NCBI GenBank assembly: GCA_937919825.1 | Contig: CALFPA010000083.1 | Coordinates: 1 to 54,739 of the forward strand | DNA length: 54,739 bases | Origin: an uncultured Spartobacteria bacterium | Lineage (GTDB): Bacteria > Verrucomicrobiota > Verrucomicrobiia > Chthoniobacterales > Terrimicrobiaceae | Reading direction: 5' to 3' | Shown here: piece after piece, positions 1-54,739 of the stretch | Layout: each line of letters opens with the position of its first letter | How positions within the stretch are numbered: position 1 is the stretch's first letter | Notes under the pieces: model-generated | Seen by the model: the letters and a program-made list of their open reading frames with translations, nothing else | The model's database searches: none | What the model was told of the DNA's origin: nothing | Position numbers and translations under genes: made by a program

Positions 1-2
1 CC

Positions 3-80
3 TTCATGCTCTCCACCGGCCAGGGTGACAGCAACGAACTGCAGACGCGCTTTTCATCAAGTTTAAATTTGAACTTCTGA
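3..80 (+). CDS. C-terminal fragment, possible outer-membrane beta-barrel protein
   Basis: An open frame runs from the left edge to a TGA at 78-80 and encodes about 25 residues ending in SSSLNLNF. The alternating polar/hydrophobic pattern and the terminal phenylalanine resemble the last strand of an outer-membrane beta-barrel. Barrel proteins often sit beside Wza/Wzc-type exopolysaccharide genes such as those that follow. The fragment is too short to identify; the frame could also be fortuitous. Confidence 0.3.
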   Translation, partial: FMLSTGQGDSNELQTRFSSSLNLNF

Positions 81-105
81 GCTTGGTGATTAGTTTCAGC
101 TGCTG

Positions 106-841
106 ATGTTTTTTCGTCATTCCAACACCCGCCAAAAATTCGCACTTCACGCGGCGGCTTTGTTTTTAGCCGCTGTTCCGCTCCACGCCGCACCGCCCGT
201 TCTCCCCCGCGCCAGTCACCCATTCGGCTCCCGAGCCTGCTGCAGGCGGCTTTCGTTCGGATAACTCGAACGCCCCTGCCGCTCCGGCGGTTTCTGCCGA
301 TCGTTCTGGTGAAGCTTCGATCCCGACTTTGATGGCCGGGGAGGGAGACTATGTTTTGGCAGCGGGGGATACGCTGGATCTGATGGTTTACAAGGAGCCG
401 GATTTGAATATGCGCTCCAAAATTGCGCGGGACGGGCGGGTGCAATTGCCCCTTCTGGGAGAGGTGGCAGTCGCTGGAAAAACCGTTCGCGAGGCGCAAG
501 ATTACATTAGGTCACTCCTCAACGCCGATTACCTAGTTGATCCACAGGTTTATTTGAATATTGCCTCTTACACCCAGCGAAAGATCACGCTGATTGGCCA
601 AGTCGTGCGCCCGGGAAGTTACGAACTTCAAGGCAATGAATCGCTCGGAATTTTGGAGGCGATCGGCATGGCGGGGGGCTTCACTCGCATCGCTGATAGC
701 AAAAATGTCACGATCAAGCGAATTGTGGGCGGCAAGCCAGACACCATCAAAGTCAATACCAAGAGACTCGAGGATGCCGATGGCGGAAGTTTCGAAGTCC
801 TCCCCGGAGACATCATCACCGTCGGCGAAAGTTGGTATTGA
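106..841 (+). pseudogene. Wza-type polysaccharide export protein, apparent frameshift near the N-terminus
   Basis: This is a periplasmic/outer-membrane polysaccharide export protein. The intact part (from about 329) has a Poly_export domain (AAGDTLDLMVYKEPDLNM) followed by an SLBB-like domain (ITLIGQVVRPGSYEL), and ends at TGA 841. ATG at 106 opens a different frame that encodes a convincing signal peptide (FALHAAALFLAAVPLHAA) but stops at 262-264. The downstream frame is open back to 170 and has no start codon before 329. Dropping one C from the five-C run at 204-208 joins signal peptide, Pro/Ala-rich linker and export domain in one frame. Either the gene is broken or, more likely, this is a homopolymer sequencing error. 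The BY-kinase gene follows 29 bp downstream, as is usual for Wzx/Wzy-dependent export loci. Confidence 0.75.
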
Positions 842-870
842 GACGCCTAAAAAAATTTTAAGAAACCAGG

Positions 871-3003
871 ATGAGCAAAGACCCAGCTAATACAAAAAAT
901 CCAATCCATAATGTTACGGATGCCATTGACTGGCGGGAGTATTTCCATGCCGTGGTGGATCGGTTGTGGTTGGTGATTCTCAGCATGGTGCTAGCGGGAA
1001 TCTATGCCGCTTACAGCCTCTCGACGGTGCAGACCGTTTATCGAGCGCGCTCGGTGCTATTTATCGAACAAGAGCAGGCAAAAATCATCAAAGCGGAACA
1101 AGTCCGTGACGAAGCCATTCGAAGCGTGGACATGATCAATACCGTCGTAGATCTCTTAAGGAGTTACACTTTTACACAACGAGTGGCTATTTGGCTCAAG
1201 CTCGATCAGGACCCGCGTTTCCTCTCCGCCGCTGGCATCCCGGCCCGCGATGCCAACATCGATCGGGTGAGTGCTGCATTGAACGCCATGGTGACGTCGG
1301 TATTCCGACCGCAAACGCGCCTTATTGATGTCGTCATCACAAGCTCGGATCCTAACCTGTCGGTGAAATTGGCAAACGGCTTCGCCGATGAATACATTCG
1401 TTATGTCAACGAGCGGCGTTCCGATGCCTCGAAGTCCGCGACACAGTTCCTGCTCGAAGAGCGTGATCGCCTCCAGGAAAAAATGCGGATTTCGGAGGAA
1501 AAAATGCAGGCCTTCCGCGAGCGCGAAAGGGCTGCTTCGATCGAAAACATGCTCGCGACAGCTCAGGGGCAACTTTCCGAAATCAATGCCAATCTGGCTC
1601 AAATCCAGCAACGCATTCGCCAGATTGATAGCGATTTGGCTGTGATCAAAGCCAACCAAGGGAGTGTTGACCAACTCCTCGCCCTTACCAGCGTCGCCTC
1701 CGAACCCAAGGTGGTTCAACTTAGCGAATCCATTCGGGCTCGGGAGCGCGAACTCGACCTGATTTCCAATCGCTACCGCGCCAAGCACCCGACTTATGTC
1801 CAAATCAAAACACAAATTGATTTGACCCAGAGAGATTTGAATAAAGTGCTCTTTGGTGCCACGGGCTTATTGGAGAACACACGCAATCGGTTGCTCTTGC
1901 AGGAGCAAGAATTGAACTTTTCCCAGCAAAAAGCAGAGAGAAAGCTCCTAGACGTCACTGCTAAAACTGTGGAATACAACTACCTGAAGCGGGAGCTCGA
2001 CTCCGACTTGGCTCTCTACAACTCCGTCTTGTCGCGTTTTAAGGAGGTGGATTTGACGAAGCAACTCACCGAGTCGCCCGTTCGAATCCACGAAAAAGCC
2101 TCAGGCGCCCAGCCCATCCGGCCCAGCGCCACCAAGAAATGGATACAGTCCCTACTCGGTGGTTTGGCAACCGGCATCGCCCTCGCTATTGCCCTGTTCA
2201 TGTTGGATACGAGCATCAAGACGGTCGATCAAGTCGAGCAAATGACCGGTGTCAATGTGATCGCCGCCATTCCCAAGCTGAGTCTCTCCTCGCGAGCCAG
2301 CGTGTTGGTTGCCAACGAAGAGCGCTCAGGTATCGTTGCGGAATCCTTCCGATCGTTGCGAGCGTCTTTGACCCTTCACCAGCTCAATGAAAACGCGCGC
2401 ACCTTCCTTTTCTCAAGTTCCCTGCCGAGTGAAGGAAAAACCTTCTGCAGCTCCAACTACGCCGTCACGCTCGCTCAGCAGGGATTCAATACCCTCTTCA
2501 TCGATGCCGATCTTCGCAAGCCCGGCGGCTCGATCGTTTTTTATGGAGAGAACCGCAAGCCCGGCCTTTCCGAGGTTTTGATGCAATCCTGCGCGATGAA
2601 AAACGCCGTCATGCCCTCGCACATCGATAACTTGCAAGTTCTCACTGCCGGCGGCCGTGCACCGAATCCCTCCGAGTTGCTCACCTACGAAAATATCCAG
2701 CGTGTTCTTTCCGAGGCCCTCTCGAAATACGACCGCGTCGTGGTTGACTCTGCGCCGTTGCTTGCTGTGAGCGATACGCTCTTGATCGCGCCACACATTG
2801 ATCTTTGCACTCTCGTGGTGCGCGCTTTTGCCACTCCCCGCAAGATGGTTCAACGCGCTCTGAAATCCCTCGATGAAACCAAGACCGAACCAGCTGGTCT
2901 GATTCTAAATTTCCTGCCCGGCGGTCGCGGAGGTTATTACGCCTACTACTACTCTGGAAAATACTACGGCTCTTACGGTGCTAAGGGAGTTTACGGGGAA
3001 TAA
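871..3003 (+). CDS. Wzc-type polysaccharide co-polymerase / bacterial tyrosine kinase
   Basis: This 710-residue inner-membrane protein controls chain length and export of exopolysaccharide with the Wza-type protein just upstream. Order: TM1 at about residues 30-50, a Wzz-type periplasmic region with long coiled coil (about 190-390), TM2 at about 425-447, then a cytoplasmic BY-kinase domain. The kinase has Walker A (LPSEGKT, about 518), Walker A' (LFIDADLRKP, about 541) and Walker B (VVVDSAPLL, about 620). The C-terminus is a tyrosine cluster with nine Tyr in the last 25 residues, the usual autophosphorylation tail whose cycling controls oligomer assembly. Start ATG at 871 follows a weak AGG. 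Length and architecture match fused Wzc/ExoP proteins. Confidence 0.93.
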   Translation: MSKDPANTKNPIHNVTDAIDWREYFHAVVDRLWLVILSMVLAGIYAAYSLSTVQTVYRARSVLFIEQEQAKIIKAEQVRDEAIRSVDMINTVVDLLRSYTFTQRVAIWLKLDQDPRFLSAAGIPARDANIDRVSAALNAMVTSVFRPQTRLIDVVITSSDPNLSVKLANGFADEYIRYVNERRSDASKSATQFLLEERDRLQEKMRISEEKMQAFRERERAASIENMLATAQGQLSEINANLAQIQQRIRQIDSDLAVIKANQGSVDQLLALTSVASEPKVVQLSESIRARERELDLISNRYRAKHPTYVQIKTQIDLTQRDLNKVLFGATGLLENTRNRLLLQEQELNFSQQKAERKLLDVTAKTVEYNYLKRELDSDLALYNSVLSRFKEVDLTKQLTESPVRIHEKASGAQPIRPSATKKWIQSLLGGLATGIALAIALFMLDTSIKTVDQVEQMTGVNVIAAIPKLSLSSRASVLVANEERSGIVAESFRSLRASLTLHQLNENARTFLFSSSLPSEGKTFCSSNYAVTLAQQGFNTLFIDADLRKPGGSIVFYGENRKPGLSEVLMQSCAMKNAVMPSHIDNLQVLTAGGRAPNPSELLTYENIQRVLSEALSKYDRVVVDSAPLLAVSDTLLIAPHIDLCTLVVRAFATPRKMVQRALKSLDETKTEPAGLILNFLPGGRGGYYAYYYSGKYYGSYGAKGVYGE

Positions 3004-3006
3004 GCC

Positions 3007-3536
3007 TTGCCCGAAGATTCCACCTCGCACAAACGCGGCCTGCTGATTTTTGGCGGGATCGTGTCTCTTCTGGCGGGCATCTTCGCCATCGCAGCGCCTG
3101 GTGTTTTTTCCATTCTTCTGACCGAATTCCTCGGAGCCCTGCTGCTGGTCACGGGCGGCGTTGGTTTATTTCAAGCCTTGCTGGGCAAAATATCGCCCAT
3201 CGTGTGTTGTCGCTGCTCTCGGCCATCGTTCGCGTAGCGGCCGGATCCGCCTTGTTTTTCATGACCACGGAGGGCGTCGCCATCCTGACTCTGATCCTCG
3301 CCGGAGTTTTTGTTGCCGAAGGCATTTTCTGCATCATGACTTCATTCAGCATGCGCTCGAATCCCGCATGGATTTGGCTGTTCCTGAACGGCCTTGCCGC
3401 GCTGGTTCTCGGTGGGATGATTTATTCCAAGTGGCCCTCCGATGCCGGTTGGGTTGTTGGCTTGATGTATGGCATCCAGTCGATTTTCACAGGGTCGGCT
3501 TTTTTGATGTTGGGTCTCCGCACCGAAAAGAAATAA
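3007..3536 (+). pseudogene. HdeD/DUF308-family membrane protein, apparent frameshift
   Basis: Two overlapping frames together encode one HdeD-like protein of about 177 residues with roughly six membrane segments. The first (TTG at 3007, three codons after the kinase stop) runs through LLIFGGIVSLLAGIFAIAAP and GLFQALLGK, then leaves frame and stops at 3237. The second continues from about 3192 as IAHRVLSLLSAIVRVAAG and ends at 3536. Adding one A to the four-A run at 3187-3190 gives LLGKNIAHRVL and restores one frame. HdeD proteins in enteric bacteria are linked to acid tolerance, but the role of the wider family is unknown. The defect could be real decay or a homopolymer error; the conserved downstream half favours error. 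Confidence 0.75.
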
Positions 3537-3603
3537 CGGGCCAACACAGGCTTCCCATTTCCTGCGGTTGTTTTTTTTTGGAAATCCGCAAAAGTCCTGC
3601 CCG

Positions 3604-6354
3604 ATGGAAACGAAAAGGGCAGATTATATTTCACTGGGTTTCGATAAAATCTCGGCAGATCTCGACTTTCTCCTCGTGTGTTTTGATGAGGTCTTGCGCG
3701 AATTAGGGGAGGAGCGAGTGGCGCAAAGCCTGCCGTGGACTGGCCAAAATGCCGAGTCCTGCGAAGGCTTTGAGCAAGCAGCCTCCATGGCATTTCAACT
3801 CCTCAATATGATCGAGGAAAATGCAGCCGCCGCAACGAGGCGCTTGCGCGAGATGGATCTGGGAAGTGCGGCTGAACCTGGGCTGTGGCCCCGTCAGTTG
3901 AAGGAACTCGCGTCGGCTGGAATCGATGGCGCCAGCATCGCGGCTTCTCTGGCGTCCATTCGCATCGAACCTGTTCTCACCGCGCATCCCACTGAAGCGA
4001 AGCGAGCGGCGGTTCTCGAGCAACACCGTGCTCTCTACACTCTGCTTTTGGCTCGCGAGGATTCGCTGCTGTCGCCATCCCAGCGCGAGACATTGCGCGA
4101 GGAATTCAAGGTTGTGCTGGAACGCTTGTGGCGCACCGGGGAAATCCTCCTCGAAAAACCCGACATTGCCTCCGAGCGTCGCGGCGTGATTTACACCTTG
4201 CGCGAAGTTTTTCCTGCGGCGCTCGGCCGATTGGATACCCGTTTTCGACAAGCTTGGCGGGAGGCGGGCTTGGATGCCGAGTTGATTGCCAATCCACTCG
4301 ATTGGCCCAAAGTCCGTTTTGGAACCTGGGTTGGTGGCGATCGCGATGGGCATCCGCTCGTCACAGCCAGCGTCACGGAGACGAGCCTTCGCGAGCTTCG
4401 CGTGAGCGCATTGATTGTTCTCCACCGTCAACTTGACGACCTCGCTGCGAAACTTCCGCTCTCTAGCAATTTTCAGAATTTCCCTGCTGATCTTCAGGCG
4501 GACCTCGACCTCTTCAGTCAGGAAAATCCCATGCTCGATGCGAGTCTCCGGGCGAGTTACTCGGACGAGCCCTGGCGCCGATTCATTTTGCACCTCCAGG
4601 CGAAACTTCCTGTCACGACCGGGGAAATTGAGGACGCTAAAATCCTCGAGGGTGGAATCCATTTCCAGACTCCTTCCGAGTTGGACGCGTGCCTCGCGCG
4701 CTTGGCTTCTTCCCTGTCTGCGATGGGGGCTCGGAGATTGGTGGATTCCGCCGTTTCGCGCATTCGCCGGACACTCGATACTTTCGGCTTTCATCTCGCC
4801 GCTCTGGATATTCGACAGAACAGCCGATTCCATGATCTTGCGATCGACCAACTCCTTGCCGCCAGTGGCGCGGCCTCGCCCAATTTCTCGGAATGGGACG
4901 AGCCCCGCCGACTCGAGTTTCTCGAAGCCGAACTCCGCTCGCCTCGCCCTTTCCTCGGTGGAGGCGCTTCGGCCGGGCCTCAAGCCGATGCGGTCCTGTC
5001 CTGCTACGCCGTCCTTCGCCAGCACCTCGACAAGCATGGTCCCACAGGACTTGGCTCCCTGATCGTCAGCATGACCCGCCGCCTTTCCGACTTGCTGGCT
5101 GTCTACCTCTTGGCCCGAGAGGCGGGTTTGACGAAATGGACAAGTGAGGGCCTAGTCTGCGAATTACCCGTCGTTCCACTTTTTGAAACTCTCGACGACC
5201 TCGAGCGCGGTCCAGACATCATTCAGAAATTTCTAGAAAATCCTCTGACGCGCCGGAGCCTCGCCAGCCAGCAGGCGGCACCCACAAGCTTGCCCGTTCA
5301 GCAGGTGATGATCGGCTACAGCGACAGCAATAAGGACTGCGGAATTTTCGCGAGCCAGTGGACCTTGCATCAATCGCAGGACGCCATCGCGGCAGCCGGG
5401 AGAAAAGAGGGATTCAAAATTCGCTTCTTTCATGGCCGTGGAGGCACGATCAGCCGTGGCGCGGGACCGACCCACAGGTTTCTCGATGCTCTTCCGCCGG
5501 GTTCCGTTCAAGGCGATCTCCGCATGACAGAGCAGGGCGAAACCATCTCGCAAAAATACGGCACCATCAGCTCCTCGGTTCACAATCTCGAGTTGCTCCA
5601 AGCTGGCGTCGCTTCCGTTTCCATGGGAAGTCCAAAGCCCGAGGTCGATGGGATCGTCTCGGAAATTTGCGAATTCCTCTCCTTGGCCAGTCGGGAGAGT
5701 TACACCGCGCTAATTCAGCATCCCGATTTCATGGCCTACTACTCGGAGGCCACACCGATTGACGCCTTGGAGACGAGTCGCATTGGATCGCGTCCCGCGC
5801 GTCGCACCGGAGAGAGGACACTTGCGGATCTTCGGGCGATTCCCTGGGTTTTTAGCTGGAATCAAAGCCGCCACTATCTTCCGGGTTGGTTTGGTGTTGG
5901 GTCTGCCCTCCGCCGCCTTCGCGAGGAAAAACCGGCTTTGTTCGATGCTCTGCGCTCGAACTTCCGCAAGTCCGCCTTCCTTTATTATGTGCTGAATAAT
6001 GTCGAAACGAACCTCGCCAGCGCCAACCGGAAAATCATCGAGGAATACGCGGGGCTCGTCTCCAATTCCTCGGCCAAGGCCTCGATCCTCCCGCTCATCC
6101 TGGGAGAGTTTGATTCCACTCGCGAGATGATGGCCGAGGTTTTCGGCGGATCGATGGAGGCCCGCCGTCCTCGCATGACGAAGACGCTCGCCTTGCGTAG
6201 CGAAGGATTGAAAGCGCTCCACCGCCACCAAATCAGCCTCCTGCGCCGTTGGCGTGCGGCTTGCGTGGCGCAATCTCCGGAAAAAGACCGCCTGCTTCCG
6301 CAGGTTCTCCTTGGCATCAACGCGATTGCCAGCGGCCTACGAACAACGGGCTAG
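3604..6354 (+). CDS. ppc: Phosphoenolpyruvate carboxylase
   Basis: Converts PEP and bicarbonate to oxaloacetate, the anaplerotic feed of the TCA cycle. The protein has 916 residues from ATG 3604, close to the usual 880-940. Signatures: the catalytic-His motif VLTAHPTEAKR (about residue 124), GGDRDGHP (about 240), GYSDSNKDCG (about 570), the mobile catalytic loop FFHGRGGTISRGAGPTH (about 609), and the conserved C-terminus ending SGLRTTG. An in-frame extension to 3568 exists but reads through a T-run and adds non-family residues (MFFFGNPQKSCP), so ATG 3604 is preferred. It stands alone between the polysaccharide genes and cysK, with 63 bp before cysK. Confidence 0.97.
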   Translation: METKRADYISLGFDKISADLDFLLVCFDEVLRELGEERVAQSLPWTGQNAESCEGFEQAASMAFQLLNMIEENAAAATRRLREMDLGSAAEPGLWPRQLKELASAGIDGASIAASLASIRIEPVLTAHPTEAKRAAVLEQHRALYTLLLAREDSLLSPSQRETLREEFKVVLERLWRTGEILLEKPDIASERRGVIYTLREVFPAALGRLDTRFRQAWREAGLDAELIANPLDWPKVRFGTWVGGDRDGHPLVTASVTETSLRELRVSALIVLHRQLDDLAAKLPLSSNFQNFPADLQADLDLFSQENPMLDASLRASYSDEPWRRFILHLQAKLPVTTGEIEDAKILEGGIHFQTPSELDACLARLASSLSAMGARRLVDSAVSRIRRTLDTFGFHLAALDIRQNSRFHDLAIDQLLAASGAASPNFSEWDEPRRLEFLEAELRSPRPFLGGGASAGPQADAVLSCYAVLRQHLDKHGPTGLGSLIVSMTRRLSDLLAVYLLAREAGLTKWTSEGLVCELPVVPLFETLDDLERGPDIIQKFLENPLTRRSLASQQAAPTSLPVQQVMIGYSDSNKDCGIFASQWTLHQSQDAIAAAGRKEGFKIRFFHGRGGTISRGAGPTHRFLDALPPGSVQGDLRMTEQGETISQKYGTISSSVHNLELLQAGVASVSMGSPKPEVDGIVSEICEFLSLASRESYTALIQHPDFMAYYSEATPIDALETSRIGSRPARRTGERTLADLRAIPWVFSWNQSRHYLPGWFGVGSALRRLREEKPALFDALRSNFRKSAFLYYVLNNVETNLASANRKIIEEYAGLVSNSSAKASILPLILGEFDSTREMMAEVFGGSMEARRPRMTKTLALRSEGLKALHRHQISLLRRWRAACVAQSPEKDRLLPQVLLGINAIASGLRTTG

Positions 6355-6417
6355 GATTTCAGGCTTCACCGCCCCTTGCTCGATTGTGTAAAAGCTTCGT
6401 TCCTACGAATAAAACTT

Positions 6418-7401
6418 ATGGGCAAGATTTATAACAACATCGTCGAAACCGTCGGGCGCACGCCTCTCGTCAAACTCAACCGCGTCACCGCTGGCCTTCC
6501 AGCCACGATCGCCCTCAAGTGCGAGTTTTTTAATCCGCTCGGCAGCGTGAAAGACCGCATTGGCATGGCCATGATCGAGGACGCCGAGCAACGCGGAATC
6601 CTTAAACCCGGCGGAGTGATCATCGAGCCGACCAGTGGGAACACCGGCATCGGCCTGGCTTTTGTCGCCGCCGCGAAAGGCTACAAGGTCATCCTCACGA
6701 TGCCGGATACCATGAGCGTCGAACGCCGCACCCTGCTGGCCTTGCTCGGCGCGGACTTGGTTCTCACACCCGGCTCGGAAGGGATGCGCGGGGCGATCGC
6801 CAAAGCTGACCAACTTCTTCAAGAAACCCCCGGCGCTTGGATGCCTCAGCAGTTCAACAATCCCGCCAATCCCGCCATCCACTCTAAAACCACGGCCGAA
6901 GAAATCTGGGCCGATACTGACGGTCAGGTCGACATCCTTGTCTCGGCGGTCGGAACTGGTGGAACGATCAGCGGGGTCGTCGAGGCGCTTCTTCCTCGCA
7001 AGCCGTCCTTCCGAGCCATTGCGGTGGAGCCAATGGATTCGCCCGTCATTTCCCAAACCCTCGCTGGCGAACCTCTCAAACCCGGCCCGCACAAAATCCA
7101 AGGAACCGGTGCGGGATTCGTGCCCAGCAACCTGCATTTGAAGAGCGCCGCTGGCTCTCCGCAGATCACCGAGTGCGTGAAGGTCTCTAATGACGACGCC
7201 ATGGCCATGGCTCGCCGACTCGCCAAAGAAGAGGGAATCCTCGGTGGCATCAGCACCGGAGCCAATGTTTTCGCCGCGATCGAAGTCGCGAAACGCCCCG
7301 AGAATGCCGGCAAGTTGATCGTGACGATCGGTTGCTCCACTGGCGAACGCTACCTCTCCACCGCCCTTGCTGATGAGGCCCGCGCCAAAGTCGCGAATTA
7401 A
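6418..7401 (+). CDS. cysK: Cysteine synthase A (O-acetylserine sulfhydrylase)
   Basis: PLP enzyme that makes cysteine from O-acetylserine and sulfide. It has 327 residues from ATG 6418 ([20 protein letters not shown]). The PLP lysine is Lys45 in [11 protein letters not shown]; the substrate loop [12 protein letters not shown] is near residue 70, and the phosphate-binding glycine loop GTGGTISG is near residue 180. A longer frame starts at 6376, but its first 14 residues are unlike the family. The next gene begins 3 bp after the stop, so the two are probably co-transcribed. Confidence 0.96.
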
Positions 7402-7404
7402 TTT

Positions 7405-8094
7405 ATGAGCAATTCGGAAACGCCCGTTATTCCTGCCCCGCTCCCGATTGATGATCCCATGCTGAGGTGGGAATTGTTCTGGGAGAAAAATAAATCCGCC
7501 ATTTTAGGAGCTGTCGCCTTGTTAGTCGTCGGTGGAATCGCCTTGGGAGCTTGGTTCATCTATTCGAGCCTTCGTTCCACAGCCGCCCAGAAGCTCTTGG
7601 CCAACGCCACGGGCATCGAGGGATATGAAGCGGTCGTGACTCAATATCCGGGGTCCATGCCAGCGGCGGATGCCTTGTTGCGCCTGGCCGCCGCACAACG
7701 GGAGGCCGGCGACCTGGAAAAATCCACAGCTGCTTTCCAAAAATTCCTCGAGAAATTCCCGGACCACCAACTCGCCGGCGGGGCCCTGCTCGGGGTTGGT
7801 CAAAACCAAGACGCCACCGGAAATTCCGACGCGGCTTTGACGACCTACCAACAGGTCGTTACCCAATATCCCAAGAGCTACGCCGCGCCCTTTGCCGCTT
7901 ATTCCGAGGGGGAAATTCTCCTGCGCCGTTTCCTTCGCGACGAGGCTCTGCGGAGCTTCAATATGGTGGTGACTCAATTTCCGCAGTCTCCTGCGGCGCG
8001 CATGGCCTCGTCTCAACTCGCCCGGCTGGGAGCCTCCCAACCACCTCGGGCATCGGTTGCCGAACCAGCAGTGAGCGCTCAGCCGGTCCAGTAA
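7405..8094 (+). CDS. Membrane-anchored tetratricopeptide repeat protein (YfgM-like)
   Basis: A 229-residue protein with a short cytoplasmic N-terminus, one TM segment (about residues 34-55, AILGAVALLVVGGIALGAWF) and a periplasmic helical-repeat domain with at least three TPR-like units (for example AADALLRLAAAQREAGDLEK and GNSDAALTTYQQVVTQYPKS). The architecture matches YfgM-type ancillary proteins, which in proteobacteria contact the SecYEG/PpiD translocon; that role is only inferred here. It starts 3 bp after cysK and ends facing the LpxH-like gene, 20 bp apart. Confidence 0.7.
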   Translation: MSNSETPVIPAPLPIDDPMLRWELFWEKNKSAILGAVALLVVGGIALGAWFIYSSLRSTAAQKLLANATGIEGYEAVVTQYPGSMPAADALLRLAAAQREAGDLEKSTAAFQKFLEKFPDHQLAGGALLGVGQNQDATGNSDAALTTYQQVVTQYPKSYAAPFAAYSEGEILLRRFLRDEALRSFNMVVTQFPQSPAARMASSQLARLGASQPPRASVAEPAVSAQPVQ

Positions 8095-8098
8095 TTTT

Positions 8099-8118
8099 CT
8101 AAATCCTCTGGAATTTAG
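8099..8118. terminator. Short inverted repeat between convergent genes
   Basis: CTAAAT at 8099-8104 can pair with ATTTAG at 8113-8118, with CC/GG extending the stem across a one-base bulge. It lies just after the TPR gene and overlaps the end of the LpxH-like gene, where a bidirectional terminator would sit. There is no strong T-run, so the call is weak. Confidence 0.3.
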
Positions 8119-8906
8119 CTCGCCGCGAGGAGAGGGGATTCGTGCAACTCGAGGGTTTGTGTTTCGTTCGGGTTGTCCCGAAATTCCAAGAGTTCCATCC
8201 GGCCATCGAAGTGTTCGACGATCGCGGTGAGGCTTTCGACCCAATCTCCGCAGTTGTAGTAGGTGATCCCTTCGATCTCGCGCACGGCCGGGGTGTGGAT
8301 ATGTCCGCAGAGGACCGCATCGACTCTGTGGTCGCGGGCGAACCGAACGATGGATTCCTCGAATTTTCCAATGAAGCTCACGACATTTTTAACCTCTGCT
8401 TTCACATAGGCGCTGAGGGACCAGTGGCCGAGGCCAAAGAGTCGGCGGAAGAAATTAACGAGCCCATTGCAGCGCATGAGCAGCACATAGCCGATGTCCC
8501 CGAGGTGGGCCAACCAGCCGAGATTTTGGACGACGGTATCGAGTTCATGCCCGTGGATAACTAGGATTTTTCGGCCGTCCGCCGTGGTGTGGATCGCATT
8601 CTTTCGGATTTCGACGCTGGCGTAGTGGCCGTGGAAGGCGGAGAGGAATTCATCGTGGTTGCCGACGATGTAAATGATCTCGGTGCCTTTGCGGCCCTTG
8701 CGGAGGAGTTTTTGGATCACATCGTTGTGATCCTGCGGCCAGTAGATTCCGCGACGAAGAGCCCAGATATCGATCAAATCGCCGACAAGGTAAAGCGTCT
8801 CAAATTCGGCATCCCTGAGAAAATTGATCAGGGCGCCGGCATTGCTGCCCTTGGTTCCCAAATGCACATCTGAAATCCAACCGGTGCGGTAGTGGTTCAT
8901 CGGCAT
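8115..8906 (-). CDS. UDP-2,3-diacylglucosamine diphosphatase-like metallophosphoesterase (LpxH-like)
   Basis: Calcineurin-like phosphoesterase of 263 residues. The metal-binding motifs are all present: ISDVHLG (11-17), GDLIDIW (42-48), GNHDE (82-86), HGHELD and CGHIHTP. This is the LpxH/LpxH2-type arrangement; LpxH cleaves UDP-2,3-diacylglucosamine in lipid A synthesis. Many homologues in this clade have unproved substrates, so the enzyme name is a family-level call. The start may be ATG 8906 or ATG 8900. A perfect 6-4-6 palindrome sits 43 bp upstream and resembles one upstream of pstC, so the gene may share phosphate-linked control. Confidence 0.8.
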   Translation of the reverse strand: MPMNHYRTGWISDVHLGTKGSNAGALINFLRDAEFETLYLVGDLIDIWALRRGIYWPQDHNDVIQKLLRKGRKGTEIIYIVGNHDEFLSAFHGHYASVEIRKNAIHTTADGRKILVIHGHELDTVVQNLGWLAHLGDIGYVLLMRCNGLVNFFRRLFGLGHWSLSAYVKAEVKNVVSFIGKFEESIVRFARDHRVDAVLCGHIHTPAVREIEGITYYNCGDWVESLTAIVEHFDGRMELLEFRDNPNETQTLELHESPLLAAS

Positions 8907-8948
8907 CGCATTCCATCCGGGTTGAAAACTCCCGGCAAGGAGGGGGAT

Positions 8949-8964
8949 GTGACAAGATTGTCAC
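8949..8964. promoter_or_regulatory. Perfect 6-4-6 palindrome, candidate operator
   Basis: GTGACA-AGAT-TGTCAC lies in the 75-bp space between phoU and the LpxH-like gene, 43 bp upstream of the latter's start. ATTGTCACACG (8957-8967) recurs exactly at 14575-14585, upstream of pstC. The spacing suits a dimeric transcription-factor site. It is not a classical Pho box, which uses 11-bp-spaced direct repeats. It could also fold after phoU, but there is no T-run. Confidence 0.45.
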
Positions 8965-8981
8965 ACGGAAAGACCGCGCGT

Positions 8982-9662
8982 TCAGTTGGGGATGGAGGTG
9001 TGGCGGATGTCCTTCACCTCGACCGCGTAGATGGTGTCCTCCGCGATGCTTTTGGCTTGGTCGCCGATGCGCTCGAGGAAGCGGGCGATGAAGATCAGCT
9101 CGAGGTAGCCACGGATCGAGTCAGGGTTTTTCTGCATCAGGTCGGCGAGGGTTTCGGCAAAAGAGCGGTTTTGCTCGTCGAGTCCCTTGTCGCGGAGTTT
9201 GAGGGTGCGGGCGAGTTCGATATCGCCATCGGAAAAGGCTTTGATGGCGTCCTTGAACAAATTCGTCGCGGTGTCGAAAAGCGGCTCGATTCGGGCGATT
9301 TCAGGGAGCGCGGGTTGCAAGATGAGCTTGCGGGCACGGCGGGCAATGCCGACGGCTTGGTCGGCAGCCCGTTCGAGGTTCACGCTGGTCTTCATCGCCG
9401 CGATCACATTGCGCAAATCCGAGGCGAAGGGATGGTAGCGAAGCATGATGTCCATTCCGGCATTATCGATTTGGATTTCCAAGGCATCCACTTCCTCGTC
9501 GTCGGCGATGACGGTATTGCACCAGTCCTCGTCGCGTTCGAAGAGTCCCTTGCGGGCGCAGTCGAGGCTGCGGGCGGCAAGGCTGGCCATCATGAGGACA
9601 TCATTGCGAAGGTTCTCGAGGGCGGTTTCGAAGTTGGTGAGGATGTGGCGGGGTGTTTCCAT
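8982..9662 (-). CDS. phoU: Phosphate transport system regulator PhoU
   Basis: A 226-residue all-helical protein of two PhoU repeats. It links the Pst transporter to the PhoR sensor kinase and dampens phosphate uptake and the Pho response. The metal-binding acidic motifs are visible once in each half: ERAADQA (about 97-103) and ERIGDQA (about 197-203). Start ATG 9662 (METPRHILTNFETAL) fits the family. It is the fourth gene of the pst operon, 38 bp after pstB. Confidence 0.95.
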   Translation of the reverse strand: METPRHILTNFETALENLRNDVLMMASLAARSLDCARKGLFERDEDWCNTVIADDEEVDALEIQIDNAGMDIMLRYHPFASDLRNVIAAMKTSVNLERAADQAVGIARRARKLILQPALPEIARIEPLFDTATNLFKDAIKAFSDGDIELARTLKLRDKGLDEQNRSFAETLADLMQKNPDSIRGYLELIFIARFLERIGDQAKSIAEDTIYAVEVKDIRHTSIPN

Positions 9663-9700
9663 CGGATTTGTAGGATTTGAAATTGGGGAAGGGGGTTGCC

Positions 9701-10489
9701 TCAGCCGAAGCGGCCGGTGATATAGTCTTCGGTTTGTTTTTGTGCGGGGTTGCTGAAGATTTTCGGAGTTTCATCAAACTCCACGAGCTTGCCGAGGTAG
9801 AAGAAGGCGGTGCGGTCGGAGCAACGCGTGGCTTGCTGCATGTTGTGGGTGACGATGACGATGGTAAATTCTTGTTTCAACTCGCGAATCAACTCCTCGA
9901 CTTTTACGGTCGCAATCGGGTCGAGCGCGGAGCAGGGTTCATCCATCAGGAGAATTTCGGGACGGTTGGCGATGGCGCGGGCGATGCAGAGGCGCTGCAT
10001 CTGGCCGCCTGAGAGGCTGAGGCCGCTTTCGTGGAGGCGGTCCTTCACTTCATCCCATAGCGCGGCGCCTTGGAGGCTGCGTTCCACGGTTTCGTCGAGG
10101 ACGGATTTTTTGTTCTGCCCGGAGACCCGGAGTGGGTAAACGACATTTTCGTAGATGGATTTCGGGAAGGGGTTGGATTTTTGAAAAACCATGCCCACGC
10201 GTTTGCGCAGGGAGATCACCTCGATGTGGGGATCATAAATGCTGCGGCCATTGACGACAATGTCCCCCGAATGGCGGATGCCATCGATGAGGTCGTTCAT
10301 GCGATTGAGGTTTCGCAGGAGCGTGGATTTTCCACAGCCGGAAGGCCCGATAAAGGCGGTGACTTGGCGCTCGGGAATGTCGAGCGAGATGTCGAAGAGG
10401 GCCTGTTTTTTGCCGTAGAAAAAACTGAAGTCGCGGATGGAGATGAAATCCGGTCTTCCTTCGGTGGTGGTGTTCACAGTGGTTTCCAT
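9701..10489 (-). CDS. pstB: Phosphate ABC transporter ATP-binding protein
   Basis: ATPase of the high-affinity phosphate importer. From ATG 10489 it has 262 residues, with Walker [10 protein letters not shown] (48-56), ABC signature LSGGQMQR and Walker [14 protein letters not shown] followed by the H-loop VTHNM. The frame is open upstream, with ATG 10525 (overlapping pstA by 20 bp) and a GTG at 10546. I chose 10489 because it gives the normal family length and lies 16 bp beyond the pstA stop; no start has a clear Shine-Dalgarno. Confidence 0.95.
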
Positions 10490-10505
10490 GGGTTGTTCGG
10501 TGGGC

Positions 10506-12167
10506 TTAGAAAGCACCGGTGGCATATCGTTTTCGGAGTTTCTCACGGATCAGGATGGCGGCGAGGTTAAGGACGACGACGAGAAGTATCAGAAGAAGGG
10601 TGGTGGCGAAAACCATGGGCTTGGCGGCTTCGGAGTCGGGCGATTGAAAGCCCAGATCGTAGATGTGGAATCCAAGGTGCATGAATTTGCGCTCAAGGTG
10701 GACAAAGGGAAAAGCGCCGTCGATCGGAAGGCTGGGGGCGAGTTTCACGACGCCGACCAGCATGAGGGGGGCGACCTCGCCGGCACCGCGAGCCATCGCG
10801 AGGATCAGGCCGGTGAGAATGCCCGGAAGGGAGGCGGGGAGAATAATGCGCTGGATCGTCTGCCATTTTGAAGCGCCACAGGAGAGCGACCCCTCGCGCA
10901 TTCCGCGTGGAACGGCGGCGAGCGCCTCCTCGGTGGCCACGATCACCACAGGGACGGTCATTAATGCGAGCGTGGCGGCTGCCCAGAGGATACCACCGGT
11001 GCCGAAGGTCGGGGTGGGGAGGTATTCGCCGAAGAAGGTGCTATCGATCGAGGCACCGACAAAATAAACGAAAAAGCCGAGGCCGAAGACGCCGAAAACG
11101 ATGGATGGCACGCCGGCGAGGTTGTTGACGGCGATGCGCACGGCGCGAACGGCGAGGCCTTGTCTGGCATATTCCCGCAGGTAGATGGCCGCCACGACGC
11201 CGAAGGGAACGACGGCGAGGCTCATCAGGAGAGTCATAACGAAAGTGCCAAAGATCGCGGGAAAGATACCGCCTTCGGTATTTGCCTCGCGGGGATCGAG
11301 CGACAGGAAATTCCAGATATTATGAAAAAACAGGCCGAGCTTTTGCGTGAAATCGAGAGTGTTTGGCAGGTTGAAAGCGACAAGCTCGCCCACGGGGAGA
11401 CGGCGCTCAATGCCGTTCGGGGTGGTGTAAATGAGGGCGGCGGCGGCTTGGATGGCACGGAGTTCACGGGCCTTGGCGGCGAGGAGTTGATAATCGGCGT
11501 CGAGGGCGGCGATTTCTTTCAGGGATTCCGGGGATCCCTTGCCTTTGGCTCGGAGTTGGGTGATGCGGGAGTTGATGGCGCCGATGTCGTGTTTTTCGAT
11601 CTTTTCGATCTCACTACGGCGAGCGGCGGATTCGGCATCCAGGCGGGCGAGGGTTTGGGTGAAGGCGGGGGAGTTCGCTGGCACGGAGGTGCCATCCGCG
11701 AGCTGGAGAGATTTAGGGTAAGCGAAAGCGATGCCATATTCCATGCGCTCGAGGCGATAGATGCCCCGAGGTTCAGAGAGGGAGGCGATGTCGGTGTTAT
11801 TGAGAAAGGCGAAGCCGGAGCCGTTGACATCCTTGTTGCCCACGAAAATTTGGATTTCGGTCTGATCCTCGATTTTGTCGCCGGTGGCACTGAGGACGGG
11901 AATGCGTTTCTCACGGGTTTGGACGAGTTCGCCGGTGAGTGTGTCGCCTGAATTAGGCAGGGGATTTTTGACTCCCGGCTTGAGGTGAACTTCGACAATT
12001 TTCGAGGGCCAGAAAACCGGTAGGCCATTGGCCACGATCACGCCAAGCAAGCCGACGACCATGATCAGGCCCAGAGCCAGGCCCATGGCGGTGAGCCAGA
12101 CGAACGGCTCCCCGGGGGCGGCGAGGGTTCGGGTGAGTTCGAGATCCTTGGTGTCAGAGTCGCGCAT
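10506..12167 (-). CDS. pstA: Phosphate ABC transporter permease PstA, long form
   Basis: A 553-residue inner-membrane permease. TM1 is at about residues 26-50. It is followed by an extracytoplasmic insert of about 210 residues with a charged, coiled stretch, then the canonical permease domain from about 300. The cytoplasmic EAA loop that contacts PstB reads [20 protein letters not shown] (about residue 427). The long N-terminal region matches the DUF3333-type PstA of many proteobacteria and PVC bacteria, against about 300 residues in E. coli. Start ATG 12167 lies 3 bp after the pstC stop. Confidence 0.93.
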
Positions 12168-12170
12168 GGC

Positions 12171-14462
12171 CTAGGTCGTCTTAAATTTTTCCCGGAGGTG
12201 CTGGCGGAGAACCTCGGCTACGGTGTTGATGGCAAAAGTGAGCAGGAACAACACGAGGGCTCCGAGGAAGAGGGTGCGATAGAGGGTGGCATGGTGCGGG
12301 GCTTCGGGAAGTTCCACGGCGATGTTGGCGGAGAGCGTCCTCATGCCGGAGAAGATATTCCACTCCATGATCGGGGTGTTGCCGGTGGCCATCACGACGA
12401 TCATGGTTTCCCCAACTGCGCGGCCGAGGCCGATCATGAGGGCCGAGAAAATGCCGGCCGAGGCGGTGGGCATGACGACGCGCAGGGCGGTCTGCCAGCG
12501 ACTCGCTCCGCAGGCCATGGATGCCGTAATTAGGGGCTTGGGGACATTCGAGAGGGCATCTTCCGCAATCGTAAAAATGATCGGAATGACGGCGAAGCCC
12601 ATCATGAACCCTACGACAAGAGAATTTCGCTGATCGTAGCTCGTGCCGGTCACGGCAGGCCACCAAGCCCGGAAATCGGCTGTTTTTTGGCCCGTTGCGG
12701 GATCGGTTACCACGAAGGCCACGGCTTCAAAAGCCGGCCCGAGATACCAAAGAATCCCGGCACTGGCGAAGAGCAGGGGAAGGAAAACGATCCACTCCCA
12801 GCCTGGGCGGATGAATTTGCGGATTTGGATTGGGAGATGGCTCCAGAAGAATCCTGAAAAGGCTGCCACAATCGGGACTCCCACGACGACCAGAAGCAGG
12901 GACGGAACCTGGCGCTCGATCAACGGCGCAATGTAGATTGCGGCGAGAAAACCCAGGACGACCGAAGGCAGGGAGGCCATGACTTCCATGGTCGGCTTGA
13001 CGGTGGAGCGGAAGCGCGGGTCGAGGAATTGGGATGTGTAGAGGGCCGCGAGGAGGGCGATCGGCACGGCGAAAACCATGGCGTAGAGTGTGCCTTTCAG
13101 CGTTCCGAAAATCAGGGGCACGAGGGAGTATTTGGGTTCGAAATCGTCACTGCCGCCCGTGCTTTGCCATTCCCACTTCGGTCCGGGCGCGCCCTCATAC
13201 CAAACTTGGCCAAAAAGAGCCTTCCAGCCCGAGTCGGGATGTGGGTCGTTAATTTGGAAAAAATGGAGGGTATTCGAGGAGTCCAGCACGGCGAGGCGTT
13301 GATATTTTCCGCTGATGACGGCGTTCGAGACGGGATAGGGGACGCGACTCTGCCAGCGGATGGACTCGGTGGTGGAGTAGCGGAGGGACAATTCCTTCCC
13401 GCCGCCGAGAAGGAATGCCTTGTTGCGAAGGGTCGAGACGAGAAGCACGGGGCTCGCGCCGAGATTTGGGAATTCGTGAGTGAGGCCGAAGAGTCGTTCC
13501 TTTCCGCCCTCGGGATAGAACAGGCTGAAAATGCGGTTCTCGCCCGAGTCGCTGGCGAAGGCGATCGAGACATCGCCAAAGATGAAATTAGCGACATTGA
13601 TGTGCGAGTTGGCCAGATCTCCGAAGGGGGTGAAGGATTGGCGAAGCTCGAATTTTCCGTCGGCAAGAACGAGGTAGCTGACCTTGCCGCTTTCACTGAT
13701 CACCACCACGGAATCGCCTGTGACTGGAACGAGGATTTTCTCGGGTCGGCCAGGGATGAGGGGGGTCAGATCATGGGTTCCGGCGGCTTCCTCTTTGTTT
13801 TTGCCCATGAGCGAGCGCTTGCGCTTGAAAAGCGAGGCGGTCACGCGGTTCGTCTCGCCGTCGGATTGGAGGGCGACGATGAGCTTGCTGCTGCCGGAAT
13901 CCCCGTAAGCAATGTCGGTGATCGGCATGCCGGGATCTCCGATTGAGGAGGGCGTCTCGGCGGTGGGGTTCACATCGATGATCTGGCGTCCACCCGATTC
14001 GCGGGAGGTGTGGTTTGGAGAGACAAAGACAAATTGCCCGTTCGATGTGCCCAGGATGATTTTTTGTTCCCGCTTATTGAGGAACGCGGCGCTGACCTGA
14101 CCGGTGATTCCGAGGTTGAGGGAGCGGTCTTTGGTTTCGCCGGTCTCGTAATCGACGACGAGGAGGGAACCGTCGGACGCGACGAGGAAGGGTTTCGCGC
14201 CCCATTCATCGACACCGAGCAAGGCGTATTTGGTGTCGGGGAGGGGAATGCTTTTCAGCGGCTTGACGCTTGGTGGGGCGAAGAGCGGCCAGATTTGCAG
14301 AACAATAAAAACAAAAATTCCCAGCACGGAGGTGATAACCAGCGCGCCGCCAAATTTGATAAGAACCGTCATGAACCGATCGACCAGCAGGGTCAGCTTC
14401 GAGGTCTTAAAGCGGTTCTGCTCCGTCGCGTGTCCGGGTAAAGTTTTTTTAGTATTCGGCAT
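12171..14462 (-). CDS. pstC: Phosphate ABC transporter permease PstC, long form with large extracytoplasmic domain
   Basis: A 763-residue permease. TM1 is at about 38-60. About 400 residues of predicted periplasmic beta-rich sequence follow (strand-like repeats such as KIILGTSNGQFVFVSPN), then the PstC transmembrane domain from about 470. The EAA loop is ACGASRWQTALRVVMPTASA (about residue 650). E. coli PstC is about 319 residues; long forms are known from Pseudomonas-type systems. It is the first gene of pstCAB-phoU. No pstS precedes it, so the phosphate-binding protein must be encoded elsewhere. Confidence 0.93.
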   Translation of the reverse strand: MPNTKKTLPGHATEQNRFKTSKLTLLVDRFMTVLIKFGGALVITSVLGIFVFIVLQIWPLFAPPSVKPLKSIPLPDTKYALLGVDEWGAKPFLVASDGSLLVVDYETGETKDRSLNLGITGQVSAAFLNKREQKIILGTSNGQFVFVSPNHTSRESGGRQIIDVNPTAETPSSIGDPGMPITDIAYGDSGSSKLIVALQSDGETNRVTASLFKRKRSLMGKNKEEAAGTHDLTPLIPGRPEKILVPVTGDSVVVISESGKVSYLVLADGKFELRQSFTPFGDLANSHINVANFIFGDVSIAFASDSGENRIFSLFYPEGGKERLFGLTHEFPNLGASPVLLVSTLRNKAFLLGGGKELSLRYSTTESIRWQSRVPYPVSNAVISGKYQRLAVLDSSNTLHFFQINDPHPDSGWKALFGQVWYEGAPGPKWEWQSTGGSDDFEPKYSLVPLIFGTLKGTLYAMVFAVPIALLAALYTSQFLDPRFRSTVKPTMEVMASLPSVVLGFLAAIYIAPLIERQVPSLLLVVVGVPIVAAFSGFFWSHLPIQIRKFIRPGWEWIVFLPLLFASAGILWYLGPAFEAVAFVVTDPATGQKTADFRAWWPAVTGTSYDQRNSLVVGFMMGFAVIPIIFTIAEDALSNVPKPLITASMACGASRWQTALRVVMPTASAGIFSALMIGLGRAVGETMIVVMATGNTPIMEWNIFSGMRTLSANIAVELPEAPHHATLYRTLFLGALVLFLLTFAINTVAEVLRQHLREKFKTT

Positions 14463-14566
14463 TTAAAGCTTCTCCGAAAACGGGACCCGTAAAAATAAAT
14501 CCCGGCTCTCAGTTTCGGCCCGAAACTCTAGCAATTTGCCATTCCATGGCGAGCCTCAAGAAGATT

Positions 14567-14596
14567 GCGACAGAATTGTCACACGAGGGACAATTC
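14567..14596. promoter_or_regulatory. Nested inverted repeats upstream of pstC, candidate operator
   Basis: Two overlapping dyads lie in the 144-bp gap between pstC and the LON-domain gene. GCGACA-GAAT-TGTCAC (14567-14582) is a one-mismatch copy of the palindrome at 8949-8964. GAATTGTC (14573-14580) also pairs perfectly with GACAATTC (14589-14596) across 8 bases. The site is about 105 bp upstream of pstC, in its likely promoter region. Control by phosphate is inferred from position only. The larger dyad could instead be a stem-loop at the 3' end of the LON-domain gene. Confidence 0.45.
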
Positions 14597-14606
14597 GGCT
14601 TTTTGT

Positions 14607-15218
14607 TTAGTCCAGAACTCCGGCGAGGAGGAATTTTTCGAGCAACTCCATCCGAGTCATGACATCCAACTCTTGGAAGATAATTCGGCGAGTCTGGGGA
14701 TTCTCGAAAACCGTCGAGGCCAAGAGGTCTGCAAACGCGCCATGGGTGGTGATGGTGTTGAGGTGGTCGACAAACCCATCGGGGATTCCGAGCTTTTCCA
14801 CGGCTTGGGAACGGAACGCAGCCATGATCGATCGGCGGAGCGATTCGAGGGAGGCATTCGACTCGTCTGGATCGTTCAACATGAGCATTTCGCTGCGAGG
14901 GTAGGGATCGAGGTGGATTTCATGGAATGCCACGCGGGTGACTCCTTGGAGGACGAGATTCGAAGTGCCGTCGGGATTCGTCACACAGGCCCTGATCATG
15001 CCGATCGCGCCGAGGGATTCGCTGGCATCTTCTTCGTAGAGGGTATGAGCGATTGCAAACATCCGGTTCCCCAAGAGGGATTCGGCAACCATTTCCCTGT
15101 AGCGGTCCTCGAAAATTTTGAGCGGCATCATGGCTCCCGGAAAAAGGGTCACCCATGGCAGGATCATCAACCCCGTTTGGTCCGGGTATTTTGTGATTTG
15201 ATCGATCATCACTGCCAA
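14607..15218 (-). CDS. LON-substrate-binding-domain protein
   Basis: A 203-residue protein made almost entirely of a Lon N-terminal (PF02190-like) domain: LPWVTLFPGAMMPLKIFEDR at about 20-39, then RACVTNPDGTSNLVLQGVTR and a helical tail. It has no AAA+ or protease domain. Stand-alone LON-domain proteins are widespread; a role in substrate recognition is presumed but unproved. The start may be ATG 15218 or ATG 15209. It lies 56 bp after the MBL hydrolase gene on the same strand. Confidence 0.8.
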   Translation of the reverse strand: MAVMIDQITKYPDQTGLMILPWVTLFPGAMMPLKIFEDRYREMVAESLLGNRMFAIAHTLYEEDASESLGAIGMIRACVTNPDGTSNLVLQGVTRVAFHEIHLDPYPRSEMLMLNDPDESNASLESLRRSIMAAFRSQAVEKLGIPDGFVDHLNTITTHGAFADLLASTVFENPQTRRIIFQELDVMTRMELLEKFLLAGVLD

Positions 15219-15274
15219 AAGTAACGAGCGAGAAAGCTTCCGGGGCGCAAAAACTTTTGCCTCTGCCGAAAAAT

Positions 15275-16201
15275 CTAAAAGACCGTCGGCTCGCCCTCTT
15301 TAAGAATCCGAATGCGGTCGATGACCTGCTTGTCCGCGCCGTGGCGGATGAGTCGCTCGGGAGGTTCGTGGAGTGGCTCGTAGCTGAGACGAAAAGTTCC
15401 ATAGTGCATCGGCACGAGCGTGCGGGCTTTGAGTTGGAGGAAGGCATCGATGGCTTCCTCGGGATTCATGTGGACATCGCGTTTAGTCGGGGCCTCGTAG
15501 GCGCCGATGGGCAGAAGGGCGATTTCCACCGGCAAGCGCTCGCCGATTTCCGTGAAGCCCTCGAACCACGCGCTGTCGCCACAATGAAAAACCGAGCGCC
15601 CTGCGTATTCGATATGAAATCCACCAAATCTCCGGTGGCTGTCGTGAAGGACGCGAGCCCCCCAATGCCTCGCCGGAGTGAGGGTGACTTTCAGGTCGCC
15701 CACTTGGAAGCACTCCCATTGTCGAAGTTCTTGGACATGGTTAAACCCAAGGCCGTGCACCAAACCGCCAACATGCTCGGGAACGACAATAGCCTGATCG
15801 CTGGCAACGGCACGGAGGGTTTTGCGGTCGAGGTGGTCGAAATGGGCATGGGTCACCAGGACGAGGTCAATCGCCGGGAGGTCGTGAATTTCGATTCCAG
15901 GCTGGCGGATGCGTTTGATGACCTTGAGCCACTTTGCCCAGTTGGGGTCGATGAGAATGCTGTGCTCGGGGGTTTGAACGAGAAACGAGGCGTGGCCAAT
16001 CCAAGTGATGCAGAGTTCGCCATCACGGAGTTCGGGATAAACCGGCTTGGTTTTTTCTCCGTGGCGCTTGGTGAACATCGAGGGGATGACGACCTCGGCA
16101 AGGAAGTTCCGTTTGTGCCAGCCGCTGCCGAGTTTCATGTCCACATGCAGGTCCGGCTTCTTGCGTGCTGCTATTTTTTTCTCGATAAACTTGCGGACCA
16201 T
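15275..16201 (-). CDS. MBL-fold metal-dependent hydrolase (UlaG/NAPE-PLD-like)
   Basis: A 308-residue metallo-beta-lactamase-fold enzyme. Visible motifs are the opening TWIGHASFLVQ, the metal-binding THAHFDHLD (HxHxDH), HWGARVLHD, FHCGDSAWF and the late LVPMHYGTF. These are typical of the UlaG/N-acyl-phosphatidylethanolamine-hydrolase branch; the substrate cannot be predicted. ATG 16201 is chosen because further upstream sequence would enter the divergent folate gene. The start codons of the two divergent genes are only 5 bp apart, so each gene's upstream signals lie inside the other. Confidence 0.82.
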   Translation of the reverse strand: MVRKFIEKKIAARKKPDLHVDMKLGSGWHKRNFLAEVVIPSMFTKRHGEKTKPVYPELRDGELCITWIGHASFLVQTPEHSILIDPNWAKWLKVIKRIRQPGIEIHDLPAIDLVLVTHAHFDHLDRKTLRAVASDQAIVVPEHVGGLVHGLGFNHVQELRQWECFQVGDLKVTLTPARHWGARVLHDSHRRFGGFHIEYAGRSVFHCGDSAWFEGFTEIGERLPVEIALLPIGAYEAPTKRDVHMNPEEAIDAFLQLKARTLVPMHYGTFRLSYEPLHEPPERLIRHGADKQVIDRIRILKEGEPTVF

Positions 16202-16206
16202 GTGCC

Positions 16207-16770
16207 ATGGGATTGTCGGTGATCGATGAAGAAAAGCAAAGCCTGCGGAGGGAGGCGCGCAGGAAGCTCGAGGGTTTGCCGAAAATTCGCAGCCGTGCTG
16301 CGGGCTTGGAAATCCTCGGTCACTTCGCGCTCTGGCTCGAATGGCATCGTTCAAGTTCTGTCTGCCTCTACAGCGCGCTGCCGTCGGAGCCGCACTTGCT
16401 CACGCCTTGGCCGGATGGAAAAAAAGTCATCCTTCCGAGAGTCTCCGGGGAGGATTTGAAACTCCACTATGCGGAGTCGACCGAGGAATTGGTTGAGGGA
16501 AAATTTGGAAATCTGGAGCCCAAGGCGAATGCGCCAAAAGCTCCCTTCGAGGCAGATTTTATTATCGTGCCGGGGCTGGCCTTTGATCCTGCTGGAGGTC
16601 GGTTGGGTCGCGGGGCGGGATACTACGATCGGCTTTTGACGAAGTTCCAAGGGGTGCGCGTCGGGGTTTGTTTCACCGAACTTCTCGTGGAGCGCGTGCC
16701 CTGCGAGGATCACGACATTCGAATGGATTTCGTGGTGACGCCCGAGGGGATTATTTCCTGCGAGCCTTGA
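16207..16770 (+). CDS. 5-formyltetrahydrofolate cyclo-ligase
   Basis: Converts 5-formyl-THF to 5,10-methenyl-THF with ATP, recovering a dead-end folate. It has 187 residues and the family signature DPAGGRLGRGAGYYDR (about 120-137); the N-terminal basic helix KQSLRREARRKLEGL contributes ATP-binding residues. GTG 16219 is an alternative start to ATG 16207. The 3' end overlaps the convergent exonuclease gene by 20 bp. Confidence 0.9.
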   Translation: MGLSVIDEEKQSLRREARRKLEGLPKIRSRAAGLEILGHFALWLEWHRSSSVCLYSALPSEPHLLTPWPDGKKVILPRVSGEDLKLHYAESTEELVEGKFGNLEPKANAPKAPFEADFIIVPGLAFDPAGGRLGRGAGYYDRLLTKFQGVRVGVCFTELLVERVPCEDHDIRMDFVVTPEGIISCEP

Positions 16771-17347
16771 AATAGGCGCGGAGACTCGGGCGGGTGAGGA
16801 TTTCCGCCGGTTCGTCGTGGAGGTCGGTCGAATCGACTAGATTTTTGAGCAGGACCAGCGTGGCGGCGGCATCGCTCGCGGCGTCGTGCCATCGAAAAGT
16901 AGGCCAGTCGGAGAGTTGGTATTCCAGCCCGAGCGATTGGATCGTGTCACTCAGCTTGTGTGACTCCAGGGAGGGGTGGATCGCCCGGGCGAGCGGAAGC
17001 GTATCGACCCAGGGACCGAATCCATGGAACGGGAAAATATTCAAAAACCGTTTCTCCGTCGCCGCGCCATGGGCCACGACCCAGCGGTCGCGCAACGCTT
17101 CTCGGACTTGTGGCCAAAGTTCAGTCAGCGTGGGGGCATGGCGGATCATCTCGTCGGAAATGCTATGCACTTCGCGCGCAGCCCATGTCACCGGGCGCGA
17201 GGGTTTCAAATAAGAGTCGAGCACCCGTTCCAGGGAGTTGCCGTTCCAATGAACGATCGCGACTTGGATCGGTTCATCGCCAAGTCCAGGCGCGGTTCCA
17301 GCGCTTTCAAAGTCGATCGCCGCAAACCTGGCCTCGCTGATTTTCAA
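16751..17347 (-). CDS. DnaQ-like 3'-5' exonuclease
   Basis: A 198-residue DEDD-family exonuclease. ExoI motif AAIDFESAG has the catalytic Asp12 and Glu14; ExoII is [13 protein letters not shown] and ExoIII is [10 protein letters not shown], so it is the DEDDh type. It is not linked to a polymerase domain and may be a stand-alone proofreading, repair or RNA-trimming enzyme. It starts with TTG 17347, sharing TTGA with the DAHP synthase stop, which suggests translational coupling. Confidence 0.82.
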
Positions 17348-18402
17348 GCCTTGAGGAGCGCGGCCGTGGTTTCCCAGTCCATGCAGGCGTCTGTGATGGA
17401 AACGCCGTATTTCAAAATCGAGGGGTCCTGGGTGAGGGGTTGACTGCCGAAATGCAAATGGCTCTCAAGCATCGCGCCGATGAGGTGGCGATTTCCCTCG
17501 CGGCGCTGGTCGAGGATGCTCTTCCAGACATCGGGTTGGCGGTTTGGGTCCTTGCCGGAATTCGCATGACTGCAATCAACCATCAGCGTCGGGTGCAGGC
17601 CGGTCTTGCGGAGAGCCTGCTCGGCAAGGGCGACATCTTCGGGATGATAATTCGGCCCGTTGCGGCCCCCGCGAAGAACGACATGGCTGTCGGGATTTCC
17701 TGCCGTCTTGATGATGCTCGTCGCGCCATCTTGATCGATTCCGAGGAAGCTGTGCTGGGTGCAGGCGGAGGCCATCGCGTCGATCGCCGTCTGGAAACTT
17801 CCGTCCGTGGCGTTCTTAAAACCCACAGGCATCGAGAGTCCACTCGCCATCTCGCGATGGGTCTGGGATTCCGTCGTGCGGGCGCCAATGGCGGCCCAGG
17901 TGATGAGCTCTGCGGTGTATTGAGGGATGATCGGATCGAGGAATTCCGTAGCGGTGGGGAGCCCGAGATCGAGAATGTCCAAGAGCAACTTCCTCGCGAG
18001 GAGGATTCCCTTCGCCATGTCACAGGACTCGTCGAGATTCGGGTCGTTGATGAAGCCTTTCCAACCAATGGTCGTGCGGGGTTTTTCAAAATAAACCCGC
18101 ATGACGATGAGGTAGCGGTCGGCGAGTTCTTGGGATAGGACGGCGAGTTGGCGGGCGTATTCGAGAGCGGATACCGGGTCGTGAATCGAGCAGGGGCCTA
18201 CAATCACCAGCATGCGGTCATCCTCGCCGCGCAGGATGGACTTCGCCTCGCGGCGGGTTCTTTCCACCAGCGCCAACTGACGATCGCCAGCAGGAAGTTG
18301 CTCTTTGATTTGGGCGGGAGTGATCAATCGAGTGACTCCCACCACGCGCAAATTCTCTACGGAATGCGACTGGGTTTTCTGATCAAGATGTTGTGCTGTC
18401 AT
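17344..18402 (-). CDS. aroG: 3-deoxy-7-phosphoheptulonate synthase (DAHP synthase, class I)
   Basis: Catalyses the first step of the shikimate pathway, condensing PEP and erythrose-4-phosphate. From ATG 18402 it has 352 residues of the AroF/G/H type: [51 protein letters not shown] and [10 protein letters not shown] are all present. ATG 18426 has a better purine-rich sequence upstream and would add eight residues. Which feedback inhibitor acts cannot be read from sequence here. The symbol denotes the family; aroF or aroH are equally possible. Confidence 0.94.
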
Positions 18403-18539
18403 TTTCAAAAAAAGGTCGAGAAACATCCTCGAAAGCTCCTTCGCATGCAAAACAATGTTGAAGTTCGACTCTCCAGCAAGTTGCTTCGATCGGTGTAAAA
18501 GGATTGGTCGGTGCGGTGGGAGTCGGTAGGTTTCGAGCC

Positions 18540-19937
18540 ATGGGGAAAACTGTCATTCACTGGTTCCGCCGGGATCTTCGCCTTACGGATAATACTGCTC
18601 TCCATGCCGCTTCCAAGGCCTCGGAGTCGGTCGTGCCGGTTTACATTTTGAGCGGATGGAAAAATAACCACCACTGGACGGGTTCGAATCGCCAGTCGTT
18701 CCTTTGCGGTTCTCTTTCTGCGCTGGATGGGAATCTTCGCGCTGTGGGATCGAGGCTCGTCATCCGCCAAGGTGATTCCGTCGAGGAGTTGGAAAAACTC
18801 GTCATCGAAACTGGAGCCTCGGCGATTTTTTACAACCGAGATCCCGATCCCTTCGGGCGTTCCGTTGAACAACGCTTGGCCAAAACCGCAGTGCGGCTGG
18901 GCATCGAGATTCACGCATTCAAGGATGTCGCCATTCACGAGCGCAAAGAAGTTCTGACCGGAGCCGGCGAGACTTTCCGCGTGTTCACTCCCTACTCCAA
19001 GGCTTGGGAGAAACTACCCAAGCCGCCGATTGTGGAACGGATCAAGAAACTCACTTCCCCGAATACCTCCTCGCTTGAACTTCCCGCACTGGACTCCTGG
19101 GGCCTTCCGCCTGCCGCTGGCGGGGTGCTTGAGTCCGGCGAAAAGGCGGCCCGGGAGCGGATGAGGGAGTTATTGGATCGTGGCCTCGCCCGTTATGGCG
19201 CGAATCGCGACATCCCCTTTGGGCGTCACACCTCGCGACTCTCTCAGGATTTGCGCTTTGGGTTGATCTCGATTCGCGAACTCCACCAAGCCTGTCTGCA
19301 AAAAGCCGATTCACTCGACGCTGCCGGTCGCGGGAGCGCCATGAAATACATCGCCGAACTCGTCTGGCGCGAATTCTACATGCAAATCCTCTGGAATTAC
19401 CCCGAGGTGCTCGATCAGGAATTCAACCCCAAGTATCGCGGCATGAAATGGCCGGGCACGATGGCAAATTTTGAGAAATGGAAAAACGGCGAGACCGGCT
19501 TCCCGATTGTGGATGCCGCGATGCGCGAGTTGCGAGAGACGGGTTTCATGCACAACCGCACGCGCATGATCGCCGCGATGTTTTTAACGAAGGATCTCCA
19601 TCTCGATTGGCGCCTCGGCGAGCAATACTTCATGCAGACGCTCGTGGACGGCGAAATTGCCAGCAACAACGGCGGTTGGCAATGGAGCGCTGGAACCGGG
19701 GCGGATGCCGCGCCGTATTTCCGAATCCAGAATCCCTGGAGCCAAACCAAGCGCTTTGACCCCGAGGCGGACTACATAAAAAAATGGGTGCCTGAATTGC
19801 GGGATGTTCCCGCCGTGAAATTAATGGATGCTCCGCCTCCAGGAGTTCGATTGGTGAAAAACTACCCGCCGCCTGTGGTGGATCATTCCGCCGCGCGGGA
19901 CATCACGCTGGATTTGTTTAAAGTCGCCGTATCCTGA
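18540..19937 (+). CDS. phrB: Deoxyribodipyrimidine photo-lyase (class I CPD photolyase)
   Basis: Light-driven repair of cyclobutane pyrimidine dimers. It has 465 residues from ATG 18540 ([18 protein letters not shown]). The antenna domain is N-terminal; the FAD domain has [33 protein letters not shown] and the signature [22 protein letters not shown] 18540 is preferred over an in-frame upstream GTG because the family begins at this HWFRRDLR strand. It is divergent from DAHP synthase (137 bp apart), and hrpB starts 3 bp after its stop. Confidence 0.95.
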
Positions 19938-19940
19938 CCT

Positions 19941-22463
19941 GTGGATCACGAGGCGTTGCCGATTTACGAACTCGACGAGGAAATCGTCAGCTCGCTGAGC
20001 GAGGGGAACCGTCTCGTCCTCGAAGCCCCGACGGGCTCGGGCAAATCCACCCAGGTTCCACAGATCCTCCTCGACGGGGGCATTTTGGGGAATGGGCGTT
20101 GCGTCATCCTACAACCCCGTCGATTGGCCGCGAGGATGCTGGCGGCGCGCGTCGCCAGCGAGCGGGGAGTGAAACTCGGTAGCGAGGTCGGCTACCAAAT
20201 CCGTCTCGATAATGTTTCGTCCCGCGACACGCGGCTCTTGTTTGTCACCGAGGGAATTTTGCTCCGCCAAATGCTCGCCGATCAGGAGCTGCGCGGTGTA
20301 TCGGCGATTGTTTTCGATGAATTTCACGAGCGGCACTTGCATGGCGATATCAGCTTGGCGCGAGCACTGGATCTTCAAGAGACCACGCGGCCTGACCTGA
20401 AAATCATCGTGATGTCTGCGACCCTCGACGGTGCGGAGCTCGCGACCTACCTCGGCAACGCCTCGTTTTTAAAATCCGAGGGGCGGGTCCATCCTGTGGA
20501 AATCCTCCACCTCAGCCACGAACCCCGCGAAGATCCAATCTGGGAAACGGCCACGGACGCCGTGGCGGGGCATTTCGACGACACCGAGGGGAATATTCTC
20601 GTGTTCATGCCGGGCAGTTACGAAATCCAACGCACGATTCGGGAATTGCAGGCGCGTCTTGGTAGCCGCTGTGCGATTCTTCCGCTACACGGAGAGCTTC
20701 CCGCGGCCGAGCAGGACAAAGCTGTGAATCGGGGCGGTGGACGCAAGATCATCGTCTCAACGAATGTGGCCGAAACCTCACTGACGATCGATGGCATCAC
20801 ACTCGTCGTGGATTCCGGGTTGGCCCGCATTGCCCGTCATGACGCCAACCGGGGCATCAACACGCTCTTCATTGAAAAAATCAGCACCGCCTCGGCTGCC
20901 CAGCGAGCGGGTCGCGCCGGGCGAACCGCGCCGGGTGTCTGTGTGAGGCTTTGGACGGAGCGGGACCACCAACGCCGTCCCTTGCGGGAACTCCCCGAAA
21001 TCAAGCGCCTCGATCTGGCCGAGACGATTCTCTCCCTCAAAGCCGCTGGGGTGGGGGATTTAAAAACCTTCCGTTGGATCGAGCCGCCTGACTCTGCGGC
21101 GCTGGATCGCGCCGAGTTTTTGCTCCGTGACCTCGGGGCTTTGGATGCGGAAGGGGCGATCACGGGACTCGGGCGGCGGATGCTGAATTTCCCGCTCCAC
21201 CCCCGCTATGCCCGGATGCTTCTGGCCGCCGAGGAATTGGGATGTGTTCGCGCGGCTTCGTTGATCGCCGCCATCACGCAAACTCGATCGATGTTGCTCA
21301 AGGTGGACAAACGCATCGAGGAAGAGCGAATGGAAATCTTTGGCGGCGGCACCTCGGATTTCTTGGTTTTGATGCGAGTCTTCGAATGGGCGCGGTCGCG
21401 GGATTTTCGCATGAACGAATGCCGCACCCTAGGCATCCATTCCGACTCCGCGCGTCAGGTTGCGAAACTATTCGACCAATTCCTCGACATCGCCCACGCC
21501 GAGGCTTTGTTGATCGAAGATGTGTCGCCGACCGACGAGTCGGTGGCCCGTTGTGTGCTGGCCGGTTTCGCCGATCAGGTGGCGGTGAGAAAAAATCCGG
21601 GGACGCTTATTTGTGACATCGTTCGAGGCCGTCGAGGGCTTCTTGCCCGCCAGAGTGTGGCAGACGGAAGCCGGTTTCTCGTCGTCGCCGAAATCGCCGA
21701 AATCGAGGGCCGGGATGGCGATGCCCGGGTTTTGCTGAGCTTGGCAACGGGAATCGAGGAAGTCTGGCTGCGTGAAATGTTCCCGGCCGATTTTACAGAT
21801 CGGGCCGAGTATTTTTTCGACAAATCCCAGAACCGCGTTGTGGTGCGCCGCGAGCGGGTTTTTCGGGATCTGGTTCTGGAAAATCGTGATCGCGACGCCG
21901 AGCCCGGCCCTGCTGCTTCAAGTTGCCTCGCTGACGAGGTGCTCGCTGGAAATCTTCGCCTCAATGGCTGGGATGACGCCGTCGAGCAATGGATCCACCG
22001 GGTCAATTTCCTCGCCCGCCTTTGCCCCGATCAAGTCCTGCCTACATTTGGTGACGACGAGCGCCACCACATCATTCTTTTGGTTTGCGACGGGGCCACT
22101 TGTTACCGCGACATCAAGGACGCGTCGGTCCTTCTGCACGCCAAGTCCCTTCTCACGCACGCCCAGCAGCAGCTTGTCGAAAAACACGCCCCCGAGCGCT
22201 TGGAGCTTCCCTCGGGCCGACGAGCCAAGATCACTTACTCCGATACAGCCGAACCCTTCCTAGCCGGCCGCATTCAGGATTTTTACGGTGTGGATGGGGA
22301 ACTCAAAATCGCCCTCGGCCGCCACGCGCTGACGCTCCATGTGCTCGCCCCGAGTCATCGTCCGGTGCAGGTCACAAAAAACCTCCACTCCTTCTGGTCC
22401 GACACCTACCCCCAACTCAAAAACCAACTGCAACGCCAATACCCGAAGCACGAGTGGCGGTAG
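19941..22463 (+). CDS. hrpB: ATP-dependent RNA helicase HrpB
   Basis: DEAH-box helicase of 840 residues. Walker A LEAPTGSGKST (27-37), DEFH box VFDEFHER (about 124), motif III SAT, motif V STNVAETSLTIDG and motif VI QRAGRAGR are visible. A helicase-associated domain and the HrpB-specific C-terminal region follow (RLNGWDDAVEQWIHRVNFLA). The start is GTG 19941. The cellular substrate of HrpB is not well established. The gene ends 7 bp from the convergent ftsY. Confidence 0.94.
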   Translation: MDHEALPIYELDEEIVSSLSEGNRLVLEAPTGSGKSTQVPQILLDGGILGNGRCVILQPRRLAARMLAARVASERGVKLGSEVGYQIRLDNVSSRDTRLLFVTEGILLRQMLADQELRGVSAIVFDEFHERHLHGDISLARALDLQETTRPDLKIIVMSATLDGAELATYLGNASFLKSEGRVHPVEILHLSHEPREDPIWETATDAVAGHFDDTEGNILVFMPGSYEIQRTIRELQARLGSRCAILPLHGELPAAEQDKAVNRGGGRKIIVSTNVAETSLTIDGITLVVDSGLARIARHDANRGINTLFIEKISTASAAQRAGRAGRTAPGVCVRLWTERDHQRRPLRELPEIKRLDLAETILSLKAAGVGDLKTFRWIEPPDSAALDRAEFLLRDLGALDAEGAITGLGRRMLNFPLHPRYARMLLAAEELGCVRAASLIAAITQTRSMLLKVDKRIEEERMEIFGGGTSDFLVLMRVFEWARSRDFRMNECRTLGIHSDSARQVAKLFDQFLDIAHAEALLIEDVSPTDESVARCVLAGFADQVAVRKNPGTLICDIVRGRRGLLARQSVADGSRFLVVAEIAEIEGRDGDARVLLSLATGIEEVWLREMFPADFTDRAEYFFDKSQNRVVVRRERVFRDLVLENRDRDAEPGPAASSCLADEVLAGNLRLNGWDDAVEQWIHRVNFLARLCPDQVLPTFGDDERHHIILLVCDGATCYRDIKDASVLLHAKSLLTHAQQQLVEKHAPERLELPSGRRAKITYSDTAEPFLAGRIQDFYGVDGELKIALGRHALTLHVLAPSHRPVQVTKNLHSFWSDTYPQLKNQLQRQYPKHEWR

Positions 22464-22470
22464 ACGATTC

Positions 22471-23322
22471 CTACGAAAGCAATCGGTCGATGTAATCGTT
22501 CCGGTTGAAAGGAGCGAAGTCGGTTTCTTTTTCCCCGGTGCCGATGAATTTCGTGGGGAGGCCGAGTTCGTGCTGGATGGCGACGGCGATGCCGCCTTTG
22601 CCACTCCCGTCGAGCTTGGTGAGGATGATGCCGGTGAGTCCGATGGATTGGTGGAATTCCCGGGCTTGGACGAGAGCGTTGGAGCCCGTGGTGGCGTCGA
22701 GGACGATCCACTTTTCGTGGGGGGCTTCGGAGTCATGCTTGCCGAGGGTGCGGGCGACTTTTGAGAGTTCCTGCATGAGGTTGCTTTTCGTGTGGAGACG
22801 GCCGGCGGTGTCGCAGAGGAGGAATTCGATATTCCGGCGGTTCGCACTGTCCCACGCATCGTAGCAAAGCGCAGCCGAGTCGGCTTGGTATTGGCTCTTG
22901 ATGACTTCAAGGGCGAGCTTTTCACCCCAGCAGCAGAGTTGTTCGATCGCGGCGGCGCGGAAGGTGTCGGCGGCGACGAGTAGGCAGGTGCGGCCTTGGG
23001 ATTTCAGCCAGTAGGCGAGCTTCGCCGAGGAAGTGGTCTTTCCGGTTCCATTGACGCCAACGAGGAGGACGACCTTGGGCTTCGAGGGGAGTGGAAAAAG
23101 CGGGGGCTCGGGTGAGGGAAGGATTTTAAGGATTTCCTCGCGCGTGACCTGCATCACCGTGTCTGCGGAGGCAAAGCCGCTACGGGCTTTGATCGACTCG
23201 AGGATTTTCTGAGTCATCGAAACCCCGATGTCCGCGCGGATGAGGGTTTCCTCCAACTCCTCCCAGTCGATGGGTTCGCCGCGGAATTTCGCGAGGAAAC
23301 TTTTGAAAAAACCTTCGGCCAT
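22471..23322 (-). CDS. ftsY: Signal recognition particle receptor FtsY
   Basis: SRP-receptor GTPase that delivers nascent membrane proteins to SecYEG. It has 283 residues: a helical N domain (residues 1-70) and a G domain with G1 GVNGTGKTT (89-97), G2 ADTFRAAA (about 118), G3 DTAGRLHTKSNL and TKLDGSGKGG. It lacks the acidic membrane-binding A domain of E. coli FtsY, as is common outside enterobacteria. It lies 3 bp after nusB on the same strand. Confidence 0.95.
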   Translation of the reverse strand: MAEGFFKSFLAKFRGEPIDWEELEETLIRADIGVSMTQKILESIKARSGFASADTVMQVTREEILKILPSPEPPLFPLPSKPKVVLLVGVNGTGKTTSSAKLAYWLKSQGRTCLLVAADTFRAAAIEQLCCWGEKLALEVIKSQYQADSAALCYDAWDSANRRNIEFLLCDTAGRLHTKSNLMQELSKVARTLGKHDSEAPHEKWIVLDATTGSNALVQAREFHQSIGLTGIILTKLDGSGKGGIAVAIQHELGLPTKFIGTGEKETDFAPFNRNDYIDRLLS

Positions 23323-23325
23323 GGG

Positions 23326-23742
23326 TCAGGCGGTTTTCGGGGCCTTGTCCTTTCGGATGCTATCGAGCACACCGTTCACAAATTTTCCGGAGTCGGCGGT
23401 GCTGTATTTCTTGGCGATTTCAATGGCCTCGTTGATCGCCACAGCAGGCGGGGTGTCGGGGCAATAGAGGATTTCGTGGGAGGCGATGCGAAGAACATTT
23501 CGATCCACCGCGGAGAGGCGGTTGAACTCGAAATTCTTCGCGTGCGCGCGAATCGCGTCGTCGATTTCGGCACGGTGGATCATCCAGCCTTTGAGGAGTT
23601 CCTCACAGAACTTGCGTCCGCTCGGGCTCAGGCCGCGAAATTGGTAAAAATCTTCGAGGTTCGAGTCGGACTCATCGCCATGAACTTCGCGTTGGTAGAG
23701 ATATTGCACCGCAGCTTCGCGGGCATCGCGTCGGACTCCCAT
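23326..23742 (-). CDS. nusB: Transcription antitermination factor NusB
   Basis: A 138-residue helical RNA-binding protein that works with NusE (S10) at boxA in rRNA antitermination. The N-terminal RRDAREAAVQYLYQREV and C-terminal VAINEAIEIAKKYSTADSGK blocks are diagnostic. It follows ribH with a 2-bp gap; ribH-nusB is a very common pairing. Confidence 0.94.
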   Translation of the reverse strand: MGVRRDAREAAVQYLYQREVHGDESDSNLEDFYQFRGLSPSGRKFCEELLKGWMIHRAEIDDAIRAHAKNFEFNRLSAVDRNVLRIASHEILYCPDTPPAVAINEAIEIAKKYSTADSGKFVNGVLDSIRKDKAPKTA

Positions 23743-23744
23743 AA

Positions 23745-24218
23745 TCAGGCGACCTCCGAGAGGTTGCGAGCAGCCAGAACGGCGGCGCGGGCTGCTTCGA
23801 TGCCTCGGTTGTGTTCCAGGCCGAGACAGCGTTCCTTGGCTTGCTCCTCGTTTTTCACAAGGAGAACTTCATGGATGACCGGGACGCGGTGCGCGATCGA
23901 GATGTCGAGCAGGGCCTTTGTCACCGACTCGGCAATCAAGGTCGCGTGCCCTGTTTCACCTTGGAAAACCACACCGAGGGCGAGAATGGCGTGGAAGCGT
24001 TTCAAGTCCGCTGCGGCTTGGACGAATACGGGAATCTCGAAGGAACCCGGGGTGCGGAAGACCTCAATCTGGGCACCGGGCTCGAGTGCGGCGAGTTCGC
24101 GCGAGGCGTGGTCCACGAGAGGCTGGACGAAGGTGTCGTTAAATTGGCTGGCCACGATCGCATACGAGAAGGAGGTGTCTGTTGCTGTTCGAGGCCGAAG
24201 CGGAAAGGCTTTCGGCAT
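23745..24218 (-). CDS. ribH: 6,7-dimethyl-8-ribityllumazine synthase
   Basis: Penultimate step of riboflavin synthesis. From ATG 24218 it has 157 residues, typical for the family. Motifs: VASQFN, RTPGSFEIP (substrate-binding loop), ALGVVFQGETGHATLI and the C-terminal EEQAKERC. The frame is open to 24377, but the extra 53 residues are unlike the family and run into the divergent amidase gene. No FMN riboswitch is visible upstream. It begins the ribH-nusB-ftsY group. Confidence 0.94.
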   Translation of the reverse strand: MPKAFPLRPRTATDTSFSYAIVASQFNDTFVQPLVDHASRELAALEPGAQIEVFRTPGSFEIPVFVQAAADLKRFHAILALGVVFQGETGHATLIAESVTKALLDISIAHRVPVIHEVLLVKNEEQAKERCLGLEHNRGIEAARAAVLAARNLSEVA

Positions 24219-24341
24219 GGAGGGGATGTTCACGATTTTCGATTTTTCCTGCAACAACAACATCGCGCTTGACGGTTCTCGCCGGGTTGTGCCGAGAGTT
24301 TTCGTTTTACCGAGGGGGCGGAAAAAAATACGAATGCTTGT

Positions 24342-25226
<885 letters not shown>

Positions 25227-25232
25227 GGCCTG

Positions 25233-25817
25233 ATGCGTGTCCAATCCGCTGAGTTCGAGCGCAGTTTCCCGCGCGTTGTTGATTGTCCCGAGGACGATTT
25301 GTCGGAGTTTGCCTTCATCGGGCGCTCGAATGTCGGCAAATCCTCCCTTCTCAATCTTCTCGTTGGAAACAAGAAGCTCGCACGAGTTTCGCAGACACCT
25401 GGTTGCACTCAGCTCATCAACTTTTTCTGCATCAATCGGACCTTTCGTTTTGTGGACTTGCCTGGATACGGCTTCGCAAAGGTCCCCAAGGGCGGGCGCG
25501 CCTTTTTCCAACAACTCGTCGCCGACTACATGCTGCAACGGCCAAATCTTCGGCGCGTCTTTGTGTTGATCGACTCCCGGCACGAACCACAGCAGATCGA
25601 CATCGAGTTCATCACTTGGCTCGCCGAGACCGGCCGGACTTTCGACTTGGTTTTTACGAAGGCCGACAAGCTCAAGCCCGCCAAGCTGGAGGGAAATATT
25701 GTGGATTTTCTGGAAGCCATCGCACCGAGTCGCCCCGAGTGCCATCGCTCCTCCTCGCAAACGGGAGCAGGCAGGAATGAGATCCTGGGGCGGATCGGCT
25801 CTTTGCTGCGCGAGTGA
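25233..25817 (+). CDS. engB: Ribosome biogenesis GTP-binding protein EngB/YsxC
   Basis: Small GTPase of 194 residues required for assembly of the large ribosomal subunit. G1 is FIGRSNVGKSS (28-38), G3 is VDLPGYGFAKV and G4 is FTKADKL. Switch region QTPGCTQLINFF is characteristic. It begins 6 bp after the amidase. Its stop TGA overlaps the GTG start of the next gene. Confidence 0.95.
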   Translation: MRVQSAEFERSFPRVVDCPEDDLSEFAFIGRSNVGKSSLLNLLVGNKKLARVSQTPGCTQLINFFCINRTFRFVDLPGYGFAKVPKGGRAFFQQLVADYMLQRPNLRRVFVLIDSRHEPQQIDIEFITWLAETGRTFDLVFTKADKLKPAKLEGNIVDFLEAIAPSRPECHRSSSQTGAGRNEILGRIGSLLRE

Positions 25818-26611
25818 TCGGGGCCATGGAAATTCCCTCGGCCATTTTCCTCGGTCTAGCCGCTATTGCGTATGGTTTCGGCTTGAAGCACGCCGTGGCC
25901 TTGGCGCTATCGCGACGGGAGGATTTTCCGGCTTATCAATGGAAGTGGCCGGAGGCGGTATTCTCGATGAGCCTCGCCTCCTTTTTTGTTTTTACCGCGC
26001 TGGCGGCAATCGGAAAACCTCCTGGAAAAATTGACGCCGACTCGCTGCAGTCGAGCCTCGCGCTATACGGTGGCCTCGTTCTTTTTCTGCTCGGATTTCT
26101 CGTTTATCGCAATGTGCCCCTCGACCAAGCCTTCGGTCTGCGTCCTACGAATTTTGCCCGACTCACCATTGCGAGTGGAGCGGCCTTTTTTCTGTGTCTT
26201 CCCGCCATCTATGCGGCCCAGTGGCTCGCTTATTCGGTGCTCGGTGCTGACACGGCGCCGCAGGCGATCGTCACTTTTTTGATGGAGCATCCGGGGATGC
26301 GGGAGAGGTTGATGGTTTTTGCCATCGCCGCCATCGCGGCTCCCATCACCGAAGAGTTGCTCTTTCGGGGATGCCTCTATGGATTTCTCCGTCAAACGAC
26401 CGGCCTTGGAGTTGCGTTGGCTATTTCCTCCATCGTCTTTGCGCTCATCCACGCCCATCCTGCCACGATGCCGGCGCTGGCTGTTTTTGCGGTGGGATTA
26501 GCCCTGCTCTATGAATACACCGGCTCGCTTTGGGCTCCCATCGCCGTGCATTCCCTTTTCAATGCGTTGAATTTCTTCGGCAGCCTCTACTGGCCGGATT
26601 TCGTGCCATGA
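25814..26611 (+). CDS. CPBP-family intramembrane metalloprotease
   Basis: A 265-residue polytopic membrane protein with about seven to eight hydrophobic segments. The CPBP/Abi active-site motifs are intact: EELLFRG (about residue 180), the second-motif His in IHAHPATMPAL (about 213) and HSLFNALNF (about 246). The family includes Rce1-type prenyl proteases and bacteriocin-immunity proteins; the substrate is unknown. The start may be GTG 25814 (overlapping the engB stop) or ATG 25826. The end overlaps thiL by 4 bp (ATGA). Confidence 0.85.
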   Translation: MIGAMEIPSAIFLGLAAIAYGFGLKHAVALALSRREDFPAYQWKWPEAVFSMSLASFFVFTALAAIGKPPGKIDADSLQSSLALYGGLVLFLLGFLVYRNVPLDQAFGLRPTNFARLTIASGAAFFLCLPAIYAAQWLAYSVLGADTAPQAIVTFLMEHPGMRERLMVFAIAAIAAPITEELLFRGCLYGFLRQTTGLGVALAISSIVFALIHAHPATMPALAVFAVGLALLYEYTGSLWAPIAVHSLFNALNFFGSLYWPDFVP

Positions 26612-27498
26612 AAGCCTGTCCCGAGGATCGTTTGCTGCGTGAGTTGCTGAAACTCATTCCCATTTCCTCCAATCAACCTCTTGGTCCTGGTGACGACTGC
26701 GCCGCGCTTCACCCTCCAGGAAAAAACCAACTCCTCCTGCTCAAGACCGACTGCATCGCGGAGGATGTTCACTTTCTTCGATCCCATGATCCCGCGAGGG
26801 TGGCTTGGAAGGCTCTCTGCCGTCCCCTCAGCGACATTGCCGCGATGGGAGGAACTCCGGGCGAAGCGCTGATCACCTTTTTTTCTCCGCCGGATGTCAG
26901 CTCGGATTATTGGCTGAAATTCTATCGTGGCTTGGGTCGTGCCGCTCGGAAGTTTGGCGTCACCATCGCCGGTGGGGAGATGTCGCGGCAGAAGCGCGGA
27001 ATCGCCGTCTCAGTGGCCCTCACCGGGTCGATTGAGAAAAAAAACCTCCTGCTCCGCTCGGGTGGAAAACCTGGCGACGCGATTTTTGTTACAGGTGTTC
27101 TCGGAGGCACGCAGGCGAGTCACCATCTGGATTTTATTCCCCGCCTTGCCGAGGGGCGATGGCTTGCAAAGAACGCCCGACCCACCGCGATGATGGACCT
27201 GAGCGATGGTCTGGGAACCGACCTCCCGCGTCTGGCTCAAGCGAGCGGTTGTGGATTCGAGGTAGACTTCAACAGCATCCCAAAACGCCGTGGGGCCTCG
27301 ATCCATCAAGCCCTCTGCGATGGGGAGGACTACGAATTACTTTTTACCCTCTCGCCACGAAAGATCGCCAAACTTCTCGAGGCCTGGCCGAAGGCTTTCC
27401 CAAAAACTCGCCTCTCCCAAATCGGCAGTCTGATTTCCCCAAAAACCTCGCCCGCGAACTGGCCTCAAGGCTGGGATCATTTTAACGGGCAGGTGTGA
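26608..27498 (+). CDS. thiL: Thiamine-monophosphate kinase
   Basis: Phosphorylates thiamine monophosphate to the active cofactor TPP. From ATG 26608 it has 296 residues, slightly shorter than typical. PurM-like N-terminal motif PLGPGDDCAAL (residues 24-34), the Mg/ATP-binding segment PLSDIAAMGG and the C-terminal MMDLSDGLGTDL and GEDYELLF are present. Its start shares ATGA with the CPBP stop. An upstream extension lies wholly inside the CPBP gene and is rejected. Confidence 0.93.
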   Translation: MKACPEDRLLRELLKLIPISSNQPLGPGDDCAALHPPGKNQLLLLKTDCIAEDVHFLRSHDPARVAWKALCRPLSDIAAMGGTPGEALITFFSPPDVSSDYWLKFYRGLGRAARKFGVTIAGGEMSRQKRGIAVSVALTGSIEKKNLLLRSGGKPGDAIFVTGVLGGTQASHHLDFIPRLAEGRWLAKNARPTAMMDLSDGLGTDLPRLAQASGCGFEVDFNSIPKRRGASIHQALCDGEDYELLFTLSPRKIAKLLEAWPKAFPKTRLSQIGSLISPKTSPANWPQGWDHFNGQV

Positions 27499-27568
27499 TG
27501 AGTGTTCCAAGGTGGCGAGATTTTCATCTTGCACATGCTGGATCATGGAATCATGTCTTTCGAACCGC

Positions 27569-27862
27569 ATGAAATTTCTGCTCTTGATACCCTTGGTTAT
27601 GAGTTGCTTCGGGTGCGTATCCCGACAAGTTCCTCTGGTCGATGACAGTTCCGTGGTTGACGCTTTTTTCGGTAGCAGCCAGATGGTTGTCATTGCACCA
27701 AAACCCTCGGCGCCAACAGGTGCAACGATTAAAAAGACGATGATTCAACTGGAAGCCGAGGAATTGCGGATCCGGAATGAACCCAACCTGACCCGAGCGG
27801 AGCGAATGCAGAAGTTGCGAGCCATTTGGAATCAGCAACTCGCATTAATGGGCAAGAAGTAA
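27569..27862 (+). CDS. Small predicted lipoprotein of unknown function
   Basis: Encodes 97 residues. The N-terminus MKFLLLIPLVMSCFGC is a lipoprotein-type signal with possible lipidated cysteines at Cys13 or Cys16. A low-complexity linker follows (APKPSAPTGA), then a charged amphipathic helix (QLEAEELRIRNEPNLTRAER). No family is recognised. It lies 70 bp after thiL and converges on the mini-flagellin gene with a 13-bp gap. ATG 27569 is chosen because only this start gives a clean signal peptide. Confidence 0.6.
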   Translation: MKFLLLIPLVMSCFGCVSRQVPLVDDSSVVDAFFGSSQMVVIAPKPSAPTGATIKKTMIQLEAEELRIRNEPNLTRAERMQKLRAIWNQQLALMGKK

Positions 27863-27875
27863 TCCGGCTGCAGTC

Positions 27876-28559
27876 TCAGTGAAACAAGCGGAGGACGGAG
27901 GCTTGGTTGGCGTTCGCTTGGATTTCGAGAGCTGTGCGGCCTTGGAGGAGCAGGGCTTGGCGGGAAATGTCAGTGGCGCGGGAGGCTTCGACTTGGGTGG
28001 TGAGGTGGCCGAGGTGGAATTCCTCGGAGATTGCGTGCTGGCGGTCGTATTCCATCATGCTCTCGATGTGCAATTGCTCACGGTGATTCTTTTCGCGGGC
28101 CACTGCGAGACGCTCTGCGAGGGTTTCGGTGGCGAGTAAGGCGGGGCGTTCGACCTCGGCGGCATCTTGTGTTTCCAAATCCTCGAAGCGGATGGTGTCC
28201 GAGTCTTTGGTTGGGGCAAAGAGGCTGATGTGGTTGAAACTTTCGGCCGCGAACGACGCGAGAACTTGGGGGTCGATCGCGGCCTGAGATGGAAAAAGGT
28301 CCTGCAGACGCGCAAGAGCTTGGTCTTGGGTCTGCAGGAAAATCAGCGCGTCGCTCAGGACTGCAATCGAGTCCTGAGCGCGCCGTATAGCCGAAGAAAC
28401 CTGCGCTTGGCCGGTGACACCTTGGTCGCTGACGGAATCGACGGGCAGCGGCCCGTGATTCGCCGAACGATGCTGGTGGCGTCGATCTTGCGCGTTTCTC
28501 TCCTGAACGCCGAGTGTTGGACAAGCGGCGGCAGGCTGGCTGTGTATGGTGAATGACAT
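27876..28559 (-). CDS. Miniature flagellin-like protein
   Basis: A 227-residue protein with flagellin-like ends. The N-terminus MSFTIHSQPAA resembles the flagellin opening MSFxINTNxAA. Residues from about 53 (VSSAIRRAQDSIAVLSDAL) resemble the D1 helix, and the C-terminus ALEIQANANQASVLRLFH closely follows the flagellin D0 consensus (AMLAQANANPQxVLxLL). The conserved N-terminal LxRLSSGLRINSAxDD block is degenerate and there is no D2/D3 insert, so it is about half the size of a standard flagellin. No other flagellar gene is in the window. A sigma-28-like promoter lies upstream. It could be a divergent filament subunit, a minor cap or junction protein, or a decaying paralogue. Confidence 0.6.
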   Translation of the reverse strand: MSFTIHSQPAAACPTLGVQERNAQDRRHQHRSANHGPLPVDSVSDQGVTGQAQVSSAIRRAQDSIAVLSDALIFLQTQDQALARLQDLFPSQAAIDPQVLASFAAESFNHISLFAPTKDSDTIRFEDLETQDAAEVERPALLATETLAERLAVAREKNHREQLHIESMMEYDRQHAISEEFHLGHLTTQVEASRATDISRQALLLQGRTALEIQANANQASVLRLFH

Positions 28560-28628
28560 ATCCGTGTCGGTGGGTTGCGGATTCCGTTCCGCTGTCGAGT
28601 GGCTGCTGGATAGAAGCCCCTGTCTAAT

Positions 28629-28655
28629 GAATCGGCCGATGGATGCGCGGGTTTA
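28629..28655 (-). promoter_or_regulatory. Candidate sigma-28 (FliA) promoter for the mini-flagellin gene
   Basis: Reading the minus strand, TAAA (28655-28652), exactly 15 bases, then GCCGATTC (28636-28629). The FliA consensus is TAAA-N15-GCCGATAA, so the -35 core and six of eight -10 bases match at the exact spacing. The -10 lies about 70 bp upstream of the start codon. Finding this in the only gap in front of a flagellin-like gene makes chance less likely. The rest of the -35 (CCCG against GTTT) does not match. Confidence 0.55.
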
Positions 28656-28668
28656 GAATAAAAACCCG
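28648..28668. other. Seven-bp inverted repeat between the pqiB end and the mini-flagellin promoter
   Basis: CGGGTTT (28648-28654) pairs with AAACCCG (28662-28668) across a 7-base loop. It lies just after the pqiB-like stop (28690, minus strand), where a terminator would be expected, but overlaps the -35 element of the candidate sigma-28 promoter and has no U-run after it. Either role is possible. Confidence 0.3.
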
Positions 28669-28689
28669 AGTCGTCGAGTGGTTGGGCGA

Positions 28690-30981
28690 TTAGTCCTCGG
28701 GAATCGAAGGATTCCAATTCAACCACTCCGGTTTTGGCGTGGCGTTGAGGATGAATTTCTCGCCGGTTTTAGCCGGGGCGCCCATGGCGGGGCCATCGGG
28801 GGTGGCGAAGGAAACTTGGCCGGCTGGGGCGAGGTTCGACTCGGTTTGGATTCGGAATTTCAGAATGCCCACAGAGGCTTTGAGGCCGCTCGAGTCCCAG
28901 AATCGGGAATTGGCCCGGACGAATTGATCGTATTTGCGATCGATCACGACGCGGAAGACGACCTCACGTCCATCGCTGGAAAGATTTTTCTCCGTGACCT
29001 GGCCGACGGGGACTCCTTTGTAAAAGACCTGCGTTCCTTTACCGATGGGGCTGTTGGGCGTGGTCAGGAAAATGTTCAAGCCGGTCGGCATGACATTGTC
29101 GTATTCGAAGCTGGAAACCCCCACGAAGGAATCCGAGGTTTTCGAGGACGATCCGGGAACCACTACGATGTAAACGCCGCTGACCAGCGTCTCGAGGCCA
29201 GTGATGCCTTGGAGGGAAATGTTCGGCCGAACGATGGAGAAAATGGAGCCCTCGCGCCGGAGGAAGTCGTAGCCTTCATCCAGTCGAACATTTACAAAAA
29301 TGTATCCGCTTTTTGGCTCCACACTTTCCACGAGGCCGATCGGCACACCGAGGTAACGGACTTGGCTGCGACCGGCGACAAGTCCTCGACCACTATCGAA
29401 CCGGATGCGGATCGGTGAGGACAAGGCTCGGGCGGCTTGCTCGTCATCAAAAAGACGGAACGACTCGCCGCCTTGGGCTTCCTTCCCTTTGGTAGCAAAG
29501 GTGTCGAAGGCAATCCCGCCGCGCAGGAGGGATTCGACGCCGGCGATGTCCACTTGGAGCACGCCCGCTCCGGCTTTGATGGAAGTGGCGGGGACACGCC
29601 AGAAGCGGGAATTGACGGCGAGGCTCGAGCGGAATTCGGGGCGGATGGCGATATCGAGGGAGGGCTGGTTTTTGTCATCGAGAGTTTTGTCGAGAACGGT
29701 GCCCACGGTGATGCCTCGGTGGTAGACAGGGGCGCCTTTGTCGATGTTGGGAAGGTTAGCGGCAGTGAGTCGGATTTTGAGGCCGTTTTGCTCGGCTTGA
29801 ATGCGCCGCCATTCTAGATCACCGACAGAGCGGGCAGTGAAAACCGTGGCTGGTTCGCCGTCGATTCCTGGCTCAAGAGCGAGGAATTCGCCCGTGACGA
29901 GGGTTTCCAAGCCGCTCACCCCTTCGAGGGAAATCTGAGGACGCACGAGGGTGAAGACAGTTGTGGTTTTAGCGAGGTTTTGGAATTCCGGCTGGAGTCG
30001 GACGGTGGCGCGGATGTTTTGGTTCGTGGGATCCGCGGTGACGGACTCCAGGATTCCGATGGGGTGACCGAGGTAGCAAACGGCTGTGTGCCCTGCGCGA
30101 AGTCCCCGGGCATCACGGAAATTGATGGTCAACGGTTCGCCGGAAGCGCGGGCGGCGCTTTCATTTGGGAAAAACTCAAAGCGGGAATTGGGCTCGGCTG
30201 GATTGCCACTGACCCCGAAATTATCATAGGCCAACCCACCATGGAGGAGGGATTCGACGCCGGGGACATCGATCGATAAACCTCCCGCGCCGAGGGTCAC
30301 AGAGGTCCAAGGCACAGACCAAAAGCGCGAATTGGCGCGGATGGAATCGCGGTAGGCGGCTTCGACAGAAACCTGGAGTGAGGCACGACCATCCGGGGCG
30401 AGGATTTTTTGGGAGACGACGCCCACTTTGACGCCTCGGTGGTAGACGGGCGTGCCGCGCGAGAGGAAGGAAATTTGGGCCCCATCGAGCCAAAAGCTGA
30501 ATGTCTGGGAGTCGGGAGCGATAATCGGAGGCTTCGGGTGTCCAATGAATTGATATTGTTTTTTTCCACCGGGAGTTCCTGCTTGGAGGGAGTTTCCGCG
30601 CACGATCGATTCGAGGCCGGTGAGTTCAGTGAGGGAAATAACGGGGCGGTCGATCCAGTATTTGGTTTCCTCGGTGGCAAGGTTTGAGGCGAAGCCCTCG
30701 AGGCGAACTTTGACGGCCACTGTTTGGAGGTCGTCTTGAATTCGGACGGCTTGAACGGTTCCAGAATTGACGCCTCGATAATAGAGGCTGGTTTTTCCTG
30801 GCTCGATTCCCGGGGCCTCGTCAAAAACGATTTCGATTTCGGGGCCTTGCGAGGCCCACTGGGCAAAAAACAACCAAGTGGTCGCCAGCGCGGCGAGGAC
30901 GGGGAAAATCCAAACCCAAGCAATGCCACGGCGGTGAATTGTGACGACCTGACCGTGGTCGGTTTTTGAAAGGTTGCTCAT
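28690..30981 (-). CDS. PqiB/LetB-like MCE protein with six MCE domains
   Basis: Intermembrane transport protein that bridges the periplasm for lipid traffic. It has 763 residues from ATG 30981: a basic cytoplasmic start, one TM (about 23-42, WVWIFPVLAALATTWLFF), then six MCE repeats. They are recognisable by LYYRGVNSGTVQAV, VYHRGVKVGVV, CYLGHPIGILESV, VYHRGITVGTV, RYLGVPIGLVESV and VFYKGVPVGQV. E. coli PqiB has three and LetB (YebT) seven, so six is intermediate. Its start overlaps the second pqiA-like gene by 4 bp (ATGA), and a 5' extension inside pqiA is rejected. It is the last gene of the run. Confidence 0.9.
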   Translation of the reverse strand: MSNLSKTDHGQVVTIHRRGIAWVWIFPVLAALATTWLFFAQWASQGPEIEIVFDEAPGIEPGKTSLYYRGVNSGTVQAVRIQDDLQTVAVKVRLEGFASNLATEETKYWIDRPVISLTELTGLESIVRGNSLQAGTPGGKKQYQFIGHPKPPIIAPDSQTFSFWLDGAQISFLSRGTPVYHRGVKVGVVSQKILAPDGRASLQVSVEAAYRDSIRANSRFWSVPWTSVTLGAGGLSIDVPGVESLLHGGLAYDNFGVSGNPAEPNSRFEFFPNESAARASGEPLTINFRDARGLRAGHTAVCYLGHPIGILESVTADPTNQNIRATVRLQPEFQNLAKTTTVFTLVRPQISLEGVSGLETLVTGEFLALEPGIDGEPATVFTARSVGDLEWRRIQAEQNGLKIRLTAANLPNIDKGAPVYHRGITVGTVLDKTLDDKNQPSLDIAIRPEFRSSLAVNSRFWRVPATSIKAGAGVLQVDIAGVESLLRGGIAFDTFATKGKEAQGGESFRLFDDEQAARALSSPIRIRFDSGRGLVAGRSQVRYLGVPIGLVESVEPKSGYIFVNVRLDEGYDFLRREGSIFSIVRPNISLQGITGLETLVSGVYIVVVPGSSSKTSDSFVGVSSFEYDNVMPTGLNIFLTTPNSPIGKGTQVFYKGVPVGQVTEKNLSSDGREVVFRVVIDRKYDQFVRANSRFWDSSGLKASVGILKFRIQTESNLAPAGQVSFATPDGPAMGAPAKTGEKFILNATPKPEWLNWNPSIPED

Positions 30982-31478
30982 GAAGTTTGGGGTTCGGATT
31001 CCTGCCAGATCAACCAAGGCTTGTAAATATCCGTCGCAAGGACATTCGAGATCAGCATGGCAGCGTAAAACAAGGCGCCGCGTTCGGGAGTCACGCTGGC
31101 GAGGATGCCGAGTTGACCGACGGCGGTGAGGACCGAGAGGAGGAAAATATCGATCATGGCCCAGGTGCCGATTTTGAGGAGGAATCCATGGAGTTCCATG
31201 CGGCGCTGGCGGTGGATGTCGGAGCCGTGGAGGGCGAGGATCCATGCCATGATCGAGAGTTTCAGGATGGGAACCACTATGCTGGCGAGAAAGACAATCG
31301 CTGCGACGGGAGCGAGACCGGTTTCATAAAGTTCCCAAACACCGCCCATGACGGTGAGTGGTTCCACCTCGCCGGTGATGGTGATGGTCATGACCGGAAG
31401 GAAATTTGCGGGGATGTAGAAAATGAAGCCCGCAATGACGAGGGCCCGGGAAAGGTCGAAGCGAAACCGGTCGCTCAA
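30978..31478 (-). CDS. PqiA-like membrane protein, second half
   Basis: A 166-residue PqiA-domain protein with about four TM segments (RALVIAGFIFYIPANFLPVM; VAAIVFLASIVVPILKLSIM; MIDIFLLSVLTAVGQLGIL). In E. coli PqiA and LetA one polypeptide carries two such domains; here they are separate genes. It starts at TTG 31478, which shares TTGA with the stop of the first half and has GGAGGAG five bases upstream. It lacks the cysteine ribbon of the first half. The longer frame to 31943 is antisense-like sequence inside the first half. Confidence 0.82.
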   Translation of the reverse strand: MSDRFRFDLSRALVIAGFIFYIPANFLPVMTITITGEVEPLTVMGGVWELYETGLAPVAAIVFLASIVVPILKLSIMAWILALHGSDIHRQRRMELHGFLLKIGTWAMIDIFLLSVLTAVGQLGILASVTPERGALFYAAMLISNVLATDIYKPWLIWQESEPQTS

Positions 31479-32116
31479 GGATTCTCCTCCAGTTGCACCA
31501 AAACAAACCGTCGGTCGAAACATTGGATTGTCAGAAGCGTGAAGATCGAGAGGAGGGCGATCCAGATGGCGCCCGGCTCCCAAGTGACATTGCCCAGAGT
31601 GCGGAGTTTCACGACGGAAACCACACAGGCGATGGCAAAAACCGGCATGAGATTCCAGGACTCCAGGATTCGAGCCACGGAGAAGCAAAAGTATCGGCCG
31701 CGCCAACGGAGTCCCAGCGAGCAGGTGGCAGAGACATAACAAACGCTCAGGAGGTAGAGGGTCGGGGCGGCGATGGCCGAAAAAAATACCAGCGCGGCGA
31801 GCGGCTGAAAACCTTGGTCCCATAGGCTCTCCACTCCGGTCAAGATGCGGTTTTCCTGAAAATTCCCGACGACTTCGAATTTCAGAATCGGCGAGGTGTT
31901 GGCCAGAACCAAGAGAATCAAAGCGGTGGTGGAAAAGGCCCAAGCCGAGAAGATCGAGGGTTTGCCGCCGGAGGAGTTTTTTAATTCATTTCCGCAGCGA
32001 GAGCAGCGCAGGAACTGGCCGGGGGCGAGATCGCGGTCAAGGCACTCGGCGCGGCAATTTGTGCAGGACAACCAGATTTCCGAGGGGCTGTTCGCATGGC
32101 CAATCGTCGAGTCCAT
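31475..32116 (-). CDS. PqiA-like membrane protein, first half, with zinc ribbon
   Basis: Encodes 213 residues from ATG 32116, which follows AGGAAGG directly. A cytoplasmic CxxC-N16-CxxC ribbon (Cys18, 21, 38, 41) precedes about four TM segments, the first containing LILLVLANTSPILKFEV, a typical PqiA sequence. PqiA/LetA proteins partner MCE proteins in moving lipids between membranes, matching the six-MCE gene downstream. The two PqiA halves probably form one functional unit. Confidence 0.85.
   Translation of the reverse strand: MDSTIGHANSPSEIWLSCTNCRAECLDRDLAPGQFLRCSRCGNELKNSSGGKPSIFSAWAFSTTALILLVLANTSPILKFEVVGNFQENRILTGVESLWDQGFQPLAALVFFSAIAAPTLYLLSVCYVSATCSLGLRWRGRYFCFSVARILESWNLMPVFAIACVVSVVKLRTLGNVTWEPGAIWIALLSIFTLLTIQCFDRRFVLVQLEENP
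31484..31490 (-). promoter_or_regulatory. Shine-Dalgarno fixing the TTG start of the second pqiA half
   Basis: GGAGGAG on the minus strand ends five bases before TTG 31478 and lies within the last codons of the first pqiA half. It is among the strongest ribosome-binding sites in the window and decides this start, since no ATG lies nearby in frame. Confidence 0.7.
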
Positions 32117-32127
32117 CCTTCCTGAAA

Positions 32128-32610
32128 TTACTCGGATTTTTTGAAGAGCGGAAGCAAGTGGCCGTAGCCCTGCTTTTCCAAATCCTCGACTGGGATGAAG
32201 CGGAGGGATGCCGAGTTGATGCAATAGCGGAGGCCGGTCGGGGCGGGGCCGTCTGGGAAGACATGGCCGAGGTGGGAGTTGCCTTGAATGGATCGGGCCT
32301 CGGTGCGCTCCATGCCGTGGGATTTGTCAGTAACTTCTTTAATGTCTTCCTTGGCGAGCGGCCTGGTGAAGCTTGGCCAGCCCGTGCCGGAGTCGAATTT
32401 ATCGAGGGAACTGAAGAGGGGTTTGCCTGAAATGATGCAGACATAGATGCCCTCGCGTTTGTTGTTCCAGTATTCATTTTTGAAGGGAGGTTCCGTGCCA
32501 CACTGCATGGTCACATGTTGCTGGAGTTCGGTGAGTTTGGGCTTGGATTCGTCGGCGTGCATGGAGGTGAGTGGAAGGAGGGCGGTGAGTGTGAGGAGGA
32601 GGGTTTTCAT
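32128..32610 (-). CDS. msrB: Exported peptide methionine-R-sulfoxide reductase MsrB
   Basis: Encodes 160 residues: a signal peptide (residues 1-18, [16 protein letters not shown]) and an MsrB domain. Catalytic Cys130 is in [13 protein letters not shown], with HLGHVFPDG just before it. The four zinc-binding cysteines of many MsrBs are missing ([12 protein letters not shown] and DSGTGWPSF replace CxxC-containing versions), and the usual recycling cysteine of SGCGWPSF is Thr76. Cys37 or Cys58 could serve instead. An envelope location suits repair of oxidised periplasmic proteins beside the thioredoxin-like gene of the same run. Start ATG 32610 overlaps the upstream gene by 4 bp. Confidence 0.9.
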
Positions 32611-33080
32611 GACTCGGAGAGCGCTTTCGGTGGTCCGAGGATTTCGCGCAAAACCATGGCTTCGCGCAAGCCTTGAGGCGAGCTGAGTCGTGATGTCCAC
32701 GCGCGCCGAAGGGGAGTCGGTGTGGATTTCCCAATGCCTCGGCGCACGGCGGGGCGGGGAGTCGTGAGTTGGGGCTTTGGAGGAGGAAGCGGCGGGGCGA
32801 CGGGCTCCTCAAAAACAAAAACGGGCTCGGGCTTTTGAGGAATCGGCTTGGCGTCTTCCACGGGGAGGCCAAAAGACTCCAGCATTCGCCGCATCTGGTC
32901 CTCGATCTCCTCCCGGGGGGAAGGCTCGGGGAAATTGGGCGAGGAAACCGGAGGCGGTTGACCTGGGTTGGAGGCTTCTTTTTCGCGACGACGCTGTTCG
33001 CGAAGTTTCGCCGAGCGTTCGATCAGCCAATTGACGAGGCTGATCGCCGCGATGACGAGAAGCAGGACGAGTTGTTCCAT
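32607..33080 (-). CDS. Small proline-rich membrane-anchored protein of unknown function
   Basis: A 157-residue protein. It starts with a TM segment (residues 3-20, [18 protein letters not shown]), continues with a basic helix ([15 protein letters not shown]), a proline-rich spacer and a conserved-looking [14 protein letters not shown], then a Pro/Arg-rich tail. No family is recognised. It sits between floA (6 bp upstream) and msrB (4-bp overlap), so it is likely translated with both and may belong to the flotillin membrane domain. Confidence 0.6.
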
Positions 33081-33086
33081 GCCGCT

Positions 33087-34100
33087 TTAGGCGGGGTTGG
33101 AAGATTCTGGGCTGGCGATGGACTCGCGCATGGCGGTGTCGGACTGGAGATTCTTCATTCGCATGTAGTCCATGATTCCAAGATTTCCGGAGCGGAAGGC
33201 TTCAGCCATGGCGAGCGGGACTTGGGCCTCGGCTTCGACAACTTTGGCCTGCATTTCCTGAGTGCGGGCTTTCATTTCCTGTTCGGTGGCGACAGCGGCG
33301 GCGCGGCGCATTTCCGCCTTGGCTTGGGCGACGACCTTGTCGGCCTCGGCCTGCTCGGCTTGGAGCTTCGCGCCGATGTTGTCGCCGATGTCGATATCCG
33401 CGATGTCCACGGAGAGGATTTCAAACGCGGTGCCGGTATCGAGGCCCTTTTGGAGGACGGTTTTGGAAATGCGGTCGGGATTTTCAAGCACATCCTTGTA
33501 GGAGGCCGAGGAGCCGATCGAGGTGATGATGCCTTCGCCGACGCGGGCGATGATGGTGTCCTCGGTGGCACCTCCGACGAAGCGGTTGAGATTCGAGCGA
33601 ACGGTGACTCGGGCGCGGGCTTTGACGCCGATACCGTCGCGGGCCACGGCGTCGATGGTGACTTTGCCGCTGGTGGGATTTGGGCAATCGATGACTTTGG
33701 GGTTGATGCTTGTGCGGACGGCCTCGAGGACGGTTTTTGAGGTGCCTTTGATGGCGAGGTCAATGGCGCAGGCGCGGTCGAAATCCAGAGAGAGACCGGC
33801 CTTAGCCGCAGCAATGAGGGCGAGGATGACATGGGAGACATTTCCCCCCGCGAGGTAGTGGGCCTCCAGTGGGTCGGTGTCGAGATTGATGCCGGCCTTT
33901 ACGGCAGTGATTCGGTTATCGACAATCAAACCAATCGGAACGCGGCGAAGTCTCATTCCGATGAGTTGAGTGAAAGACACGGTCGCACCAGCGAGCTTGG
34001 CGCGGAGCCATGTTCCGAAGAAGTTGATCATCACCACGACGATGGTGAGACCGGCGATGAGAGCGATTCCGAAGACGGCGTAAACGAAGAGTTGAGGCAT
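33087..34100 (-). CDS. floA: Flotillin-like protein FloA
   Basis: A 337-residue SPFH-type scaffold of functional membrane microdomains. It begins with a membrane hairpin ([20 protein letters not shown]), followed by a FloA-specific core ([38 protein letters not shown]), the SPFH domain ([20 protein letters not shown]) and an Ala/Glu-rich helix ([20 protein letters not shown]). ATG 34100 is chosen over 34163 because the family begins just before the membrane helix. It lies 79 bp after pyrE and heads the envelope part of the run. Confidence 0.93.
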
Positions 34101-34179
34101 AATAGGCTTGGTTGAAGAAGCCAAGACGATGGCACAGATGCTTGCCCGCGCCAGTAAAAACAACCTCGACTGCGGTGGC

Positions 34180-34746
34180 TTACTTGCTGCCCGGCTTGAT
34201 GGCGGCGGTCGCCCTCAAATCCTCGGGGAGATTCGCGGGATCGAAGGTTTCGACATTCATTTGAACGAGCGAAACGAACGGGCACCCGAAGTCGGGAAGT
34301 TGGCCGGAACTACGGTCCACGATCGAACCAGCGGCGACGACGATGCCGCCGTGGTCTCGGATGATCTGGATGGTTTCCTGAACGCGGCCGCCGCGTGTTA
34401 CCACATCCTCGGCGACAACGAAGCGCTCGCCGGGGATGATTTGAAAACCCCGGCGCAGGACGAGTCCGCCGTTGCCGTCTTTTTCCACAAAGATGTGTTT
34501 TTTGCCCAAATGACGGGCGACCTCTTGGCCGACGATGATGCCGCCGACGGCCGGGGAGACGACGGTGGTGGCTTCGAAGGGTTTGAGCTTCTCAGCGAGC
34601 ATGCCGCAGACTTGGGCGGCGATGGTGGCATCCTGCAACAGCAGGGCGCATTGAAAAAACTCGCGACTGTGAAGACCGCTGCGAAGGACGAAGTGCCCGT
34701 GGAGGAGCGCGCCGGTTTTGCGGAAGAGATCGAGGACTTCGTTCAT
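34180..34746 (-). CDS. pyrE: Orotate phosphoribosyltransferase
   Basis: Makes OMP from orotate and PRPP in pyrimidine synthesis. It has 188 residues with the PRPP-binding motif [16 protein letters not shown] (about 125-140), [15 protein letters not shown] near the N-terminus, and [16 protein letters not shown]. It follows the thioredoxin-like gene by 10 bp. Its place in an envelope-gene run looks incidental. Confidence 0.93.
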
Positions 34747-34756
34747 GAAACGGGAC

Positions 34757-35185
34757 TTACTTTTTGTTTTTATTCACCCACTCGATGAAGGCTGGCACTC
34801 CGCCGCCGCCGTAGCCGCTTTGGCGGGCGAGTTCGGCGCCCTTGCTGTCGAGGAGGATGAGGGTGGGGTAGGCGTCGACTTTGTATTTTTGGGCGAGGGC
34901 TTGGTTGGCGGCTTTTTGCTCCTCGGATTGCTCGGCACGGCGGGGGAAGTCGAGTTTTACAGGGACGAGATTCGCGCTGGCGAATTCCTCGAAGGCGGGC
35001 TGGGCAAAGACATCGGTGGCTTGTTTTTTACAGGGTGGGCACCAGTCGGAGCCGGTGAATTCGAGCAGCACCATGCGGTTCTCGGTGGCGGCTTTTTTGA
35101 GGGATTCGTCGTAGTTCGTGCTCCACAGGTCGGAGGCTTGAAGGGAAAGGGTTCCGAGGAGGAGGAAGAGAATGGCGTGTTTCAT
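34757..35185 (-). CDS. Periplasmic thioredoxin-family protein
   Basis: A 142-residue protein with a signal peptide (residues 1-17, HAILFLLLGTLSLQA) and a thioredoxin fold with active site SDWCPPCKK (Cys49, Cys52); the cis-Pro loop is VDAYPTLILLD. The WCPPC site and insertion RAEQSEEQKAANQALAQKY resemble DsbD-gamma/thioredoxin-like lipoproteins. It probably acts in periplasmic redox transfer and could reduce the exported MsrB of the same run, but that link is inference. Confidence 0.85.
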   Translation of the reverse strand: MKHAILFLLLGTLSLQASDLWSTNYDESLKKAATENRMVLLEFTGSDWCPPCKKQATDVFAQPAFEEFASANLVPVKLDFPRRAEQSEEQKAANQALAQKYKVDAYPTLILLDSKGAELARQSGYGGGGVPAFIEWVNKNKK

Positions 35186-35228
35186 AGGAAAAGGATGGAT
35201 GGTGCAGCGGATGAATCAAGGGCAAAAA

Positions 35229-35468
35229 CTAAATCAAGGGCGCGGGGATGTGCTCATTTTGGGCTCCACACTGGGGACAGGTTGGGAGTTTGTCGGAGGG
35301 GGCGGCTTTGAAGTGGAATGAGCAAACCCGGCAGCGAATCCAATGGCGGTGTCTCTCGGCGACGCGGCGGCGGTGGGCGATTTCATAGCCGATCCAAACG
35401 ATCAAGATCCCCGCGAGAAAAATGAAGAGGGCGGTGAAGACGAGCCATGGGAGTTGCATGCGGATCAT
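35229..35468 (-). CDS. Small membrane protein with C-terminal zinc ribbon
   Basis: Encodes 79 residues from ATG 35468, which shares ATGA with the TonB-like stop. One TM segment (residues 8-28, WLVFTALFIFLAGILIVWIG) is followed by a basic stretch (AHRRRVAERHRH) and a two-CxxC ribbon (Cys46, 49, 64, 67). The topology suggests a cytoplasmic metal-binding domain tethered at the inner membrane. No named family recognised; 4-bp coupling ties it to the ExbB-ExbD-TonB genes. Confidence 0.65.
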   Translation of the reverse strand: MIRMQLPWLVFTALFIFLAGILIVWIGYEIAHRRRVAERHRHWIRCRVCSFHFKAAPSDKLPTCPQCGAQNEHIPAPLI

Positions 35469-36199
35469 GGTTCGGCGGGAGGCAGGACATCCGAGCCCCA
35501 CTGGAATTCCACAAATCCCCAAACAGTTTCGTTTTCTTGGGACGGGGAGAAGGGGAGTTTTCTAAGAAAAGTCAGCGCAGTGCGGTCCAACTCCGGATCG
35601 CCGGAGGATTTGTCGGTGATCGCGTGAAGGACCTTTCCGTCTGGCGAGATGGCGACCATCCAAGTGGCGGTTTCAGGAGTTTGGGTGGAACGACTCTGGA
35701 ATTTTGGCAGCGGGGGGATTTCCGGCAATATGGCGGCGATTTCTTCGGAGGGTCGGACTCGTGTGGGAAGCAGGGAGGACTTGGCAGGTTGGGGGAATTT
35801 TTTTGAAGAAAAGCGGACAGGTCCTTTGAAAACTCGGTCTGTGGGGGGAGTGCGGGTGCGAAGCGGCGGTTCGTCCCAAGCGATGGTGGTTTTGGCGTAT
35901 TGGGGCGTGTAGGTCGCGTTGGGTAATTCTTCTTGCGGCGGAAGTCCGCGCTTGGGTGCGAACAAGGCGGGGTCGGAGGAGTAAAGGGCCGACTCGATGC
36001 GGGAATATTCGGGGTTGGTGGAGGGGAGGAAATAAAGCCGCGCGGGGTTCGTGCCGGAGGATTTGGACGGCGGGTGCTTCACGGAAAAAAGAAAAAATAT
36101 CGCGGCGTGGAGCAGGGCGGCGCTGAAAATGGCGAACGGGAGAAAAAGGTGGATCCGGTGGCGGGAGGGCCACTCAAAGGTGAGTGCGGGAGTTTTCAC
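35465..36199 (-). CDS. TonB-like energy transducer
   Basis: A 244-residue protein. The N-terminal TM (about 18-38) has the serine and histidine of TonB-type helices (Ser26, His31 in IFSAALLHAAIFF). A long Pro/Ser-rich periplasmic linker precedes a TonB C-terminal-like domain: WMVAISPDGKVLHAITDKSS and LDRTALTFLRKLPFSP. With ExbB and ExbD encoded just upstream (4-bp overlap) it should couple proton-motive force to an outer-membrane partner, which is not encoded here. Confidence 0.82.
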   Translation of the reverse strand: MKTPALTFEWPSRHRIHLFLPFAIFSAALLHAAIFFLFSVKHPPSKSSGTNPARLYFLPSTNPEYSRIESALYSSDPALFAPKRGLPPQEELPNATYTPQYAKTTIAWDEPPLRTRTPPTDRVFKGPVRFSSKKFPQPAKSSLLPTRVRPSEEIAAILPEIPPLPKFQSRSTQTPETATWMVAISPDGKVLHAITDKSSGDPELDRTALTFLRKLPFSPSQENETVWGFVEFQWGSDVLPPAEP

Positions 36200-36597
36200 T
36201 TCTCCTCGGAAGTGGCGACGACGGTGGGGTAGCCCATGCCGAGGGTGATGTTCATCACTCCGGCGAGTTGTTCCACGGGGGCCAGGCGGTCGGATTTGAT
36301 GATGATGGTGTTGTTGCGGGAAGGGCGGCGTTCCAGGCGGTCCCGAAGCTCCTCGAGGGTGACTTGCTCATTCTCAAAATAGAGGGCCGAAATCGGGGGA
36401 GCCGCGATGCTGACGACCAAGGGGTCTCGCTGTGGAGCGAGTAGAAATGGGGAGTCTGGCACGGAGACTTCGACTCCAGGTTGAAGGAGGAACGAGGTGC
36501 TGAGAATGATGAAGAAAATGAGCGCCAAAACGACATCCAGCGAAGGCGCGATGAACATCAGCGCGGGATGCAGGCCGGGAGAACGCTCTAGCTTCAC
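36196..36597 (-). CDS. exbD: ExbD/TolR-family biopolymer transport protein
   Basis: Encodes 133 residues: a short cytoplasmic start, one TM containing the proton-carrying Asp21 (APSLDVVLALIFFIILSTS), then a periplasmic domain with VSIAAPPISALYFENEQVTL and IIIKSDRLAPVEQLAGVM. It forms the ion-driven stator pair with ExbB, encoded upstream with a 4-bp overlap, and overlaps the TonB-like gene downstream by 4 bp. ExbD and TolR cannot be separated by sequence alone; the TonB-like neighbour favours ExbD. Confidence 0.9.
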   Translation of the reverse strand: MKLERSPGLHPALMFIAPSLDVVLALIFFIILSTSFLLQPGVEVSVPDSPFLLAPQRDPLVVSIAAPPISALYFENEQVTLEELRDRLERRPSRNNTIIIKSDRLAPVEQLAGVMNITLGMGYPTVVATSEEK

Positions 36598-37220
36598 AGA
36601 GGTTTTCCAGCGTTTTGATTCCCTCGGAGGATTTCCAGCATTTCGATCGAGGCGCGTTCGATGTCGTGGAGGACATCATTAACACGGGCGGAAATGTAGC
36701 TGTGGGCGACGAAAGCCGGAATGGCGACCGTCAGCGCGGCGGCCGAAGTGAGGAGGCTTTCGTAAACTCCCCCGGCGATCTCGGTGGCGGTGGCATAACC
36801 CCCGTGAGTGCTGATCTGCTGGAAAGCGGTTAAGAGGCCGAGAATCGTGCCAAGTAGTCCGACGAGCGGGGTGGCGTAGGCGATTGTTCCCAAAAGGGCG
36901 AGGTTCCGCTCGAGACCAGGGACTTCAAGTTGACCGGCTTCTTGGGCGATGGCGCGGAGTTCCTCGCGGGGGGCATCATGGCGCAGGAGCATCGCATGAA
37001 GAACGCGGGGGATCGGCCCTGGAGATCCAGCGCACTCCTGAATGGCCTCGGCGAGGTTTTTGTTTTTCAAAAGATTCGCCAGGCCGCGGAGGAAGTCTCC
37101 GGTTTTGATCGAGGCGCGGTGGAGGTGAACGAGGCGTTCGAAGAACACTCCCAGCGCGGTGATACTGCAGGCGAGAATGAGCCACATGAGCGGTCCGCCC
37201 TTCTGCACAAGTTCCATCAT
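36594..37220 (-). CDS. exbB: ExbB/TolQ/MotA-family proton channel protein
   Basis: A 208-residue protein with three TM segments: residues about 10-28 (GPLMWLILACSITALGVFF), about 115-135 (TIAYATPLVGLLGTILGLLT) and about 160-180 (SLLTSAAALTVAIPAFVAHS). The conserved TPLVGLLGTILG block is diagnostic. Start is ATG 37220 or 37217. It lies 11 bp after the roadblock-domain gene and overlaps exbD by 4 bp. Confidence 0.92.
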   Translation of the reverse strand: MMELVQKGGPLMWLILACSITALGVFFERLVHLHRASIKTGDFLRGLANLLKNKNLAEAIQECAGSPGPIPRVLHAMLLRHDAPREELRAIAQEAGQLEVPGLERNLALLGTIAYATPLVGLLGTILGLLTAFQQISTHGGYATATEIAGGVYESLLTSAAALTVAIPAFVAHSYISARVNDVLHDIERASIEMLEILRGNQNAGKPL

Positions 37221-37231
37221 AGTTCGCGAAT

Positions 37232-38353
37232 CTAAAGTGATTCCGAGTCGGGCGGCAATGGCATTCCCAGCGCGGGCAACGGAGCGGCTGAAGGAAGGGC
37301 GAGGGGAGCATGGGACAACTCAGTGAGTGCGGCGGTGAGTTTTTCGCGGACTCCGGGAATGAACCCCCGGTCGGCGTGGATCACGAGCATGGTGAGGCGG
37401 TTGTTTTGAACGATGCTGAGAGGGCCTCTCTCGGTGTGGAGCGTGAGGGCGGGAATCGCTCCGATGCCAAGCTGGGAGGAGGAGTCCTGCATGGCTTGGA
37501 GCATTTTCGAGGCTGTGGAACTCATCGCGACGAGATCGAGATTTTCGGGGACATTGTGAGAGGCGATGACGGAATCCTCGCAAGTGAGGACGCAGGATCG
37601 GATGCCTGGCAAGTCACCGCATAATTCCACGACGCGGCGAACGGTGAGTTTTTCGTCGGTGAGAAAAAGCGATTGGAGGTTGTCTTGGTCGGGGAGGTCG
37701 GTGCTGGAATTTTCTGTTTCGAGAATTAGGGGTTCGATCAGTGTCGATACGGGAGCTGCTGGCGAAAATCTGTGGAAGGTTGGGAGTCTGTTAATTAACT
37801 CGAGCAGGCGCTGAGGTTGGTCGCTGGCAGGGGTTGGCTCGGGTTCGGATTGGGGAGCGTCTTGAGGGGAGGGAGTCGGAAAATCCTCGGGAATCGGCTC
37901 CGTGATCGACTCTTCAGCATGGGAGGCGGATTCTTCAGGGGAGGATTTGGTTTTGGCGAGGCGGGCGAGGTTTTGGGTGGCCTCGAGGAGGTTGTCGGCG
38001 GGGGATTCGGTTGGCTTCTGATCCGGAGAAAATTCGGAGCCGATTTCGAAGGATTCCTCGCGCAACCGGTAGGCTTTGGCGAGGCAATGAGGCGGCAATT
38101 TGATTAACTCATCGGCAGGCCAAAAAATGTCCGGACGCTCTTGCGCGAGTTCGCGAATTGAGATTTTTGGAACGATGTGGCTCAGCGTCGAGTGGGCGTC
38201 GATTTCGATGAAATCCTCACCTGGCAAGTCGGCGAGAAGGTGCTCGGAAGAAACGGCCTGAGCCAAATCCGAAAGCCGGAGACGGATTTTTACAGCCGGA
38301 CTCTGGCGGAAGCGGAGATTCGACGGGGGATTGGTTTGGGCCGTATCGGACAT
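37232..38353 (-). CDS. Roadblock/LC7-like domain protein of unknown function
   Basis: Encodes 373 residues from ATG 38353. The N-terminal part (about 18-100) is a compact domain (VKIRLRLSDLAQAVSSEHLL; VPKISIRELAQERPDIFWPA) that I do not recognise. A long acidic Pro/Ser/Glu-rich linker follows (about 105-200). The C-terminal domain (about 234-350) looks like Roadblock/LC7: VVELCGDLPGIRSCVLTCED, VIASHNVPENLDLVAMSSTA and GPLSIVQNNRLTMLVIHADR. Such domains regulate small GTPases or motor complexes; no GTPase gene is adjacent. It heads the run containing ExbB-ExbD-TonB, 11 bp upstream of exbB, and is divergent from hisI (60 bp). Confidence 0.7.
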   Translation of the reverse strand: MSDTAQTNPPSNLRFRQSPAVKIRLRLSDLAQAVSSEHLLADLPGEDFIEIDAHSTLSHIVPKISIRELAQERPDIFWPADELIKLPPHCLAKAYRLREESFEIGSEFSPDQKPTESPADNLLEATQNLARLAKTKSSPEESASHAEESITEPIPEDFPTPSPQDAPQSEPEPTPASDQPQRLLELINRLPTFHRFSPAAPVSTLIEPLILETENSSTDLPDQDNLQSLFLTDEKLTVRRVVELCGDLPGIRSCVLTCEDSVIASHNVPENLDLVAMSSTASKMLQAMQDSSSQLGIGAIPALTLHTERGPLSIVQNNRLTMLVIHADRGFIPGVREKLTAALTELSHAPLALPSAAPLPALGMPLPPDSESL

Positions 38354-38413
38354 TTCTTTGTGTTGTCTGTGAAAGATGGTGAGGTTATCCAAGCTCGCTG
38401 GACTGGCAATACC

Positions 38414-38827
38414 GTGAACTTCGATTTCAAATTTACAAATGACGGGTTGATTCCCGTGATCGTTCAAGAGGCTTCCAAATCGGCGCGACCCGCCGGGCGG
38501 GTTTTGATGTTCGCATGGATGAATCGCGAATCGCTGGCTCTCACTTTGGAGCGTGGGTTGATGACTTATTGGAGTCGCTCGCGAAAGAAGCTCTGGCTCA
38601 AGGGCGAGTCGAGCGGGCACACCCAGCGGGTGGTTCGTTGGTATGTCGATTGCGACAAGGATGTTTTGCTTTTCGAGGTCGAGCAGGAAACCGGAGCCTG
38701 CCACACGGGATACGAGAGTTGTTTCTTTCAGGAGATGGACCGCGAGGCACAGCCGCTACCAGTTCGTGAATCGAAAATGTTCGACGATGCGGCGGTCTAC
38801 AGCCCCGCGCCGACGGGTCAGGGTTGA
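38414..38827 (+). CDS. hisI: Phosphoribosyl-AMP cyclohydrolase
   Basis: Third step of histidine synthesis, opening the adenine ring of PR-AMP; zinc-dependent. From GTG 38414 it has 137 residues. The family blocks are VLMFAWMNRESLALTLERG, SRSRKKLWLKGESSGH, VDCDKDVLLFEVEQ and TGACHTGYESCFF, with metal-binding Cys and Asp residues intact. It stands alone without HisE fused, away from other his genes in the window. The frame is open upstream to 38177, but that part is antisense to the roadblock gene. Confidence 0.93.
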   Translation: MNFDFKFTNDGLIPVIVQEASKSARPAGRVLMFAWMNRESLALTLERGLMTYWSRSRKKLWLKGESSGHTQRVVRWYVDCDKDVLLFEVEQETGACHTGYESCFFQEMDREAQPLPVRESKMFDDAAVYSPAPTGQG

Positions 38828-38960
38828 GCGGCTCCCTGCGGGGCGCCCACTTTTTTGCGAGAGTTTTTTGAACGAATTCGGCTGCGCGTTGTCGAATCTA
38901 AGACAAGCGCCCTTGGGATTTCCCCGGAGGCGAAAAAAACAAACTCAACTCTCAAAAACA

Positions 38961-39806
38961 ATGGCATTCGAAGACATCGACACCGGCTTGCAACTCTACC
39001 TGCGGCAGATTGGAGAATATCCCCTGATCACTGTGCAGGATGAGATAAAACTAGCCCGTCGCATCAAGCGCGGCGACAAGGAGGCGCGTGCCATCATGGT
39101 CCGCTCGAACCTCCGTTTGGTCGTCAAGATCGCGCGCGACTACAGCAATTTTGGTCTCCCGCTCCTGGACCTCATTTCCGAAGGGAATATCGGCCTTATG
39201 AAAGCGGTCGAGCGGTTTGACCCCAAAAAAGGCGGCAAGCTGAGCACCTACGCGGCGTGGTGGATCAAACAATCCATCAAGCGTGCGCTGGCCAATCAGA
39301 GCAAAACGATCCGCCTGCCCGTCCACTTGGTCGATAAAATCGCCAAGCTTCGCCGGGTTTCCAATCAAATGACCGAGGAACTGGGTCGTGAGCCCACCGA
39401 CGAGGAATTGGCCGAGGAAGTCGGCATGGCGGCCGCCAAGGTCGCGTCGCTGAAAAGTGCGGCGATTCGTCCCACCTCACTCGATCAACCGCTCGGCGAT
39501 GACGACCACTCCTCGCTTGGCGATATCATCGGCGATGACGACGCGCAGGATCCCTTTGAGCAACTTCGCGACAAGGATCTCCGCAACGAGGTTGGCGATT
39601 TGCTGGATGTCCTCGACGACCGGGAACGCAAAATCATCAACTCACGCTTCGGCTTGGATGGCCAAAAGACCAAGACCCTCGAAGAGGTCGGCGTGAAATT
39701 CGGCGTCACCCGCGAGCGCATCCGTCAGCTTCAAAATATCGCCCTGCGGAAACTCCGCCGAGCGCTTCAGAAAAAAGACCGTTCCAAGGTTGAGTTTTCG
39801 ATCTGA
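38961..39806 (+). CDS. Sigma-70 family RNA polymerase sigma factor, lacking region 1.1
   Basis: Encodes 281 residues. Region 1.2 is GLQLYLRQIGEYPLITVQDE. Region 2 contains RDYSNFGLPLLDLISEGNIG and KLSTYAAWWIKQSIKRA, the core-binding and -10 recognition helices. Region 3 is followed by region 4 with the helix-turn-helix TLEEVGVKFGVTRERIRQLQ. There is no region 1.1 or non-conserved insert. This resembles the compact primary sigma of Bacteroidetes and also RpoS-type factors, so primary or stationary-phase identity is unresolved. ATG 38961 is chosen because the family begins at this point. A hairpin with a T-rich tail follows. Confidence 0.93.
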   Translation: MAFEDIDTGLQLYLRQIGEYPLITVQDEIKLARRIKRGDKEARAIMVRSNLRLVVKIARDYSNFGLPLLDLISEGNIGLMKAVERFDPKKGGKLSTYAAWWIKQSIKRALANQSKTIRLPVHLVDKIAKLRRVSNQMTEELGREPTDEELAEEVGMAAAKVASLKSAAIRPTSLDQPLGDDDHSSLGDIIGDDDAQDPFEQLRDKDLRNEVGDLLDVLDDRERKIINSRFGLDGQKTKTLEEVGVKFGVTRERIRQLQNIALRKLRRALQKKDRSKVEFSI

Positions 39807-39831
39807 GGAATTTTTTCATGGGTAGGGTGGG

Positions 39832-39873
39832 AACCGGATGTCTGGCGTGAGTCACCATCCGGTTTCTTGCTTT
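39832..39873 (+). terminator. Rho-independent terminator after the sigma factor gene
   Basis: AACCGGATG (39832-39840) pairs perfectly with CATCCGGTT (39856-39864) over a 15-base loop and is followed by the T-rich TTTCTTGCTTT. It lies 25 bp after the sigma-factor stop and 42 bp before the next start. Confidence 0.6.
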
Positions 39874-39914
39874 CGGTCTTGCGGGCATCAGGGTGTCGGG
39901 GTTTGGTTTGGCCC

Positions 39915-40175
39915 ATGGCCGACCTTCTTGAATTTCACCAAAAACTCCACGCTGCCCTGAAAACTCGGCTGGATCTGGTCGCCGATCACTCCTTCCGCGA
40001 CCGCGATCCGGCGGCCCATCTCGCCGCACTCAAGTCCGCCGCAGCGACACTGGATGCCGAAATGTCTCACCTTCCGCCAGAGATCGATCCGACGCTCCGC
40101 CATTACCTAGAACGACAAAGCTACACCAAGGCCCTTGCTTGGCTGGGTGAAGCGGTTGCCAGTTCCTCCCATTGA
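39915..40175 (+). CDS. Small protein of unknown function
   Basis: Encodes 86 residues from ATG 39915 (MADLLEFHQKLHAALKTRLD). It is predicted almost entirely helical, with alternating charged residues (AALKSAAATLDAEMSHLPPE) and no signal peptide or cysteine motif. No family recognised. It lies 16 bp before rmuC and is probably co-transcribed with it. Coding status rests on its position and helical amino-acid pattern. Confidence 0.55.
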   Translation: MADLLEFHQKLHAALKTRLDLVADHSFRDRDPAAHLAALKSAAATLDAEMSHLPPEIDPTLRHYLERQSYTKALAWLGEAVASSSH

Positions 40176-40191
40176 TTGCCCCAATTTTTTT

Positions 40192-41670
40192 ATGACTCCT
40201 CTTCTTCTCGGAATCGCCATGGGTTTGTTAGCCGCGCTGATTCCGTCGGTGTTTTTTTACAGTCGGCATTTGCGTGCGATGGCGGAGGCTGCCTCCACCC
40301 GGGAGCGGATGACTTTTCTCGAAAACCAACTCGCCTCAGCCGAGTCGCGGGTTGCGGAGCTTTCGAGGGAATTGCAAAGTGAGAGCGCTCTGAAAACCGC
40401 CGCCGAGACTTTGGCCAAACGCATTCCGGAATTGGAAGGGGAGTGCCAAAGACTCCGTGACGCCGCATCTGCTCTGCAGTCCACCATCAGCCGCCTGGAA
40501 TCCGATCTCGGGCATGAAAAGACCACTGCTCTCGAAAAGCTCACACTTCTCGAGGAGGCCCGCTCAAAACTCGGCGATGCGTTTCAAGCCCTCTCCGCGC
40601 AAGCGCTGCAAAACAACAATCAAAGTTTTCTAGAACTCGCGAAGACGAACCTCTCGCAATTCCAAACCGAGGCGAAGGGGGATTTGGTCGCACGGGAGAA
40701 GGCGATCGAGGATTTGCTCAAGCCGATTAAGGATCAGCTTGGGGACTTCAAGAGCTCGATGACCAAGGCGATGGATGAGGCCGGCAAGGAGCGGCACGGA
40801 TTGCAGGCTGAAGTCGCAACTCTGTCCCGTCTGAACCAAACCATCAGCGCCGAGGCCAAAAACCTCGCCAGTGCGTTGAAGGGTTCGAACAAAATCCAAG
40901 GAGATTGGGGCGAGATGATTCTTGAGCATTTGCTCGAGGCCTCCGGCATCGCCAAGGGGGTTGGTTTCAGCGTCCAGCGCCAGTATGAGAGCGAGGACGA
41001 AAAACGCGGCAAGCCTGATGTGATTCTCAACCTGCCCGGCAATCGCTGCTTGATTGTGGACTCGAAAGTTTCGATCGATGCCTATGTCGCCCACTGCTCC
41101 ACGGAGGAGCCTCTCGAGCGGCAGGCCCATTTGAAGCGGCATCTCGACTCGCTCCGCTCGCATATTGATGGGCTTTCCAAGCGTGACTACCGGCGTCTCG
41201 AGGGGTTGAAAGGCACGCTGGATTTCGTCGTGATGTTCGTGCCGGTCGAGCCCGCGTTCCTGCTGGCGATCTCACAGGACGAGACGCTTTTCATGGAGGC
41301 TTGGAAAAAGAATGTCCTGCTGGCGAGCCCCTCGACGCTTCTCTATGTGCTCCGGATTGTGGACCACATGTGGCGCCAGGAAAACCAAGCCCGTAACGCG
41401 CAAGAGATCGCCGACCGTGGTGCAAAACTTTACGACAAATTCCAAACATTCGTCGGGGAGTTTCAAAAAATCGGATCCGCGCTCGAGACGGCTCGCAAGA
41501 GCTACACGAGTTCCTTTGATTATCTCGTCTCTGGCCGGGGTAATCTCGTGAGCCAGGCCGAAAAGCTTCGAGATCTCGGCGTGAAGCCCAGCAAGAGTCT
41601 CCCGCAGGCGCTCATCGACCAATCCGGGTTGCTGGAGGATTCGACAGATGCCGCGGATCAGCCCCGGTAG
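40192..41670 (+). CDS. rmuC: DNA recombination protein RmuC
   Basis: A 492-residue protein. It has an N-terminal membrane anchor (residues 4-21), a long coiled coil (about 30-230), then the RmuC nuclease-like core with GDWGEMILEHLLEASGI (about 237), KPDVILNLPGNRCLIVDSKV and VEPAFLLAISQDETLF. RmuC limits inversions at short inverted repeats in E. coli and shares a restriction-endonuclease-like fold. ATG 40192 is chosen because an upstream extension would include the previous gene. The 3' end overlaps the convergent U32 gene by 13 bp. Confidence 0.93.
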   Translation: MTPLLLGIAMGLLAALIPSVFFYSRHLRAMAEAASTRERMTFLENQLASAESRVAELSRELQSESALKTAAETLAKRIPELEGECQRLRDAASALQSTISRLESDLGHEKTTALEKLTLLEEARSKLGDAFQALSAQALQNNNQSFLELAKTNLSQFQTEAKGDLVAREKAIEDLLKPIKDQLGDFKSSMTKAMDEAGKERHGLQAEVATLSRLNQTISAEAKNLASALKGSNKIQGDWGEMILEHLLEASGIAKGVGFSVQRQYESEDEKRGKPDVILNLPGNRCLIVDSKVSIDAYVAHCSTEEPLERQAHLKRHLDSLRSHIDGLSKRDYRRLEGLKGTLDFVVMFVPVEPAFLLAISQDETLFMEAWKKNVLLASPSTLLYVLRIVDHMWRQENQARNAQEIADRGAKLYDKFQTFVGEFQKIGSALETARKSYTSSFDYLVSGRGNLVSQAEKLRDLGVKPSKSLPQALIDQSGLLEDSTDAADQPR

Positions 41671-44063
41671 GTTCCGGTGGTGACGCCGACTTTGCTGCTT
41701 GCATGGAGTTCGCGGTGGAGATCGGTTCCGGCGCGGCGGTTGGCGAGGAGTTCGCCGTAGGCCGAGAGTATTTGGCGGGTTTCCTCCTGAGATTCTTCAA
41801 GCAGCTCGATACGAAAATGGCGAAGTCCGGCAGCGTGGAATTTTTCGAAAAATGCAGCGCCGGTTTGCGCGGTGGAGTGAAAGAGAGTGTTGCGACAACC
41901 CACATCGGCACGGAGCGGGTGTTCCATTCCCACGCGATCGCGGAGGTGAACGCGGTGCTTCTCGCAGGGTCGGCCGCAATTTGTGTGGTCTGTGCCATCC
42001 GACATGAAGGCGGCGAAAACGCAGTGCTCCATGTGAAACATCGGCATGTGATGGTGGATCGTCAGTTCGAACCAATCTGGCGGCGCTTGGCGGAGGAGGG
42101 CCAGGATTTGGTCGGCATTGAGATCGTGCGAAAGGGTGAGCCGCTCGAGGCCATGCCTTTTAAAAACCGAGGCGGTGACGGGGTTCGCGATGTTCAGCGA
42201 GAAATCACCGAGAAGGCGAAGGGAGCTTTTGGCGAAATGCTCGATGCCACCGATGTTCCGAACGAGAACACCGTCGGGTTGGGCGTTAGCGATGAGTTTG
42301 AAAAAGCCCTCCTCGCCGGCTTTCTGGATGCGCGGGGTCGCGAGGAAAATGGCGGCTGTGGAGGACGCCGAGCGCACGGTGGCGACGGCATCTTTGTAGC
42401 GGCGGATGTCTTCGTAATCCACGAGAATTTCGCTCATGCCAGCTTCCAGCGCTGCCTGCAGCTGTTCGGCGCTTCGGACAAGAACGGACAGTCGGGCCGA
42501 GTTGCTCGTGGGATTTTCGTGGCCTGGCAAAAGCTCTGCGAGACTGCACTGAGGCGAGGTAATTCGGGATTCCGAGGTGAGGAGATCTAGGAGTTCGCGG
42601 CGAAGGCGGTTTAATTCCGACAAGGGCAGAATGGCGGAGTCCGAAAGTTGAAAATCGAGATTCCGGAGGGCGTAACCAGTTCCTCCGAGTTTGCCAAGTT
42701 GGGCACGGAGTGAGGCGTGGGTGAGGGGATGCGTTCGGGCCATCTCCAGTGGCATTCGGGAGGCAACCTCGATGGAGCCGAATTGAATTTTTAATGACTC
42801 ACCGATTTGACCGGAGATGACTAAATCGAGGGGTTTGAGACGCTCCTGTCGCGGGGTGATTCGTCCGGAAAAACTTCCTTGAAGTTCCCGGTCCAATGCG
42901 GGATCGCTGGTTTTCCAAATCCTCGAGCCGTTGGGGATTTGGCGGAAGTCGATCTTGCCGTGCTCGAAGAAAACCTGATGGCCCCGCACCTCGAAAATTC
43001 TCCCGCCTTGCTCGCGCTCGGTGTCGCCACCGGTGTCGAACACCACACCGTCGCCCGGCTTGAGATTGACGGCGAACGTGTCGAGTTCCACATGGTCGCG
43101 GGCAGAATCTTTAACGAGGCCAACAAAGGCGCCGCGTTTTTTTCCGAACCTCGCGCCGACGAGTTCCTGGTGATTCACGCCGTGCATCCAGCCGGGGTAG
43201 AGACCGCGCGAGAAAGTCATCTCAAGTCGATACCAGTCCTCGGGCGCGATCTGCTCGAATGTGTCGGCCAGTGCGGCGTCGATGGCCTTGCGGTAGACGC
43301 TCGTGACGGCCGCGACATATTCGGGGGACTTGAGGCGGCCTTCGATTTTGAAGGAGCGCACGCCCTGCGCAATCAGGTCGGGGATTTGATTCACGGCGGC
43401 GAGGTCTTGGGGGGAGAGAAGGTAGCGTTTGTCGCCGAGGTCGTGCAGCGCTCCATCAATGATCAATTCATACGGCATCCGGCAGGCTTGGGCGCATTCG
43501 CCCCGGTTCGCGCTCCGGCGTCCGAGAGCTTCGCTAGTGAGGCATTGTCCCGAATAAGCCACGCAAAGCGCGCCGTGGACGAAGGTCTCCAAAGGCAGAC
43601 CGGGCGGGAATTTTTCGAACTCCCGAAGCGAGATTTCGCGGGCGAGGACGACTTGTTTGACTCCGAGCTTTTCGGCAAAGCGCACGCCCTCCGGCGAGGT
43701 GATCGTCATTTGCGTGGAGGCGTGGATGCGCAGGTCTGGAAACATTCGGCGCGCGATCTCGGCGAGGCCGACATCCTGGATGATTACGGCGTCCACCCCG
43801 GCTTCGTGGAGTGCCTGAAGTTCGGCGACGGCATCGGGCAATTCCTCCGTGAAGATCAGGACATTCAGTGTGACATAGCCTTTCACGCCGTGGCTGTGGA
43901 GGAATCGTATGATCTCAGGCAATTCCTCCTCGCGGAAATTGTCAGCGCGCATGCGGGCGTTGAATTTCGAGAGTCCGAAAAACACAGCGTCAGCACCGTT
44001 GGCAACGGCGGCTTTGAGGCAATCCCAGTCCCCTGCAGGGGAAAGAAGTTCAGGCGTCTCCAT
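41658..44063 (-). CDS. U32-family peptidase-like protein (RlhA-type, DUF3656)
   Basis: Encodes 801 residues. The N-terminal TIM-barrel part begins ELLSPAGDWDCLKAAVANGA. The U32 signature follows (ETFVHGALCVAYSGQCLTS, residues 159-177), then NRGECAQACRMPY, giving clustered Cys167, 174, 190 and 194. In relatives these form an iron-sulfur site. The long C-terminal half matches the two-part RlhA/YdcP organisation with DUF3656; E. coli RlhA hydroxylates C2501 of 23S rRNA. True protease activity is doubtful. ATG 44063 shares one base with the stop of the upstream lipoprotein gene (TGATG). Confidence 0.88.
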   Translation of the reverse strand: METPELLSPAGDWDCLKAAVANGADAVFFGLSKFNARMRADNFREEELPEIIRFLHSHGVKGYVTLNVLIFTEELPDAVAELQALHEAGVDAVIIQDVGLAEIARRMFPDLRIHASTQMTITSPEGVRFAEKLGVKQVVLAREISLREFEKFPPGLPLETFVHGALCVAYSGQCLTSEALGRRSANRGECAQACRMPYELIIDGALHDLGDKRYLLSPQDLAAVNQIPDLIAQGVRSFKIEGRLKSPEYVAAVTSVYRKAIDAALADTFEQIAPEDWYRLEMTFSRGLYPGWMHGVNHQELVGARFGKKRGAFVGLVKDSARDHVELDTFAVNLKPGDGVVFDTGGDTEREQGGRIFEVRGHQVFFEHGKIDFRQIPNGSRIWKTSDPALDRELQGSFSGRITPRQERLKPLDLVISGQIGESLKIQFGSIEVASRMPLEMARTHPLTHASLRAQLGKLGGTGYALRNLDFQLSDSAILPLSELNRLRRELLDLLTSESRITSPQCSLAELLPGHENPTSNSARLSVLVRSAEQLQAALEAGMSEILVDYEDIRRYKDAVATVRSASSTAAIFLATPRIQKAGEEGFFKLIANAQPDGVLVRNIGGIEHFAKSSLRLLGDFSLNIANPVTASVFKRHGLERLTLSHDLNADQILALLRQAPPDWFELTIHHHMPMFHMEHCVFAAFMSDGTDHTNCGRPCEKHRVHLRDRVGMEHPLRADVGCRNTLFHSTAQTGAAFFEKFHAAGLRHFRIELLEESQEETRQILSAYGELLANRRAGTDLHRELHASSKVGVTTGTYRG

Positions 44064-44560
44064 CAATGCGGCGGTGCCATGATGATCCGGATTTCGGGAT
44101 CCTCTTGGCGTTTGTCGAGGTAGATCGGGGCGGGCTTTGTGTTGAGGACTTCGAAGTCGCTCAGCTGAAATTCGGGATAAAATCGGTCGCTGGCCGGTTC
44201 GTAGACAGTCTCTCCGGTGAATCGTCCCTCGAGGCGGTATTCGTGGTTGTTGTCATCGCCCAGAGTCCCGCGCATCCGATCGGGAGCAAGGCGGGTTTGC
44301 TCGTTCAACATGACGAGTTTTGCAGTTTTCCAAGGCTGGCCTGGATCGCGCACCCAGCCCCACATTTTGTAATCTTTCTTAAACATACGGCGGCCGACGA
44401 AGTAGTTTCCTGGCTGCTCGGATCGAATCGCGGCAGCCATCGCAGCCCGCGCTGGAGCGTCACGGTCGACGGTCTCGCAGGAATTGATCAGCACCAGTGG
44501 AGCCAAAATAACCATCCCACGAAAAAACCAGCGCTTCGTATTTTTCAATCTCGCGATCAT
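44063..44560 (-). CDS. Predicted lipoprotein of unknown function
   Basis: Encodes 165 residues with a lipoprotein signal ending in LINSC (Cys28) after GMVILAPLVL. The mature part has YFVGRRMFKKDYKMWGWVRD and TGETVYEPASDRFYPEFQLS, suggesting a small beta-rich envelope domain; no family recognised. It overlaps the U32 gene by one base and should be co-translated with it. It is divergent from pyrG with 108 bp between starts. Confidence 0.65.
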   Translation of the reverse strand: MIARLKNTKRWFFRGMVILAPLVLINSCETVDRDAPARAAMAAAIRSEQPGNYFVGRRMFKKDYKMWGWVRDPGQPWKTAKLVMLNEQTRLAPDRMRGTLGDDNNHEYRLEGRFTGETVYEPASDRFYPEFQLSDFEVLNTKPAPIYLDKRQEDPEIRIIMAPPH

Positions 44561-44623
44561 GGCTTGAAAAACTAATCGCCCTCCAAATTGAAGTCAGTCA
44601 CGGAATCGACGGCCTTAAAATAA

Positions 44624-46270
<1,647 letters not shown>

Positions 46271-46292
46271 TACCGCTGCGAAATCCCATTCC

Positions 46293-46790
46293 ATGGCCAA
46301 AACCTCTGGTGAACCTCTTGAAATCGAACGGAAATTTCTCCTGGTCGGGGAATCCTGGCGAGATCAGGTCGTTGGGGAGCCTAAGCGCTTGTCTCAAGGT
46401 TATCTGTGCGCCGACGCCGAGAAAAGCGTTCGAGTTCGAATCGCTGGGGATTTCGCCACACTCACGGTGAAGGGGAGTCGCAACGGAATTTCCCGCTTGG
46501 AAATGCAATACACGATTCCTGTCGTGGATGCCGAACGCATGCTGGCCCTCTGCGCGCTGCCATTGATCGACAAAACCCGCCACATCGCCATGCATGACGG
46601 TATGAAGTGGGAGGTGGATATTTTCCATGGCGAAAACGAGGGACTGCGCGTGGCAGAGGTCGAACTGGAGTCCGAGGACCAAGTCATTTCCCTGCCAGAC
46701 TGGGCCGGCCAGGAAGTCTCCGAAGAGCCCCGCTATTATAATTCCCATCTCTCTCGTGAGCCATTTTCTACTTGGGGATCGCTCCCCTAA
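46293..46790 (+). CDS. CYTH-domain protein (inorganic triphosphatase / class IV adenylate cyclase-like)
   Basis: A 165-residue protein of a single CYTH domain. The hallmark ExExK motif is EIERKFLL (Glu10, Glu12, Lys14), followed by the alternating basic and acidic strands of the triphosphate tunnel (VRVRIAGDFATLTVKGS; KWEVDIFHGENEGLRVAEVE). Stand-alone members usually hydrolyse inorganic triphosphate; adenylate cyclase activity is rarer. ATG 46260, overlapping pyrG, is an alternative start, but 46293 lies just before the motif as in most homologues. Confidence 0.86.
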   Translation: MAKTSGEPLEIERKFLLVGESWRDQVVGEPKRLSQGYLCADAEKSVRVRIAGDFATLTVKGSRNGISRLEMQYTIPVVDAERMLALCALPLIDKTRHIAMHDGMKWEVDIFHGENEGLRVAEVELESEDQVISLPDWAGQEVSEEPRYYNSHLSREPFSTWGSLP

Positions 46791-46936
46791 TCACCGGTAT
46801 TTTTTCCGCCGTTCGTGGCTGGCATCCTAAAAATCTGACATCTCTGCGAATCGGGCGTCCGTATTTTTTACCGGATTCCTTGGATTCCAGATTGCACTAG
46901 CAGCCCATTTTTTTTAAGAACCCGAGTCGCTCATAC
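46791..46936. other. Intergenic region before sdhCAB
   Basis: This 146-bp stretch is the largest gap in the window. It is rich in short T-runs (TATTTTTT twice, then a longer T-run just before sdhC), but I cannot pick a convincing hairpin terminator or a sigma-70 promoter. It presumably holds the sdhCAB promoter. Confidence 0.4.
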
Positions 46937-47670
46937 ATGATTACCTCACCATCTGCCTCCGCTCGCACGGGCCCTTGCCCGGGTTGGCTCTGGCTAAATT
47001 CCTCGATTGGAAAAAAAACTGTCGTCGCCGTCACTGGCATCGCCCTCGTGGCATTTGTCATCGGCCACCTCCTCGGAAACTTCACGATCTTCCTCGGCCC
47101 GGATGCGATCAACGCCTACGGAGCCAAGCTCCAAAGCCTTGGGCCGCTCCTTTGGGTGATCCGTCTCGCGCTGCTCGGAATCCTTGTGGCTCATATTTAT
47201 TTCACGATGAAGCTCTGGCAGGAAAACAATGCCGCCCGCCCTCAAAAATACCTCGCCTCGAATCCAGTCGGAACCACAGTTTTCGCCCGCACAATGCGCT
47301 TGAGCGGGTTGATCGTTCTCGCCTTTGTCATCTTTCATCTGGCCCATTTCACCGTTCGCGTGGTCGATACTTCTTATGCAACGATGCACACCATGCTCGA
47401 TGGTCATGAAGTTCACGATGTCTACAAAATGGTGGTTACGGGATTCAGTAGCGGCCCGGTGGTTTTCATCTACATCATTGGCCTTTTCCTCCTGACCTTC
47501 CACTTGAGCCACGGTCTCTCGAGCCTCTTTCAAACCTTCGGAATTACCAACCGCCGCATCCGCCAAAACTACGAAACCGCCGGCCGCGTCCTCGCCTGGG
47601 CGCTCTATGTCGGCTACATTTCGATCCCCGTTTCGATCTATTTCTTCGGCCTTGGGAAAGGAGTCCTCCA

Positions 47671-47674
<4 letters not shown>
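46937..47674 (+). CDS. sdhC: Succinate dehydrogenase cytochrome b subunit (B-type SdhC)
   Basis: Single-chain membrane anchor of complex II, 245 residues with five TM segments, such as [40 protein letters not shown] and [20 protein letters not shown]. Candidate haem-ligand histidines lie in IGHLLGN, VAHIYF, FHLAHF and FHLSHG, as in di-haem B-type enzymes, where one SdhC replaces SdhC plus SdhD. It overlaps sdhA by 4 bp. Confidence 0.92.
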
Positions 47675-49587
<1,913 letters not shown>

Positions 49588-49595
49588 TCCTCACC

Positions 49596-50354
49596 ATGAA
49601 TTTCCACCTCAAAGTCTGGCGCCAAAAGGACACCAATGCTCCCGGCACTCTCGAGGAATACGAGGCCGAAAATATCCCAGCCGGCGCCTCGTTCCTAGAG
49701 ATGCTCGATATCGTCAACGCGGGACTCACTCGCAAAAATATTGAGCCGATCCAGTTTGATTCCGACTGTCGCGAAGGCATCTGCGGAACTTGTTCGCTCA
49801 CCATCAATGGCATCCCACACGGCAAAGGCCGTGGAACGACCTGCCAGCTCTACATGCGGAAATTTCAAGACGGAGAGACGATCACCATCGAGCCGTTCCG
49901 CGCTGACGCGTTTCCTGTTCAGCGCGATCTGGTCACAAACCGCAGCGCCTTTGACCGCGTCATCCAAGCCGGTGGCTACATCAGCGAACGCACCGGATCC
50001 GCGCCCGACGCTAACTCGGTGCCCATCTCCAAAGTCATCGCCGACCAAGCGATGGATGCTGCTGCCTGCATCGGTTGTGGAGCCTGCGCCGCCGCTTGCC
50101 CGAATGGTTCTGCCATGCTTTTTGTGAGCGCCAAAGTCACGCATCTCGGACTTCTCCCGCAAGGCAAGCCTGAGAAAAACCGCCGCGTTCTCAGCATGGT
50201 CCGCCAAATGGACGAAGAGGGGTTCGGCAATTGCTCGAACTACTACGCCTGCGAAGCCGTCTGCCCCGCTGGCGTCCCAGCCGCCTTCATCGGCCGCATG
50301 AACCGGGAGTTCACCGCCGCCTCTGTGAAGGAAATGCTCGGCATGTCGGTCTGA
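49596..50354 (+). CDS. sdhB: Succinate dehydrogenase / fumarate reductase iron-sulfur subunit
   Basis: Encodes 252 residues carrying three clusters. The [2Fe-2S] cysteines are Cys58, 63, 66 and 83 ([16 protein letters not shown] plus TCQLYM). The second set is Cys158, 161, 164 and 168 ([12 protein letters not shown]) and the third includes Cys213, 219 and 223 ([12 protein letters not shown]). It relays electrons from SdhA to the membrane haem and quinone. It closes the sdhCAB operon and converges on the LamG gene (31 bp). Confidence 0.96.
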
Positions 50355-50385
50355 TCCTGTCGGCCTTGTTTGCCGTTCGTTTGGT

Positions 50386-53300
50386 TTATTGCATTCGTTT
50401 CAACACCCAGATCGATTCGGTTTTGCCATCAAGGGGGAGATTGTAGGTGCGAGTGTAGGTTTTGGAGTCTGGGTCGAAGGAGGTTTCCCAAAAGTCGTTT
50501 CCTTTCACGCCCTGGTCGAGCGGGATGGTTTGGGGTTCGATACGATTTGCAATTGAAGGGGCGAATTCCTCCATGAGGGGGAGGTATTGGTCCATTATCT
50601 TGTTGGCGGATACGAGTTGGCTGAGTTCGTAGCCTCTGGCGGATTCTAGGCCTTGGAAGCGGATCGGAACGGCTCCGGTTCCTCCTTGGATTTTGACTCG
50701 GACGGTGCGGGCACTTGGATCGACTTGGATGAGAACGGGGAAATTTCGAAGGAGCTTGCCGCCCTGAACTTCAACTTGGAGGTCGTTTGCGGTAGCGGCG
50801 CGGTGAAAGGTTTTCCAAGAACCGGGGTTTTCCGCGAGATGCTTCTGGAAAGCCTCGTTCGGGCCGTAATAGTCGTCGACTTCGGCGGGGACGACATCGA
50901 TTTCCAATTCCATTTCAACGCTGTCGCCAGCTTGGAATTTTTGGATTTCGGCAGGTGGGACGACGATGGCATCCACATGGCAACGGGACTCCTGAGCGGC
51001 AGGCATATTTTGGTAGCCTTGCTCGGTTCGTTTAAATCCTCCGACCGCGCCGACCGGTAGGGAAACGAGAGGTGTGTCGTAGGACTTCCCGCCAAACTTC
51101 GAGCGATAGGATCGAATCACAAACCCGCGGCTTCCGCTCGGGGTGCCCTCGATTTTCGAGCCTGGAAAACCCAGCCACCACGGGGAGAGGCCGCTGAGGG
51201 CGAGGCGGTCGAGATGGAGATCGCCGGCCTTCAACCCGACCGGAGCGTCGAGTTCTTGGATCAAGCCCTCTCGATTTCCGATGGAGATTTTCGGGGCGAA
51301 AACATGACCGCGACCGATTCGGAATAGGGAAACATCCTTGGCGGGTAGGTCGGCACGAAAATCATAGCGGAGGCGGAGGAAGACTTTCGAGTGGTCATCG
51401 GTGCGTGGAGTCGAAACCGTCGCGGTGAGGTCCACTTCGCCCTTTGAGCCGTAGGATCCCTGATAGACGACTTCCGGGAGGCAGGGGCCGTGCGAAAGGT
51501 AAGAGGCCTTCATGCGAGCGGTGTGGAGTTTTTTCCCATCCGAATTCCAGGCGGTGAGCCAATCAGCACCCCAGCCTGCGTCGGACCACTGCCAAGGTTT
51601 TCCGTCTTTTCCCTGACGAGTGAAGAGCGCGCGGATGTCGGTGATGGCGTTGGTGCTCGCGGAGAATTCGGGGTTCAAGCAAATCGTTTCGCCCCACGTG
51701 CCGATGGCACATTGATCCCAACGTCCATTCGTGCTCTCGCCCCAACCGACCAACGAGAGTTGGCCGAGGCTGGCGGTCGGGAGGGTGCCATAAAACCCAT
51801 ACGCGACCCGCAGGAGATAAGAGGTTTTTCCAGCGGGGGCAGGGATCAGCGCGTAGGCACGGAGGTAATTGGGCAGGGTGGGGTGGTGCCAATTTTTGGA
51901 GAGTTGCACCGGGATTCCTGAGGGTGTGCCATCGGGTTGGCACAAAATGGGAACGAGTCCGGTGATGCCTGCCGTGCCGAGGATTTCGAGAAGGAACGGC
52001 ACGGAGCGCGCGCTGGCGCTGGAATTCTCAACTTCGATCACGAAGTCGTCGTAATTCCCGAAGCCATTCTTATCGGGGGTCTCGGGTCTTTTTAATCGAT
52101 CGGCCAAGGGGGCGTTGCGACTGAAATCCGCTTTCGCCAGAAAGGCGTTGAACTGCGGATCGAACGATGTCGGAACGGTTTGGTTGCCGCTGGCATGGAC
52201 TTGCACCGAGAGGCCTGCGGCAGGATCGCTCCCTCCGGGCGCCTCACAGGGGAGTGAAATCCTCTCGCTCCGGGAATGGCTCCAGTCGCCTGCGATCGTG
52301 CGCTCGGCGAACCATTCGCCATGGGCTGACTTGAATCGCAAGGAAAGCACGGCCTCTTGGAAAACCGGGTGGACGATGGATGGGGCGTCATCGAAGGTTT
52401 GTTCGAAAACCAAATCCTCGCTCGGCGGGAGTTTTTCGGAGTTTTTGGAAATGGCGGCGATTTCCTCGGTCGTCAGGGCGCGGTTCCAAACCCGCACATC
52501 ATCGAAAATCGCTTCGAGGCAGGGTTGTGCATCGTCTGGGCGGCGACCGAAGCGCAGGACGCCCGAGCCGGGCTGGCGCTCGAGGCCGATTTCCTTTTCC
52601 GCGAGGAGGCGGCCATTCACATGCAGGCGCATCGTTTTTCCGTCATACGAAAGAGCGGCGTGCTGCCATTCGTTCTTTTCGTCGAGATGGGGTGCATGGG
52701 CATTCACTTTGTAAATGCTCTCACGAGTGCCGCCGATATTCATGATTCCGGAGATCTTGCCGAAATGTCCGATGTTAACGGCGAAGTAGCCCTCATGGTT
52801 TTCGTTGTGGTTTTTTCCGAATAAAACCATCCCGCCGGAGCGGGAGCGGTGGTCCCGTTTGAAAGAGCATGCGACGGTGAATTCCTTCGAATCAAGTTCG
52901 GGCGAGTGGGGGATTTCCAAAGGCACGGCGCGAACGGAAAATCCATTTCCGCTACGACCCGGTGAAGGGCCGTTTGCGTAATCGAACTCCGGGAGGACAT
53001 CGAGGGTGAAGGCAAAGTTTTGTGGCCACGCGACGAGGGCCATCGAAGTCACCGCGGGCAGGACATTTCCCTCGGAATCCTCAAAGCGCAATTCGCGCAT
53101 TTCGTAGTGCTGGGCGATTCGCCCCGATTCCCAGAGCCAGACGTTGGCGAGAGCGGTTTCGTTGTTCGGCTCCTGCCCAGCGCGGCAGGAGGTCATCTTG
53201 TAAACTCGGCCATCCAGCTTCACTTCAGCCTCCAACTCCGCAGGCGGCAAATCACGCAAGCGCGCCAATCCTGACTCGCCGGCTTGGCGGTAACCGACTC

Positions 53301-53529
53301 CGTCAACGAGTGGCCCGAAACGAAGTGCCCGGGGATTTTGGATATTCCACTCCAACCCGTAGCGACCTGATTCGATACAAAGAAAATCGGAGGAGGTTTT
53401 GGTAGCGGGGCGCCGCCAATTTCCTGCCCAGAAGCCGTAGGTGTAATCCAGCGGCGAGACAGGTTCAGCCGAGTGGGTGTTCGTCAGCAGGGTCGTGATC
53501 GCCATAAAAAATACAGTGAAGAGCTTCAT
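50386..53529 (-). CDS. Large secreted LamG-domain protein of unknown function
   Basis: Encodes 1047 residues from ATG 53529, with a signal peptide (KLFTVFFMAITTLLTNTHSA). Residues about 50-200 form a domain that I do not recognise. A LamG/concanavalin-like domain spans about 215-360: GGMVLFGKNHNENHEGYFAV, WQHAALSYDGKTMRLHVNGR and IFDDVRVWNRALTTEEIAAI. About 690 further residues are beta-rich, with many aromatic residues, and lack clear catalytic motifs. LamG proteins of PVC bacteria often bind or process polysaccharides; that is only a hint. Its start overlaps the MauE/DoxX-like gene by 4 bp, so the two are translationally coupled. Confidence 0.8.
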   Translation of the reverse strand: MKLFTVFFMAITTLLTNTHSAEPVSPLDYTYGFWAGNWRRPATKTSSDFLCIESGRYGLEWNIQNPRALRFGPLVDGVGYRQAGESGLARLRDLPPAELEAEVKLDGRVYKMTSCRAGQEPNNETALANVWLWESGRIAQHYEMRELRFEDSEGNVLPAVTSMALVAWPQNFAFTLDVLPEFDYANGPSPGRSGNGFSVRAVPLEIPHSPELDSKEFTVACSFKRDHRSRSGGMVLFGKNHNENHEGYFAVNIGHFGKISGIMNIGGTRESIYKVNAHAPHLDEKNEWQHAALSYDGKTMRLHVNGRLLAEKEIGLERQPGSGVLRFGRRPDDAQPCLEAIFDDVRVWNRALTTEEIAAISKNSEKLPPSEDLVFEQTFDDAPSIVHPVFQEAVLSLRFKSAHGEWFAERTIAGDWSHSRSERISLPCEAPGGSDPAAGLSVQVHASGNQTVPTSFDPQFNAFLAKADFSRNAPLADRLKRPETPDKNGFGNYDDFVIEVENSSASARSVPFLLEILGTAGITGLVPILCQPDGTPSGIPVQLSKNWHHPTLPNYLRAYALIPAPAGKTSYLLRVAYGFYGTLPTASLGQLSLVGWGESTNGRWDQCAIGTWGETICLNPEFSASTNAITDIRALFTRQGKDGKPWQWSDAGWGADWLTAWNSDGKKLHTARMKASYLSHGPCLPEVVYQGSYGSKGEVDLTATVSTPRTDDHSKVFLRLRYDFRADLPAKDVSLFRIGRGHVFAPKISIGNREGLIQELDAPVGLKAGDLHLDRLALSGLSPWWLGFPGSKIEGTPSGSRGFVIRSYRSKFGGKSYDTPLVSLPVGAVGGFKRTEQGYQNMPAAQESRCHVDAIVVPPAEIQKFQAGDSVEMELEIDVVPAEVDDYYGPNEAFQKHLAENPGSWKTFHRAATANDLQVEVQGGKLLRNFPVLIQVDPSARTVRVKIQGGTGAVPIRFQGLESARGYELSQLVSANKIMDQYLPLMEEFAPSIANRIEPQTIPLDQGVKGNDFWETSFDPDSKTYTRTYNLPLDGKTESIWVLKRMQ

Positions 53530-53978
53530 GGTTTGTGCCCCTTTGCGTGTGCGGGATTTTTGGAAAAAAAAGCCAACGCTGAGGTGACGAGGAGGAGGAA
53601 CACATTTCGGAGAGTTGAGCCGGCCGGAGTCTCGAGAAAGGCCAACGCGGGGTGGATCCCCGAAAAATCGAGGCAGCCACATTCGATGGGCAACCCGCGC
53701 CACCAGGATTGCGCAGTGAGAAAGGTGTAAAACGCCAGCAGGAGAAGTGTGGCTGATGTCACGGCGACTCTCCAGAGTCCGAAAATCAGAAGGGCCCCAA
53801 GGAGGATTTCGATCCCAGGTAGCGAGTAGGCGGCGGCGTTGGCCAGCCAGTCGGGGAGGGGGATTTGGTAGGCGTAAATGTCGGCCAGCATTCGCAGGGG
53901 GGAGCCTATTTTGGATAAGCCGGCGGAGAGGAGGAGCAACCCTAAAAAAATAGCCCAGAGTCGGGAAACGACTTTCAT
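53526..53978 (-). CDS. MauE/DoxX-like membrane protein
   Basis: A 150-residue protein with four TM segments: LWAIFLGLLLLSAGLSKIGS, LPGIEILLGALLIFGLW, AVTSATLLLLAFYTFLTAQS and LRNVFLLLVTSALAFF. The LSAGLSKIGSP start and a periplasmic loop with CGC (IECGCLDFSG) are typical of MauE/DoxX-type proteins, some of which handle disulfides or quinones. Coupling to the LamG gene (ATGA) suggests that it supports folding or redox maturation of that secreted protein, but the link is inferential. Confidence 0.75.
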   Translation of the reverse strand: MKVVSRLWAIFLGLLLLSAGLSKIGSPLRMLADIYAYQIPLPDWLANAAAYSLPGIEILLGALLIFGLWRVAVTSATLLLLAFYTFLTAQSWWRGLPIECGCLDFSGIHPALAFLETPAGSTLRNVFLLLVTSALAFFSKNPAHAKGHKP

Positions 53979-53985
53979 CTTAAAA

Positions 53986-54033
53986 GGGGGGCTGATGGAC
54001 GATTAGCCCCAGGGACTCCGCTAAACCGGAGCC
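53986..54033 (-). terminator. Tandem hairpins after the HU/RHH pair
   Basis: On the minus strand, CTCCG pairs with CGGAG (54014-54030 region), then GGGGCT (54010-54005) pairs with AGCCCC (53993-53988) and is followed by CCTTTTAAG. The second hairpin looks like an intrinsic terminator for the HU/RHH transcript and ends just before the MauE/DoxX-like start at 53978, so it could also attenuate read-through into that gene. Confidence 0.45.
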
Positions 54034-54035
54034 TG

Positions 54036-54323
54036 TTACTGCTGTTGCTGAACAGGCTGCCGGTAGCGGTAATTGGCCAGAATCTCGGCGGATGGGTCGT
54101 AGGCTTGATGCTGGAGTGGCGGCTGCGCGAGAGCCGGAGGAATCATGGATGCCTGCGGCGGGCTCTGGCGGCGATGCCACTCGGCCTCGACCAAATCCTC
54201 GAAGAGTTGGGAAACGGTTCGGCGGCGGGCCAAGGTCTTGGCCCATGTCTGAATATCCGGGTGGATCGTCAGATTGATTTTCTCCCGCTTGGTGCGAGTC
54301 GAAACTTTTTTCCGCCGCGCCAT
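54036..54323 (-). CDS. Putative ribbon-helix-helix DNA-binding protein
   Basis: A 95-residue protein. A very basic N-terminus (ARRKKVSTRTKREK) leads into a ribbon-helix-helix-like core: strand INLTIHPD, helix IQTWAKTLARRR and helix VSQLFEDLVEAEWHRR. The C-terminal third is Pro/Gln-rich (QPPLQHQAYDP; QPVQQQQ) and probably disordered. The function is likely transcriptional or nucleoid-associated. It starts one base after the HU stop, so both should be made together. Confidence 0.6.
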   Translation of the reverse strand: MARRKKVSTRTKREKINLTIHPDIQTWAKTLARRRTVSQLFEDLVEAEWHRRQSPPQASMIPPALAQPPLQHQAYDPSAEILANYRYRQPVQQQQ

Positions 54324-54324
54324 C

Positions 54325-54633
54325 TTAATTGCTGAGGAGGGCAGTGCGTTCGAGGACGCGAGCCTTCATGATTTTGCCGGCGCGGAACTTCACGATGGCG
54401 CGTGGTGGGATTTGCACCTCGTTCTGAGGTTTCTTGGGATTGCGGCCGACACGTGGTTTGGTGAGGCGGACATCGAAAACACCGAAATTGCGGAGTTCGA
54501 CATCGCGGCCTGTGGCGAGTCCTTCGACGATTCCGTCGAGCGTGTGTTGGATCACGCTGAAGACTTCTTGTTGGGTTAGACCGGTTTTTTCAGCGATCGA
54601 CATGACGAGATCGCGCTTGGTAAGGTTTGGCAT
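54325..54633 (-). CDS. HU/IHF-family DNA-binding protein
   Basis: Encodes 102 residues: a helical dimerisation half (NLTKRDLVMSIAEKTGLTQQ) and the DNA-bending beta-arm with the intercalating-proline motif GRNPKKP (about residue 63-69), then PPRAIVKFRAGKIMKARV. ELRNFGVFDV is the family signature. The arm sequence and FGVFDVR are closer to IHF-like than to HU proteins, but the exact subtype is unresolved. A C-terminal extension (LERTALLSN) exceeds the usual 90 residues. Confidence 0.92.
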   Translation of the reverse strand: MPNLTKRDLVMSIAEKTGLTQQEVFSVIQHTLDGIVEGLATGRDVELRNFGVFDVRLTKPRVGRNPKKPQNEVQIPPRAIVKFRAGKIMKARVLERTALLSN

Positions 54634-54669
54634 AGGAGAGGTTTCGTAAGGAAACTCGGGAGGCTTGGC

Positions 54670-54692
54670 AATGCCAAATCGGGCATTTTTTT
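54670..54692 (+). terminator. Terminator-like hairpin with T-run on the plus strand
   Basis: AATGCC (54670-54675) pairs with GGCATT (54682-54687) across six bases, followed by a run of Ts to 54692. It is oriented to stop a plus-strand transcript, yet no plus-strand gene precedes it; the nearest gene is HU on the minus strand. Confidence 0.45.
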
Positions 54693-54697
54693 AGTCC

Positions 54698-54736
54698 CGG
54701 GTGGGTCCCTTCTTGAAATGCCGAATGGGACACCCG
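54698..54736. repeat. Ten-bp bulged inverted repeat at the right edge
   Basis: CGGGT-GG-GTCCC (54698-54709) pairs with GGGAC-ACCCG (54727-54736), a ten-pair stem with a two-base bulge and a 17-base loop, immediately beyond the terminator-like hairpin. It lies in the HU upstream region and could be a terminator or leader structure of a gene outside the window. Confidence 0.4.
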
Positions 54737-54739
54737 AGT

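Follow-up and report, generated by a model that had tools for sequence, protein, structure and literature searches.

The orphan open reading frame at positions 27876–28559 of the minus strand is probably a regulated, functional gene, as suggested by the FliA-type promoter and the CsrA-type leader found upstream of it. It encodes a protein of 227 residues, here called the mini-flagellin, that is a diverged flagellin paralog according to sequence profile, tree and predicted structure. The window, i.e., the whole 54,739-nt stretch of DNA that was analyzed, makes up contig C83 in an assembly of 143 contigs that is of Verrucomicrobia lineage and 99% complete; its nearest named relative is a Lake Pavin MAG. 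In the genomes searched, the paralog is confined to one lake-dwelling Verrucomicrobia genus.

Identification of a short flagellin paralog

The window ORF had no match in Pfam or NCBIfam, and the gathering scores of PF00669 and PF00700 were not reached; some members of the mini-flagellin family do match PF00700, but weakly. Despite this, the family profile matched solved flagellins with a best E-value of 1.9e-6, pointing to flagellin homology over D1 and the C-terminal D0. The predicted D1 core (residues 42–183) could likewise be superimposed on filament flagellins with a Z score of ~12 over ~137 residues, in a structure model that has a pLDDT of 64 and shows residues 1–48 as disordered. The sequence profile was given more weight than the structure because unrelated helical bundles can attain a Z near 13, as the structure comparison itself warns, and adding flagellins to the structure alignment gave no better model. 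Taken together, profile and structure bear out the description of the ORF as flagellin-like in an earlier note on this DNA. A FlgL identity was considered and rejected, as a separate FlgL-like gene is present in a flgN-flgK-flgL-fliW-csrA row and FlgL is a distant outgroup in the tree.

An ortholog was found in 13 of the 16 genomes of the genus, with 22–97% identity to the window protein, and in the tree a branch with a support of 99/96 separates the 13 mini-flagellins from the other sequences. This branch is long, and identity to flagellins is ~20–23%. The tree does not settle which flagellin gave rise to the mini-flagellin; the common leader described below is the one feature that would point to a derivation from the flagellins of the MSVV type. 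When the single window protein was used as a query, the sole match was a 97% relative in the Verrucomicrobia MAG LacPavin. A profile search of 213 genomes of the order gave matches outside the genus that look like ordinary flagellins. Within the genus, no ortholog was found in G006, G009 and G010. G006 is 97% complete and has flagellins and FliA, so the gene is dispensable or was lost there. G009 had no flagellin match and G010 just one FlgL-like match, both having fliA; in these two, the flagellin loci may have been lost or may be absent from the bins.

The ORFs are intact in the 13 genomes and every close pair of the family has a dN/dS of 0.11–0.24. Such values show that the gene is not a fossil, in line with what the earlier note had argued.

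Segments kept and lost in the mini-flagellin

The N-terminal D0 (ND0) is 76% identical among the flagellins of the genus and its relatives as against 23% between those and the mini-flagellins. The ND0 segment LQRSLNRLSSGxRINSS of filament flagellins is replaced in the mini-flagellins by a variable polar sequence, and the conserved ND0 pattern LxRLSSGxRINSxxDDA was not found in the window protein, whose first residues, MSFTINTN, resemble flagellin. The best-kept region is the C-terminal D0 (CD0), at 34%. The Asn of the NLEAAN motif is missing in 13/13 mini-flagellins. This residue probably corresponds to the Asn, conserved at the C-terminus, whose presence is crucial to the binding of FliW in B. 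subtilis. FliW contacts ND0 and D1-C of flagellin, while FliS contacts the C-terminus (PMC5466977, PMC6070490). With CD0 kept, and both ND0 and the D1-C Asn lost, we infer that the mini-flagellin would bind FliS and would not bind FliW, and its sequence is compatible with a FlaC-like behavior.

On these sequence features, a role outside the filament appears to have an even chance. The protein might instead be a minor structural flagellin, incorporated in small amounts, for example by the hook or the cap, and needing other flagellins to do so. We regard this as rather unlikely but as an alternative to be taken seriously, as the modeled D1 core matches flagellins at the Z of ~12 given above, CD0 is the best-kept region, the MSFTINTN start is flagellin-like and the Caulobacter FljJ protein combines a hook-proximal place in the filament with a regulatory function (PMC7591256). 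A filament subunit of this kind would, however, have had to do without the ND0 that is so uniform among filament flagellins, since this part is replaced in the mini-flagellins and is modeled as disordered.

Two GGA hairpins in a putative CsrA-type leader

A second layer of control, which goes beyond the earlier note, is suggested by the leader, which is of CsrA type and is predicted to be bound by CsrA. Three hairpins can be drawn on the minus strand. The first, H1 (28598–28621), folds weakly in the window sequence, yet 9/9 of its pairs covary across the orthologs. In the 13 mini-flagellin leaders, 32 cells are changed on both sides as against 11.0 in shuffles, these figures being for the whole structure. 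The second, H2 (28577–28592), reads GCGGA-ACGGAA-TCCGC and is a putative CsrA-type site, as indicated by the comparison of leaders and by the ANGGAN loop rule for CsrA/RsmE (PMC7652899). The third, H3 (28555–28568), reads GACA-CGGATA-TGTC, spans the start codon and carries the second GGA site. Aligned were 22 leaders, 13 of them from mini-flagellins and nine from MSVV flagellins. In this set, H2 (5 bp, hexaloop ACGGAA/C) was paired in 100% of the cells, with two pairs compensated, and H3, a predicted hairpin, was invariant in sequence. A covariance model of H2 and H3 run over the organism's own genome matched this gene, one flagellin gene and, weakly, another flagellin gene, and nothing else. 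The mini-flagellin leader had no match in Rfam.

Both CsrA and RsmE bind ANGGAN hexaloops (PMC7652899), two GGA sites in the leader mediate the repression of hag and of flaA (PMC7652899; PMC4894983), and the C. jejuni flaA leader has two ANGGA stem-loops with compensatory changes (PMC4894983). The mini-flagellin leader has the same two features of a CsrA/FliW-type leader, an ANGGA in a hairpin loop and another GGA where translation starts. The GGA of H3 ends 1 nt before the AUG (28559–28563), as it also does in the MSVV leaders, and is too close for an ordinary Shine-Dalgarno sequence.

The leaders of the true flagellin genes have in common an apparent pseudoknot of the H type, RGTG-AGGTCR-CAYY ... 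YGGCC, with the GGA hairpin after it. Leaders of this kind were collected upstream of flagellin ATGs in the organism's own family (L007, L040, L045, L046, L054, L063 and L038) and in another family of the order (L089, L093, L096, L098, L099 and L101). In this set, 96% of the cells are paired, 9/15 pairs are compensated and no Rfam match was found; the pseudoknot is possibly an undescribed structured RNA. In the mini-flagellin leader, a plain hairpin takes the place of the pseudoknot.

As the CsrA-type hairpins are conserved and the C. jejuni flagellin mRNA itself titrates CsrA (PMC4894983, PMC5466977), one could imagine that the RNA outweighs the protein, the leader acting as an extra CsrA sponge that enables the translation of flagellin mRNAs. 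This is improbable: a single leader would be a minor addition to those of several flagellins, and the purifying selection acting on the amino acids shows that the protein is used.

A FliA-type promoter conserved in all the orthologs

The minus strand from 28655 to 28629 reads TAAA-CCCGCGCATCCATCG-GCCGATTC, i.e., TAAA-N15-GCCGATTC. The motif sits in the 130-bp gap (28560–28689) that separates the ATG at 28559 from a PqiB-like gene with its end at 28690, and an interval of 69 nt lies between the motif and this ATG. The sequence therefore agrees with the earlier note, which had described this motif on the minus strand in the sole upstream gap at about 70 bp before the ATG; its remark that no flagellar gene is nearby is true of the surrounding genes examined. 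The -35 element (28652–28655, minus strand) is TAAA, with TAAA or TCAA in 13/13 orthologs, and the -10 element (28629–28636, minus strand) is GCCGATTC with the conserved core GCCGAT at a spacing of 15. TAAA, GCCGAT and the spacing are those of an E. coli-type FliA promoter (TAAA-N15-GCCGATAA), and core and spacing are present in 13/13 orthologs; unlike in the E. coli type, the last two bases of GCCGATAA, the final AA, are not conserved in the genus. A gene for an RpoS/RpoD-type sigma factor is located ~10 kb away in the window (38643–39806, plus strand); with a score under the cut-off for FliA, it is distinct from FliA.

By itself the motif is weak evidence because no genome-wide enrichment was seen. 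With at most one mismatch, the 10-base core occurred at 207 places in the whole 2.71-Mb genome, which is the chance level given the 200 in the reversed control, and no recognizable flagellar target was found downstream of the other five perfect cores. In the 54.7-kb window, TAAA-N15-GCCGATWW gave a single match with at most one mismatch, this site, and 11 matches with at most two, where 9.25 are expected. A score of at least 10/12 was reached within the last 130 nt of shuffled upstream regions with P ~0.005 (~0.5%).

It is the comparison of orthologs that makes the motif evidence solid. All 13 have the motif with a spacing of 15, starting 96–98 nt before the ATG and scoring 9–12 of 12. Among seven distant representatives, TAAA is 88% identical and GCCGAT 92%, compared with 29% for the 40 bases upstream, 38% for the spacer and 32% for the 25 bases downstream. 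Although the motif served as the anchor of this alignment, its interval to the ATG differs by no more than 2 nt. Six genomes have a common neighborhood, and the gene families that flank the ORF there were not seen next to any other ortholog. Promoter and gene have thus been kept as a unit in changing surroundings. The alignment across relatives that the earlier note had proposed as a check thus found the motif conserved in every ortholog, also next to unrelated flanking genes.

The same comparison bears on the idea of a decaying flagellin duplicate that has its old promoter and leader by descent. The fast divergence and long tree branch, the orphan location and the loss of segments conserved in all flagellins would fit such decay, but the low dN/dS in every close pair, the 13 intact ORFs and a promoter core that was kept while the neighboring bases drifted to 29–38% identity make it very improbable. 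It is scarcely credible that the promoter match is due to chance and the gene transcribed from another promoter, for although the motif occurs at chance frequency genome-wide and ends in TC rather than AA, all the orthologs have it at one position with the core conserved and the surroundings drifting.

Flagellar machinery of the genome and genus

A search for fliA, also proposed in the earlier note, showed that FliA is encoded in the organism's own genome (L001), at 237 bits against a TIGR02479 cut-off of 189.6 and two genes away from a MotB-like gene. FliA was above the cut-off in 13 of the 16 genomes of the genus. Together with the motif conserved in 13/13 orthologs, the presence of fliA supports the proposal of the earlier note that the mini-flagellin gene is under late-flagellar regulation. 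The row of flgN, flgK, flgL, fliW and csrA is located on contig C108, which also has a FliS gene. Hence both genes expected for CsrA/FliW regulation, csrA and fliW, are present. CsrA has 103 residues with a long C-terminal tail, and an extended tail has been described for the FliW-type CsrA (PMC5466977).

Seven genes of this genome encode flagellin N- and C-terminal domains, one of them being the FlgL-like gene. Flagellins of the MSVV type in the genus have similar FliA-like motifs ~122–126 nt before the ATG, but these are often weaker and often have a spacing of 16. On sequence comparison, promoter and leader of the mini-flagellin resemble those of the FliA-type flagellins of the genus. In place of a FliA motif, a promoter resembling those of sigma-54 (TTGGCACG-N4-TTGC and variants) precedes the MISINVNPAASGAGLNL-type flagellins, as seen for L009 (G000:C59, about 14650–14755) and similarly for L047, L048, L055, L056, L057 and L059. 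With FliA-like and sigma-54-like promoters both present, flagellin transcription in the genus seems to involve two sigma classes. Flagellin matches at G003:C5:1699-3287 are in pieces and in different frames, one with an internal stop, and are either decayed flagellin copies or assembly errors in a tandem array.

Proposed model and comparison with known systems

We infer that FliA uses the promoter, that CsrA binds the leader and FliS the protein, that FliW does not bind the protein and that its role is outside the filament. In the model that we propose, a FliA (sigma-28) promoter would drive a single functional gene, that of the short flagellin paralog. The transcript would start a few bases past GCCGAT and its leader would carry two GGA hairpins, which a CsrA dimer could bridge, blocking translation until FliW frees the leader, as for Campylobacter flaA and Bacillus hag. 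Given a FliA promoter and a CsrA/FliW-type leader, the mini-flagellin would be made late, in step with the filament flagellins. As CD0 is kept while ND0 and the D1-C Asn are lost, the product would probably be exported by FliS, be invisible to the FliW flagellin sensor and form no filament by itself; like FlaC or FljJ, it could serve as an accessory or a regulatory flagellin. The full reading is that of a genus-specific non-filament flagellin wired into the flagellin checkpoint, one that would have a FliA promoter and a CsrA leader in common with the filament flagellins, draw on FliS, escape FliW and tune flagellin output or export instead of forming filament. We offer it tentatively, at somewhat less than an even chance.

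The C. jejuni FlaC protein is a secreted non-filament flagellin that is bound by FliS and not by FliW (PMC5466977). Like FlaC, the mini-flagellin is flagellin-like, encoded apart from the main flagellins and has kept the FliS-binding end, and it is predicted to bind FliS and not FliW. The parallel is incomplete because the C. jejuni flaC mRNA is not enriched with CsrA (PMC4894983), whereas the mini-flagellin gene has a CsrA-type leader. The likeness implies no common origin.

Caulobacter crescentus FljJ cannot form a filament alone and controls the translation of other flagellins (PMC7591256). The mini-flagellin is likewise a diverged flagellin paralog, and by analogy it could be both unable to form a filament and regulatory. 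However, FljJ acts with FlbT, while the mini-flagellin is found in a genome with FliW and CsrA, and FljJ is 49% identical to the other Caulobacter flagellins, far above the identity of the mini-flagellin to flagellins.

As for C. jejuni flaA and B. subtilis hag, two GGA sites are present in the leader, and fliW and csrA in the genome. The resemblance to flaA extends to the location of the GGA sites in hairpin loops, the ANGGA sequence and the compensatory base-pair changes. The mini-flagellin and MSVV leaders differ from both in having the second GGA 1 nt from the AUG, and in an extra covarying structure upstream, H1 in the mini-flagellins and the pseudoknot in the true flagellins.

Significance

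The control of flagellin by CsrA and FliW is known from Bacillus and Campylobacter. Among the papers that name FliW, CsrA, flagellin and Verrucomicrobi together, none was, by title and abstract, on CsrA-FliW control in Verrucomicrobia. Our analysis suggests the same wiring in another phylum, with an orphan paralog that would be under both control layers while stripped of the parts that FliW reads. An orphan ORF that family models do not recognize can, in this way, be assigned to a regulon through its conserved leader. The mini-flagellin would thus be a natural test case, a copy of flagellin whose regulation was kept although the protein itself may no longer belong to the filament.
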